A stretch of DNA of 64,000 bases from Rhizopus arrhizus (taxonomy: Eukaryota > Mucoromycota > Mucoromycetes > Mucorales > Rhizopodaceae): positions 744,001 through 808,000 of the forward strand of contig JAKZZE010000017.1 in the NCBI GenBank assembly GCA_024220505.1, written 5' to 3'. The translations under genes and the position numbers were made by a program. Positions 1-64,000 of the stretch are shown one piece after another. Under the pieces are notes generated by a model. That model did not search any database. It saw only the letters and a program-made list of their open reading frames with translations, and was not told where the DNA came from. Every line of letters starts with the position of its first letter. Position 1 is the stretch's first letter.

Positions 1-8
1 ACTTATAT

Positions 9-188
9 TCAAAAAACAGTAGTAGCATGGATGACGTTTACGAACGTCTCCCATCGCTCTCGATACTGCTCATTCTACCCAATACCATTGATAGATTATT
101 TAACAGATAAAATACGACCACCAGAAGCAAGAATACCAGTAGTACTCATGGTGCCAGCTGAAGTGCTCAGTTGAGAATCTTCATTCAT
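9..188 (-). CDS. possible short two-exon gene or 5' end of a gene cut by the window edge
   Basis: An ATG at 188 opens a Ser/Thr-rich frame of 28 codons (188-105). A GTTAAAT donor and a GGGTAG acceptor define an intron at 75-104. The next exon (74-9) adds 21 codons and a TGA, giving a 49-residue product. A GTAAAC donor inside the second exon could instead send the transcript on beyond the left edge, so this may be the start of a longer gene. I recognise no family. Only the splice phase and the open frame support it. Confidence 0.3.
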
Positions 189-1169
189 GATGAAGACTAG
201 TATCACTAATGAAATAAGAAAGATGTGAGAGATTAATTATTATTTTATATCAAGTATGGTTTACCTGTTTGAGTACGTGTATAATTAACGCTGTCACAAA
301 TTAATAAGGTATGAATATATGTTTGATAAAGTAAGAGAAAGAAGGAAATAAAAGGGCTTTGTATAATGTTGTGATTTTTTCAAGTTAGTGACAACCAAAT
401 AAGTCGGAAGCAATAGAACTTTTTAGATAGAAACAAGATGTTCTTTATTAAAGTGTGTTTATTTTAAGGGAGCTTAATCATAATTTCTTTATCTTGAGAT
501 GTATAATAATCGAGACGAATTTTTTTTCTGAAGGTATATGAATAATTTGTGAAAATAGAGTATAAGAGTACCGAGCCTCGCTCTCCTAACACAACACTCT
601 CATGGACCATTCGCTCGCCAACTATATGCAGAATCCTATATGAACTCGATTACCTATATCACGCTAAGATCCCACCTACTCCGCCCACTCACCTTGGGCA
701 AAGACTCTTAGAATGGCTACCCTCTTTTCCTTCTCACTAGTGTCTTTTACACTTGATCTCATTCACTTTTTCCAAAGTATTTTTACCCTTGATCCCAAAA
801 GGGTTTTTTAGTCACCACTATCCTTCCTTTATGAACTGCCTCGGGCGGAAAAGATGTAATATTACAATAGTACGCCCAATAGAGGTTTAATTATTTATAA
901 ATAAAAATCTGTTTAATCGTATAAGAGTACCGCAAGTGGATATAATTAGACGAGATACCACTTTTATTAAAATCACACAACCTTTTTTCCTTTTTTTGCA
1001 TAATTTTGATTTCAAAATCAGCACAAATAAAAAACATCTTCGGCATAGATATTGTTGGAGAATTAGCACAATTTCAAAATATACTTCTTTTGTTAACCTC
1101 AAGAACAAGTCATAAATGAGTTTTCAACTTTACTACGAAGATGTAATATATATTTTTATTGATGAGATA
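189..1169. other. intergenic, no supported gene
   Basis: AT-rich sequence. A 63-codon open frame at 549-740 and a 73-codon frame at 887-1108 (minus) have biased, low-information composition and no recognisable domain. I see no RNA gene. Confidence 0.5.
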
Positions 1170-1797
1170 AATAACTATGCTGTTGATATTAACGATGATG
1201 AAGAATAACTTCCTCTTGATAGCCTCACAAAATTTGAAGGGTATTTTGACCTCAAGCCTCTTGAACCCGAGCAGAAAAAGGACACCGAGATACAGGCAGA
1301 CAGCTTGTTCTCAGATAAGAATTTACAAGAAGGGACGTATAAAAAGTACAGTGATGACGTAAAAGAGCACTTTTTGGTGTACGAGAAAGGTTTGACTTCA
1401 GATAAAGTAGGAAAAGAATTAAATATTGTTCGCCGTACTGATTACAACTGGTTCAAAAAAGACTTAAAGTGTATTGAAGATAAACAATCTGACCAAAGCA
1501 AAAGGAAAGCTGGTAGACCAGCTATCTTGGATGTGGAACATCAGCATTACTTGGAACAGGAGTATAAATCCTTTCCTTCAACAAATTTGGATCAGGCTAT
1601 TGAAAGCCTCCAAGGCTGGAGTTCATAGATTCATGACCGAGAAATGTACTTTTTGAAAGACAAAGCACATTTCATTTTAAGGAAAGAAACTCTCCTAAAA
1701 GCATTTAGAAGGGAGGTAAATGGATTCAAATATGGGAGGTAGGCCTAGATCTCTAATCCGATTGTATGTTTATTGATGAGTCTGATTTTCATGCAAA

Positions 1798-1832
<35 letters not shown>

Positions 1833-2300
1833 ATGGCTTGGTCACAAAAATGAACACGAGCTGAAATTGTCCAACCTACAACAGCCAAAGCAAAAAGAAC
1901 TATAGACACAGTTACTAGGTATGACTTTAACTTTATTGCTATTATCTTAAATATTTTGGATGATCACAACAAATTCAATGTTCATTTCATTGTGATGAAT
2001 CCTGCTTCGATTCATATGGCAGAGAAAATAGAAAAATATATTGTAAGCTGTAATTATGGCTGCATCCATCTCCTACTCTGTTTGTCCCGAATTAATCCAA
2101 TTGGACAGTTTTGGTTTGTTGTTAAAAGCAAGTTGAAGAGAGAAAATCTTTTGGATGACGGAGCCCTTAGGATTAAAATCTCTGAAGCTTGTAATAAGGT
2201 TCTTTTGAGAGACTTGAAGGGTTTCTGTCGCTATTCAGCTTTAAAATTTGATGTATGCCTCAAGAAAAGTAACTTTAAATTTGGCAGTGTGTGCCAAAAA
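1170..2300 (+). mobile_element. decayed Tc1/mariner (IS630-superfamily) transposase relic
   Basis: The frame at 1305-1628 encodes a helix-turn-helix-like N-terminal region (KVGKELNIVRRTDYNWFKKD) followed by a GRPAIL linker, as in Mucoralean Tc1/mariner-type transposases. Around 1755-1800 a frame reads FIDESDFHANL, resembling the first catalytic Asp region of the DDE domain. At 1956-2345 the C-terminal part remains: a VMNPASIH segment where families carry the second Asp (VMDNAPIH-like), INPIGQFW in place of NPIEQFW, then KSKLKREN and FKGFCRYS-like sequence. Asp-to-Asn and Glu-to-Gly changes at presumed catalytic positions, frame breaks and a 30-A tract inside the domain show it is dead. I did not find terminal inverted repeats. 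Confidence 0.75.
1801..1830. repeat. A30 homopolymer inside the transposase relic
   Basis: Thirty consecutive A residues interrupt the relic just after the first catalytic-Asp region, where homologues have Lys/Arg-Met-Ala-Trp-Ser-like residues. LWLGHKN-like sequence follows the run. Confidence 0.9.
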
Positions 2301-3239
2301 TGGTTTTTTATTTGTGCTAATTTGAAATCAAAAGTGTACCAATGATTTTGGGAAAAAGTGTATTGAGAAGCGAAAAGAGGAATGTATGCGAGCAAATAGC
2401 AAAATGTACGACTGATATGATGGAACGTATTGCTGCTGATATGGTAGAATTATCATCCAAAAATGGCAGAATCGTCAGACAAGCGACGACGAACAAGAAT
2501 CTCAATCAAAGAAGATTCCAACCGTGAGGATGTCACAAAAGAGCCTCAGTAACAAACTACATTTACGGAACTAATTTTGATTTCGCAGGAATTCGAAATC
2601 GAGTATGCCAAGAGCTTGGTCTGATTACATTGTACATATGTAAACTAATATAAGATCCTTAAGTTTAAGTGCGCTTGTAATCATTGATCTCACAGATAGT
2701 CGTTCGCATGAGCTCTATAAAACCACTGGGCGAACAAGAATTCAAAAAACTACGAACCGACTGCTATCCTTTGGCAAGAAGGACCTGCATGCAAAAATTG
2801 TTGGATGCACTGTCAGTAGACAATGTTGATTCATATGACTTATGTGAGATAATCCCCATGCCAGTAATAGAATCATCTGATGATCCACTATGATCTTCGT
2901 GTTATCGAAGTCATAGCTGGCCAATGGTATTTCAGATAGAACATGCGTTAGAAACAGCAGTATCTAACTGATTTTTTTTTTTTACAGATCGACCTTATGT
3001 GCTCCCTCCTTCATCCCCTATTACAATGGTATGTAGTGAAGGAACCAGCGCATTAGACGGAGCAATATTAATTCTTTTAAGATTTAATGACTGAGTTAAA
3101 TTTAATTGATAAGTTTTTACAAAGAAAAAAAAAAGGGGGGGGAGGGGGAAGAATTCCAAAGAAACCTCATACACATACTGAAGATTTTTAGAATTGAGGT
3201 AAAGGTTGAAGGAATCAATGTCATAAGTGTGACGGCATT
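2301..3239. other. transposon-like debris without a supported gene
   Basis: Short open frames at 2342-2527 and 2684-2893 look protein-like in composition. I cannot assign them, and neither has a convincing start or splice context. A T-run plus acceptor near 2975-2988 is followed by a short open stretch. The A/G-rich run at 3124-3150 is low complexity. The region is probably more decayed mobile sequence. Confidence 0.4.
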
Positions 3240-3690
3240 ATGAGTATCATGGACGATTGTGAAAAGTCAACGATGATGTTAGTCAAGTTTGCTTATGGTT
3301 TTGGTGAAAGGGATGCAAAAAAATTACAAAGTGACACAGACAAGATCCATCGCAATGTAGCACGTCTCCTGAGTTAACCAAAGAATGCACACGGAAATCA
3401 ACCACGTATCATTACCGCCTTCACCCATGATTATCACATTTACTTTGAATCCTTGACCCTAATGAATGATCTCGTTTATGTCAGAAATTGAATAGCTGAA
3501 GTTGAAGGTCCCTATTCATCAATTGGTTTGAACAATGCTATAAAGCAAATGCCAAAAACTTTTGCTTGGCGTAATGCAGTCATAAGCTATATTGAGCAAG
3601 ACAAAGCTCCCAATTATGATACCAATTTTGGCACCCATACAATTCCTTCTTTTGCTCCTCACTGTTTCTTTTTTTTTAATTCTTTTTTAT
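3240..3690 (+). pseudogene. ORF relic with two in-frame stops, family unknown
   Basis: One reading frame starting at the ATG at 3240 stays protein-like for about 150 codons (MSIMDDCEK..., then PKNAHGNQPRIITAF..., then FAWRNAVISYIEQDK...). It is broken by only two nonsense codons (TAA and TGA), with no frameshift needed. That pattern suggests a recently inactivated ORF, probably from a transposable element given the neighbourhood. I do not recognise the family. Confidence 0.4.
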
Positions 3691-3699
3691 TATTTTCTT

Positions 3700-6527
3700 G
3701 AAATGATGTTACGGTCTACTAGTTTATGTTTCATTTTGTATTATTAGTTTGATGTTTTGCCATTGTTTTGTATCTCTTTTCATTTTTATATTTTGAATAT
3801 AAATATTGTTTCATTGTTATAACATCAAACAATCCTCAGACAGAGACAAATACATGCCAAAATAATAGAGCAGAGATGAAGTGATTTACAAAAAATCATT
3901 ACACAAAACAATATAGAGCAGCAACACAATTCTTTCATTCAAAAATGGCTAACGTCACCAAGTGCTGAACACACGACTGTAAGATATAGACGGGAACCTT
4001 TATATTTATAAATGCAACACCCTGTATTGATATTACTGGTACGAACACTATCTTAGTCCCCATGCATAGATACAAATATAATTTGAAGGGTTTTCCAGAG
4101 CGCTTGTTTGTTGCGGCATTTGTCTAAATATTTATGAGAATATAAAAAAAAAAGCTTTTGAAGATACTAAGCTAAAAGCTATTGGAAGCTTCTCTGATCT
4201 TTGTCATCCACTTCTTTTCTAGAAATTTGTTGCATTTTACTTTACTCTTACCAACTGATCAAATTTACTTAATTGGATTGAGCTCATGAGAATATGAAGA
4301 TGGACAAGCATGCAATAACCTCAGGTTTTGATAAACTTCAAAAGAATAGATAGGAACATTACCCATGACTAGGTAATAACCATTCTTGTACGAATACTGG
4401 TCCATTTCATTTATTGTGACATTCAGAAATCAACATAATATTTTGTAGCCGCCCCTTTACCCATGTGCCCCACATCGTCTTCTTGCTTTCTCTTTTTATT
4501 GATTGGAGTTGGAAGCCTCATGCAGCATTTAATTAAGACTACAGCAGAAATAGAGCCTAAGATCGTGGTTGTCTATGCTCATTTTTTGGGCATTCGGGCC
4601 ACTGTAGGTGAACTTTTCTTTAACTAGGTCATATCACGTTTCATGTTGATATGAAATGCAAATACATCAAGAAAGACGCCGTTTCTCGTATGCTCCATAT
4701 CGGTTCTCTCCTATTTTTGAATCTATTCCAAGCATTCTCGGATCTTTTCTTCACTGTTCCTATTTACAGGCTGAGACCGAGTTTTTTGTGAGAAAAGTTG
4801 CAGCATTTTCTCACAATATGGTTCACTGTGCTTTTGAATACTTTGAGTCCTGTGGATAGCTACCTCAATTACTCTACTGCGTGTTCTAAAACAGCTGATG
4901 GGTTTTCATCCGTACACTCTAGAACAAATGTTTATGCTCCCTATTGAAAGGACATGGATAATCAGCCTTTCTATGTTCCTCAAAGATGGTATAAGGTTTC
5001 TCTCATACTGTCTGACACATCTTTATGCTTTACGAGTGTGGACAACCAGTTGCTTTGCAGCGGTAGAAGCGCTCTGACACTTTTCAAATGACAATTTGAA
5101 GAAATCCATTTTGTCCTGACCAGCGGAGAGCGTTTAATTACGCTCGGTCAATGCTGCTCACATAGCGAATTTGGTGCTGACCTTTATGTCATCTTCTATC
5201 TGTACTGCCTCTGTCTTACTGTTTCCTTCTTGAAGCAATTTAGATAAATACTGCGTATAAAAGTTCAATATTTCAAAATCAGACTGCTCCTTGTCAACAA
5301 TGCAATCCACAAGGCTCGAACCTGGCATACTTGTCGACAATAGTCTCTTTCCGCCTTCATTCAAAAATTAAGTACTCCTTATGATAAATATTACACTGTA
5401 ATTATGACGATAAAAGAAAATTTGAGGACGAGAACACAGACATATTTTATATATCTCAAAAACGCCCAGATTTTTGAGACAAAACGTCCTGGGAATGAGA
5501 CGTTGAATTTGTCAATGTGGCGACATTTATTTTGAGAACTCGCAACACTTGCTTATGGAAGAATGCGACATCAATTTACAGAAAAAAAAAATCCATTCAA
5601 TGCAAATTTACTTGCTGGAAATAGTGTATCTACTAAATTAAGAAGCGACTGTGTTAAGTTGAAAAAAAAAAAAAAAAAAAAAAAAAAAAGATGCGCGAAT
5701 TTAAAGATCATTGTGCGCTGATTCATTTTGAAAAACCTGTATACCAAATTAAGACGATTTTATGTTGATTAATTAACATTCACAGTTTACTATTAAATCC
5801 TACCTTGCTTTATTATCTTGTATTATTCACAACATGTGCTACTATGTTTTTCTTTCCTTTTGAATGTCGGAATTGAACTATTCCCATTTGAGTATGGCAT
5901 CTAAATTAGGCGAATCCGCAGCAGTGATATAAGAAGTATCTTTTGTGAACTTCATCACAGAAAACGAATTTATGATTAATTAGAAGCAAGCACGGTAAAA
6001 ATCATTAATAGATGAGCTGAACTTAAGGAGAAAGAGAGAAAAAGGTTTGATCAAGCTATTTAAAAATTTCTTTTAGTACCTTAGGTTGTAATTTTTTTTT
6101 CAAAAAAAGGTTTCATGAATGTGTTTTGGGAGAAACATTGCCGAGATAGTTCAGTGTTTGCAAACAAAGTTAAGCTTTAAAATTCTAGACAAAAAATGCA
6201 ACGTACTTTTTGGTTTGCCCTTTTAAGAGCAAGTGTTGTTAAGCATAAAGAGACCAACTTCAAGATGACATATAATATTTCATTTTGTGTTTCCAAGAAA
6301 CCTTTTAATTTATGCAACGAAGATAGGCTGACTCCTTTTATATTCAAAGTCCGCTTGTATTTTATTTTATTCTATTTTAAAAAAGCTGAAAAATTCGCCC
6401 ATTTTTGTTTTTTGTTTCTTTTTTCTTTTATCTTTTATAAATTTTATTAATGAAAATGAAATTTTTCTTTAGTAAACTACTTTTATGCTTTTTAGGTTTG
6501 TCTTATTTAAAACATTTTTAGCAATAA
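3700..6527. other. gene-poor, AT-rich region
   Basis: No multi-exon gene could be assembled. Isolated frames at 4656-4859 (+) and 5158-5364 (-, ending STKFAM) may be relic fragments. A poly-A run lies near 5664-5689. The stretch at 6196-6450 is T-rich and lies just upstream of the next gene. Confidence 0.45.
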
Positions 6528-7551
6528 ATGAAGCTAACAATGTTTTCTTTTATCAAAGCATTATCAGCATCAACTATTTTTGCTTCACCACTCAAAGATA
6601 TATCAACCACTTCAATTGACCTTTCTGAAAACCAACTCAATACAAAAGGTGATGAAACACTTTTTGTCACTGTGACAAGAGTTGATGATCTTATTGATGA
6701 TGATGGTTCTCTTTTGGCCGAAAGAGTGATGGCTGTACGTGTGACCTTTGAAGTTTTTGAAAACCAAGTAAGAAAACGACGGTTTACATTAGTTTTTTAT
6801 TTGTTTATTCATCCATCGTCTTAGTTGATGTGTAACGGTCATCCTGTTGAAATCGGTGTATCTAACATTCAAGTTGAGGCTCAGATGGCTTCTAATCCTG
6901 AAAAATTAACGATTACAAGTGAAGAAGATGCTGCTATTCTGGCTGATAGTTTCGATGTGGGTCTTGTCACTGTTGAAGTTACTGCTACTCTTTTGGATGA
7001 ATTAAAGACGGATGATGGTATGACCTTCCGTCGTTTGGGTGTGAAAGAATTAATTACCGAAATCAATGGTCTCAAGGTTGTTCAAACTGAGGCTGCTCAG
7101 CAAATTTTGGATGTCTTTGATAACGGTTCATTGACCAAATGGGCTGTAGATCCTCTTACTGGTTTCATGCTTCCTGCTGAAGATGAAAGTACTCCAAGTA
7201 AGCTGACATAAAAAGAAAAAAAAAAAAAAAAAAAAAAACCTAATGTAAAAAAAAAATTAAAAATTAGCCATCACATTTGTAGACGATTCATTTTCTGACC
7301 GTGCTTTTGGTTGGTGGGATAGACAATCTACCCTTACTCAAGGTTTACTTGCTGGAATCGCTTGTGGTTTCACTAGCTTATCATTTATATTCGTTGTGGC
7401 TCACACCATTCTTAAGAGAAGAAGAGCATCTCAATACATGGCTGTTCATGAACAAGAGGAGGAAGAGATTAAGGAGCAACCTCCCGCTTATGTTGAACAA
7501 GGCAAAACGATGACAGAAGAACATGAAGAAAAGAAGCCTTTCTTGGCATAA
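6528..7551 (+). CDS. predicted type I single-pass membrane protein, unknown function
   Basis: Three exons (6528-6767, 6825-7197, 7268-7551) give 298 residues. The N-terminus is a signal peptide (MKLTMFSFIKALSASTIFAS). It is followed by an acidic ectodomain of about 190 residues rich in Thr, Val and Asp. A single hydrophobic span near residues 222-246 (GLLAGIACGFTSLSFIFVVA) is followed by RRR. The cytosolic tail is Glu-rich and contains PPAY, a potential WW-domain or Nedd4-type ubiquitin-ligase binding motif. Intron 1 is 57 nt with an in-frame stop. Intron 2 (70 nt) is mostly a poly-A tract. Start and end are clear, but I do not recognise the family. It converges with the Hsp110 gene 198 bp downstream. 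Confidence 0.8.
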
Positions 7552-7749
7552 AATCATGTGTACATCACAAATAATAATAAAAAACGTAATGTTTTTTTTT
7601 TTCTTCAAAAATTTCTTTATTGTTATTAAATACAAAAAAGAAAGTAAAAATTTAATCTAAAACATCTTGTTTTACTTTCCTTTTTTAACTATGTAGCAGA
7701 CAGAAGGTTGAATATAAATAAAATAATGCATAAACAAGAACGACTTTCT

Positions 7750-10213
7750 TTAATCAATGTCCATTTCATCCTTCTTGTTGTCTGAAGCTTCTTCCATTGG
7801 GGTATCAGCATCTGCCTCACTGGGTGCAGCGGGTTCTTCAATCTTGGGTGCTGGCTTAGGTTTATTCAATATGGGATTAGCAAAATAGATAATGGCTTCT
7901 TCCTCCTTTTTGATATCACGACTAAACAAGATAGGGGTCTCGCTCTTGGGAATTTGAGCTTGCTTGGCATTTTGTTCATCGATCCATCTTCCTGCACGTT
8001 CACAACGTTCGACAATATCTTGCTTTTCATGAGCAGGAATGTGAGCATACTTTTCATCCGTGCTCATGGCTTCTTGAGTCAAACGTTGAATGGTTTCACG
8101 AAGAGCGCGTTCGGCATGAGGACGTTCTTCGGCTTCACGATAACGCTCGACAACAGGGTTACCAATCTTCTTTAAGGCTTCCAGCTTTTCAACATAGACA
8201 GATTTGGGAGCGTCATAACCTTCGTCATAGATCCAGTCAACAACAGCATTCAGCTCTTCAGCAAACTTGTCCTTGACATCAGGGTCAATGTATTCAGACA
8301 GGGGGCCCAAAATCTTGTCACGCATTTCGTAGCCGTATTCTTCAAGAGAGTTCTTGGCAGCTTCAGTAGCAGCAATGAGCTTATCGTTAGCATACATTTG
8401 ACTTTCTTTTTCAGTATATTCATTGATGAGTTCCTTGGAGATACCAGTGGAACCAGAGACAACAGGCAGATCGCCCGTCTTGACGAGCTTCTTGACCTTC
8501 TTCACCTCCTTTTCTCCGTCCTTGTTCTTTACTTCTTCATCGACCATCTTTTCTTCGACACTATAAGCTGATTCGACAGACAGGATACCATGGATGTTGA
8601 GTCTAACCTTGACCTTGATTTGAGCAGGTCCATCATTGACGGGTTGAACATTCTTGATGGTGAACTGCCCGATCCAAGGGTTGATACCACGAGGCAAGAG
8701 TTCGGGCTTGGCGTAAACAGCTTGCAAAGTGAAGGGTTCACGGCGGTGGAAGGTCAAGATTTTAGTTGAAGGAATAGAGTTGTTGTTGTCAAAGACAACG
8801 ATTTCAGTATCTTCTTCCTCAGGCGTGGCTTCCCATGTGAGTTTGATGGGATATGAGCAAATGTCATGCACACGGAAATCACGGACCTTGAAAACAGGAG
8901 ACAGCATAGCACACTGAAGGGCAGCACCGCGAGCCATGGCTTCATCTTGGTTCAAGGTGGTCGAGACGTCCTTACCAAAGAACTTGGCAATCGAAGCCTT
9001 AATAGCAGGAATACGGGTAGTGCCACCCACGATTTCAATAAAGTCAATGTCATCGGGTTTCATGCCAGCGTTTTCGATGGCTTGACTCAAGATGGTCTCG
9101 GTACGGTTGAATAAGTGAGCAGCCCATGCTTCAAATTCTTCACGGTTCACTATAGCAGACACATCCTTGTCGTTCATGATGGATTCAATATTCACAGGCG
9201 CTTGAGGATTAGCCGAAAGAACCTTCTTGCAGCGTTCGGCAGCAACACGAAGACGCAAAAGGGCCTTCTTGTTGGAGTAGACATCAATCTTGAATTTTTC
9301 TTTGAATTGCTCAGCGAGCTTTTCGACAATGACCGCGTCAAACTCACGACCACCGAAATGTTGATCATAAGCACTGCCACGGACTGTCAGTTGGCCTTTC
9401 AAGAAGGAAACGACAGAGACAGAGTAAGACGAATGACCGATGTCAACAAAGGCCACATTCCTCGGTTTTTCCTCGGGTAAATCAAGTTTGGTGATACCAT
9501 AACCAAGAGCAGCGGCCGTCAAATCATTGACGAGACGTAAACAGTTCAAGCCGACCATTTCAGCAGCAGTAAGAACCGCACGACGCTGAACTTCAGTAAA
9601 CCAACCGGGAACAGTGATAACACAATCAGAGACGGGCCCCTTGATTTCGACAGCAGTGATCTCCTTCAGCTTGTGAAGATACATGGCCAAGAGTTGAATG
9701 TTTGAAAAGACTTGCTCTTCACCAAGATAGTTGACCTAAACAATTCGCATCTTTAGTTTCCTCGAACCTTTCCCTCTCTCTTTTCCCGTACCTTCACACC
9801 AGCTTGACCGTTCGCATCAGCTAACTCAGCCATAAGGTGACCCTTTTCAACTTCTTGAACTTCAGGGTCATCAATAGTACGACCCGCAAGACGTTTTAAA
9901 CTAACAACCGTGTTCTTTGCGTTACTGATTTCTTGAGTTTTTGCGCCCTCACCAAGGTATCTTTGTTGAGGACCAAAAGATACAATGGAACTATCAAGGA
10001 CAGATTAAAATACTGAATAATAACCTCTTTTTGATGTCTATTTCTTACGGTGTTGCACGGTTAGAGACTTCATTACAGATAACATCAATGCCACGGTTAC
10101 GAGCAACGGCAATAACAGCCTGAAGATTACCAAGATCAATACCCTATTATGCAACACGTTTTAGTCATGTAACAACAGAAAACGTCGAAAACAAAACTTA
10201 CAACAACTGACAT
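7750..10213 (-). CDS. SSE1: Hsp110-family chaperone / Hsp70 nucleotide-exchange factor (Sse1-like)
   Basis: Four exons on the minus strand (10213-10202, 10143-10049, 9990-9792, 9735-7750) give 763 residues, close to the usual fungal Sse1 length near 700. The N-terminal ATPase lobe starts GIDLGN and continues with [20 protein letters not shown] and [15 protein letters not shown]. This is the Hsp110 version of the Hsp70 fold. [18 protein letters not shown] and [13 protein letters not shown] mark the rest of the nucleotide-binding domain. A substrate-binding beta domain with an acidic/Lys-rich insert and a long alpha-helical C-terminus follow. The end is acidic (MDID), without the EEVD tail of cytosolic Hsp70. 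Known role of the family: ADP release from cytosolic Hsp70 and holdase activity. The first exon has only four codons. A heat-shock element lies about 110 bp upstream of the start. Confidence 0.95.
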
Positions 10214-10320
10214 TCTGCTTTATGATTTCAGGTTTGAAAAAGTAGTGAAAAAGAAAGTAATTTTTTTTTTTTCCTTTAAAAAATAATGAGTTTCCTCTAA
10301 AGTACTTTATGTTGCCCAAT

Positions 10321-10348
10321 GAACTTTCTACAACTTTCTCGGAAATTC
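10321..10348. promoter_or_regulatory. heat-shock element (HSF binding site) upstream of SSE1
   Basis: Six alternating units lie at exact 5-bp spacing: GAA, TTC, CAA, TTC, GGA, TTC at 10321, 10326, 10331, 10336, 10341 and 10346. Four match the nGAAn/nTTCn consensus perfectly and two differ by one base. It lies about 110-135 bp upstream of the Hsp110 start codon, with a CCAAT-like CCCAAT immediately to its left in plus coordinates. Confidence 0.8.
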
Positions 10349-10353
10349 TATGG

Positions 10354-12557
10354 GGTGTCAATTTAGCTTTAACAAGCCACGATTGAAGGTACATTCTTTC
10401 TTTTCTAAACTCTAAATAGCTAAAGATTATGTTTCACAGTAAAAGAAGAAGGACTTGTTATCATCTCGTTTAAAGAGAAACTCGATTAGATTATATGCTG
10501 ATGAGGCATATAAAAGATGGAATTTTATTTTGGTTTGCCATAACTCCGATGGTAATGTTTGCTCTTTTATGTTTGTAAAGAAGTCTGAAAGATATTCAAA
10601 AGGAGAAAGAAAAAAAAAAAAAAAAAAAAAAAAGAAAATAGATGGCAACTTGTACATTTAAAATATATTTTGTGGTTTTACAAAGAATTATAAGCCCAAT
10701 AACTTTTTATAAAAAGAACTCTAGACATCAATCGCTAATTCGGAAAGAAAAAAAACTTTTTGCGCTAAATTAGAATATGACTCAGTTGAACAAGCAGCCA
10801 AAGGCTACTTTTCTTGATTGACATTTTTATCAGCCACTGAATGTATTGAGAGAATTAAAGTGAAAATAAATGTTTATGATTTCATATTTAATAGTTATCT
10901 TCTCCCTTTGGATGATATTATAATAAAGAAAAAGCAACTAAAGATTGAATTCAATTATTAATTGAAGAAGATATCAGCCATCAACACTTTCTCTCCTTTA
11001 CAATCCTCCTCTTTCTTTCTCCTTTCCTTGTTGTCTAATAAACATATTAGAATAAAATAGGAAGGGGGTATTGTCCGTGAACATTAGGGGATATGATATT
11101 CTGTGTCAAGAAAAGAAGAGGGAATGTTTATTGATAAAAGTCTATATTCCAAATTCTTTGATCGCAATTGTTCATCACTGACTGTCTATTCCTCTTTAAT
11201 ACACGTGTACTCCCAAATTATGTATCACCCAAATGAACAAAACGTCTTTGTTTGGTCTAGAACGATTAAAAACAAAATTGCTTATTCTCTCATTTAAAAA
11301 TAATCGAAAGAAAAAAAGGAGGTGGGATGATGCATGAAATACTCTTTCTTTTTTTTCCTAGTGGAAAGGAGAATCCGAAAGTAACACTGATAAGCGCATT
11401 AAATCTGACGGAAAGAATATGGCCAATGTTCATTCTTTTATTAAAATTTGATAGGCAAAGGATGATCATAAAAATAACATTTTTTAATTTCAAAGTAAAA
11501 CATTTTTTATGTTTTACAGTTTACGATCAAAGCCTGTTCTATGACCTTCTTTTTTTCATGTGAAAAAATACCAAGGATTGACGACGATCAGTTTACAGTG
11601 GATATCATCCTTTCATATTAAAGTAATAATCAAGATAGGATGTTATAAATCTGATTGATATAAATGATTGTGTTGTTATCTAATATATTTTATAGGTTTA
11701 TTATAGACATCGAATCATTTAAACACTTTTATAAGATCTATAACAATAAGGTTGAAAAAGGGAAATCTTAATATTTTTTATCTGTGTCTGTGTGATGATA
11801 ATAATGTGTTGCCACCAGTCTGGTAGTGACATATTGTCAACTAATAATAAATGTCACATTGTTTATACCTCCTTTTTTATATTTGACTCCTTTAAACTTA
11901 TTACTCTTGTGTTTGTGCTCTTCTCTCTTTCCTTTCCCCCCCCTCCTTCCCCTTAAATACCTAAAACAGTTGCAGAAAGAGGGATAGTCTATGCTCAAAA
12001 GGAGAAGATGAAAAGACTTTGGTTTATAATCTGTGTGTGTGTGTGTTTTTAAAGAATAAAAAGATAAATGTTTATATAAGAATTGATTTCACTCGCAATT
12101 ATCATCATCATTCTCAGAGAATGAACAAAAATATTTAATGAAACAGTACTTTATAAATTGAAGCTTTATTTTGTGTGCCTGTGTGTGTGCGTGTGTGTAT
12201 GTGCTGATCCCACTTCTCCTTATTTCTACTCTTGTTGAAACACGTCATATAATTTATTTTACTTGTAAAAGCTTAAGAAAAATATAGTTTAAACCTATTT
12301 TTGATTTTAGTAGAAAATAAGAATTGATTGACTTTAAGGATAAGAAATAGAAAATAAACAGGCAGAGAAAGAGAGAGTGAGAGTGAGAGTGAGAAAGAGA
12401 GGAGGGGAGGAGGAGGTTAAAATTTGATGAACCGGTTTTGAAGATTACACAGCATTGAAGAGGGGAGATATTTCGATTTATTTAATACAAAATAAACTAA
12501 AATCTCTTTTCTTTTTCTTTCTAAACTCTTTTTACTTCAATTGTATAATCACATAGG
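10354..12557. other. long non-coding upstream region with simple repeats
   Basis: No gene is supported. It contains an A-rich run (10608-10633), TG/GT repeats (around 12033-12046 and 12179-12202) and a GA-rich tract (12364-12410). It probably holds the promoter and 5'UTR of the CP2-type gene that starts at 12558. Open frames at 10427-10661 are translations of homopolymer-rich sequence. Confidence 0.5.
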
Positions 12558-14471
12558 ATGACTGATGATAAAAATATCACAACATATCCCTCCATTCATT
12601 CTGATCCACTTCATTCAATATGGCCAATAATTAAGACACGTCCATCACTAATGCTCGAAATCAATCCACAATTATATTCTTCATCGCATATGTCATATTC
12701 AGCTTATGATTATCACTCATCAAATCCCTCACCTTCCTTATACAACACCCCTACCTTGCTCTGGTCAACCAATCATACTGTCCTTACAACATCACCAACC
12801 ACAACAGAAAATACCGAATTCACTCCCAAAGTATCCTCATTTGAACCACACATACACTCTATTTGTTCTCAGGAAACAAAAAAAGCACATGCTCGATTTA
12901 AAAGTGCTAATGATTGTTTACATAAACCAAAACAAGAAAGATATCAACACTTTCTCTCACCTCCTTTACCTTCAAAGATTTCACTCATACAGCCCAAAGA
13001 TAATTTGACAGCCGAATACAAATCGTAAGTCTTAATCACGTAAATTACATATGCAGTTTATAAAATAAGGAAAAGGATACAAATACCCTTTTTAATATAA
13101 ACTGTCAATTATCTTTCAACTTTATTATTTGCTTATATCTTTCCTTTTTTAGACCTTTTCAATTCCAAGCTATTCTTCACTGTAAGAGGATTCACTTAAA
13201 GAAAAAACACCCCGTTTTTTAAACAGATTTTTTTTTTTTTTTTTTTCATTAGCTCCTACAGCCATTACAAAAAAAGAAGATGAAAAGCCTATTACGTACC
13301 TCAACCGTGGTCAATCTTATCTGCTGGATCTCACTTCTTCCACCGAACAACGTGGTATATTAACAAGCACGATATCGATCGAGTTTCACGAACCGATTCA
13401 CAGAAAAGCAGCTGAAAGCTATTGGAGATTTTGGATCGGTGAGCAAATGACGACAGAAGCAAGAGCGATCGGTTTAGAAGAAAGTCAAACAACAGGGATC
13501 TTTAACGTAAGGTACCCCTCTTTTGATCAAATATCCTTTGATTGGTATGGTTGCTTTGGTGCAAACATCTACATCCGATTCTATTGTTTGTCTACAGATT
13601 TTTCAAGAATTAAAGGCGTCAAAGGTATTCCGATGCGCATCATGGTTGAAACAACAGCAAGATATGATCAAATCCCTGAAAATCTCTCGTTGTTCACAGG
13701 AACATTTCATCATAAAAGTAAAGAAAAATACGAATATGTCGAAAGATGCTTTTGTCAGATCAAACTCTTTAGAGACAAAGTAAACAAACAAATAGAAAAG
13801 AATAAAGCAATTTTATTTATTTGTTTATCAACAGGGTGCAGAACGCAAGAACAAGGATGATACAAAACAAATCAATAAGCAAATGGAAAAAGTCATGGGT
13901 AAATAATCATCTCACACTTTTTTTTCTTTGTTGCTCAACTTCTTTAGCTCTTACACTGGGACGTCCTGAACAACATCCATTATGGCCCGTTCTAAATCAA
14001 CCATACAAACCAGTGACCGTGTTGAGCGAAACACCTTCCACTTTTGATATCGAGCCATCACCACAACCCTCCAGTCCTCCAAGCGACAATCACAGCCAGA
14101 AAAGAAAACATGAGACGGATCCTACTCTGAATGAATTTAAACGAATCAAAACAACAAAAGCAAAGCTTATCTGCCTTTATGTCTGGTCAAAGCGTCAATT
14201 TTCCTCGACCAGTCCAGAAAAAGTATATCTTCAGTCAGTGAAAACAGAGGAATTAAAATTAAGATTATCAGCCATCTTCTCACTTGATCCCTTACAAATT
14301 ACGGAAATCGTGTGGAGAAAGACTAAATCAGATAATGGTGATATGCTTGTATTGATAGATGACACCTTTATGTTAGAGCACATGCCAAATGAGGAAAATG
14401 TTACTGTGGATTGGGAAATCAAGTTTGATAATCATATTCGACTCATACTTGAATTCAACAATAGTCAGTAG
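12558..14471 (+). CDS. CP2/grainyhead-like transcription factor
   Basis: Five exons (12558-13024, 13153-13181, 13253-13779, 13835-13898, 13948-14471) give 536 residues. The first 155 or so residues are Ser/Thr/Pro-rich. The CP2 DNA-binding domain (roughly 157-355) begins FQFQAILHSPTAITKKEDE. It continues with TYLNRGQSYLLDL, a conserved YWRFWIGEQ, FIRF-type strands and STDFSRIKGVKGIPMRI, and ends IKLFRDKGAERKNKDD, all hallmarks of fungal CP2/grainyhead proteins. The C-terminal ~100 residues have the ubiquitin-like/dimerisation character of the family. Metazoan relatives control epithelial barrier genes. A fungal relative is linked to cell-wall and conidial-separation genes (family knowledge). 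Introns are 55-128 nt. A 29-nt exon 2 is required to keep frame. It converges with the gene at 14812-15986. Confidence 0.92.
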
Positions 14472-14811
14472 TTTATTGTATAGCTTAATCATGTATCTAT
14501 GTATTCAATATTTTCATTATATCTCATTCTCACACATAAACATCCCCCTTTTTATGCTTCTTTATGTCCCTTCCTATCCGTTCTGGATTGTCTTTTATAT
14601 CCTTCATAATTAAATAATACGTTCAACACATGTTCTTTTCAAACTTTTTGCAAGAAATGAACGTAAAACGCGTTACAACATTCAAAGAGTTGAAGAAAAA
14701 TTAGCATGTAAACAAAGTTTATAAGTTATTTATTTTGTACAATAAAATCAATATGGGATATGTATGGCAGTGGTATAAATAGGAAGATCAATTCTTTTTT
14801 GTACAGTGGTT

Positions 14812-15986
14812 TTAGAGTGCCAAAGGATCAAAGTTGGATTGAATGACATCTGTAGACTTAAAGATTTCTTGAAGGTCATCCAACCATGCAGTTTGTGGCA
14901 TGTTTGAATCTGGTGTTGCAATAAAAGAACCTGAAACAGATTCAATATCGCTTGATAAGAGTGACTCGATGTCTGTAAGACTAAAGCTAAGGTCATTATT
15001 GGGCGAAGATGCAATTGACGGTGTTGTGCTAAGCGATTGATCAGTAGTGGGTGATGCTGAAGATGAGGATGCGATTGGACTATTGTTTGATGACGTGCTA
15101 TTTGTTTCGTTACAAACAGCAGAGGCTGACGGAGATTGATTGGATAGCAAAGTGTTGCTTTGATTGATAGAACGCGCAACTGAAGGTATATCTGAGGCTT
15201 TGTAATTTGGTGGTGTGGCATTTCTTATATGTGAAGAACGTTTGGTGGTTGGATATGCAAAAGAGTTTGAAATTATGGGCTGACTTGGTTCAGAAACGGT
15301 TATAAAAGTGCTTTTGTGGGCAGTGGCAGCAGATGCAGGTGGAAGAGCAAGATTCAAAGGCAAACCAGGAGAAGCAGAAGGTAAGCTAAAGGATGGCTTT
15401 CTTGATGTACGTGATGTAGCTATAGGAGCAGCTTTATACACAGGGGTTGACTTGATAGAGTCTAAAGAAATTAAAATAAGTTTAGTAAAAGGGGCTAAAG
15501 GATAACCTTATGTTATGAACAACTTACTTTTTTCAACAGGACGCGTTGGCATAGGTTTAACAGAAATATCTTTATCAGCAATAGACAAGCTATTAAAATG
15601 TGATTGATCTTTCTGCTTTAAGTTAAAATCACTAGACATGGTGCTAATCAAACCTTGTCTAGGATCTTTAGCAGATTGCGCACTATTAACAACTGAAGCT
15701 GCATATGAGCCAGCGGTGTTAGCAGTTGTAGAAAGTGCTTTGCGTTTTTTATTACTGTACCCTTTTTGTGTGCTAGGATCCTCAATAATAAGTCCTTCTA
15801 CACTACTTAGAGTAAATGGGTAAGAACACTAATAAAATAAAAAGATTAGTAATCTTATTTCTAAATAGTGATGATATACAATACCTTATCGTTCTCACAC
15901 ATTTCAAAATCACAGCCAAAATTAATTGTAAAGAGTTCTACTGAAGAACTGCAGTTGGGGCATGCTTTTCTCTTTAATCCTGTCAT
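14812..15986 (-). CDS. Ser-rich protein with N-terminal zinc-binding module
   Basis: Three exons (15986-15885, 15828-15528, 15461-14812) give 350 residues. The N-terminus reads MTGLKRKACPNC, then about 20 residues, then FEMCENDKCSYPF: a CxxC...C....C pattern likely to bind one zinc ion. This arrangement resembles the N-terminal module of USPL1-type proteins (C-P-x-C ... F-x-C-E-x-x-x-C-x-Y-P), but the catalytic domain of that family is absent. The rest is low-complexity Ser/Thr/Asn/Pro sequence, probably disordered, with a small basic patch (KKRKA). An acidic, hydrophobic C-terminus follows (TAWLDDLQEIFKS, ending DPLAL) that could be a short interaction motif. Function is unknown. A nuclear role is a guess from composition. 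Confidence 0.75.
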
Positions 15987-17507
15987 GATTACGATTGTAA
16001 AAATAAAAAGAAAAGAGAATAAAAAAAAAAGGCGTAGTGATAATTACACGATCAAGAAAAGCCACATTTCCACCATCCGCAGAATAAGCTGAGCTTAAAT
16101 TCGCTGAGGAACGTGACTTGGAAATAACAATTGAGGTACAATGCTGTAGTGTTCATGCAATTTTACTCTAAAGCTACAGCATTAAAAAAGAGACTTGATG
16201 CAGCTAGCGCCTTGTATTCTCCCTAAGAGTTTATAATTCCAGAGTCTTCTCAGATTAGGTATTAATATAAAAAAATAAGCATTTGTTCTTTTCTGTTTCT
16301 TTCATTATTACCATTCTAACATATATGCTGTTGACATAAACATCATAGTGAGAACACTAGCGCAAGTTTATAAATGTTGAAAAAGATTCATTTAGTAGCT
16401 TATACGTACCTGTATATATACCATAGACTTACAAATATAACAAGTCAATTAAGTTTACTCAAGCTTTGACCCAGACGCTCGCAAAATAATTCACTGCCTC
16501 ACTTTGTCGATGTCTTGATCGAAAGATTGCTGTATCTGTATTTAAACTCGAGTATAACCTATATATCAATATAACACACTGCTTTGATTAGTGTTTATAG
16601 CTAAGGCTTATTAGTAATTAAGAATTAAAATCAACTCATCGCATGGCACTAGCAATAATTCTATATATAAAGAGCTAAGAGAATCTTGTTACTCTATATA
16701 ATTCCTGTTTACTAAACAAATTCTGCAATCAAGAAATACTACAGAAGTTAACAATCATGAAAGCTCAGTACACTATTTTTAGTAAGTAATGCTGCATTTT
16801 TATAATTTTATAATCCAATCAATACATAAAAGCGACAAACCAGTGCCATATTTATTCCTGAAATTTAGGTTCCTTTAAAGCTCGATGGGTTTGTATGCAT
16901 TTTTAATACCAGAGATGAATTTAATCACTTCTTAAAGAACAACCCAATATCAAAACTCTTCTAAGGGTAGTAACAAGAAAGATAAGTGATTCATACTCTC
17001 TTTTGGAATTATCTTTTCCCTATTCTTGTATTATATTTCAAAAACTATGACTCTGTCTTTTTATCACAATGAAATAGATTCTGTATATTTAATAAAAGAA
17101 AATGTTACTCATCGCATCAAGACTAACATGTGATGGCGTGAACAGAGTTATTTTGGTCTAATAGCAAGGTTTTTGTCATGGCTACGTCGATCATATCATG
17201 GAATTCCCTTTTTAAGATAAAAAGTATTCCTTTAAGAGTGAGAGAAAGGAGGAAAGAAGTGGGTTCATGTTGATTTCCGGTGTTGCACAGATCATACTTT
17301 TTGTGATGCGAAAACAATACTCTTAATAAGGAAAATCATCTCTGAAAAGTTGATTGCATGGCAATAATGGAAGTTTCAAAACAATTGCCTAACCTATACC
17401 TTTACCTTGTATAAAAATATATCTATTTATTCACTCTCTTTTATTTTATTGTCCCTGCTTTTTTTTTTTTCAATTGTGCAAAAAAGAAAAACTCAAAAGG
17501 AGATACA
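15987..17507. other. intergenic, nothing recognised
   Basis: AT-rich sequence between a divergent gene pair. I find no exon set or RNA gene. The last 120 bp before 17508 are pyrimidine-rich, as in a fungal promoter/5'UTR. Confidence 0.5.
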
Positions 17508-18802
17508 ATGAAATTACTTTTATTGGTACAATTTGCATGCTTCATCCACGTTATACACTCTTTCATAATACAACCACCTCAACCAACAAAGACTGCTGGT
17601 ATCATTGATGGCCAAAGAAGGATAGAGTATCCAACGATTGCTCCTGATAAACGACATGTTAAACGTGATTTAGCTGATACACTTAGCTTATATGAGAATT
17701 GGGCTCATGACTGTAATAACCAGAAAAATAATGTAAAAGTAGCCGTTTCAGATTTGAATGGTCTGTGGCAAACTGTTACAAGCACGGTTTATTGTGGCAA
17801 TGGGCAAGTCGTTACTGTTACTAAAACAGTGACAGCAAAGCCTTCATCAACAGCAACCTTAACATCAACAACCACAAAAGGCGGTAGTAATACTACATGT
17901 GATAGTGAATGCTGGAGTACTTACTTATGGCGTAAGATAACTTACCTTTAATAACACAAAAACTAAGTTCTATGTTAGATACTTATGGTTATGGAATATC
18001 AGTTGCTCAAGGAATCACTGGTACAATTCTTGCACTTCTTGGTATTTACTTTTTAATTTTTGGCTTCAGTTCATTCCGAGGAACTCTGGCTGCCACTGGC
18101 TTTGTATTTTTCGGTAAGAAAAAAAAGATAAAATCTGTAGGAATGATACGAATCGCATAGGCTAGCTTGTATGACATGGATAGGTTTAGTTAATAACGAG
18201 CCACAGTATGGCTATGCAAATAATGATGCTGTATATGTTTCTGTTTCTATCGGTCTTGGTCTTATTGGTGCTTTCCTCTTTATGTATATCTATAGTATCG
18301 CAGTTTATTTTATTGGCTGTCTCGGTGGGTTTTTCCTTGCTGTTTTCATACTTTCATGGAAAGAAAGTCTTACAATACAAATCGTAAGTGTTATCTGCCT
18401 TTTTTTTTATGACAAAAAAATCTTATTTTGTTGTAGCAAGTGGCACGTATTTGCTTTATTGTAGGAATGGGTGTGTTGTTTGCTATATTTATATGTTTAG
18501 CAGAAAGTTACTTTGTGATATTCTGCACTTCCTTTATTGGTGCGTACTTATTTTTATTTGGCATTGATCTCTTTGCTCATACAGGCATGGTGAATGTTTT
18601 TCTACTTGTATTTGATGGAAATCAATATCATAAAAATGCGTACATATTGAAAATCTCGGTCTACGTTATGCTGGCATTCGTCATTTTCCTCACTCTGGTT
18701 TCCTTTGGATGGCAATATTATTGGAATATCACATGTAAAAAGAAAGGTTTTGGTATTAATCTTGAAGAAAAAGTTGAAGTAAAAGAGGAAGTAAAAGTAT
18801 AA
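17508..18802 (+). CDS. DUF4203/TMEM198-like multi-pass membrane protein with secreted N-terminal domain
   Basis: Four exons (17508-17931, 17979-18113, 18166-18383, 18437-18802) give 380 residues. A signal peptide (MKLLLLVQFACFIHVIHSF) is followed by an ectodomain of about 120 residues with paired Cys and a Thr/Ser-rich stretch before the membrane. About seven hydrophobic segments follow (for example SVAQGITGTILALLGIYFLI, VSVSIGLGLIGAFLFMYIYS and ICFIVGMGVLFAIFICLAES), with FIGAYLFLFGIDLFAHTG between the later ones. This is the layout of the DUF4203 domain of fungal TMEM198-like proteins. The C-terminus is short and charged (ending KVEVKEEVKV). The molecular function of the family in fungi is not established. 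It converges with the mitochondrial EF-G gene 148 bp away. Confidence 0.85.
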
Positions 18803-18949
18803 AAAAATCGACCATTCTTTATTTTTATTATTATATAAAATTGTATTATCTTCATAAAAACACATTTTTAACTTATTAAAATCAATTCTTATAAAAATAA
18901 TCGAGAAAAGGTTTTATTAATTCATAAGTCAACTTTTTTGGTATTCTAT

Positions 18950-21319
18950 TTATTTATTCTTGTTGGCTTGTTCCTTCTTGTATTGTTGAATAAGTTCTTC
19001 TTGAACATGAGTTTGAACAGCTTGGTGATCCTTGTATTCCATGGAGAACTCACCCTTACCCTGTGTAGCAGATCTCAATTCAGTAGAATATCCAAACATG
19101 TCATTAAGAGGAACGTCAGCTGTAACTTGGAAGTAGTCTTCTTGAATTTCAGTGTCAACAATGGTACCCTTACGCTTGTTAAGACCACCAATAACTGTAC
19201 CCTGGAATTCAATAGGAGCAGTGATAGCAACATTCATGATAGGTTCCAAAATAGCAGGTCTAGCCTTAGCAAATGCTTCTTGGAAAGCATTCTTTGTAGC
19301 AATACGGAAAGCTAATTCACTTGAATCAACAGCGTGAGCAGCACCATCTTCCAAAACCATACGAACACCGTTCACTGGATGACCAATCAAGGGACCCTTT
19401 TCGAGACCATCCATGAAACCCTTCTCACAAGCAGGAATGAAGTTGGTAGGAATGTTACCACCAATAACACGGTTTTCGAATTCAATATCCTTTCCAGTTT
19501 CTTCATCACGAGCCATAGGTTCCAAAAGACCCATAACACGACCAAATTGACCGGCACCACCAGATTGCTTCTTGTGAGTGTAGTTGAATTTGGCAGGCTG
19601 AGTGATTGTTTCACGGAAAGCAACACGAGGTTTACCAGTAAGACATTCAACATTATATTCACGCTTCATACGTTCAACGTAGATTTGTAAGTGGAGTTCA
19701 CCCATACCAGAAATAATTGTTTCCTTGGATTCACTGTCAACGTGAACACGGAAAGTAGGGTCTTCCTTTTGGAAACGGTTCAAAGCCTTAGAGAAATTGG
19801 CAGATTCTTTACCCTTGGGAGTAAGAGAAAGAGAAATAACAGGTTCAGGAACATACATAGAAGTCATGGTATATTGAAGACTTCCATCAGTAAAAGTATC
19901 ACCACTAGCACAGTCGACGCCAAACATGGCACCAATTTCACCAGCACCGAGTTCATCCACATCTTCCATATCAGCAGCGTGCATACGAACAAGACGAGGG
20001 ACCTTAATCTTCTTACCGGTCTTTACATTAGTGATGAAAGAACCTTTCTTTAAGCTACCCTGGTAAATACGCATGTAAGTCAATTGACCGTAACGTCCTT
20101 CTTCCAACTTGAAAGCAAGGCCGACAAATGGACTGTTGGAGTAAGGTCTGAGATCAACCTTTTCTTCTTCTCTGCTGATATCCAAGGCTGTATTCGTTAC
20201 TTCGGTAGGGTTGGGCAAGTAGTCAATAATGGCATCCAATAAGGGTTGTACGGCAGTATTCTTAAAAGCAGAACCCATTAAGACAGGAGTAAACTTGAGA
20301 GAAATAGTGGCACGACGAATTGCATTCATAAACTGTTCAGTAGTAGGGATTTCTTCACAAAGATAAATATCTGCAATTTCATCATCCACGTTAGCCAGTT
20401 GTTCAATCAATTCATTACGTTTTTCAGTAGCAAGAGGCATCAATTCTTCAGGAATATCACGTTCGTTCAATTGTTCACCATTTTCGCCTTCATTGTAATA
20501 AGCTCTCCATTTAATCAAGTCAACTACACCAGTAAACTGGTCTTCAGCACCAATAGGGATTTGAACAGCAGCAGCGGTTAACTTGAGTTTTTGTCGAAGT
20601 TGATCAATAATACGGAATGGGTTTGCACCAGCACGATCCATTTTGTTAATAAAAGAAATACGAGGGACATTGTAACGACGCATCTGACGATCAACAGTGA
20701 TCGTTTGAGATTGTACACCGGAAACAGAACATAAAATCATAACAGCACCATCCAATACACGCAAAGCACGTTCTACTTCAATAGTGAAATCAACGTGGCC
20801 TATATTTGAAGTGTGAATATCTAATTATACCATAATGTATTTTTTTTTTTACTTTACCAGGAGTATCGATAATGTTAATATTGTGATCACCCCAGCTTGC
20901 GTATGTAGCAGCAGATTGAATAGTAATACCTTTTTCTCTTTCTAAATCCATAGAGTCCATCTTTGCACCAACACCATCACGCCCACGGACATCATGGATT
21001 TCTTTGATACGGCCAGTATAGTAAAGAATACGTTCTGTACATGTTGTTTTACCAGAGTCGATGTGTGCTGAAATACCAATATTACGAAGTTTGTCAAGAC
21101 GTTCCTGTTAAATATGAGTATGTACTTATTGTCTGCGCAAAAAAAAAGAGATCTTACAAGATCTTTAGGATCGGCTTCAGTTGATTGAAAACGACGACCC
21201 AAACCAAGGGGAAATAACGAGAGTGTCTTATTTGGTGTTACTTCCAGGAAAGAAGTGGCTACTGCTCGAAAGCTAGCCTTGCCTGGAAGCCCTCCAAGCA
21301 GGGATCGGGCAAAGAACAT
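18950..21319 (-). CDS. MEF1: mitochondrial translation elongation factor G1
   Basis: Three exons (21319-21158, 21104-20858, 20799-18950) give 752 residues, near the 761 of yeast Mef1. The N-terminus is basic and Ser/Arg-rich ([10 protein letters not shown]... RRFQST), as expected for a mitochondrial presequence. GTPase motifs are intact: AHIDSGKTT (G1), REKGIT (G2 region), DTPGHVDF (G3) and NKMD (G4). Domains II-V follow, with GGAGQFG and the elongation-factor [12 protein letters not shown] segment. The His-Val-Asp-Phe of DTPGHVDF is split by a 58-nt intron. Established role: GTP-driven translocation on the mitoribosome in the matrix. Codon usage is biased, consistent with a well-expressed housekeeping gene. 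Confidence 0.96.
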
Positions 21320-22348
21320 GTTCTACAACAACAACAGAAAAAAAAAAAAAAAAAAAAAGTTTTGGACCCTTGCCCTGCCAAAATCTTATCGGAGTGGCTG
21401 TGACAGCTGATGAATATGATTGGATGATTTTCAAAGCAAGTATCAGCTTGAAATCCGGTTGGATATTCATCAAATCCTGCTTTGCCCTAGGATGGGAACT
21501 CTGCCGATTCTGTCCTATTTTTTCTTTCTTATATTTAGAATTAACGTTGTTTGTCAACTGCTTAGCATCTTGATTTTCCATCAAAGTATGTATATATGTA
21601 TCAGCAATCATCTCAAATTAGATCAGGAACGCAAACGGTATTAACCAGGAACTGAAATACGCTTTATAGCTGTTTTATCAATTTTTTATAATTAATCACT
21701 TTCATACTATCCGTTAATCCGTATAGAGAGCAAAATGTAGATTCCTAATGATTATCAAAAGCAATTGTTTTTGCGAATTTTATGAAATTAGAGTAATATT
21801 TTATACATGAAGCATATTATTGTTTTATTACAGTCAATCAACCATAGACAATGAGTTAATTTCACTTAATGAAACATGACAAGGATAAAAGAATAAATAA
21901 AAAATTCCCATTAGTTCTGTTTATTACTGAGCAACAAACCATATTTGCACAGCAGTCGGTGTTGATTAATTATAAACAGCGACCAGAACAGACTTTGTGA
22001 AAAATTGCTGAACTCACTTCGGTCCCTGAATAATTCCATTTTCTATTTAAAGGCGTAGTTTGATTAAATGGGTTTTATCTCTTGTCTTGAAATCTAATAA
22101 AGAGGTTACATAGACACTCACTTTATTATCTGCAAATATCTCAAAGACACACAACATAAGTTACAACATAACACATAGGAACGAATTTCATTTAGAAGCC
22201 ATTGCTTTTTCAAATTTTTGCACTTTTGCTTTAAACTAATGTCGCTACCATATACGATCAAATTTCTTCTTGAACAACTGTTTCCTACAAGTGATCCTGT
22301 TAAAGTCTGTTAAAGTTTTTTTTTTTTTTTTTTTTGGCTTATAACTCT
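21320..22348. other. intergenic, nothing recognised
   Basis: Contains the 5' flank of MEF1, with an A-rich run at 21338-21358, and AT-rich sequence. Open frames at 21273-21644 overlap on both strands and resemble no protein. Confidence 0.45.
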
Positions 22349-22690
22349 CTACAAATTTAATAGTATAACATCCTCTCCATTAACATTGTTAATACTTGAA
22401 TTACAAACTAAGGTTAACAATTCGCCTAGCTCTTCTATTGCCGTAGGTGGATTCTTATCTTCTCCAGTCCCAACAATCTCGTCATACCTTTTTTCTACTT
22501 AGTAGTAATATTTTGAACTCTTCCTAATGTATTCCGATGATTTTTTGATATTGGGAGAGTTCTGTTACAGTTATTTATGGGCTTTTTCAAATTGGTCATC
22601 AGTTGCACTGTATACTGTCTGCAGGGCTCCAACAGCGGTTTCTTTTGTCGTGATTATATTCGTGACAGCATCCTGCACATATCTGTGCAA
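22349..22690 (-). pseudogene. single-frame ORF relic with three internal stops
   Basis: On the minus strand one frame reads protein-like from about 22690 to a TAG at 22349. It includes VQDAVTNIITTKETAVGALQ and, further on, NPPTAIEELGELLTLVCNSS. Internal TAA, TAA and TAA codons interrupt it but no frameshift is required. No start codon or family is apparent. It may be an old coding relic or chance. I favour a relic because residues on both sides of the stops have normal globular composition. Confidence 0.3.
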
Positions 22691-23467
22691 GTTTCAACCT
22701 TAAAATCATTTCATCTTTCAATGTCTAGATATGTAAAAATAAGCTAGCGATACAGATGAGTTCAAATCTATTTGCTTGTTTTCATGTATGGCTTGATGGT
22801 GTCGTTTGGCATCAAATAAAAGTCTCTTGTTCAATACTCATATCTGGTTTTGAAAGTAATACATTTCATCCTATGCTGTGTAAATTTGCTACCTAATGGG
22901 GTGTTAGAGACATATTATCAATGTATATAGCCATCATGAATGGGCAAGCTTCATACTGACTGTATACATTCAAACTGTAACAGATCGCATATGCCAAGAG
23001 ACCCTTTTAGTGGATAATTAAAATATGAACTATTATTTTATTTTTATTGACTATATAAGAAAAGGTTCTACTTGACCTTCTTTTACTTTTTGTATAAAAT
23101 CAAATAAGTAAAAACGAAGATGATAATGCATGAGAGCCAAACTTTTGGTTCCTAAAAAAGCGAGCCGTCCATTTCGGGAAATCCGAAAAACATTTTAAAT
23201 TCCGCTTATTTCATTGATAAAAACAGATTGTAGATTGTAGAAAGAGAGTATAAAATATAAAAATATTAAACCAATACAAGGATTGCATATTTTATATTTG
23301 AAATCAACCAAGTAAAAAGAAAAGAAAAAAAGATAATCAAACAGTAATTTAATTATCAGCCCAAAAATATTTAATTTTTTTTGTTTTGGTGCAATTTATT
23401 TTTTTTTAATAATAGAAAAAATCCCTTTTTTAATTTTTTTTTTTTTTTCTTTTTATTATTTAATAAA
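22691..23467. other. intergenic, nothing recognised
   Basis: AT-rich sequence, becoming T-rich directly upstream of the gene that starts at 23468. Confidence 0.45.
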
Positions 23468-24299
23468 ATGCGTTTACTATTTCAACTATTAATCTTTGCT
23501 TGTCTCGGTCTACTGACAATCCAACAAACAGTCGCTCAATCATCTCAAATAGCAGCCAGTAGTGGTGCCGTTGCAAGCACATCAGCAGCAGTAGCAGTAT
23601 CATCCACAGCAGCATCAGCAGTCAGCAGTGGCGTTGTGAACAGCAACAGTACAACAGCTAACACACCATCCAATAGTACAAATGCATCCAACTCTTTAGC
23701 CGGTTTACCTACTTCTGCCAGCTATGGTAATACTGTTTTTCCTGGAAGTGCTACGTTCCTTACACCCACAGCCAGCAAATCTGTCTCTCCTCTTTATCGT
23801 ATTGACAGTAGTGAAAACGTAACCTTTGCTTGGTCTTTCACTAACCTCCTCGTTCGTCCTACAAACTTGACCTTGGCTGCTGTGGCACCCAACAGTGTGA
23901 CTTATACGATTACTGCCATGGACGGTGCGGCAACCAGCGCCACTTGGGCTCTTAGTAATGTACCTGCTGCATCACCGCTTATGATGGGAATGTATACAAT
24001 TCATCTTTATGATCAAAGAGGTATCTCTGCTACACCTTCACCTGGTTGGTTGTCTCCTGTTAGCGCTTTAACGATTGCTTTTTACTCTGCAGAATCTTAT
24101 GCTACTCCTACTGGAAGTAAGGCCACAAAAAAAATTTTCTTTTCTGATATCTGACATCTATTTTTGTATAGCTGATTATTGTCCTACTTGTTTTTATAAT
24201 TCTGGAAGGAGATTAAATATGAATATGGGACCTATGGCCATTGCTTTTGGCATAGCTTCTTTGTCTTCAGTACTCATTCTATACGGACTCATATATTAA
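23468..24299 (+). CDS. Ser/Ala-rich secreted or wall protein with C-terminal membrane anchor
   Basis: Two exons (23468-24116, 24172-24299) give 258 residues. A signal peptide (MRLLFQLLIFACLGLL...TVAQ) is followed by about 80 residues of Ser/Ala/Asn/Thr repeats with N-glycosylation sequons. A beta-rich domain of about 110 residues comes next (YRIDSSENVTFAWSFTNL, then YTITAMDGAAT, then MGMYTIHLYDQRG). The second exon adds DYCPTCFYNSGR and a C-terminal hydrophobic helix (GPMAIAFGIASLSSVLILYG) ending in three more residues. This resembles a widespread fungal family (DUF7137-like) of unknown role. An in-frame ATG at 23381 would lengthen the N-terminus with low-complexity Phe/Asn and is less likely. 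Its stop lies 54 bp from the stop of the convergent AP180 gene. Confidence 0.8.
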
Positions 24300-24353
24300 A
24301 CACTGTATACCTTAGAAAACAAACCTGTATCAATAAAAATAAGTAAAACTTTA

Positions 24354-25722
24354 TTATTTGGGTGAAAAAGGATTTTGATATCCTTGACGCATAGCACGAA
24401 ATGGATTTGTATCGTATGTAATATGTGTAGGAGAGAATGGATTACCGTTATATGAGTTCATTGGCTGAGATAATGAAAGTGTTGTAAAAGGATTAAATGA
24501 CTGTCTTTCTTGTTGAAATAGCAATGGCTCTGTTGTTATAGAAAGTGGTTGCTGATTTACTTCTACTATAGAGGCTGGCTGTTGATTTACTTCTACTATG
24601 GAGATTGAATTGGCTTTTTTTTTTTTTTTTTTTTTTTTTTTGTGAGCTATTTTACCTTTCTTTGGTGCATTTAAATCCTCAAGGTATTCTTCTAATGAAT
24701 CCACAAGAGAAATAGGCGCCTGTGTATAAAAAATGGCTTTACATTCTAGAAACTGAAATCAAGTAAACTTACGTGATTAATAGGAGGTAGTCTCATCTGT
24801 AGACTACCTTCATACATTCTTGCTGCCTCCAAAAACTCAATCACTGATTGTGTTTGTTTTGCGAATACTTTATAAATTTCCAAGGCTTCTTTAGCATTCA
24901 TTACAGGCATTTCAAAATAATGTTCTAATTAATAAAAAATAAGCTTAGGGAGTTTTTTAATATTTCCCTTTAAACCTAGAATATTTATGATAGCTTCATT
25001 TATAGCTTGAAATAAATTTAAAATATCCAAAATAACCAATTGATATGCAAAGAGTGCGATTGAAGGATTACCTTCGTTTAAACGAAACTAATATTATTGT
25101 CAGCCTTAATTTATAGTATAATTGTGTGTGAGACATACTTTACAATACAACGCAGATTCTAATAATTGCTGTAATCGCCTTGTTTCTTCAAACAACCCAT
25201 TTGATAAAGATAATCTTCTCATAATGCCTTGTGCGGTATGATCTATTTGAGATTGGCAACCCATAGCAACCCTTTGTCCAATAAAAGACTTGTATTCCAA
25301 CATGCTCTGTATTGTTTCAGGTGCTGATTTTTTATTCTTTATTTTACTTAAATCCAATATTTGAGGCCGATGTCTATCAATGGCTTCCATCACTAATTTA
25401 TGGTTTCCTTCACGTATCAGATAATGTAAGACAATAAATACTTTAAATGTAATCTAAAAAGTACAATTCAATTTTACAAAGAAATGCATTTTCATCTCTT
25501 TTACTATCCAATATCCTTCTTTCAATCGCTTTTCTAATGCAATTAATATTTCTTGTATATTTTGTGGATTCTCAACTGTAATATTCTTTAATGCTAATTC
25601 AAGTACATGTTAATTAATTAAACTGTGTATTTTTTTTTCTTTTTTCATTGTTTACTTGTCAAATGTTTGATTTTAGGTGGTTTGTATTCTAACCTTGTTG
25701 ATTTTCGAACAGCTGTTTGCAT
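24354..25722 (-). CDS. AP180/CALM (Yap1801/1802)-like clathrin assembly protein
   Basis: Six exons (25722-25656, 25593-25505, 25453-25139, 25087-24976, 24924-24773, 24719-24354) give 366 residues. The ANTH domain occupies about residues 1-245. It starts MQTAVRKSTRLEYKPPKIKH, where the KPPKxKH stretch matches the PtdIns(4,5)P2-binding K-x-x-K-x-[KR]-H-type motif. ITFKVFIVLHYLIREGNH, FRLNEG and FEMPVMNAKEALEIYKVF follow. The tail has four NPF motifs (NPFTT, NPFSP, NPFRA, NPFSP), ligands for EH-domain endocytic proteins. An imperfect VEVNQQP repeat is also present. The protein is short compared with yeast Yap1801 (637 aa), mostly in the tail. A run of nine Lys is encoded by a pure A27 tract. Established role: linking membrane PtdIns(4,5)P2 and cargo to clathrin at endocytic sites. 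Confidence 0.92.
24615..24641 (-). repeat. A27 tract in coding sequence (nine lysines)
   Basis: The coding strand carries 27 consecutive A between CAC and GCC, read as exactly nine AAA codons in the AP180-like gene. Length changes not divisible by three would truncate the NPF-motif tail. Confidence 0.85.
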
Positions 25723-25851
25723 TATTTATTTTAATTGATTAAAGAAAAATAGGTTGCACAGTTTTAGATATAAAAAATTATCCAATAATAAGTGTGAAAC
25801 TCATCCAAAAAAAAAGGCGTGAACTATTAAAAAAAAAGACTCTATTAAGTC

Positions 25852-26182
25852 ATGCAGCATTATTTATGCGAACTGTATTTGAATTTAATCTTGTCTATTA
25901 AAGACTACTAAACATATACCCTGCCTTTTTTTTTCCTTTACGATTAAAGTCATCATAATTTTTTGTAGATACGGTCTAGAAGAAAAAACAGCTTTCCTTA
26001 CTTATTTAAAACAACTTCCAAATAAGAACGACTACGCAATCAGTCATTACCAAGCGTCTTTATATTCAACGGATTGGGAATTGGTTTCTTTATTAAAAAA
26101 TGGACGAATCATGCATTTACAAGGCTTGAAAATTAAATCCTTCGCCTATTCTCTCCTTCAGTTCAAATTGTACATGGTTTGA
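25852..26182 (+). CDS. possible small two-exon gene or gene fragment, unknown
   Basis: ATG at 25852 opens 41 nt. A weak GTCTAT donor and a TTTTGTAG acceptor would join it to 25969-26182, giving 84 residues (…YGLEEKTAFLTYLKQL…, then YSTDWELVSLLKNGR). The second exon is open for 70 codons with ordinary composition. It lies next to LINE debris, so it may be a broken mobile-element or host exon. No family recognised. Confidence 0.3.
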
Positions 26183-26249
26183 ATGTTAGAGGATAAGCTG
26201 ATTTCTAAAGCTGAATCAGCGCATATCCTAATATAATTTACGAAAAGTA

Positions 26250-26330
26250 TTTTTTTTTTTTTGTAAAAAGAGAATTTTATTCAAGGTACCGCAAGGCGTA
26301 TACCATTGTAAGCGTTAAATAAATTATAAT
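26250..26330 (-). mobile_element. short LINE 3' tail fragment
   Basis: A T-run (26250-26262) is followed by GTAAAAAGAGAATTTTATTC and AAGGTACCGC. This mirrors the 3' end of the neighbouring LINE copies (T-run, GTATGAGGATTTTATTC, TAGTGCCGCC). It is probably a second, more diverged and severely truncated insertion in minus orientation. Confidence 0.5.
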
Positions 26331-26333
26331 CAG

Positions 26334-27146
26334 TTTTTTTTTTTTTTTTTTTTGTATGAGGATTTTATTCTAGTGCCGCCTCCAGACGAGCACTGTTACA
26401 GAATAGTGAAAATTATAACAATAAAGTAATTATTGATATAATAAATTGTAATATTTCTACATTTCTTGACAATGTAAATTTTCATCGTGGATTCGTCCAA
26501 GTAGTGTTGTGGCTCTGTGCTGTGGCTTCATTTGGCCAGAAAGGTGTATCTTCAAAAATATATTTCCAGTGTAGCCTCCATATGCTCAAGACTCCACACG
26601 CAATTACATGAAAGGTGTCAAGTTTCCAATGCGATAGTACCTTGGCTGTTGTTTGAAGTGGTCGATTTATTTTGATCAAAAGATAGTAGCGAAGGTTGAT
26701 CAAGAAACCGTTGCGTCAATGTGTCCCATATAGGCCGTTTAACTGGGCAGGACCACAAAAAGTGTTCATCCGTTTCGATTGCACCACACGTCATGCATCC
26801 TTCGTCAGTGATATATCTGGGCATGATTTTATGCAGATGAGAGCGTGTAGGGCTGATCACCAAAAGTTGTATTTTTGCTTGCTTCCATTTCTTTCTCTTC
26901 TTCATTATTTGATAAATACAAACGGTACTCGCCTGGCATTCCGTATATGCGATGAGTATATTAGAGAATAGGACGACGGGGATTGGTCATATAGCAGATA
27001 TTCACATTCTCCATTTCCTCTAATCTTTTTAGATATTTTTCGGCATTTACTTTGGTATATTCTTGGTAATAAAAGATGCTCACAACTTTTTCTTTTGAAA
27101 TAGTTAACATTTTAATGAAAGAGAAAGGATTTTCCCCTTTTTTTGG
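26334..27146 (-). mobile_element. 5'-truncated non-LTR retrotransposon (LINE) 3' end, minus-strand copy
   Basis: Read on the minus strand, it ends in a 20-nt poly-A (T-run 26334-26353). A frame at 26905-26618 encodes the C-terminal zinc-binding region of LINE reverse-transcriptase proteins (zf-RVT type): an SPTRSHLHKIMP segment, then CMTCGAIETDEHFLWSCP, which is a C-x2-C...H-x4-C finger. The remaining C-terminus (IWRLHWKYIFEDTPFWPN) continues in another frame at 26703-26482, so the ORF is frameshifted. No RT or endonuclease domain is present. It is the mirror image of the copy at 27186-28005. Confidence 0.85.
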
Positions 27147-27998
27147 GCAGGTCCAAATATAGTCATATAAGGAAAATGGACAGGTCCAAAAAAAGGGGAA
27201 AATCCTTTCTCTTTCATTAAAATGTTAACTATTTCAAAAGAAAAAGTTGTGAGCATCTTTTATTACCAAGAATATACCAAAGTAAATGCCGAAAAATATC
27301 TAAAAAGATTAGAGGAAATGGAGAATGTGAATATCTGCTATATGACCAATCCCCGTCGTCCTATTCTCTAATATACTCATCGCATATACGGAATGCCAGG
27401 CGAGTACCGTTTGTATTTATCAAATAATGAAGAAGAGAAAGAAATGGAAGCAAGCAAAAATACAACTTTTGGTGATCAGCCCTACACGCTCTCATCTGCA
27501 TAAAATCATGCCCAGATATATCACTGACGAAGGATGCATGACGTGTGGTGCAATCGAAACGGATGAACACTTTTTGTGGTCCTGCCCAGTTAAACGGCCT
27601 ATATGGGACACATTGACGCAACGGTTTCTTGATCAACCTTCGCTACTATCTTTTGATCAAAATAAATCGACCACTTCAAACAACAGCCAAGGTACTATCG
27701 CATTGGAAACTTGACACCTTTCATGTAATTGCGTGTGGAGTCTTGAGCATATGGAGGCTACACTGGAAATATATTTTTGAAGATACACCTTTCTGGCCAA
27801 ATGAAGCCACAGCACAGAGCCACAACACTACTTGGACGAATCCACGATGAAAATTTACATTGTCAAGAAATGTAGAAATATTACAATTTATTATATCAAT
27901 AATTACTTTATTGTTATAATTTTCACTATTCTGTAACAGTGCTCGTCTGGAGGCGGCACTAGAATAAAATCCTCATACAAAAAAAAAAAAAAAAAAAA
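26334..27998. repeat. perfect 813-bp inverted repeat with 39-nt spacer
   Basis: Positions x and 54332-x are complementary from 26334/27998 to 27146/27186. I checked the outer 130 bp and inner 170 bp by eye. The middle is covered by identical translated frames on both arms. The spacer is 27147-27185. A 10-bp direct repeat CAGGTCCAAA occurs at 27148 and 27181. Symmetry stops at the outer poly-T/poly-A tracts. Confidence 0.92.
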
Positions 27999-28005
27999 AA
28001 AAAAA
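27186..28005 (+). mobile_element. 5'-truncated LINE 3' end, plus-strand copy
   Basis: Identical to the minus copy over 813 bp, including its frameshift and 5' break. Frames: 27222-27371 (49 residues, MLTISKEKVVSIFYYQEY...), 27427-27714 (zinc finger, CMTCGAIETDEHFLWSCP) and 27629-27850 (C-terminus), in three different phases. It ends in a 27-nt poly-A at 27979-28005. It cannot move on its own. Confidence 0.85.
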
Positions 28006-28673
28006 GTACTAAAGGCATTGTATTTGTCGACTAGAATTTCAAAAATGGCAATGATCAAATTCACAGCTGTGTCTAATGCCTCATGTCAGTAACATCCAAA
28101 GGATAAACTCTTTTTTTCTTCTCTTTCTGCGTTTCATTTACTGCATCAAGCTCTATGTTATGGTTCTTACGTAACCGTGAAAATGTATAGTTCAAATTCA
28201 TGATGATATCATAGCAATTCGTTTTCTTTATTGGGATTATTAACTTAAAATGGTTTACAGCATGTTCAGTACAAAACACAATGGCCATATTCGCATCAAT
28301 CCCTATCTAAGTGGGACATTATCTATAGTCCTCACTGCTCTGCTGCTTAAGGTGACCAGTTTTAGAGTATGAGACGCAGGATATGCTTACATTTTATACA
28401 AAACATCTTGGCCTTTGATGTACATTGATGGATTATGAATTCAAATGGCCTTTACTAAGACAGGAGAGAGGATGAAAAAAAAAAAAAACAAAGTGTATGA
28501 TGCCTGGACTAGCCTAATTGGCTCAATTATTTAAAAATGCTGGGGGGATACTGTCATCTTAGTAACAAGTTGGACTTATTTATTGACACCCAACTGAAGT
28601 AAAAAAGGGTGATTTAGATAGGAATAAACTTAATGGGATCGGAAATAGTAAAGAAAAGAAATAAATATGTTGT
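28006..28673. other. no supported gene
   Basis: A minus-strand frame at 28288-28073 (71 codons, ending KKRVYPLDVTDMRH) has normal composition but no recognisable family, start context or neighbouring exons. It may be a fragment of a decayed gene or element. Confidence 0.4.
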
Positions 28674-29568
28674 TTATAGAATCTGAATAGCTTTATTCTC
28701 TTCATTTAAAATAGAATAATGCTTTTGTTGTATTAGTCTTTGATGCAATTGTAATTGCTCTTGTAGCAATAATAATTGTTTTTGCTGTGTTTTATGTGCT
28801 AATAAAGCATTCCTCGTATTTTCAGGTAATTCATCATAACTATTTTCATCTTCCTTTTTCACTACTTCCGACTTTTGTGGTGGTAATGATAATGTCCTAG
28901 TAGTAGAACCTTCTACTTTCATACGTATTTCAAGTGACCCAACCTTTTCTTTCAGTGTCTTATTTTTCTTTTCTAGATACCGAATGTATTCAACTGCTTT
29001 AAATAACACAGTACTTTTTGAATTATTGATATTTTTCAATGTAGGTACCAATTCTGTAAGCTCCTTGAAGCCGTTTCGAATCATGCTTCTTCTTTTTTGC
29101 TCAGATGCGATATGATTGGCTCTTTTTTCTTCCTCTGTAAGTAATTCTTTCTTTTTTGTAGTGGCAGTGGTGTATTGAGATTGCTTTTTATTGATTTGAA
29201 TCTCTTTTTGTTCATCCAATGATTTGAGTATAGAACACCTTCTGCTTTCTTCCTTGATATAATCTTCATCATAAAAAATTGAATCTAAAAAGCTTGAAAA
29301 GGCTCTTTGGTCATTCTCGTCTAATACATAATTGGGTGGTTCTTTTTGTAAATAGATTGGATCTACTTGTTGTGGGATATTATCTAACGGTATATTAAAA
29401 CTAGAATTTCCAAAGCTAAATTCAAACTCTACATTTCTTGTATAAATAATTTGGTAAATAATTTATAGTTAATAATAATAAACCTTCAAATGGGACAGGT
29501 TCTTGTAATAAGGGCTGATTTGACCAAGATTCATTTAAATCGAATAAAAAATTGCTGTTATCATTCAT
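28674..29568 (-). CDS. basic helix-loop-helix transcription factor
   Basis: Two exons (29568-29484, 29428-28674) give 279 residues. The N-terminus is acidic and aromatic (MNDNSNFLFDLNESW..., then LDENDQRAFSSFLDSIFYDE), compatible with an activation region. The bHLH lies at about residues 131-184: the basic region HIASEQKRRSMIRNGF has the His-Glu-Arg (H-x3-E-x3-R-like) E-box-contacting pattern. The loop has NSKSTVLFKAVEYIRYLEKK as helix 2, running into a leucine-zipper-like coiled coil. A Gln/Leu-rich segment (KTQQKQLLLLQEQLQLHQRL) follows near the C-terminus. It resembles fungal Ino4/Mlx-like bHLH factors in general layout, but the target genes cannot be inferred. The intron is 55 nt, with the acceptor at GTAG before GAG TTT. 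Confidence 0.88.
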
Positions 29569-31579
29569 GTTGTAATAATAAAGGGAAAGAAAAAGGGGTG
29601 AAAATAAGAAAAAGTTACATTTTCACAAGCTTTTTTTCCCCACCTTTTCTTTTTCTTTTTTTCTCGCTCAGTCAATCCTTTGGTTACATTAAAGTATTCA
29701 ATCACATGTTTCCATACAACTTGTCGGTAACCTAAACAATATACATTCATGTGAATTATTGCAAAAAGTAATTTTAATACATAATAAAAGATGCTTAGAA
29801 TTTATTGTATATGTCAGTAAAAAAGAGAAAAAGAGAGAGAGAGTATATGTATTCACTGATTGTATCTTATTCCAATAGAGAATTTTAATATAATCTCTGT
29901 TTATCTCATACAAGTCAAAATGGGACATATTAAATTTTTTTATTGTAACAATATTTACACTCCGGATAACCCGAGAACTCTCCAAATATTTGTGTATCCA
30001 AGTCTGATTTAGTTTATCCCCCTTTTTTTTTTTTTTTTTTCGCAATACAGAGTTTCCATGGTTCGAATTAATCATTTCAGAATAAAGATTTGCTGAAGAA
30101 ACCTTCGGAATTTGTGGAATTCGCTATTTTTAATTGCTAATATCATGTAAGCCTCTATGAAGGCATACTATCTTTAAAAAGTTTAACAAAGGACTAGCTT
30201 TAGCCAGAATTTTTAAAAGCATTATTATCATAAACCTACAGCTCTATTTGAACACTTGACATATTTGAAGATAAAAGGATTGAACTTAAACTAGAAAGGA
30301 AATCGTACTTGAAAACCTAGTGAGTCTCTACATAACCTCTATATCAGGTTTCAAGTCGTGAGAGAAAACCCATTTAATTAAAGTATTATTCAGGGACCAA
30401 AATGAACTCGAGGTTAATCATACAATTGAGCATAAGTTTTTATATGATTGATATCAGGAAGGAGCCTTAATGAACATTTAATAAGATAATGCATACAGCA
30501 CTTGCTGTTTATTGTACAAGTGTTAGGTAATCTCATATAAACAATACGCATTTAATAAAATACCATCATGACAACAAGGGGTACCTACTTGCAGACAATT
30601 AAAAGCAGGCTTGCTCTTTCTGTAATGTCTATCAATTCAAGGTCAATGTAAAAGCATGACTTGCATCAATCCAAATTCTTGCTTTATGGAATGACTAAAT
30701 GAATTTTGGTATTTTTTTCTTAGAAATAGTACTCGTAAATGATATGAAACACGGAAGCATCCAGTTTAATCATTAACCAATATTGACATTGCTAGGAACA
30801 AGTTTCGATTCTGAGTCACGTACCAGAAACCATAGCAATAGAATAGTCAAGCCTCCATCATGTTGTAAAATTAACTCAGAGTGATTTGCAAAATAATGCA
30901 AAAAGTGAACTACATAAATTTGGTAACCAAACTAAAAGTTCTTCTCGAATCATGAAAGCACTGTACAGTGAACATTGATTCTTTAGGTTTAACTTATCCG
31001 AAAATACATATCTTCAGATCGGGTTGTTAGCTATTTTATAATGAACTCTTGCTTTAATTAGTACACAAGAATAGGAAAGAACTGTGTATGAAAAAAAGAT
31101 TTCAACCTTATTTTTTACTTATCTATTTTTGCTTATCATAATTTACAAGAGCCAAGAAAAGCTCAATTATTGTAACAAGAATTAGCTGACTCAGTCATAC
31201 ATTCCATTACGTTTGAAAGTAAATTAGAGAAATCATTCTTCTTATTTGTTAATATGATATCATGAATTTAATAACAAATACATGAAGTAAGCAAATTTGG
31301 CTTGTTATCTGATAAAATTAGTTGTAAAAAAAAAAAAAAAAAATTAAACTGTGCCTGAGAAAGGCTTTACAATCACAAAGCCTATTTTTTATATTAAATT
31401 AATTTTTCATCCATTAAAAGAAGGAGAGGGGGGAGCAGTTGATCTCTCCTTATTTTCTAGATCAACAAAGCTGAAGCTGTACGCTGGTTAAATATCAAAA
31501 TACTGCAAAAGTGTTTAGAACTTTGAGTAGATTTTAATTTAAAAAAGGGAAAAACAAGAAAAGGGTATTATATGAGTGT
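29569..31579. other. intergenic, nothing recognised
   Basis: Two kilobases of AT-rich sequence with poly-T (30022-30040) and poly-A (31327-31342) runs. Open frames at 29490-30075 derive from A/T-rich low-complexity sequence. No RNA gene seen. Confidence 0.5.
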
Positions 31580-32629
31580 TTATTTGCTACCAAGTGAACA
31601 ATGTTTAGTTTCAAGATCAAAGATAGTTTGTACAAGATATTTGCTTCCAGCTAATTCTAAATTATAACTTCCACTCGTCTCTTGAGTGACATTTCCAAAT
31701 TGATAGGAAACTGTTCCTTTACCGGAACAAAAATCACCCAATTCATAATTTGTATTGTTTTCTGAAATAATCCAAGCATTGTTTCTTGGATCTGTCAAAA
31801 TATCTTGAATTTCATGAGAAAAGATGGTAATCGCAGCATCAATGGCTGGTGAGTTATTTGGTGAAGAGTTAATATTGACTTGAGGCATACAACTATTATC
31901 AAGATATTTAGTTTATAATTTTAAATATACTTATACAGTACCTGCTAGAGCACCTTCCAGGATAACCAATGAACATGTATTGAAAATCATTACTGTAGCT
32001 ATTATATCCACAATTGGTTGTACAAAATTCAGAGTCATTGACATCAGGACCACCCATGATAATATAAACACCGTTACTATCCAAACGGTTGACGGGAGAA
32101 AGATATCCAGAATTAACAGCATCTTCTACAATTTGCTTGTGAATATCATTTGTTAAGTTGAGTGAGTGGCTTCCAGCATCGTTCACTGCAGCTGCTAAAT
32201 TGAGTGGTCCAGTTACTGTTCTTCCAGAATTATCAGAATATTGGTTCACTAAATAAATGATATAAGTTCTATGTACACAATGAATAAATAAACAAAAATA
32301 AAAATACAAATTTACAAATTTTAAACCAAGGACTTATTGAAATATTTTCGACAAAGTTCATAAAAGTAACTTGTTCCTGTTGTTGTTGAGTCGAAGACCA
32401 GTTACCATAAAATATAATATAAACTATACTCAAGTAAATAAATTATAGTTTATATTGTTGTCTAGTTACCATTCACTTTATCATGAAGAATACTTCCACC
32501 TTGATTTTTAAAAGAATTTCCATATTGAGAAATAAGAGTAGAAGCACTTTCACTTGTTGAATTTTGTTGAGCAAAGATTAATTTAATAATAAAAGTGAAT
32601 AGACATGTAACCAAAGTCAATAACTTCAT
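31580..32629 (-). CDS. EXORDIUM/PHI-1-like secreted protein (phosphate-induced protein 1 family)
   Basis: Four exons (32629-32470, 32423-32316, 32248-31942, 31892-31580) give 295 residues, similar to plant EXORDIUM (about 310). A signal peptide (MKLLTLVTCLFTFIIKLIFA) leads into SILHDKVNVYIIFYGNW, the characteristic opening of the family. QYSDNSGRTVTGP, YIIMGGPDVND with the following Cys pair, YPGRCSSSCMPQVN and FSHEIQDILTDPRNNAW follow. The Cys-rich layout suggests disulphide bonding outside the cell. The plant members are apoplastic proteins linked to growth and brassinosteroid or phosphate responses. The role in fungi is unknown. The exon 1/2 junction (GTG AAT G | TT TAT) is fixed by restoring the conserved NVYIIFYGNW block. 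Confidence 0.88.
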
Positions 32630-33218
32630 TTTATATAAACAGAAAAGAAAAGAGGAGACAATTAACTTTCTTTTTTGGAGTCTAAAAATATAATTTTAAA
32701 TTGAATTTTGATTGGACGTTTACTAATTATTTTATTAACAGTTGTGCTACTTATCCGCCACTAAAAATAAAAGCAATGTTTAAAAGTAAAGACCTGCTGT
32801 GTGTGTATTTATATCTCGTCTATAAAGAAGGGATGTCATACAAATGAACCAAAGCACTGTTGTTATAATTTATAAACAGTCTCAGTTTTTAATTTCAATG
32901 TTTCAAATTTATTCTCATTCATCGTTAGTATACCTGTGCATTATTTTTGATGATAGTGAGAAGATAATTTGTAGAAAAGTACATTTTAAAAAGGATAAAT
33001 ATTATGTGTCTACAAAATAAAAATAAGAAAAACATAAAGGGGAAAGTAAGCAAAGAAGAGAGGGGGATGTGAATTTGATCAAGGGATGAAGAAAAAAAGA
33101 TGCAAGTCATTTCTCCTTAAAGAAAAGGTAAATAGATATATCTTTTGAGTCCCCCTACTTATACCGTTTTTTTTCCTCTTTAACAAATTTTTAATTTGTG
33201 TTTATACAACAGTGGTCC
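32630..33218. other. intergenic between divergent genes
   Basis: AT-rich, no gene. It presumably holds the promoters of the EXORDIUM-like gene and of the gene that starts at 33219. Confidence 0.5.
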
Positions 33219-35143
33219 ATGGTGGCAATACACGACACATTAGATGGCTCTGTAAGCCATCCAAATACTAGATCGAAACAAAAATCCTCTTCTCGTAGAC
33301 CTTCAAACCATCGAGCTGGTCTCACTACACATAGCCGTAGTCAACAACAAAAGAGAAGGTCCAGATCCGTTTGTTCCAGCGCTCAACAACCGCCTCCAGA
33401 TCATCGTCGACCTTCCGCTCCAGCTGCTGCAAACAATACTCCACGCTTATCCATTGCCGACCGCTTCATGTCGCCCAATTATTCTAATGATAGCACATCA
33501 GTACAGCAAAATAGTACATCGCCTACGATGACATCTTTAGAGCTACAGAATTCAACATCCACTGATTTTCCTACTAATGCAAGTAGTACGGGTCGACTTT
33601 CAGTAGCAGAGAGATTCATGCACAGTATTACCTCTGATTCGTCACTAAGTACTTATAACCAGCAATATCGAGACAGATCCATGTCTTCTTTTTCCGGTAA
33701 AACACTTCAGACCACAACCATATCTCAAGAAACGGGAAGGTTGACTATAGCAGAGACTTTTATGAAAGCCCCTAGTCTAGAGAAACAAAGCGTGTTTACT
33801 TATGAAGGAACAGGTAAAAAAAAAAAAAAAAAGAATGCAGTTTATTTTATATTTACTGACTTGAAATAGCTCATCCACTGGATATAAACCAATCAGCGCC
33901 TTTTGATGATACAAGCATTGATACTTATTTACATCCCCTATCCGATTTGAATTTTTCAATAGATGCAGGAAGGGTAAAAAGACCCTGGGGTAGTCAAGAT
34001 ACCTTGATATATCAGCAACAGCAACAAAATGAACAAAAGAAAAAGCCAATCTATGTACAATTTACAGCCTATAGCAATGATGCACGGTCTATTTCATCAA
34101 GCGATTGTCTTGCTATTCCAGAACATAATCGTAATGCTAGACGTTCGATTCTCTTGAGTGACGATATATCTGCAAAGTACAATAATGCAGGAAACAGTGC
34201 TTGCACTGACTTAGAGGTGGGATATGAAAAACCAAATGACAAGCATTGTTATACAGAAGAAGGTCAATACGTAGAAGATGAAGACGAAAAAGACGATAAA
34301 AGCGAGGAAGAAAAGAAGGAAAATAATGAAAAGAGTAAGGATTTAAAGAAATCAAATACACAACCAAAGAAAACAACATCGACAGCTTTACAATACAATG
34401 AGGAAATAGAAGATCCGCCTGGAATTTGGCTAGGATGCTGCTTTATCAGTTGTCGGCAGAGACCAAGCCAACGGCTTGGTCAAAAGCAGAAGCAGTATCA
34501 ACATAAAGATTATAACAAAGCTGCTTCAAGGAATCGAGGTTGCGGAAGAAGAAGTTGGGTGATTTGTATATTTCTTTGTTTAATTGCCTTCATTCTAGTA
34601 ATTTATTTTGTCTGGCCACGTATCCCATTGATGCGCATCGAGGGTGCATCTCTAACATCACCAGCAAAGATATCTGAAACAACACAAGGTGTCATGGTAG
34701 GTAACGTGGCATTTGAAAGTGATTGGTTGGTGAATATTACTGTGGACAATCGTCAAAATCATGTCCCTACACGTTTGATTCAGATCCAGGTGGTAGCTAA
34801 GGACGCTTTGACGGGCCTGATTATCGGAAAGGATATTCATAATGATGCTCCTAATCCGGAATCTATCATTATCTCTCCTAACGTAATCACAACCATACAG
34901 GTACCTATTCATGTGGATTATCAAGCAAGGGATTCAACAGATACCACCTTTCTGGATCTCATCAAGGCCTGTTCCCCAAAACATGCTCTTAATATGAACA
35001 ATGCTCTACTGCCTGCAGGTCAACATGAAGCTCTGCCTTTACACTTTTGGATCACTTTACACTTTTTTGGGCTGGATTGGCTAGGCTATAAACCAACTGT
35101 TATTGCTACTCCTGCTACAGGTGGTTTCGTATGTCCTCAATAG
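33219..35143 (+). CDS. single-pass membrane protein with LEA/NHL-like extracytosolic domain and repeated RL-x-x-A-x-x-FM motif
   Basis: Two exons (33219-33813, 33870-35143) give 622 residues. An upstream in-frame ATG at 33198 would add seven. The N-terminal ~200 residues are basic and Ser/Gln-rich and contain three copies of a 9-residue motif: RLSIADRFM, RLSVAERFM and RLTIAETFM. An acidic Glu/Lys-rich segment follows. Then come a Cys-rich stretch (LGCCFISCR), Arg/Lys residues and one hydrophobic span near 427-450 (WVICIFLCLIAFILVIYFVW). The region after the membrane (IEGASLTSP..., VAFESDWLVNITVDNRQNHV..., TTIQVPIHVDY) has the beta-sandwich character of LEA_2/NHL-type domains found in fungal vacuolar or plasma-membrane proteins. 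Function unknown. It converges with CotH, stops 187 bp apart. Confidence 0.82.
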
Positions 35144-35330
35144 CAAAAAAAAAGAAAAAAGAAAAGCATATGTATGTAAGAGGGGAGGAGGAAGAAAGAA
35201 AGACATCTGTTTGTATACCGCATAATTTTTTTCTAAAAAATCTGTATAAAAATAAATTTATAATAATAATGACATTGTTTGGGGATAATTATAATCTTGT
35301 TTATTAAAAAGAAATAAATAAATAAATAAA

Positions 35331-37333
35331 TTATGCTTGTAAAAGCTCGCGTACTAAGCCTTTTTTATATCCTGATGCCATATTATAGTTGGCCAGCTTA
35401 GATCTGAAATATTCTTTAAGGCCCAGAAGGGATACGTGTCTAGTTCTTCCATTGATAGCAACATCAAAATCAACAACTTTGTTGACACGGAACAAGTACT
35501 CAACAGTAGCAGATATACTAGCAGCGTGCGATAAAATGTAATTTTCATCAAGTTTATGCTCAAAAAAGGCCCTGACAGCACCATTGACATAACTAGGTCC
35601 TCTTTTGACACGGTCAAGAGCTTGATCCCAAGCGACATCCTCTCTAATTAAATTAACAACCGAGTCGATCACTGGGAATGATACTTTGGTGTCCATGATT
35701 TTAGTAGCAATTTCAAACAAGATGTCTTCAAATCTTTGACGGTACTTGGGTATGCTGAGAATGCCGGCCGTTAGAGGAAGCTCCTCTATTTTTCCAAATT
35801 CACTGTAGTCTCCTACCAAAATAGATTCCATTTTAAAAGGTCCATTGCCCATATTGTAATCAAAATCCCAAGGAATATACACAAATCGACCGACTTGGGG
35901 GTCCTTGTATAGGTAGTAGTTGTTTGTATTTTGCAAGTAACCATCACCGAATCCAAGGAAAAACTCAACAGCCATACTATAAATAAAAGCATAAGCAACT
36001 TTTGTAAAATGAATAATCATTATACTCACTTTGCTAAAAACCCATCAACGTCAATATGCTTTTCCCATTCTACAGCCGCTGTATTTTCTGTAATAAGCCT
36101 ATCACGTGTATTCAGCATCATTGTACTCTGATCATTAATAAACTTGGTGAAATCATTCAATTCCTTGAAGCTATTCTCTCCTTTTGATGGGGCCTCTGAT
36201 ATTTCATACGCAGCATCTTTGAAAGCACCCAATCCTTTGAATGATAAATCTGCACGATTATCACTTGATCTACCACCATGTCCTTCATAAAGAATACCAT
36301 TATAGTATACTTTGTCCCTTTGACGATTAAAATTTTGGTTAAGCCATGTTGAATCATATTTCTCAGTTATAATAAATAAGCCAATTGGTCTATCATTAAA
36401 GTATACTCTATAGCAAAAGGATTAGCGATTACTCTTTTTTTTTATTTTTAAAATAAAATTACCTAGCAAAAGATGCTCTTGTCGCTGGTTGATTTACAGC
36501 ACGCAATATTTCAGTTGTCAAATATTCACGAATATAACTTGGGTCGTTATCTGTTGTACGTAACTTTATATGTCGGAAGCCATTTAGATTGTAATCATTC
36601 TTAGGGATCTTGATTATATAAGGAAGTTTGTTAAAGTATCTTGAAGTACGTCCACTAATACTAAATCCACAATTGACAAAATGCTTCACTGTAGTAGCAC
36701 TATCATTAATATGAGTAAATAATAAAAATACATGATATATTATACGATACATACGTTATATGAGTGATATTTGTTTCTATATCAATATCATCAAGATACT
36801 TATCATGTATACGGTCCATATCTTTTGGATGAGCAGTAACATGTATCGTACTAATTTCTCCATCAGGATGCAAATCAAAATCATCCACTCTATCGTAATT
36901 CTGTTCACCAATAGGGATTGGATTAAACTTCAAGACTTTTTTAGCATTCCAATTACGATTATAGAACTCATTAAAGGTCCACTTGCTCATCACTGGGTTT
37001 CTTGTAAACTTTTCTCTATCAATGATTTCCGAAGTTCCTTTTCTTAACTTGGCATAGTAATAAGGTCTTCCTCCAGGAGCCTTGGCTTGCAATACAATGT
37101 CACTCTTTACAGAGGGAGAAAGAATATAAATTTGATTGTCAATAACAACACCAGCGTCAGTTTCAGGGGAGTTAAGGATAACGCTATACAAGGTTTGTGC
37201 ATAGACCCGGAGCAACTGGCATGATAGCAGTAATACTGTGTACAAAATTAAGCTTTAGCATAAAAATAATTGAACAAAGATGTTGTTTACTAAAAGATAA
37301 CTGCAGAGCTGGTGAAGCTCTACTTTTAACCAT
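35331..37333 (-). CDS. CotH-family secreted protein kinase-like protein
   Basis: Five exons (37333-37291, 37235-36755, 36699-36463, 36407-36030, 35976-35331) give 594 residues. The first exon is short and the TTTTA|GTAAAC splice restores a complete signal peptide (MVKSRASPALQLSFILLLSC...YAQ). The CotH domain follows: FNGF-like NLNGFRHIKLR, a YLTTEILRAVNQPATRAS block, YFNDRPIGLFIITEKYD, and the metal/ATP-site region IPWDFDYNMGNGP at about 413-425. CotH proteins are atypical kinases of bacterial and Mucorales spore coats. Some Mucorales members act at the surface as host-cell ligands (family knowledge). Unlike GPI-anchored members, this one ends in a charged tail (GYKKGLVRELLQA) with no C-terminal hydrophobic signal. 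It is therefore probably secreted or otherwise retained. Confidence 0.9.
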
Positions 37334-37775
37334 CGATGATTAGAAAGAGAGAGAGAAAAACGGGAAAAACGGGAAAAAAATAAAGGAAGAAAAGAAAAAA
37401 TTGGTTGGTATTTTATACATATGTGGATTGCAATTCCTTTGTAAAGAGAATGAGAACCTCTGTTTATTACCTTATTAGTTCTACATTCCTCTCGATTGGT
37501 ATTTTATTCAAGACTTTCCCATCATTACATTTGTTGAACAATGTCTTCCAGGTATTTTAAGATCATCCTTAAACCGATTTTGGTTTAAAGCTAAATCTCT
37601 ATCATCTCAGTACTCATTTTTACTTTAAATAATTAGATATTAAACACACATCCGGTCTTTTATTTGTCTTTCATTTTTAATAAAATAAATAAAAAGTAGT
37701 TTATGTTGGACTTGTTTTATTGTTATTCCTTAATATGCTATTAGTTTGAAAAAAAATATATAAACAAATTTCGTT

Positions 37776-38651
37776 TTATGAGCTACTTAGTTGATGCACA
37801 ACCCAATCTAGACCTTCATACAATCTAAAGAAAGCATTATTATTATCATTTGCTTCACAATCTTTCTATTCTTTATACCCTTCTCCGGTTAAAGCAGAAC
37901 AAGCCTGAATGCCAACGTGTTAATATGCAATATAGATTTAAAGGGGCTCATCGCGTTGTTACCTGAATGTGCCACTGCCTATCCTTTAGTTTGCTTAAAC
38001 CCAATGCTTCTGAAATTTTTGCGGCGCCTAAAGCTCCTTTGACATCTTGCTTATTTGCAAAAATAAGTAAACTGGAATTTTGCAATTGCTGCATTATACA
38101 GGTTTAATAAAAGAATATTTGCATATTACTCAAAATCACTTACATCACTTTCCATCATTTGATGTAATTCTTGTTCGGCTAGATGAAGTCGATTCAGATC
38201 TGTACTATCAATGACCATGATCACTGCCTAATATATATTACTATCGTCTTGTTTTGCAGTGGAATAATATTGTTATAACCTCTGTATCTACATAATATGT
38301 CTTCCAGGTACTTCGTAAAGATTCTTGCCCTCCAATGTCCTTTTTTAAAAACGTTCAAAGCATTACAATCTTGAGAGGCATTTTTGTTTATATCATACTA
38401 ACCCACATTAAGAATTTGAGGTTTTTATACTCCACTTCTTCAACATTACTTCCAATAGTAGGTGTAGTAGTAACAACTTGATTCATTAAACTACGAGTAT
38501 TGTTAAAAAGTACCTGTTTTACATTATAAAATAAAGCTTACAGTTTATACAATATTGTTGTTTTACCAGCATTATCTAAGCCTACAATAATTAATTTTAC
38601 TGGAGTCTTTGAAAATAAACGACTCCATAAATTGCTGAATATAACTCCCAT
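37776..38651 (-). CDS. Arl5-like small GTPase (ARF family)
   Basis: Seven exons (38651-38542, 38490-38403, 38339-38280, 38227-38144, 38088-37963, 37904-37879, 37824-37776) give 180 residues, the family size. It starts [12 protein letters not shown] (Gly2 myristoylation site). GLDNAGKTT (G1), PTIGSNVEE (switch 1 Thr, with the Ser-Asn variation typical of Arl5 rather than Arf), [10 protein letters not shown] (G3) and [10 protein letters not shown] (G4) follow. The sequence ends with CSALTGEG (G5) and [11 protein letters not shown]. Arl5 works at the trans-Golgi in endosome-to-Golgi tethering (GARP) in animals. The same role here is inference. Exons of 26 and 49 nt explain why no long ORF is visible. 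Confidence 0.92.
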
Positions 38652-39442
38652 ACTTTTTGTTCAAGCGAAAAAAAGAGGGGAAAAGCGTATTTTAGCTTTT
38701 TCCTTTTTTGGATAACAAAAGTTATTTGAAAGTCAGGAAACGATGAAATAATGATATCTTTACGTGCTTACTTTACTGTGAAGAAATCGAGTCCTAAAAC
38801 ATCTATTCGTCTCTTGCCCATAAAAATGAATCGCCTTGCAACAGGGTTTTTTTATGCCAATTTTCATGTTTAAAGTTCATTAGAAGCCATATCTATCATT
38901 TCCTGTAGTTCCTTGACCATTCCATTCTGGTTCCGACTACATATATCCGGTTACTAGCTAGTCAAACCATTCAAGTCATCATGCATCATCACTGACGATA
39001 TGTAATTGACAAAAAAAATCTTTCAATCCACAAACCATGAGCATTATAGTCTATCCATGTTACCTTACATTGATTCAAAAGATTCTGCCCGCATAGCCCA
39101 GTTAGTAAGTTATTATCATATTTGAAACTTCATACACTATCTGCAACGTACAGCTTATCTTTTAGTTCTCAGTATTTCATTTTCTTTCTTTTCCTCAACC
39201 CAATCCCAAGCGCATCTCTCTCTTGACGTTTGGCCCTTCTAACAAAATCTATTTATAATGGAAATTTTATTTTCTCAATTAGTTGATAACTTTTTTTTTG
39301 ATTATTTGGGAAAAAAACATTACAATTCTATTTACTAGTTTTAAATAAAGAGGAAGGGGGTAGGGAGTACAATATTATATAAATAATTTAGAATACAAGA
39401 AAAAAAGAATTAATACAAGTAGATTTTACTCACACAAATCAA
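38652..39442. other. intergenic, nothing recognised
   Basis: 5' flank of the Arl5-like gene and 3' flank of the flippase gene. No gene or confirmed RNA. Confidence 0.5.
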
Positions 39443-42400
39443 TCACAGAGATTTCTTCTTGCCTTTGACTAACTCAATTTCACGAATAATATCATTATCA
39501 TAAGGCCAATATTGATGAAGATAGTGTTTTGCTGTCATACGAGGAATAAAACAAGCGACAATGGTCAAGATGAGTATTAACCAATATGAGCCAGTACCAA
39601 ATAGACGCACATGACCTGCAAAGATAAACGTATTGAATTGAGCATAAATACCTACAAAGGCATAATAGACCAAAATAGATAAAGATATAATCAGTAGTTG
39701 AATCCAAGTATAACTATAAAGTGAAAAGACCACAAACAGATTGGCTACACAGACAGCGATACTTGAAACAATGGTACCAATTTCATAAAGCCCATTCGCG
39801 TCATGTCCTGTGGGGTCAATAGCACCACCGACCAAGAGCATATAAGGGAAAAAGAAGCAAACACTTGATTGATAGATGGAATCAACAATAGTAAGCCAAA
39901 ATCTCCATACTTTAAATTTGTCGTTTCGCAATCCCATGCGATAAAGTTGAGGATAGTTAAGAGAAATCTTTGCATTTAAATCTTGATCCCAAATACCCAA
40001 AAAGATGATTGGAAGAGAGGTGAATATCAAATTATATAATGTCACAAGTGCATATTCAAACATCATACTACCATTGAAGCTATTGCAATAGAGGTTAATT
40101 TACAAATGAAAAGATAACACTATCTGAAATTACTTACTGGCAAAATATTTGGTACCAAAATAATACAAAAGTCCAAACAACATTCTTGAAAAAGAAGCCC
40201 ATAATCATTTCTGCTGTTCGCAAATAAGACCATCTTCCGTGCACCAATAACAATTTCCTTAAAAATCTAAATTGTGCAATAGCATAATCTGAGGCCATCA
40301 CAGCCTGCCGTCCTTCAACACCAGAGATACCAATACCTACGTTCGCTTCCTGAATCATCGAGACGTCATTAGCACCATCACCAATTGCTAATGTCATAAC
40401 CTTAAGTCCCTTCTTAACCAAACGCACCACTTCAGCCTTTTGTTTAGGACTCACTCTACAACAGATAACACTAGCACAATGCATACCGATTGCCAAAATT
40501 TTGTCTTTTGCATCTGGCTCTAGTGAATACTTGAGTGTCAAACCGTCCACCACCAGGGCATATCTTTGTTCTCCTTCTTGTCCGATTTTGCTTAGTGTCT
40601 CATCCAACAAGTTGTGTGTGTCAGTACGATTGTTTGCCTTTAGAATCAAGAGCTCCATATCTGTCGTCAGCAAATTACAAGCATATCCAATATTGATAGC
40701 AGTCTCTGTTTTATCGCCTGTCAAAACCCAGAGCTTGATACCCGATTTGGCTAATTCAGCAATCGTCTCGGGTACACCGACCTGCAGACGGTCTTCAATC
40801 GCCGTGCCACCCATTAAGAGCATGTTTTGTTCAATCTCTTCGCAGACGGCATCCACACGCTCTTCACGTTGAATAAGGCTGGCTGCTGCTTCCTGATACT
40901 TTCTATTCCACACTTTATACTCTTCTGGAGAGATGAAACGATAAGCGAGGCAAAGTGTACGAAGACCTAATATCATAAAGTTAGTTGTTTCATTTTATAT
41001 ACATCCTGTGTGCTTACCTTCATTAGCAAACAATTCTAAATCTTTTAATGTTATATCTCGAAGAGCCATCTGTTCAGATTCCAAATCTGTTTGTCCTCCA
41101 AAATTCGAGCAGAGACGTTCATAAATAATGGAATCAGCTCCTTTACAAAGCAATACGATACGATCCGTATCAGCTGGCTTGATGATGACACTCATACGTT
41201 TCCTGGTTGAATTAAATTCAAGTATGTTCAACAGTTCAAACTCCTTCTTTTCGCCCTTGATATTCACAAGTAACTTATTTGCATCTCGACCTAAAAACAC
41301 AAATCCCAAGTCTCTTGCGGTCGATACCAAGGCAGCTTCGTCCGGTGACTGTGCCTTGTATTCAATAGAGTCAGGATTTTCCTCGTCGAGTCGTTCGGCA
41401 ATGACTGAATGGCAAAGGGCCAAAGTTTGATAAAAGTGAGTGATGGCCATCGATTGCTTTGTGGTGTCTTGAGCTAAATCATCAAACAGTTTAGGGTCTA
41501 CAAAAGTAGGATTTGGTCCCACAAATGGATTATCATATAATTTGGCTTGCTTTGAAAACATGTCTTTTCTGGATTCTTCCAATTGATCAATACTCATCGT
41601 TGAATCATCACCCGGTACGATTTCTTCCATACCAAGCCCTTCTTCATCCACTATATCCTTTTTATTGTGCTGGCTTTGCTGTCGTTTTAATGCGCCCATG
41701 GCTGCTTCTGTTGTACCAAGACCATAAGAGACACCATTGATGGTACACTTTCGATATTCCATGACATTTTGTGTCAAAGTACCTGTCTTGTCTGAAAAAA
41801 TGTATTCAATTTGACCAAGGTCATCCGAAATATTCCATGTCTTTGGGACACAAGGTGTATCAGTTTCTTCGTGATATAGATCAATATCTGCAAAAATGAA
41901 ATAAGCCTATCGAGGATGTAAGAATACACTTAAGCTAATGTATCTTTTTTGGGTTGCTTACGGCTAATGTTTTCACTATTTCTACTGATATATACAGTGA
42001 GATAGGCACAATATTTTGATACAAGATGAGTGTGACCCTACATTTATGTGTTATTAATTACGTGATGACAACTGTTTTCTTACCAAAAAGTAACAAATCC
42101 AGAATAAGAACCACTCGAGCCCTCAATTCCAAAATCAAAATACCGAACAGACCCACTACTATTAAATTGTACACTATCCATAATTGAACTCACTATACAT
42201 ATAACAGCCAAAATACAAAAATTGGCAATAACCTAAAAGATGTGTTCATTTTTTTTTTTAAAAGACGTAATCACATTTTGCTTACATGTGGATTGGTAGC
42301 CTTTGCCATTTTACTACGCTTTGAAGGTGTTCTACCTGTATTCAGCATTATCTTTGTTTCGCTTCCAGTGTAGACTACAACACCAATCACCCATTTTGTA

Positions 42401-43662
42401 TTCCTCAATACGCATCCACGCAACAAAATGTTACTGTATGTTACAGCATCTGCCTTCTCATGAGATACACCCGATCGAATCGTTTCGGTATCATTCGTAT
42501 CCACTTGCCAACGAAGGACAGCACTGTATTGATAGATGTTGACATGGGGTGGTTCGCTTTCGATATAGAATTGAGCCTGTTCACAATCTTGCTCACTCTC
42601 TATGTTTGCTGTACCAGGTAAGCCTTGTCGCTGCTTCAAGTTTGTTTCACCATCTAAATTCTGAGTCTCTACATAGCAAATATTGTCTGTCTCTGAGGTA
42701 GATAAAATAACAATATCTGCTGGAATATCTTGATCATTTTCAATCTTGACATAGTCTCCAACATTGAGCTCCTTCCATTTAACATGCTCCCATTTTGTTT
42801 GTGTGTTAAGTGTAGTTGTGTTGGACGGAGTTACGTTGGGCTTTGCTGTAGCGGGTGCTCTTTCTGAATCAACACGATAGAGTACTGAATGAGGTATTGA
42901 ACCCGGTCTGTAACATTGTTTTTTCTGTACCAAATTTTGATTGGAGTGATTGGGTCTAAACATATTTGATAGCTCAGATCGTATTGTGTCAGATCTTTGT
43001 CTAACAGATCTCATTAATGTCTTGGGTGGCTGTTCAATAGAAGATGAAGTCAAGGGTAACTTATCCTCTTCTTCCTCCATTGTCATCTTTTTCGCATTTC
43101 GATTAATTTTAATTTGTCTATATTGATGTGCATATTTATTTTCTGAGCCAGAAAGTAATGAAAGGTAACCTAGTACGACATAAAGATAATACCAAGTTCC
43201 TTTGGATATTTCTGGTATATTTACATTCTTCCAATTAGCCAACTTGAGCACTTTTGAATTATTGACGTGGTCATCGCTTTGATTTCTTTTCCAATCTTCA
43301 AATGCATCCTTTATAGCTGTAATAATCAAGATTGCAATCAACGGTAATGCTGATACAGCTGGTTCAGTGACACCAAAAAGTGGTATACATTGTAATATGA
43401 CCAAGAATAAAAAATACAAGTTGGCTACATTTCTAAACTGTTCAAACAGGTTCTTGGGAATAAATGATATTGGCGTATATTTGGCTGTTCTCACTCGATT
43501 ACTAACATAATTTGCTTCCTCTAAATCTTCTTCTGGTACTTTCATATTTACATATATCTTTCTGCGTGTTTGCATATACGATGATGTTGATTCTGTACGT
43601 CTGAGTGTCTCATCATTTTGATCTTTTACTTGTTTCTTTTTAAAAATTCTTTTATGAAACAT
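39443..43662 (-). CDS. P4-ATPase phospholipid flippase (Dnf/Drs2 type)
   Basis: Six exons (43662-42286, 42232-42084, 42037-41962, 41906-41018, 40966-40138, 40079-39443) give 1318 residues. The N-terminal RTAKYTPISFIPKNLFEQF and FLFLVILQCIPLFGV mark the first helices. LDGETNLKQRQ (actuator, near 334), VPISLYISVE in helix 4, FSDKTGTLTQN (phosphorylated Asp near 571), LWVLTGDKTETAINIGYACN, VSPKQKAEVV and GDGANDVSMIQEANVGIGISG (near 1027) complete the catalytic set. The last exon has six membrane helices. An insert of about 110 residues, acidic then Ser/Arg-rich, separates the first helices from the actuator domain and may be regulatory. Established role: moving phospholipids to the cytosolic leaflet of Golgi, endosome or plasma membrane, usually with a Cdc50 partner. 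The exact subtype is uncertain. Confidence 0.94.
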
Positions 43663-44178
43663 TTTATAATAAAAAAAAAAGAGTAGAAAAGAAGCCCAGA
43701 AAAAAATAAAGAGCGATCTCTGTTTTTTTTTTTTCTTCCTAGTGTTTTAGTACCACGTGCAATTATAGAAGCGCGGATTTTTTATTCGTTCGGATAAAAT
43801 GTTTATTTTTCATCAATGAGAGTCATTAATAATCAATACTCATTCAATGGCACTCATTTTTATATCATTTAAAGAATTATATTCATGTAACTATAGACTT
43901 TTATTTCTACTTTACATATCCTTTGTTCTTATTTTATTTTACTGAAAAGAAATCCTTTCCAAGTTACACGATTGAGGCTCATTGAATTAACCGAAATAAA
44001 AAAAGTTTTTGTTTTCTTTTGTTTAGCCGTTTTACGAATGAAGGGTCAATCATTTTTAACAAAAATGGAAAAAACGATCAACTTTTTTATTTGTTATACA
44101 AAAAACCCCTTCACAAAAAAAAAAACACGATACAACACGACACGAATTTTTATATCAAAACCTATTTTTTTATTTTGT
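43663..44178. other. intergenic, nothing recognised
   Basis: A/T-rich 5' flank of the flippase gene and 3' flank of eL24. No gene. Confidence 0.5.
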
Positions 44179-44871
44179 TTAACGGGAAGTGGCAGCAGCC
44201 TTAGGGGCGAAACCCTTGGCTTGTTGCTTGCTGACCTTGGATTGAGAAGCAGCCTAAAAGAAAATGAGTATTTTACTGTGTATCAACCACAAACACTTAC
44301 AGAGGGGTTAGCCTTCTTAGCGGCAGCAGCAGACTTCTTGGCTTCCTTGCTCTTGGCAATAGCAGCTTGACGAGCAGCAGCACGGGCATCAGGCTTTTGG
44401 TTACGCTTGGCACGGATGGCATCCCAAGAGGCACCAACAACAGCACGTTCGTGCTTGACAGTACGACGAGAACGCTTCTTTTGAACTTCTTCGGTCATAC
44501 CCTTCTTGTTCAAACGACGGTAAATAGCGGTCCATCTGATCTTACGAGGATTCAAACGTTGGAGAAAGTAAGATTCGGTCTTACCGTTGATGAAACGGAA
44601 AGTCTAATTATACACATTAGGTCTCCTTTTTCTCTCTCACATAGTTGTTTGTTTTTCTATTGATTTAATCACTTACTCTAAAAATAGAGATAGAAATTAG
44701 ATTACATGTCAATTTTATAAAATCTTGTTTGTTTACCTAGAATCGATACGAACATAGGTCTTACCCTTGGCAGGATAGATCTTTTGACCAGAGAAAGAAC
44801 AAATCTCAAGCCTATATAAGATTTATATGAATGGATCAATTTATAGGGAATAGATTGATGTTTTACTTCAT
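44179..44871 (-). CDS. RPL24: 60S ribosomal protein eL24
   Basis: Exons: 44871-44867 (ATGAA), 44811-44737, a one-nucleotide exon at 44677, 44603-44301 and 44253-44179. Together they give 459 nt, 152 residues. The protein reads MKLEICSFSGQKIYPAKGK, then YVRIDSR, TFRFINGKTES, LNPRKIRWTAIYRR, GMTEEVQKKRSRRTVK and a Lys/Ala-rich tail ending QAKGFAPKAAATSR, very close to fungal eL24. Arg at the SR|TF position needs AG from exon 2 plus one base. Only the single A at 44677, flanked by TTTTTAG and GTAAGT, restores the frame. A first coding exon of five bases is also unusual. Role: large-subunit protein near the inter-subunit bridge, abundantly expressed. Confidence 0.93.
44604..44736 (-). other. two introns around a putative 1-nt exon in RPL24
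   Basis: Intron A is 44736-44678 (59 nt, GTAAAC...TTTTTAG) and intron B is 44676-44604 (73 nt, GTAAGT...AATTAG). The single exonic base is the complement of T at 44677. Both introns carry a CTAAT branch-like motif. The codon before intron B would otherwise be an in-frame TAG. Confidence 0.75.
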
Positions 44872-45229
44872 TGTTATGAATGGATGCTTATGGGAGAGCT
44901 GAAAGAGAGAGTATAATAGGGTCTTGCTTTGCTCATTGCCAAAGGGACCCAGCGGTTTGTCCTGTCCCCATTCTCTCCAGTGTTGACTATAGAGAATCTG
45001 TTCATGTCCGGCCCGGAAAACCAATGATCGAGAAGGAATACCTTTGCATTTTTGTCTACGCGTTTGCAGTGTGTTTTACTGTTTCAATCATTGAAACCAG
45101 TTCACTGAGACATGTTGATTAAAAGAAAGAGTACTATGTACTACAAAAGAGAAGAAATGTTTTATAAATAGCCTTATGTTTTAAAATTCAAACATGATGC
45201 TTTTTATTGATTACCAAAGTAAATTTTGT
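44872..45229. other. intergenic, nothing recognised
   Basis: Upstream of RPL24 and downstream of the CENP-X gene. The frame at 44880-45122 has no family match that I can see. Confidence 0.4.
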
Positions 45230-45667
45230 TTAAAAATCTAACAAAAGTTGAGGCAAAATTCTCTCCAAAGCTTCGACATTGATAACCTTCTTGTTTGTTG
45301 TTTGTGAAGCAATAGACATTGCTTCTAGTTCAGCAGAAGATCGGTGTACAGCCTCTATTAAATAAATTATCTGTTATTTTTTTTTTTTTTTTTTTTTTTT
45401 TTTGCAATAGACAAGGTTAGTTTTTACCAACAACGAACAAACGTAGAAATTCACTGGAGAGTTGTATTGCCTCTTTGTTTGCTACAACATTTCTCATTTA
45501 GCTAATGGGCAAATCAAATATTATGAAGAAAAACCTTTAGTAGATTCATTTTTCCATTCTGACTTGAATGCGTTGTGAATGACATCCTTAAAAAAGTTAT
45601 TGAATATAACGTCTTATAATATTAATACTTTTTTCTTTACTGGATTTAACTCTTGATTTTCTTCCAT
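45230..45667 (-). CDS. MHF2: CENP-X / MHF2 histone-fold protein
   Basis: Four small exons (45667-45641, 45586-45535, 45481-45428, 45354-45230; 258 nt) give 85 residues, the usual size for CENP-X (about 80). It starts MEENQELNPDVIHNAF. The histone fold follows: AIQLSSEFLRLFVVEAVHR, then a helix with ASQTTNKKVINVEALERI. The ending LPQLLLDF is the signature of the family. Established role: CENP-X pairs with CENP-S (MHF1) in the kinetochore CENP-T-W-S-X complex and in the FANCM/Mph1 DNA-repair complex. All four exons are too short to be seen as long open frames. Intron 3 contains a 27-nt T-run (plus strand). Confidence 0.88.
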
Positions 45668-45896
45668 TTTTAAATACACATGAAAAAAAAATAAAATAAA
45701 AATAAAAAAACTGAATTTTCGAATATGTGATTAAAAACATGAATACTTGGTCTATACAAAAGTTGGATGATGGCTACTTTTGTAGGACCAAAGCATGTTT
45801 TTGACTTGATCAAGTTTAGTTTTATGTAAATTTATCATAAAAATCAGTTCTCTTTCCTCATTTTCTTCTCATTTTGCCCAAGATCAAAATGTTAAA

Positions 45897-46267
45897 ATGG
45901 AATCTATGCGCTCTCAACGAGAGCTGGGCATTATGGTTGCGATTTCTAATGCCAAATTTTGATCTAGCTTTAAAAAAAAAATGCATGATCCAATTTTCCT
46001 TATAGAAAGCAAAGCATACATTGAAATGTTGAAGAAGATACCTGACAAATTAAAGGTATTTACTAAAAGTTACTTCACTGCATATTGATAAACTAACTTT
46101 GAATGCAGTATTATCCCATGCTTTCTCCAGCTCAGATATCTTTGATTGCTTTGTTGAACCAAATTAATCAAAGCAATCGTTTGTTGAGTAGTGATGTACT
46201 TGATGACCATCCGTATCAGCTCCAAAAGATATTTTGGACATTTGTTTGCTACTGGGATCAACCATGA
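45897..46267 (+). pseudogene. probable inactivated gene, one in-frame stop, family unknown
   Basis: A frame opens at ATG 45897 (MESMRSQRELGIMVAISNAK), meets TGA at 45960 and continues in the same frame as MHDPIFLIESKAYIEMLKKI. A good 53-nt intron (GTATTT...CTAAC...TGCAG, 46056-46108) joins it to YYPMLSPAQISLIALL... ending FWTFVCYWDQP with a TGA. If translation begins at the ATG at 45981, a 77-residue two-exon protein is possible. I do not recognise it. It is divergent to the CENP-X gene. Confidence 0.4.
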
Positions 46268-46856
46268 CAAGTGTGGAGTGTTTATTGATCCCTTTTAATA
46301 TTGAAAAAATGTTTGCTGATTAGCATTAGATCAAAAGCATGAAAACCGTCCAAAATCTGTAATGATAAATGACAGATTCCATTTTTTATATTTGGTAACA
46401 GTGTGTACAACAGAAATTTAATTATACTGAAACGGAATCATCGTGATGCGACAGAATCCTTCTGAGACTCGCTAAGGCGATGATAGAAACAAATAGATCA
46501 TGTCGTTGTCAAACTTGAGAAAATTCGTTCATCAGAGGTAAATAAAATCATTGATGGTTCCCCTTTTTTACATGTCCAGACAGGGTGAATACTCCTTGAT
46601 CATTACCAAGCATGTTTCGGTCTATGAAAGCATAAAAAAAATAACCTTTGCAGCACAAGTAACTTTTAAAAACATTGGCCAGAGTGATACGATAGAGGCT
46701 TATTGCAAGCTATGTACAATTAACTGTATCGAATATGATTTCTTCTTCTCAAGAAATATAGAGTTTCACAATAAAAAAAAAAAGAAGTCCAAAGTGTTCC
46801 ATATCATCATTTGACAAAAACATTTCTTGTAGTTGATTTTAATATAAATAACACAA
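46268..46856. other. intergenic, nothing recognised
   Basis: The open frame at 46551-46814 ends in a poly-Lys run from an A-tract and has no recognisable features. Confidence 0.45.
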
Positions 46857-48053
46857 CTATCCAATGCTATTATTTGATAATCCATAATAGTCCACTGAGA
46901 TATTTGAACTATTATTGTTATTATAATCACTGCTACTGCCACTACTAGTGCTGTTATTGCCATTGGAACTATAATCTGCCAGGTTGCCACTTCATACTAT
47001 TTGTGTCAAATTTTCATTCATAAAAAAGACAATTTGCTTCACAACATTTTCTATTTACCTGCTACTCGAAGGTGAATCTCTTTTAAGTCTTTTACGTTGA
47101 CGCATAATTTTCTTATTTTCTTCTTCTTGTTTACTTTTGAAATCTGTTAAATAAGCTTGATAATCCTATCATCACTTGTTAGCTTCATAAAACTAAATTA
47201 TTCAAGTGACATTTACCCTATATTCTTGTGTTTGCTTATATTTATTAAATGCATCCATATATTCATCTTTTGCTCTCATCGCGTTACGTTCATAAAGTTG
47301 TTTTTCTCTTGCACATAAATTTTTCCACCTGTCTCCAACTATTTTCGCAATATCCGAAAAGGATAAATTATGATCCTTAAGCTGGGCTCGTGCTGTGTTG
47401 GAAAACATGACATAGGCTGAAGGGGGTTTTGCAGGGGCATTGGGATCTGGTTTAGGGTGTCTTTTATATTTCCTAATGTACCCATTATTGGATGATTGAT
47501 CACTGTTCTCTTCATCATCTTCATCAAAGGATGTTTTCCCACTATTTGTTTCTTTCGCTGCATTTGAATCAATCATAGCAGACGAAAAGGGAGAAGAAGA
47601 AGATCGAATAGAGGCATATCCACTTGAGCTTTCGCCGCCTGTGTTATCTTTGTGAGACATAGTATAGAATGAATTACTACGAGTAGGTTTCATGACTCTG
47701 GAAGGAGGGATAGAATTAACAATGATAGGCTGTGATTTAGGTATTCCATTTAAAGTAGCAATCTCTCTTTGAATCAATCTTCTGTGGCCTCTCTTGACAT
47801 TCAATGCTACAAAGTCCTCTTCTGTTATCTCATGTACCTTCATTTTGTTATAATACGTCTTTTGTCAGAAAGAGGCAAAAAAACAAGAGACTTTACAACA
47901 AAACGAACAACTACTAACACAACTTACCGCATCCATTGTATCAAATCCTTCTTCAATAAACACATTCACATATTGATCAAGATGACACTTTCTCAGGAAT
48001 TCAATCACCTCATTTTTACCCGATCGAATAACATTATTATATGTGTTTATCAT
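46857..48053 (-). CDS. SAM-domain plus HMG-box protein (putative transcription/chromatin factor)
   Basis: Four exons (48053-47928, 47858-47217, 47165-47059, 46968-46857) give 328 residues. The SAM domain is at about 12-80: VIEFLRKCHLDQYVNVFIEE, then an ITEEDFVALNVKRGHRRLI helix. A Ser-rich linker with an acidic patch follows. The HMG-box lies at about 168-240: PNAPAKPPSAYVMFSNTAR, then SFSDIAKIVGDRWKNL and EKQLYERNA. A basic segment (MRQRKRLKRD) and a Ser/Asn tail end the protein. The intron boundary before TYYNKMKV is chosen because it keeps the SAM fold continuous. HMG-box proteins in Mucorales include the sex-locus factors, but nothing here (neighbours or SAM domain) points to a mating locus. 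DNA-binding is established for the fold. The target role is unknown. Confidence 0.88.
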
Positions 48054-48205
48054 CCTTTCATAATCAGCCTATGTCACTGTAAGCTTTCCTTCTTTCTCTT
48101 TTCTATTTGATTTACTTGCCTTTTTCTAATTTTTGTATTGTACTTCTCTCTATTTTTGTTATATTGACGTATTTATTCCTCACCCCTTTTTAGTTGCAAA
48201 TAATA

Positions 48206-48238
<33 letters not shown>

Positions 48239-49948
48239 AAAAAAAATATTTTTTTATTAAAAAGTATCCGGCTGCCATATTAGTAAATAGAACAAATATG
48301 TTAAATTCCAGAAGATTCTTTGATCCCTTATTAAAAACTAGCACTTGTAATGGCAACAAACTATCTTTCTAATAAAATTTATACTTTAATTATAATAGAA
48401 CCAAATTACATTATACGATATAGGCACTCAATAATCATAGAAAAATATAAATCATATCAATTTGGAGATGATATACACGACTTCTCCCCCTTTTTTTTTT
48501 TCTGTTATATTAAATATCATTCATTTGTACTCACTCACACAGTAAATTCTTTCTTTTGCCTCCTATCTTTGAACTCCTTTTGTTAAAGATGGACATCTTC
48601 CTGAATACAATAACAAGACAGGGTATTTTTTTAAATAAAATGTGAATGGTTTGATTGAATAAAGTAGTTTTTATGATGCTATCTTCTATTTTAATTCACT
48701 TTCTTTGATAAAAACAACTTAATAATTTGACACTGAAAAGTAACTTCTTTTATTGTAATTGAATGAATGAAAGCATACAAAACAAATTTTAAACATACTC
48801 TCCAACCTATACTTAAATATTCGCCATGATCATCGTTGAATGGCAAGCTATGGTTTGATGGGAGTTTGTACCAAACAATGTACAAAAGCTCCTTTTTTTT
48901 TTCTCAACAGAAAATAAGATGATTTTCATCAGTGTCTCCTAATTAAGCATTTGTTTTACGGTTTTTGAAATATTCTACATCATCTACCCCCTTTTTTGAT
49001 TTTTGCATAAATTTGTTACTGTTTCACTTTGAAGTTTAAAATCAAACATCCTGTATTTAATCCTATATTTTTTATGAAAGAGACACCAACATGTCAGAAT
49101 GATGCTAAGATATGCTTCCGATCCAAATCAACTTGCAATATACTCTTGATCTCACCTGTGTTCTCTCTCACTTTTTTTTTTGCACGTGAACGAACTCAAG
49201 AACGGCCACAAGAGTTAACAATGAAGGCCAGTAACTAAAAGGACATTTTCTCCACACCTTTTTTTTTATTTAGAAAAAAGAAAATTATAAACATGAAATT
49301 AGTCTTCTTTTTGATATTCAATTGACAAACGAACACATGCAAGGGGAATAACTTTAACATTCTAAAGGCAAATTACTATCTTTGGAACCTTAACAAAACT
49401 AATCTTCCCCTTTCTTGGCTTAGGGTCACAGCATGTCTCGTTTTCCAAAAAAGATAGCTTCGATAGACAATATGCAAGATGATTTGTGAGAAACCTAAAG
49501 TGGAAGATCGATACATGTTGTTGTTTTTTGTTTTCAAGGAGACTGTTTCTGTATGTTTTTGTATGTGTGTGTGTGTTAACAGGATTCTTTGATCAAGAAT
49601 AAGCAAGATATGGAAAGAGTAAAGAGAAGAAGGGAGTTGAGGGCATAAGAGAAGAAGTAGAAAAACAAAGGAGAAGCAAGATGTTTTTCTTTTTTTTTTT
49701 TTTTCACATTTAGTTATTTTGAGATAATGCACAACTAAAGCTGGACGAATGGAATCGAGAACCCACTCTTTTTTTATATATATTTTCCCTTCAACACTTT
49801 CACTGTAGTACAAATAAAGGCTGTTGTTTACAAGTATGTTTATGGTTATTAAAAGGAAAGAAAAAAGGAGGAAAAAAGAGAAGGGGAAAATGAATAGTAC
49901 AAATACAAACTTTCTTTTTTGTTAATTTTTATCATTTTTCTTTTAATC
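48054..49948. other. intergenic, nothing recognised
   Basis: Long AT-rich region with a poly-A run at 48209-48236, poly-T tracts (48492-48502, 49691-49704) and GT repeats (49564-49575). An upstream non-coding exon of the SAM/HMG gene is possible, because an acceptor-like ACATAG sits about 15 bp before its ATG. Frames on both strands at 49376-49813 are low complexity. Confidence 0.5.
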
Positions 49949-50231
49949 ATGGATACTTGCGCAAACTGTACGCGAAAAGTTTATCTGATTGAAAAAGTAG
50001 AAGCAAATGGTCGCGTATATCACAAAATATGTTTCAAGGTAAGAAAGAATCAATAGACTGCTTTTCACAAATTAACAGGGAAATTCATAGTGTAAAGATG
50101 AAGGATGTCGTCTGACTTTAGCAAACTTTCATTATTACGGTGGCAACCTCTTTTGTCCGAAACATGTTCCAAAACTAAACGCAATGATATCTTTAAAAAC
50201 AGCCAAAGTTATACATTCCTTGGAAATATAA
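49949..50231 (+). CDS. small single-LIM-domain protein
   Basis: Two exons (49949-50038, 50091-50231) give 76 residues. MDTCANC, 17 residues later HKIC, is a standard first LIM finger (C-x2-C-x17-H-x2-C). The second half reads CFKCKDEGC, then LANFHYYGGNLFCPKH, which keeps the aromatic/Gly-Asn-Leu-Phe-Cys-x-x-His ending. The first Cys pair is C-x4-C instead of the usual C-x2-C. The intron (52 nt) separates the two fingers. LIM domains are protein-interaction zinc modules. Small CRP-like proteins act on actin or in the nucleus, which cannot be decided here. A further 3' exon is not excluded. Confidence 0.75.
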
Positions 50232-50738
50232 TAAAAATGTCCTTTTTTTTTTCTGTTATTCGTTTAAATATATTATGCTTCTTTGAATAATATAATGCAA
50301 TTTAAGAATAAACCTTAATGCAAATAGAAGCCCATTTTAAGAAATTGTTTGATTTTGGTTGACATCAGACTTTATATTATTCCTTGGGGAACTGACTTTG
50401 TACTGTGGACCAGTATTTATTCATCAAAACTATATGTTTTATTCATTCCTGAAAGCTTGGAAATAACTCAAGTCGTAAAGTTTGTATAATATGTTTATGC
50501 AAGTAAACAACTTTATAAAACAGTCTTAAAAAAGGCAGATCAACAAAATCCGGTAGAACTTCAATCTCTCCCCTCCGATTTTTTTTTTTTTTTTGGCTCG
50601 GAGTACTTTTTTTTTTTTGTGCGGGAGAGATAAAAAATGAAGAAAGAGGGGGGGGGGAAGCAAGTTATGACAGTGCAAATGCTCATAGAAACATGACATC
50701 CAAGCCTATCCTCTGTTTTATTCTTTCTCTAATTTATA
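50232..50738. other. intergenic, nothing recognised
   Basis: T-runs around 50579-50594 and 50608-50620 and a G-run at 50648-50657 just upstream of the ribosomal gene. Pyrimidine-rich promoter sequence is likely. Confidence 0.5.
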
Positions 50739-51264
50739 ATGGTTAGTGTTCATCCATCATTAAATGAAGATGATCTGTCTCCCTCATTTAAGAAATGAAT
50801 GGTCTTGGACATTTAATGAAAATTTAGCATGGAATCAACTTGAGAGAGAGAGAGAGAAAAAGTGATTACATTTTCGACATGAGGGAGACATAGAATTATC
50901 TTGTGCTTTGAATTTCACTACAACCATGATTCATTCATTTTTACATTAGGCAAAGAAAGACGTTGCTGCCAAGCCTAGCTCTTCCTCTGGTGGAAAGAAA
51001 GCCAAGAAGAAGTGGTCCGCTAAGAAAGTTAAGGATAAGGCCAACAACTTGGTTATTCTTGATAAGCCTACTTATGAACGTTTGTTTAAGGAAGTCCCTA
51101 CTTACAAGCTCATTTCTCAATCCGTTTTGGTTGACCGTCTTAAGCTTAATGGTTCCTTGGCTCGTATTGCTATTCGTGAACTCGAATCTCAAGGTTTGAT
51201 CAAGCCTATCTCTCGTCACCACGCTCAAATCATCTATACTCGTGCTACTGGTGATGAAAAATAG
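50739..51264 (+). CDS. RPS25: 40S ribosomal protein eS25
   Basis: The main exon (50950-51264) encodes [20 protein letters not shown], then [41 protein letters not shown] and [12 protein letters not shown], a full eS25. The acceptor ACATTAG precedes GCA AAG. The best start is an ATG at 50739 directly followed by a GTTAGT donor, so exon 1 would be only the start codon and the intron 208 nt, long for this window. The product is 105 residues, the family size. eS25 sits on the head of the small subunit and is needed for several viral IRESs in other eukaryotes. Confidence in the family is very high. Confidence in the exact first exon is moderate. Confidence 0.92.
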
Positions 51265-52009
51265 AGGAATAAACAAAATTCTTAAATGTACATATATGTG
51301 TTTGTGTGTATATTTCTTTAAATAAAACATCGTAAAAAAATATTTTCATTTAATGCTTTGTACATTAGATACTATTCGTGCAGTTGGATTGACATCCGAA
51401 AAATAAAAATATGAAGATGACTATAATCAATGTATTTACTTGTAAAGAACAATGTGATGATTTAATAGAGATTATGAGTAGCCCAATATTGTCCATCGAA
51501 AAAGGTTCATAAATATCACGACTCTGCTCATATCTCTACAACACTTGTATATTTTTTTTTTATTCGCTCATTTCAATTCACCGGCCTATATTTTCAAAAC
51601 TTGTTCCACTCATCTTTTGAATAGAGCCCTCAGCATAACGGTATATAATTTTACGGTAAAATGGTGCTGCAAACATAAAATAAGCTTAAAAATCTTGCCT
51701 GGTGCCAAAGAAAGCCAATCTAAAAATACTGAATAGGACAAGAGCCATTTCCTCATAAGTAGATTGTTTGAAATCTTATCAGTTCTTAGCATCTACAGAC
51801 TTTAGAACCCTACAAGACGCACTAAAGATTGAACTGTGCCACTTGTAATGTCCCAATCCATATTTAATAAAGGGTACAATGCCCCAATATGCTCATTTTA
51901 AAACTATTATACGGCATTATAAATAAAATTTTAAAATGTCCCTCTCCTCAAAATAAGCCTGTGAATATAATGTATTTCTCGAATCCTTTGTTTTTATTCA
52001 ACCAAGCAA
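51265..52009. other. intergenic between convergent genes, nothing recognised
   Basis: 3' flanks of eS25 and the K+ channel gene. Only short open frames without features. Confidence 0.5.
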
Positions 52010-55000
52010 TTAAGAAAAATAAGACCATCCAGGAGAAGCCAAGACATACACTCTATCTGTTCTTTTCAAAACCAAGGAAGGAACAGGGTTAGTATAAACA
52101 AAAGAAAGCTCATTTCCCATGTTTTCATCAGGCGCACGTAGGAGACCCAGAGTCAACACCTCATGATCCAAGATCAAGCTTTCAAATAAAGCAGAGAATG
52201 GTTTATCAATAAATGAAGGTGGCATCAAGATGAGCATAAGGTGCCTGGAGTTTTTAAAGAAGTAAGGATGAAACTTGGTTCTGCACGTCAACATGTGCTC
52301 AGTATCTTTATCATAAAGAGGACCTGGCATTCCACACAGAGCTTTGATGACAGATACAATATCCGGTTTGTAATAAGTTTGGCTTAATAAGACATTGCTG
52401 AGTAGATTATCGACCACAACGTTACCTGCGGCATATGCAGGCGTATAAAACACATCAATTTCTTCAGCAACGTCTTTTCCTTGTAATAAATGCATGAATC
52501 GAATATTGGATTTTTCCACTTTAAAAATAGTGAGTACATTTTATGAATTCACAAAAAAAAGCTTTACCAAGATTCACGATACGTGATGAGCCATGCGGTC
52601 TATCTTGAAGAAGTAAATCGAGAAGATGGCTTGTCATGCTATTATAAAATTAGAATCATTATTCAATGTATATTTCATATCACTTACATAGCTGGACTGT
52701 CTGAGGTTCTCTGATGCAAGTCCAGACATTCACTTTCACTAAGTAAAATGAATAAGGTGTTGCAAACCATATCTATTGAATGAAATATACCTCATCACAA
52801 CCACTTGTTTTGCTCTTTTGACTCCAGCTTTAATTAAATCGTCAGGATGTTGGCAATCGCCCTAATAATACTCATATTAGAAACGCAATGGTGTGAATCA
52901 TATTTACAACTTACTATCATGAAAAAAACTTTAGGAAATCTACATAATGATTCAAATGTTTTGTCTGTTGGTAAAGAAGTACATAAAAAGACAATATCTT
53001 GCAACTCATTCGGCTTTAATTGAGGACATCTTAAGTTGGAAGTAACATAATGATTAGCATCTTTTTTTTTAAAAAAAAAAAAAGAAAAAAAGAAAAAATA
53101 CCTTAGGTTGAAAATAAACTTGAAAATGTTTGATATTTTTTGGTGCATACATACTACGATATGGCCCGTTAAGTTCTCTGCAGACTCAATTGTCAATTCG
53201 TGTAATTTAGCAGGCTCATCCAACAAGTAGCAAAGAGGTGAATCTTCAACATCTGCATCAGGGTTCTCCAGAGAAGGCAGTTGACCCAGGCGACTCACAA
53301 GCCTTCTACTGCCTGTTAAAAGCGCCATACGAGGTGTTGGTAGCTTAGCCAATTGAAACTTTTGGCGTATAGAGGCCATGGTTCGAGTCGATTCAGCAGA
53401 ATTGGTATGGTATAGGTTACGAGTGCTACTTTGTGGCATCGGTGATCCTGGTCCTGAAGGGTGTATATTATTCAGCGCGCTTTCTTCATTGCTAGCTGAA
53501 ATAGGTTCGTTGACTGTTTTTGTATCGTTTTTTACAGAGGATGATGATGATGATGGAGCAGGTGGAGCATGTTCAGACGTCCCTGGCAGTTTGCCATATT
53601 CTGCTGTACGTTTTGCTAACATATTGTCAATTTTTTCTCGAACATATTTTATATTCTAAAAGAAAAACAGGTATATCAGCGACAACGCAAAGATGCGATA
53701 GCAAAGAATTTACCAAAGCATTGACATCATTTAATTCTCTTGGGCTTTCGCACATATAAACACATAGATCATCAGCTTTAATAACGTAGTTATCTTCAGG
53801 GTTCAAAAGCATTTCTCTGTGCTCTGGGCTGTCCAAATATGTTTTTACACCAAACAAAATGGCTTGACATTCAGTATAAACCACCTAAAAAAGAGACAAG
53901 TGTTATAATGTGCTTTCTTTCTTTGATTTTTAACGCTTACCCATGCTGCTTCCTTGAAAGATAAACCCACTAATGCTGAAGGAGGCTTGTCCATGTATAT
54001 CTCGTTGCACGATCCATCATCTATAAAGCCATTAGAACCAAAAGCCTTACAATCATATTGCTCAATGTTTACCATACTGCGCTTGCCATGATTCGTCATA
54101 GTGGTCCATGGGTCGCCTTTGATGCAAGAGATTAGTCAACAAGGTAGAGGCGCCACGACAACGGCAGTTCATGGCCAATAAATATTGTTTAAACTCTCCA
54201 ACGCAAATAATCTCCTTGGCCATCTTTTGATAAACAGCAGTAGAAGGTGAAAGATTATATGTATAGATATCAACATTATGGACCACTGTATGGCAATAAA
54301 GTGACCATAATCTAACCGTATTGCGTTCATCTTCTTTTTGAGGGTCTGACGTATGTTGATCTATTGATAAAGAATGAATTTTTAATTTATTTTTACAGCC
54401 AGAGCTATTTAAAGACGGACCTGAAAGTGTAAAAATAGCAGAAGCTGATCTTGCTTGCTATAATTAAAGATTGTTAGCGTTTTTCATAGAGTCAAGTGCC
54501 AATGAAATCTTAATATTCACCACTCGCTTTAAAGCTTGTTCGTCCTTTAAAATAAACCTATAAGTATAATGTGTATCAAAATAGAATTTGTCTAATACTA
54601 ACTAGAACGGAACCATGTATGAATTGAATACGATGCCCCCACATTGAATTTCTCTCCAAGAATTTTAATTCTTCGTTCGGTTTATTTATGTCTAGGAATA
54701 CGACATTCAAGTGAGGTTCTGTGTTTTCCTGTTAATTTAGGGCTGTTTAGATAAACAAAGAATCTTGAGTAGAAAGCAGATGGACTTACTGTATTTAGAA
54801 ATCCATCCAATATTTCTGTCACTTGTTCTGCTCGAAAAGAACCAATAATCAGTATAAACGGTTTTGATGAATCAGAAACATATCCTCCCCAATCTACCAA
54901 TTTTTGGTTATTCCAATATATATGCATATACTTTTGTGACTTTTACCATTCCTTTTTCGTAGTGTACTTAGGGCATCTGCGATTAAATTGGGCAATACTG

Positions 55001-56706
55001 CCAAGGAAATTACGATCAACAGCATCATAACTATTCTACTGCCCTCAGTTTGTGGAGTGATATCTATTGATGTTATTTTTTATCAGCTTTTATTTCTTTC
55101 TTATTAGTTTCAATTGACTTACCGCCATAGCCAACTGTGGACAAAGTTACCATGACAACATAAAGGGAGTCTAAAATCGAGTAATTAACGTTTCCAAAAG
55201 TTACTTCGCAGTACTGGAAAGCTGATAATCCATTGTATAGTAATACGATAATCGTGCCTGCCAAATGTATCAACTTTGTTTTCAGGGCATCGATAGGTTT
55301 GTCTATAACAATATTGTAAACTTATGGTCTAATATGACATCTATTATTCACAGTGTTACCTGACATTAAAAGATTTAGCTTGATTTTCATAGCACTTTTA
55401 ATTCTTAGTAAAAGAACCCAACTTCTTAGGAAATAAGGAACTAGTCAGGCAAATGGCTCGTGAATAGTGTATATAAGAATGATAGATGAATATAACATAC
55501 CATACAAAAACCGACCATTTCTTATGAAGACAGAAATCAAAAAGGGAATTGTAGTTAATGTCTCAATAAAAGATCTAAAACTAAATAATACACTCATTGG
55601 TCTTCCAGTCAAAACGATGCCTAAATACAACAGATTACTCTAATGATTAAAATAATCTGTAACTACTTTTAAAAACATCTTACGCATCAAAAATGAAGCA
55701 AAGTTCCATAAACTAAGCATAACACACAAAAGCCTACAGAAATGTTATCTAGTCAATTTCTCATAAGTCCTCACAAGTATGTACAAATTACCATAGAAAG
55801 CGTGATCTCCATTTAAATAGCCAAAATGGTTCTGTAACAATACCGGCTTCTTGCTTCATTTCAATTAGATAGGAAAGACAAAGTATCATGTCCACAAGTA
55901 AGTCCGTATAAACCTGTTTTTCACTGTCAGGTTTATTATTCTCTTATAAACTATATTTTTTGACTTACAAAAAGGATAATACTTTTATTTCCAAATAATA
56001 TTTGCTTGGTTTTGAGAATACGAGTATCATATTTCAATGTTCTCATAAGTTTTTTGCCTTTTGTAAAAGGTTGGTTTCCATTTCTGAAAAAAATACAAGG
56101 TCAATCAAATATCCTTTTTGCGTATCTCTAACAACTTTTTATTTACCGTTCAATAAAGCGTGCTTCTCGGTATTTTTCTCGAATTGTGCTCAAATTCACT
56201 TTATGTTTTCTTGTAACTCGACTGTCTAAAGACTTCATCGGAGATGAAACATATTCTCTTACTTCTGCAGCACTAACAAATTATTTAAGTATATTTGTAC
56301 AAATACAGTTAAAAACACTGTCATACTTTTGATCCAATTCGGGTAAGATAAGATCGTCCGAAGGCATTTGTATTATATCATCCTTATTATCTTCTTCCTC
56401 AGACTGTGTCGCACTTCTGACAATATGTGATAATTTACTCACTAGCTTGGGACGATTGGACTCGTGGTGTTTCTGAAGACGCTTTTTTCTTCTTCTAGCC
56501 AGCTTTATAGAAGCAAACTCTTCACTACTTCCACCATGGTCAGAATAGTGATCTTCTGATGGTTGATTTAGAGAAGAGGTTGATAATCGTGAAGATCTCT
56601 GAACTTGTGCTGAGCCATAAATTGGCTGGGAATTGTCAGATAGTAAACTGCTCTCTTCATTTTTTTTTACTTCATTTTCTTTTCTTGAAGTATACTCACT
56701 TGCCAT
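52010..56706 (-). CDS. Slo/BK-type potassium channel alpha subunit
   Basis: I rebuilt 22 exons: 56706-56327, 56272-56147, 56083-55969, 55913-55792, 55733-55684, 55620-55501, 55440-55360, 55302-55123, 55063-54947, 54893-54790, 54728-54603, 54544-54521, 54457-54421, 54360-54073, 54020-53941, 53884-53714, 53655-53102, 53029-52915, 52861-52791, 52738-52688, 52638-52568 and 52518-52010. They total 3492 nt, 1163 residues, all phases matching. Membrane segments lie around 200-430. YFLRSWVLLLRIKSAMKIK is S4-like, VVMVTLSTVGYG (near 380-391) is the pore helix and K+ filter, and MMLLIVISLAVLP is S6. Two RCK modules follow: GGYVSDSSKPFILIIGSFRA, then CRCRGASTLLTNLL and YMDKPPSALVGLSF; later GHIVVCMHQ and LQDIVFLC. 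The Asp-rich calcium bowl of animal Slo1 is missing: LLQGKDVAEEID stands there. Expected to sit in a membrane and pass K+. Confidence 0.9.
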
Positions 56707-57760
56707 TAGAAAGGCGTGGTAGTAAGAAAAGTGGAAAAAAGAAGGGTGTAACAGCAAAATTTTGTATGTTGCCACGACAGTCAAATCATATGGCGGAGAA
56801 TTAAAATTGTTTTCCCCTTTATATTTTGCATTGCATTACTTTGCACTTTTTTTTTCTGTTTATCGTCCTTCACTTCTATTGATCGAGAAAAGATGATCAT
56901 CTTCCGTAGTACTTTCAGTGCTTGGCTTTTCTACTAGTTTGCTGTAAAGGCTTTGGTTATCTATCGGGTCTATTCCGGATCCTTAATTAAGTATTCCGTG
57001 ATAAGCTGAAGTACGGGACCCGATAAGAAAATAATTAATGAAGTGATTTTTTCTCGCTTATGAAAATATATGCACATTTTGGTTATATTTATGCCTTCTT
57101 CTGTATATTTAATGAGTCTTTGTTATCTTTAATATTCCAATTGTTACATTCCATAAAAACAAAGCAAATAAATTTAAAAGCCATTGTGCAGACTCAGCAT
57201 AAATACCCTTTTTTAGATAGCAGCTTCAATGCGCATTAATATATATTAACTCTAGCATGTCTCTCATTTGATGCTTTTTTGATGGGCTACTTGGGCTGAT
57301 TACTTTTATTGAAGAATATCACTATTCATTCACAAAGTGATGCAAATCCACCTATCTTTGCTTAAAACTTTTTACGTCCTTCTTTTGTTTCAGTTTAAGG
57401 TATATAGCTATGCATTTTAATCAGAAATATCTTTGTGATCGTCTTCAAATTATCTAAAATGCGCAGTGATAGAATATAACACTATTGCTAGCTAAAGAAC
57501 ACGCACGTAACTTAGTCAAAAGCCCTTATTGTTTGACATGATAATTAAAGAAAATAGTTAATTTGATTCGGTCGTTGAACATGGTCGGTACAGAATTAAA
57601 AGCATTTATAAAACAAAACTTTTCTTGAATCTCTTAGATTGGCTAAAGATTCAAAACGTAGATGAAAGCTTGCAGTTATCGGGTACAAAAGTAGAAAAAT
57701 TATCATTTTATGTGCGTATGAATTCATAAGCTTAAAAGTGCCTTATATGACAAAGCCAAC
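56707..57760. other. intergenic, nothing recognised
   Basis: 5' flank of the channel gene, then AT-rich sequence up to the terminal inverted repeat element. Confidence 0.5.
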
Positions 57761-60025
57761 GTATTCACTTCAAGTTCGACCAAATGAACTTGTTTATTTC
57801 ATTCATTTGTATATTTTTATTTCAACTAAATTAGGAAGAACTGTTCGACTAAAAAATAAAAATAAGTTCGACCAAGTTGTAGTAAGTTTACAGCTGCATG
57901 GTTGAATCATTAAAAAACCAACTGTGTGCTGAAATGCCCTACTGTTGTAGAATAGTAATTGATTGTAGTTGACGTTGATAAATGTAAGTCTTAATACAAG
58001 ATCATAATCAAATACAACAAAATACAAGTTTATTTAAATAAGATTATGCAATCAATTCCAATCAAACATATTCTAAAAGAATATGTATTGTATTAATGAT
58101 GGTTCTTTGATAAGAAGAAGTATTAATTAAAATAACAGGATCTTTTTCTGTTGTCATAAATCCAATCCTATGCCAGGAATACTTCTAATCTTTCACATAA
58201 TCGAAATAACGCGTAGAATAACGTTATTCAAATCAGTGAGGAGTTCCCAGAATAAAAAGATAATCTATGACAGACATACAAAAGAACAAATGAAAAGTTT
58301 TCATAATCATAATTATAGACGACACTTGTTAAAGTACCTGAATATTAGAAGAACGCTTACAATAGAAGATATCAAGCCACTCAATAAGATATAAATACCT
58401 GTCTTCAATTAGAGTAATTTTTATTTGAGCTTAAACTGAAATAAAAATCAGTCTTAAAAAATACTCACACTGTTTCTCGATCTTTGTTTTTGATGTTTCT
58501 TTAATTGCCTCAGCCATTATACAACACCTACCACTTCTTCCTAAGTAAAATAATTTATTGCTAACTTACCTAAACTTTTTAATTGGGTGGCCTCCTTGAT
58601 TGAAACAGCCAAAAAGCTCAAATAAAAAATCTTAGTTTTTCATTTTGTTTCTCTTTTGGGCTGTTTTCTAATTTCTCTTCTGTTTTCGGTTTATTTTCCT
58701 TTTTAAATCATATTCAAGTAATAAAATAAATTATTCTTAATATCGAGTGTTATTTGCCTGAGCTACCAGTCAATAAGAGGTTTCGAAAGCATTTGGACAA
58801 TTTTAATGAGTATCTGTTGACGAGCTTGCGAATTGAAGGAAGGGCAAGGCCAACGTCTTCATGAGGCACTATAGGCATTATTTCGTCACCTAGAATTATG
58901 TAACTGATTCTCAAAAGTAACTTTAACAATCATTAAAAGAATGAATATCTATTTTTTTAAAGGTTGTTTGAACGAAAAAAAAAAGAAACTTTAATTGATA
59001 CAACAGTTTAATTCAATCTGACAAACAAATAAATCCAAAATATACATTATCATTTCATCAAAAATCCAAGTATATATCAGCAAGTACATTTCTTTTCTTT
59101 TATCTTTTACTGGCAACTTTTTTCTACAGCCAAGTTTTGCAAGTAATTCATCATTTTAAATATAGCCAATAAACCAAGCCAACGAGTTACTCACCAAATT
59201 ATTCAAACCTGAGCGTGGTGAAGGATCAAATACGATTGCAGAAGGCTTCCGCAATAACAGTAACATATTGATTAGCTACAAAGTTTCCATTTATTTTACT
59301 ACAACTGACCCAAATCAGTCCAACGATATTACTACAAACCGTAGAGGATTCAGATTCAATCCTGTTGACTATCCAATCCATCAACCTACCATTCCATCAC
59401 CTCAAGATCAGCTTCCACCTCAGCGACTTGCCGTTCAACTGCCCCAATATGAACCTTCACCCTTGCCATTTAGGAATCAACTACCTGAATATGAGTCCAC
59501 GCCATATCAATTATAAATTTACTTATTTATGCACATTTAACGAAGGAGTAATGGCATGTTGTTTAAAAACGAAGATAGACATAGTGACTTTAAAGAAACA
59601 GAGGACTAAGTAACAAGAATAACTGAGACCTATAGCAATATTCTAGATAGCCATTTAAAGCGTTTGTACAGCATTTAATTAAACAATTTGAAAACGCCTT
59701 AACCGACAGTCCCTCTAACATTTTTTTATGGCCTTGCATGCGAATTGATCGCTCAAAAAACCGCAAATTAATTAATTTTGTTGGCCTTCTTTGAGCGTTG
59801 TTTTAATAAAGAGGAGCTTCTTTGATTCAATCATGCAATTGAAAACTCACTGCAATTTGACTGAACTTATTTTTATTTTTTAGCCGAACAATTCTTCCTA
59901 ATTTAGTTGAAATAAGGACGAAATTAGCAAATTCATTTGGTTGAAATAAGATGCCACTTTTGGTCGAAGTTGATTTTTATTGGTCTAATTTAGTTACCGT
60001 TTCGATCAAATTTGAAGTGAATACG
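57761..60025. mobile_element. 2.27-kb DNA-transposon-like element with long terminal inverted repeats
   Basis: The outer 14 bp (CGTATTCACTTCAA, 57761-57774) recur inverted at 60012-60025. A second block of 51 bp (57820-57870 versus 59863-59913, inverted) differs at two positions. Weaker similarity continues inward to about 57912 and 59831, with an insertion/deletion between blocks. The repeats are thus roughly 150-195 bp long. No transposase was recognised inside. Internal sequence holds short relic exons (for example 58770-58870 and 59166-59516). I could not identify a target-site duplication. Confidence 0.65.
59166..59516 (+). pseudogene. protein-coding fragment inside the inverted-repeat element, arrestin-tail-like
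   Basis: After an AATATAG acceptor a frame is open for 116 codons: NNSNILISYKVSIYFTTTD, then GFRFNPVDYPIHQP, then a Pro/Gln-rich tail with LPQYEPS and LPEYESTPYQL. The beta-strand NILISYKVSI and the PPxY-like tail recall the C-terminal end of fungal arrestin-domain proteins (alpha-arrestins use PPxY to bind Rsp5). No upstream exons were found, so it appears to be an incomplete gene. The assignment is tentative. Confidence 0.35.
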
Positions 60026-61297
60026 GTAGATGCTAGCTCAAAGAGATTGAAGAGGTAGAACTATGACCAATATCATCTTCAAATTAGTATCAATCTAGAG
60101 CCAAAGTATTAGAATGCAAGTGAATTGCTATAGCTAATATCCATTAAGACTACTTAAGTTTCACACATTAAACATGCTTTATTTTTTTATACTAATTGAT
60201 CGTGCTGAATGTGAGGATTAAAAAACAAGTTCTTTGAGACACGATTTATGTACCTGTATAGTCATTTGACAAAAGAAATTTTATCCCCTATGGCTATCAG
60301 TGATCGCTTGGTAAGTAAATAGCAAACACATAGTGAGCATTTTATTCTCAAATAATCATAAAACCAGATGATTATATAAAGATGATAGCTCTAAATAAGT
60401 TCATCATTGGGCTGAGATATACAAATTACTTCTTTACTGTATAACTATTTTATTTCATAGTATTATTATTTAGAGCATTAAACAAATAAATAATTAATAT
60501 TGCTATTGTATTAGTCAATTGATATAAGAAAACAACATTAAAAAATCAACTGCTGGAGTATACTACATAAAACTACCAATATCTTTTAAACAAATGACCG
60601 TGCTGGAAAAAATAAAGTTTAAAAGACGACTTGACTCTTTCTGTAAACTAAAAGAATAATTTCTAAGCGTAAGAATTGCACGAGTATTTGTAAAGTTTAT
60701 TACGTACAATTAAATATATTATATACAACTGCTTGAAGAATAGATAATTAAATAGAAGATTCTGTTTACAAAAAAAACTATAATTATTATGTAATAACTT
60801 AAAGAATGAGTGGGATTTGTATCTTGCTAAAATATCAAATGCTCATATGCTTCTAAAATTTACATAAATTAAAATGAACTCTTACTAAATATTTGATCAT
60901 CGAACTTTTCAATGTTTTTATGCAATTGATAGCCAAATTGTACACTAGAAACTGTTACAAACAAGCACTATTCTATTATTAAAGAAACCACTATGATAAG
61001 ATTAGTAAACTTTTATTATAGAAACACTCTAACGTTCAAATATCATTTGCAATGGCAATAGAATAGCCATATATTGTATATAACACATCGATTTGATTCG
61101 TATCTATTTTAGCTGCTCTCAAGTATCTATGCTTCAAGAAAAGATGAGTGAATCAAGTTCAGCTATATAAACAAACATTTATTTCAAAAGTGCAATCTAC
61201 TTTTTTAAAATAAAAAGACCAATAGGTAGAAAGGTTCCACCATCATAGTGGGTTCCCAGATATTATCAATTTCCTAAATCGATGATCTGATACGCTT

Positions 61298-61328
<31 letters not shown>

Positions 61329-62310
61329 CAAATATATCGGTATTTCAAACAACCATATTAACTATTTACGTTACGACGTCATAGACAAGGAGTCTAGAAA
61401 ATTACTACAGTGCAGCTTCATACATATTAAGATAGTTGATACTTCAAGTACAAGTTACAAGTAAACATTGAAGTTATATTTTTTTTTATTTTTAAATTCT
61501 TCATGGTATCTGTGGATATCTTAGTGACATCCAGACAGTATGAGAATGGATTAACACCAAACGTCTTGTATTCGAATACAATCGAGATTCTGTTTTATTT
61601 CCGCTTTTGTCTTGTATTCAAACTGAATGAATACAAAACTGCAGAAAAACTCAGAATTTAGCAGCTGTTCCAGGTATTCGGCTTTCAAACTTACATCAGC
61701 ATGTATTGTGTACCAGCAAACCCAAAGTGTAACAAAAATAAATAAAAAATGCATTGTGCCTTGTAATGTTCATCAAATTCATGAAGATTTATATATTTCA
61801 ATTTGTATATTAATATCAAAGAATATCTGATTTTATAAGATACACAGCGTCTTCGAATTTCGTTATAACCGCTTTTTACGAAATGTACATTGTGATCTGT
61901 GTATAAATGATGTGCAACATATACTATTAGACGCGTAGAAAATAGAAAAAAATAACTCAGCTTATTGTTGAACATGTCAGCAAAACTTCAAGATAGATGC
62001 ACATTTATAGCAAGCAATTGTCTGTACGGTATAAATATTCATGATTACTAGAAGCTCAACCAGCATTCTAAAAAAGAATTCCCATTATAATCGCATGTAA
62101 GTAAGCACAGATGTATAGGACTGGACACATGTGTTCGGTTTCTCATATCGTTTATTAATTAAAAATATATAAGCTGTTGTGCACTGGTTCATACTCAGTT
62201 TTTGGTTATTACAGAAAAATCGAATCAAATTACATTGAACTTATTAAACTGTAACAGTCAATAAACACGGTACATAAAACAAAAACCCGTAATTAGCCTA
62301 CACGAAATAG
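60026..62310. other. gene-poor, AT-rich region
   Basis: No exon set found. It contains a T-run followed directly by an A-run (61295-61329), which can form a hairpin, and a perfect 16-bp palindrome TTGTATTCGAATACAA near 61564. The 3' part is the promoter region of the GH28 gene. Confidence 0.5.
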
Positions 62311-62320
62311 TATAAAAAGG
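62311..62320 (+). promoter_or_regulatory. TATA box of the GH28 gene
   Basis: TATAAAAAGG lies 67 bp upstream of the ATG at 62378, a position and sequence typical for a strongly regulated secreted-enzyme gene. Confidence 0.6.
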
Positions 62321-62377
62321 CCCCATAATTCCTTATTAAAGCGATTTATTCAAAACACCACAAGAAGCCTTGTCATT

Positions 62378-63582
62378 ATGGTCCAATTGCTCTCCTTAAC
62401 TAGTTCTGTAGCTACTCTTTTGTTGCTCTCTTTCGGATTTAACGAAGTGGCTGCTGGAAAGACTTGTACTGTAGCCAAGAGCAGCTCTGATGATGCCGTT
62501 ACTATCACTCAAGCCTTCAACAGTTGTAAGAATGGTGGTACTGTTTACTTCCCTAAAGGAAAAACTTACTACATGAAGAGCTTGGTTTCTGTCAAGGGAC
62601 TTAAGAATGTCAATATCAACTTGGGCGGTGAAATTGTTTTGCCTACATACAATAGCAAATTCAAAGGAAAGAGCTCTTGGATTGAAATTCAAGGTAACAA
62701 TATTCACATGACTGGTGGTGGCCACATAACTGGTAATGGCCAAGCATGGTAAGATATTTATTTTTGTCAAATATATAAGCTGTAAAGCTAACCACCGTAA
62801 ATTATAGGTACGACAAGCAAGATCACACTGCTCCCACTGTACTCCGTATCAAGGCTACAAACTCTGTCTTTGGTGACTTTAAGATCTATAATGCTCCTAG
62901 AGCTCACATGGCTATCACTAGCTCAAACAACGTTGTTCTTCAAAATGTTTACCTCAAGACTGCCTCTACTAGCAACAAGCCTGCAAAAAATACTGATGCT
63001 TTGGACGTCTCCTCCTCCAGCAACATTGTTTTCCAAAACTCTGAACTTAACGTCGGTGATGATTGTACTGCTATCAACGGTGGTGTCAGCAACATCACTT
63101 TAAAACATATCACCTGTAACGGTGGTCACGGTTTCAGTGTTGGTTCCCTTGGTAAAGGTGGTAAGACCGAATATGTTAAAACTGTTCGAGTTCTCAACAG
63201 TGTCTGTAACAACTGTCAAAATGGTGTAAGAATCAAGACCTGGCCCGGTGGAAAGGGTTCTGTTAGCGATGTTGTTTACAAGCGAGTTGAACTCAATAAT
63301 GTTGAACACCCCATTATTATTACCACTCACTACTGTGACAAGAACCAAATGTCATACTGTACCAAGAACAAGGACTCTTCCTTATCCATCAGTCATGTTT
63401 CCTTCCAACACATCAGTGGATCCGCTTCCACTAAGCATCCTGCCGTCGAAATTGATTGTTCTTCCAAGTCCAAATGCTCCAACATCAATTTCAAGGATGT
63501 CAACATAAAAAAGAACAGCAAGACTCAAAAGAATGTTTGCAACAACGTTGTTGGTTCCAACAAGATTTCCGTTTGTCCTTAG
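62378..63582 (+). CDS. GH28 polygalacturonase (secreted pectinase)
   Basis: Two exons (62378-62748, 62808-63582) give 381 residues. The signal peptide runs through LLLLSFGFNEVAAG. The right-handed beta-helix carries the GH28 catalytic motifs: NTDALD (185-190), GDDC (207-210), GHGFSVGSLGKGG (His near 231) and RIKTW (265-269). The first motif has Ala where most family members have Gly (NTDG). The Asp itself is kept, so activity is expected. Many Cys pairs and several N-x-S/T sites fit a secreted protein. Role: hydrolysis of alpha-1,4-galacturonan in plant pectin outside the cell. Endo versus exo action cannot be decided by eye. Confidence 0.95.
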
Positions 63583-64000
63583 ATCATTTTCATACATTAC
63601 AATTCCTCTACTTTTGTGGAATTTCATTTGATTACAAATAAACATATCAATAAACCAAATATAGTTATTATTTGAAGCTTTAGTCCTTAAGTTTCCATAT
63701 ATTTATCAAGTATCTTATTCTACTTTATCATAAATTGATATACAGCATGATACATTTAATAATCTTTCACTGTTCAGTACAACAAAGTGTTATAATTAAA
63801 AATTATTTTTGATGTTTATAAGCTTTCGTTTTTAACTATTATAAGATGTTTAATATCCAATCAGAAATAATAAAAATATTAATTTAAATCTTGGGTTCTT
63901 CCAATGATACAACTTTGCTAAAAGACATAGCAAAGCTAAGGCCTGATTTTGGCTTAGCATTATATTTCATCCCCAAAAAAATCTTCATTATGCGGCCATG
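63583..64000. other. 3' flank, nothing recognised
   Basis: AT-rich sequence up to the window end, with no open frame of note. Confidence 0.5.

Follow-up and report, generated by a model that had tools for sequence, protein, structure and literature searches.

Exons consisting of a single nucleotide form a very small class, which is reportedly treated also in work on placozoan mitochondria, and the phrase is said to occur in papers on fungal mitochondrial genomes. In Arabidopsis, a single-nucleotide exon of the APC11 gene has been shown by cDNA and reporter constructs (PMC4674806), and 1-nt microexons have been described in VPS55 and APC11 across land plants (PMC8831610). A one-nucleotide exon supported by SRA reads is reported in the CYP621A gene of Fusarium; the abstract of that study presents it as the second such exon and the first of any fungal gene, whereas VPS55 was in print by 2022 (PMC12940212). 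A first-pass annotation of the DNA studied here had proposed a further such exon, in a gene for ribosomal protein eL24, and had counted very few known cases, one of them in a plant APC11 gene. The smallness of the class stands, but APC11 is not its sole published case, as VPS55 and Fusarium CYP621A belong to it too. In titles and abstracts of the open-licence literature, we found no single-base exon reported for a ribosomal protein gene or for Mucorales, and no relevant microexon work for Mucoromycota or Mucorales; in the same literature, we found nothing on Rhizopus intron length together with ribosomal proteins, or on L24 introns in Mucor. Judged from sequence, the one-base exon of eL24 very probably joins this known class, in which it would be notable for its gene, its four copies, its probable age and its likely origin.

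The gene lies in the window, the whole stretch of 64,000 nucleotides of Rhizopus arrhizus DNA that was analysed, and its features are collected in Table 1. The phases read by the first-pass annotation were borne out in the window sequence, with exon 2 ending in phase 2 (TCT AG), exon 3 beginning in phase 0, and an in-frame TAG immediately 5′ of the ACT TTC CGT of exon 3 (44603). A direct join of these exons does shift the frame, running into a stop at codon 44 on translation, and exactly one base is needed to make the arginine of the DSR|TFRF stretch, in this gene as in all four eL24 copies described below. An A is indeed found at 44677 between TTTTTAG and GTAAGT, where it splits the 133-nt gap (44736-44604) into 59 and 73 nt with a CTAAT in each half. 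The normal size claimed for both half-introns holds as well: over the four copies, intron 2a measures 52–66 nt and intron 2b 53–73 nt (117–133 nt for the undivided gap), compared with 47–61 nt in the remaining eight introns of these genes. For R. oryzae, a mean intron length of 79 has been reported (PMC2699053). By eye, CTAAT is present in both half-introns for two of the four copies only, those on contigs C9 (the window) and C11. The first exon contributes only five coding bases, so that codon 2 is split as well, in all four copies. Just upstream of eL24, at about 45230-45356 of the window (minus strand), another gene ends (EAVHRSSAELEAMSIASQTTNKKVINVEALERILPQLL, as read by eye).

Table 1. 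Coding pieces and introns of the eL24 gene in the window, listed in the direction of transcription.
Feature	Position	Strand	Remarks
eL24 gene	44871-44179	minus	contains all five coding pieces, including the predicted one-nucleotide exon
eL24 exon 1, ATGAA, 5 coding nt	44867..44871	minus	same in all four paralogues
Intron 1, 55 nt, GTAAAA...ATATAG	44812..44866	minus	
eL24 exon 2, 75 nt, end in phase 2 (ATC GAT TCT AG)	44737..44811	minus	
Intron 2a, 59 nt, GTAAAC...CTAAT...TTTTTAG, phase 2	44678..44736	minus	probably gained; polarity inferred from Rlp24
Predicted one-nucleotide exon A, third base of Arg27 codon AG|A	44677..44677	minus	TAG|A|GTA[AC]GT, in all four paralogues
Intron 2b, 73 nt, GTAAGT...CTAAT...AATTAG, phase 0	44604..44676	minus	position and phase as in the first intron of Rlp24
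eL24 exon 3, 303 nt, start in phase 0 (ACT TTC CGT)	44301..44603	minus	
Last intron, 47 nt, GTAAGT...TTTTAG	44254..44300	minus	
eL24 last exon, 75 nt including stop TAA	44179..44253	minus	

A conceptual-protein search of the genome (50.3 Mb in 41 contigs) detected at least four eL24 genes, on contigs C9, C11, C15 and C41, and the same phase clash, one-base deficit and TAG|A|GTA[A/C]GT are found in all four. When the A is included, translation yields proteins of 152, 151, 152 and 151 aa, respectively; when it is omitted, every one of the four genes reaches a stop at codon 44. An in-frame join therefore needs one base, this base has AG and GT borders, the introns on either side are of viable size, and the arrangement is kept across paralogues, all of which characterises a single-nucleotide exon. 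The A at 44677 is thus likely a one-nucleotide exon of eL24, joined between exons 2 and 3 and completing the AGA codon of Arg27.

The first-pass annotation had named two observations that would speak against its reading, one of them a genome sequencing error. One-base gaps are a common type of assembly error, and a base lost at the end of an exon would mean that the gap is in truth one ordinary intron of about 134 nt. Coding identity between the eL24 copies is 94–97%, while the whole gap is just 49–65% identical; since the four copies share both the deficit and the TAG|A|GTA[A/C]GT even though their introns are so little alike, a sequencing error can be set aside, in favour of the original reading. 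An identical deficit would have had to arise at four loci, on four contigs and between diverged introns, and at that point the junction is not intact in public models of other species either, leaving next to no weight for a frame error in the assembly.

To the same gap, we applied a scan for micro-exons of 1–40 nt with AG and GT borders and introns of at least 40 nt. The A alone forms an in-frame, stop-free micro-exon in C9, C15 and C41, and C11 offers the A plus one 10-nt option that is absent from the other copies. Other micro-exons were rejected, as the scan gave none of 1–40 nt common to the four copies except the A. A zero-nucleotide recursive splice site was also rejected, with one A standing between AG and GT in all four copies, and no slippery heptamer that would suit a −1 ribosomal frameshift was apparent by eye at the direct join TCT AGA CTT. 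In all four copies, the letters AGAGTA would permit parsing as a [D1,2] stwintron, in which an inner intron ending in TAGAG would split an outer donor G|TANGT with no exon between. While such nested introns are known in fungi (PMC5639578), the product here would be frameshifted, with a stop by codon 34 in all four copies, which reduces the probability of this parse to almost nothing.

A scan for single introns (GT/GC-AG, at least 40 nt, acceptors up to 75 nt inside exon 3) found eight frame-keeping alternatives per gene, each of which loses 6–48 residues. Seven of the eight delete DSR, and the remaining one spares DSR but drops the next 23 residues; the region affected is gapless in four aligned eL24 chains of solved ribosomes (alignments for four, from the best 60 of 86 matching sequences). 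A single intron with shifted borders would leave a shorter protein, for example TAT|GTTCGT...TAG|ACT, which lacks VRIDSR. This intron is canonical GT-AG and in frame in all four copies, and the same solution has been deposited for public models of Rhizopus and others (e.g. P0006 and P0016). However, it removes six residues that are found in all 54 models from outside Mucorales and Umbelopsidales among the best 120 of 318, the genus of P0016, Mycotypha, also has a model with these residues intact (P0005), and the donor GTTCGT is dissimilar to the other donors of these genes, making a shifted single intron very improbable. Within the limits scanned, a one-nucleotide exon is the sole canonical GT-AG option that keeps the frame and the whole of DSR|TFRF in all four copies, supporting the first-pass proposal, and it is further supported because it also predicts how public models of related fungi fail at this junction.

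The chief remaining rival is one non-canonical TA...AG intron (TAAAC to TTAG), for which exon 2 ends in TCT AGG; it predicts AGG rather than AGA at the Arg27 codon, giving AGG|ACT with no micro-exon. This was the second adverse outcome envisaged by the first-pass annotation, and it still yields the right protein in all four copies; it would likewise mislead gene predictors. We know of no established spliceosomal class of TA-AG introns, and such an intron does not account for the AG-A-GTANGT island kept in all four copies, nor does it explain the double length of the gap or the public models that read DSR-V-[R/C/S]. We give it a slim chance.

Within the interior of the gap, no stretch is better conserved between the four copies than this island around the A. 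Nine of its ten columns are invariant in the four-way intron alignment (column permutation 0.0001), its longest invariant run is 7 (permutation 0.001), and none of 150 shuffled-and-realigned sets reaches its invariant-column count or run length. In 20,000 dinucleotide shuffles, AG-N-GTANGT with both flanks of at least 45 nt arose 49, 15, 36 and 10 times for C9, C11, C15 and C41, respectively, figures that are not to be multiplied because the four copies are related. The looser AG-N-GT is not rare, appearing in 3449, 1036, 1489 and 894 of 20,000 shuffles for the same genes in the same order; since the bare pattern is so common by chance, the weight lies with the full donor and the conservation. 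In the window, AGNGTANGT is not enriched (4 found versus 4.66 expected), and TAGAGTAMGT occurs once versus 0.12 expected. One of the three other AGNGTANGT matches in the window, at 52044, sits within a long open frame. For TTTTTAGAGTAAGT, a single further exact match was found in the genome (C21, L017:1918); by eye, it resembles an ordinary exon end followed by a donor.

Public protein models of related fungi bear on the same junction. A search ranked by similarity to Rhizopus eL24 gave, as the best 120 of 318 proteins, 60 models from Mucorales, 6 from Umbelopsidales and 54 others, where we take genus names to indicate membership of Mucorales or Umbelopsidales (Umbelopsis and Sporodiniella were confirmed in the taxonomy). 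Among these best 120 of 318, an intact junction is absent in 47 of the 66 Mucorales and Umbelopsidales models (41 of 60 and 6 of 6, respectively) and in none of the 54 others. The 19 of 60 Mucorales models with an intact junction have a protein that fits a one-base exon or a simpler structure alike. Of the 47 faulty models listed, ten cut exon 2 at KxY|xFRF, ten read exon 2 in another frame, eight continue as DSR-V-[R/C/S] (Mucor, Rhizopus stolonifer, Absidia, Rhizomucor and Lichtheimia), two show the direct skip, DSR-LSVS, two read DSR-Y-[V/A], as expected for read-through of the first donor, and 15 are of other kinds; some of the 47 are more widely damaged (P0021, P0040 and P0047). Translation of a retained intron 2b in the four genes of our genome gives DSR-VS, DSR-VS, DSR-VR and DSR-VR, which is the signature of the eight models, and these would fit, as expected, the A followed by read-through of GTNNGT. 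Against a one-base exon, DSR-V-[R/C/S] could equally come from a partly retained, plain phase-0 intron after AGA.

Because a ranking by likeness to Rhizopus could miss damaged models of other clades, we redid the search from a Mortierella-group protein, where 25 of the best 120 of 2010 proteins were already in the first list. The junction is absent in one of the 18 Mortierella-group entries among these best 120 of 2010 (P0132), and in one of the 149 distinct entries from outside Mucorales and Umbelopsidales, some of them metagenome records, in both searches combined (best 120 of 318 and best 120 of 2010). P0132 (Benniella sp.) is a shortened eL24-like model whose start lies directly before SFRF, a hint that an intron occupies this position in Mortierella-group eL24 as well. 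Scans of viral and prokaryote contig collections gave no eL24 loci.

Two Rhizopus delemar eL24 models, P0019 and P0021, match the window copy at 98 and 100% over 85 and 82%, respectively. In both, the gene that ends just upstream (Pfam PF09415) is fused to exon 3 of eL24; such a false chimera is consistent with a missed one-base exon. Exon 2 of C9, C11 and C15 bears the cryptic-donor-like AAGGGTAAGA (window 44759-44768, minus strand), in place of which C41 has AAGGGAAAGA, and this stretch is apparently used, in the wrong frame, by some public models such as P0019.

Two further genes, on C12 and C40 (L018 and L019), came from searching the genome for Pfam L24e; we take them to be Rlp24-like, and their database matches carry that name. 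Rlp24 and eL24 are identical at 25 of 62 N-terminal residues without gaps, and the first Rlp24 intron (60 and 51 nt in the two genes) lies in phase 0 after residue 27, NDSK|TFRF, equivalent to the eL24 site IDSR|TFRF. It is a single ordinary intron with no AG-N-GT inside. The best 120 of 5561 proteins in a search for Rlp24 models comprised 50 from named Mucoromycotina (one Jimgerdemannia, the rest Mucorales and Umbelopsidales) and 70 others, with record P0219 counted among the latter. The junction is absent in one of these 50 Mucoromycotina models (P0293, which begins just before TFRF), with the proviso that models worse damaged than P0293 might rank below the best 120 of 5561; from the same best 120, 11 of the 70 others failed a strict pattern yet were intact by eye. 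With one of 50 listed models lacking the junction in Rlp24 and 47 of 66 in eL24, the annotation trouble appears to be specific to eL24, rather than to the clade or the position.

As Rlp24 has an ordinary phase-0 intron at the same residue, intron 2b is probably old and intron 2a gained one base away from it. This suggests that an intron at the shared site predates the eL24/Rlp24 duplication; parallel intron gain at the same site of both genes is possible. Intron 2b would then be the old phase-0 intron common to eL24 and Rlp24, and the gain of 2a one base upstream would have stranded the A. The arrangement probably predates the divergence of the four gene copies, and perhaps also the split between Mucorales and Umbelopsidales. 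A bolder proposal, to which we assign even chances, is that the one-base exon has been fixed in eL24 of the whole Mucorales-Umbelopsidales lineage since before that split, born of the insertion of a new intron one base upstream of the pre-duplication intron, with all ribosomes of these fungi depending on it and its skipping serving as a built-in off switch for eL24.

Introns 2a and 2b would each be recognised through intron definition and spliced out in succession, since two spliceosomes are unlikely to assemble one base apart. With AG at the end of exon 2 as well as of intron 2a, the 2b donor is unchanged by removal of 2a: its positions −3 to +6 (AGA|GTANGT) are identical before and after in all four copies. 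If 2b is out first, 2a is left with TAG|AACTTTC (TAG|AACCTTC in C11). Either order would therefore leave the other intron complete. In all four copies, the 2b donor is GTAAGT or GTACGT, whereas the 2a donor has no G at +5; our guess from these donors is that 2b might be removed first. A point against a one-base exon is that the bases preceding the 2b donor, G at −2 and A at −1, fit the usual donor consensus poorly. Skipping of the A leads to the premature stop at codon 44 seen on translation, presumably followed by mRNA decay. Taken as a whole, an explanation that combines a one-nucleotide exon, sequential splicing and the gain of 2a beside an old 2b has our strong confidence.

If this is true, four copies of an essential ribosomal protein gene all carry the smallest possible exon, and the spliceosome must process a one-base exon faithfully all the time. 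It would also explain the frequent mis-modelling of eL24 among public Mucorales proteins, false gene fusions included, and makes eL24 a concrete case for annotators to correct.

Among the described systems, APC11 is like eL24 in having one A between two introns that is needed for the frame; it differs in being a single-copy plant gene with the base within a 422-nt stretch, whereas eL24 is a ribosomal protein gene present four times, its two introns are short and its exon is predicted from sequence (PMC4674806). The same combined splicing model is discussed by the APC11 authors, who refer to a plant example where removal of the second intron comes first (PMC4674806). The plant VPS55 and APC11 microexons are described as kept over a wide clade and absent from reference annotations, as may be the case for eL24, and plant models without the 1-nt exon predict shorter or different N-termini, like the eL24 models above (PMC8831610). 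The donor after the single base of VPS55, GTRAGT, is also similar to that of eL24; flowering plants hold VPS55 copies with and without the exon, while eL24 keeps it here in all four copies (PMC8831610). Fungal stwintrons share with introns 2a and 2b the immediate contact of two short introns and their successive splicing, but there the inner intron sits within a splice element of the outer intron and no exon separates them, where eL24 would have one exonic base (PMC5639578).

The Fusarium CYP621A exon is, like that of eL24, fungal, and was revealed by a phase clash inside a conserved motif; it is kept in orthologues, as that of eL24 may be; its gap of 139 nt in F. graminearum is over twice the median intron, and the eL24 gap is likewise double (PMC12940212). 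Unlike in eL24, the base is a G (AG|G|GT) and the gene a rarely expressed P450 (PMC12940212). The two may differ in origin as well: the authors propose for CYP621A the loss of a base and rescue by a cryptic exon (PMC12940212), whereas the comparison with Rlp24 suggests a different route for eL24, which would better fit an old phase-0 intron and a second intron gained a base upstream of it.
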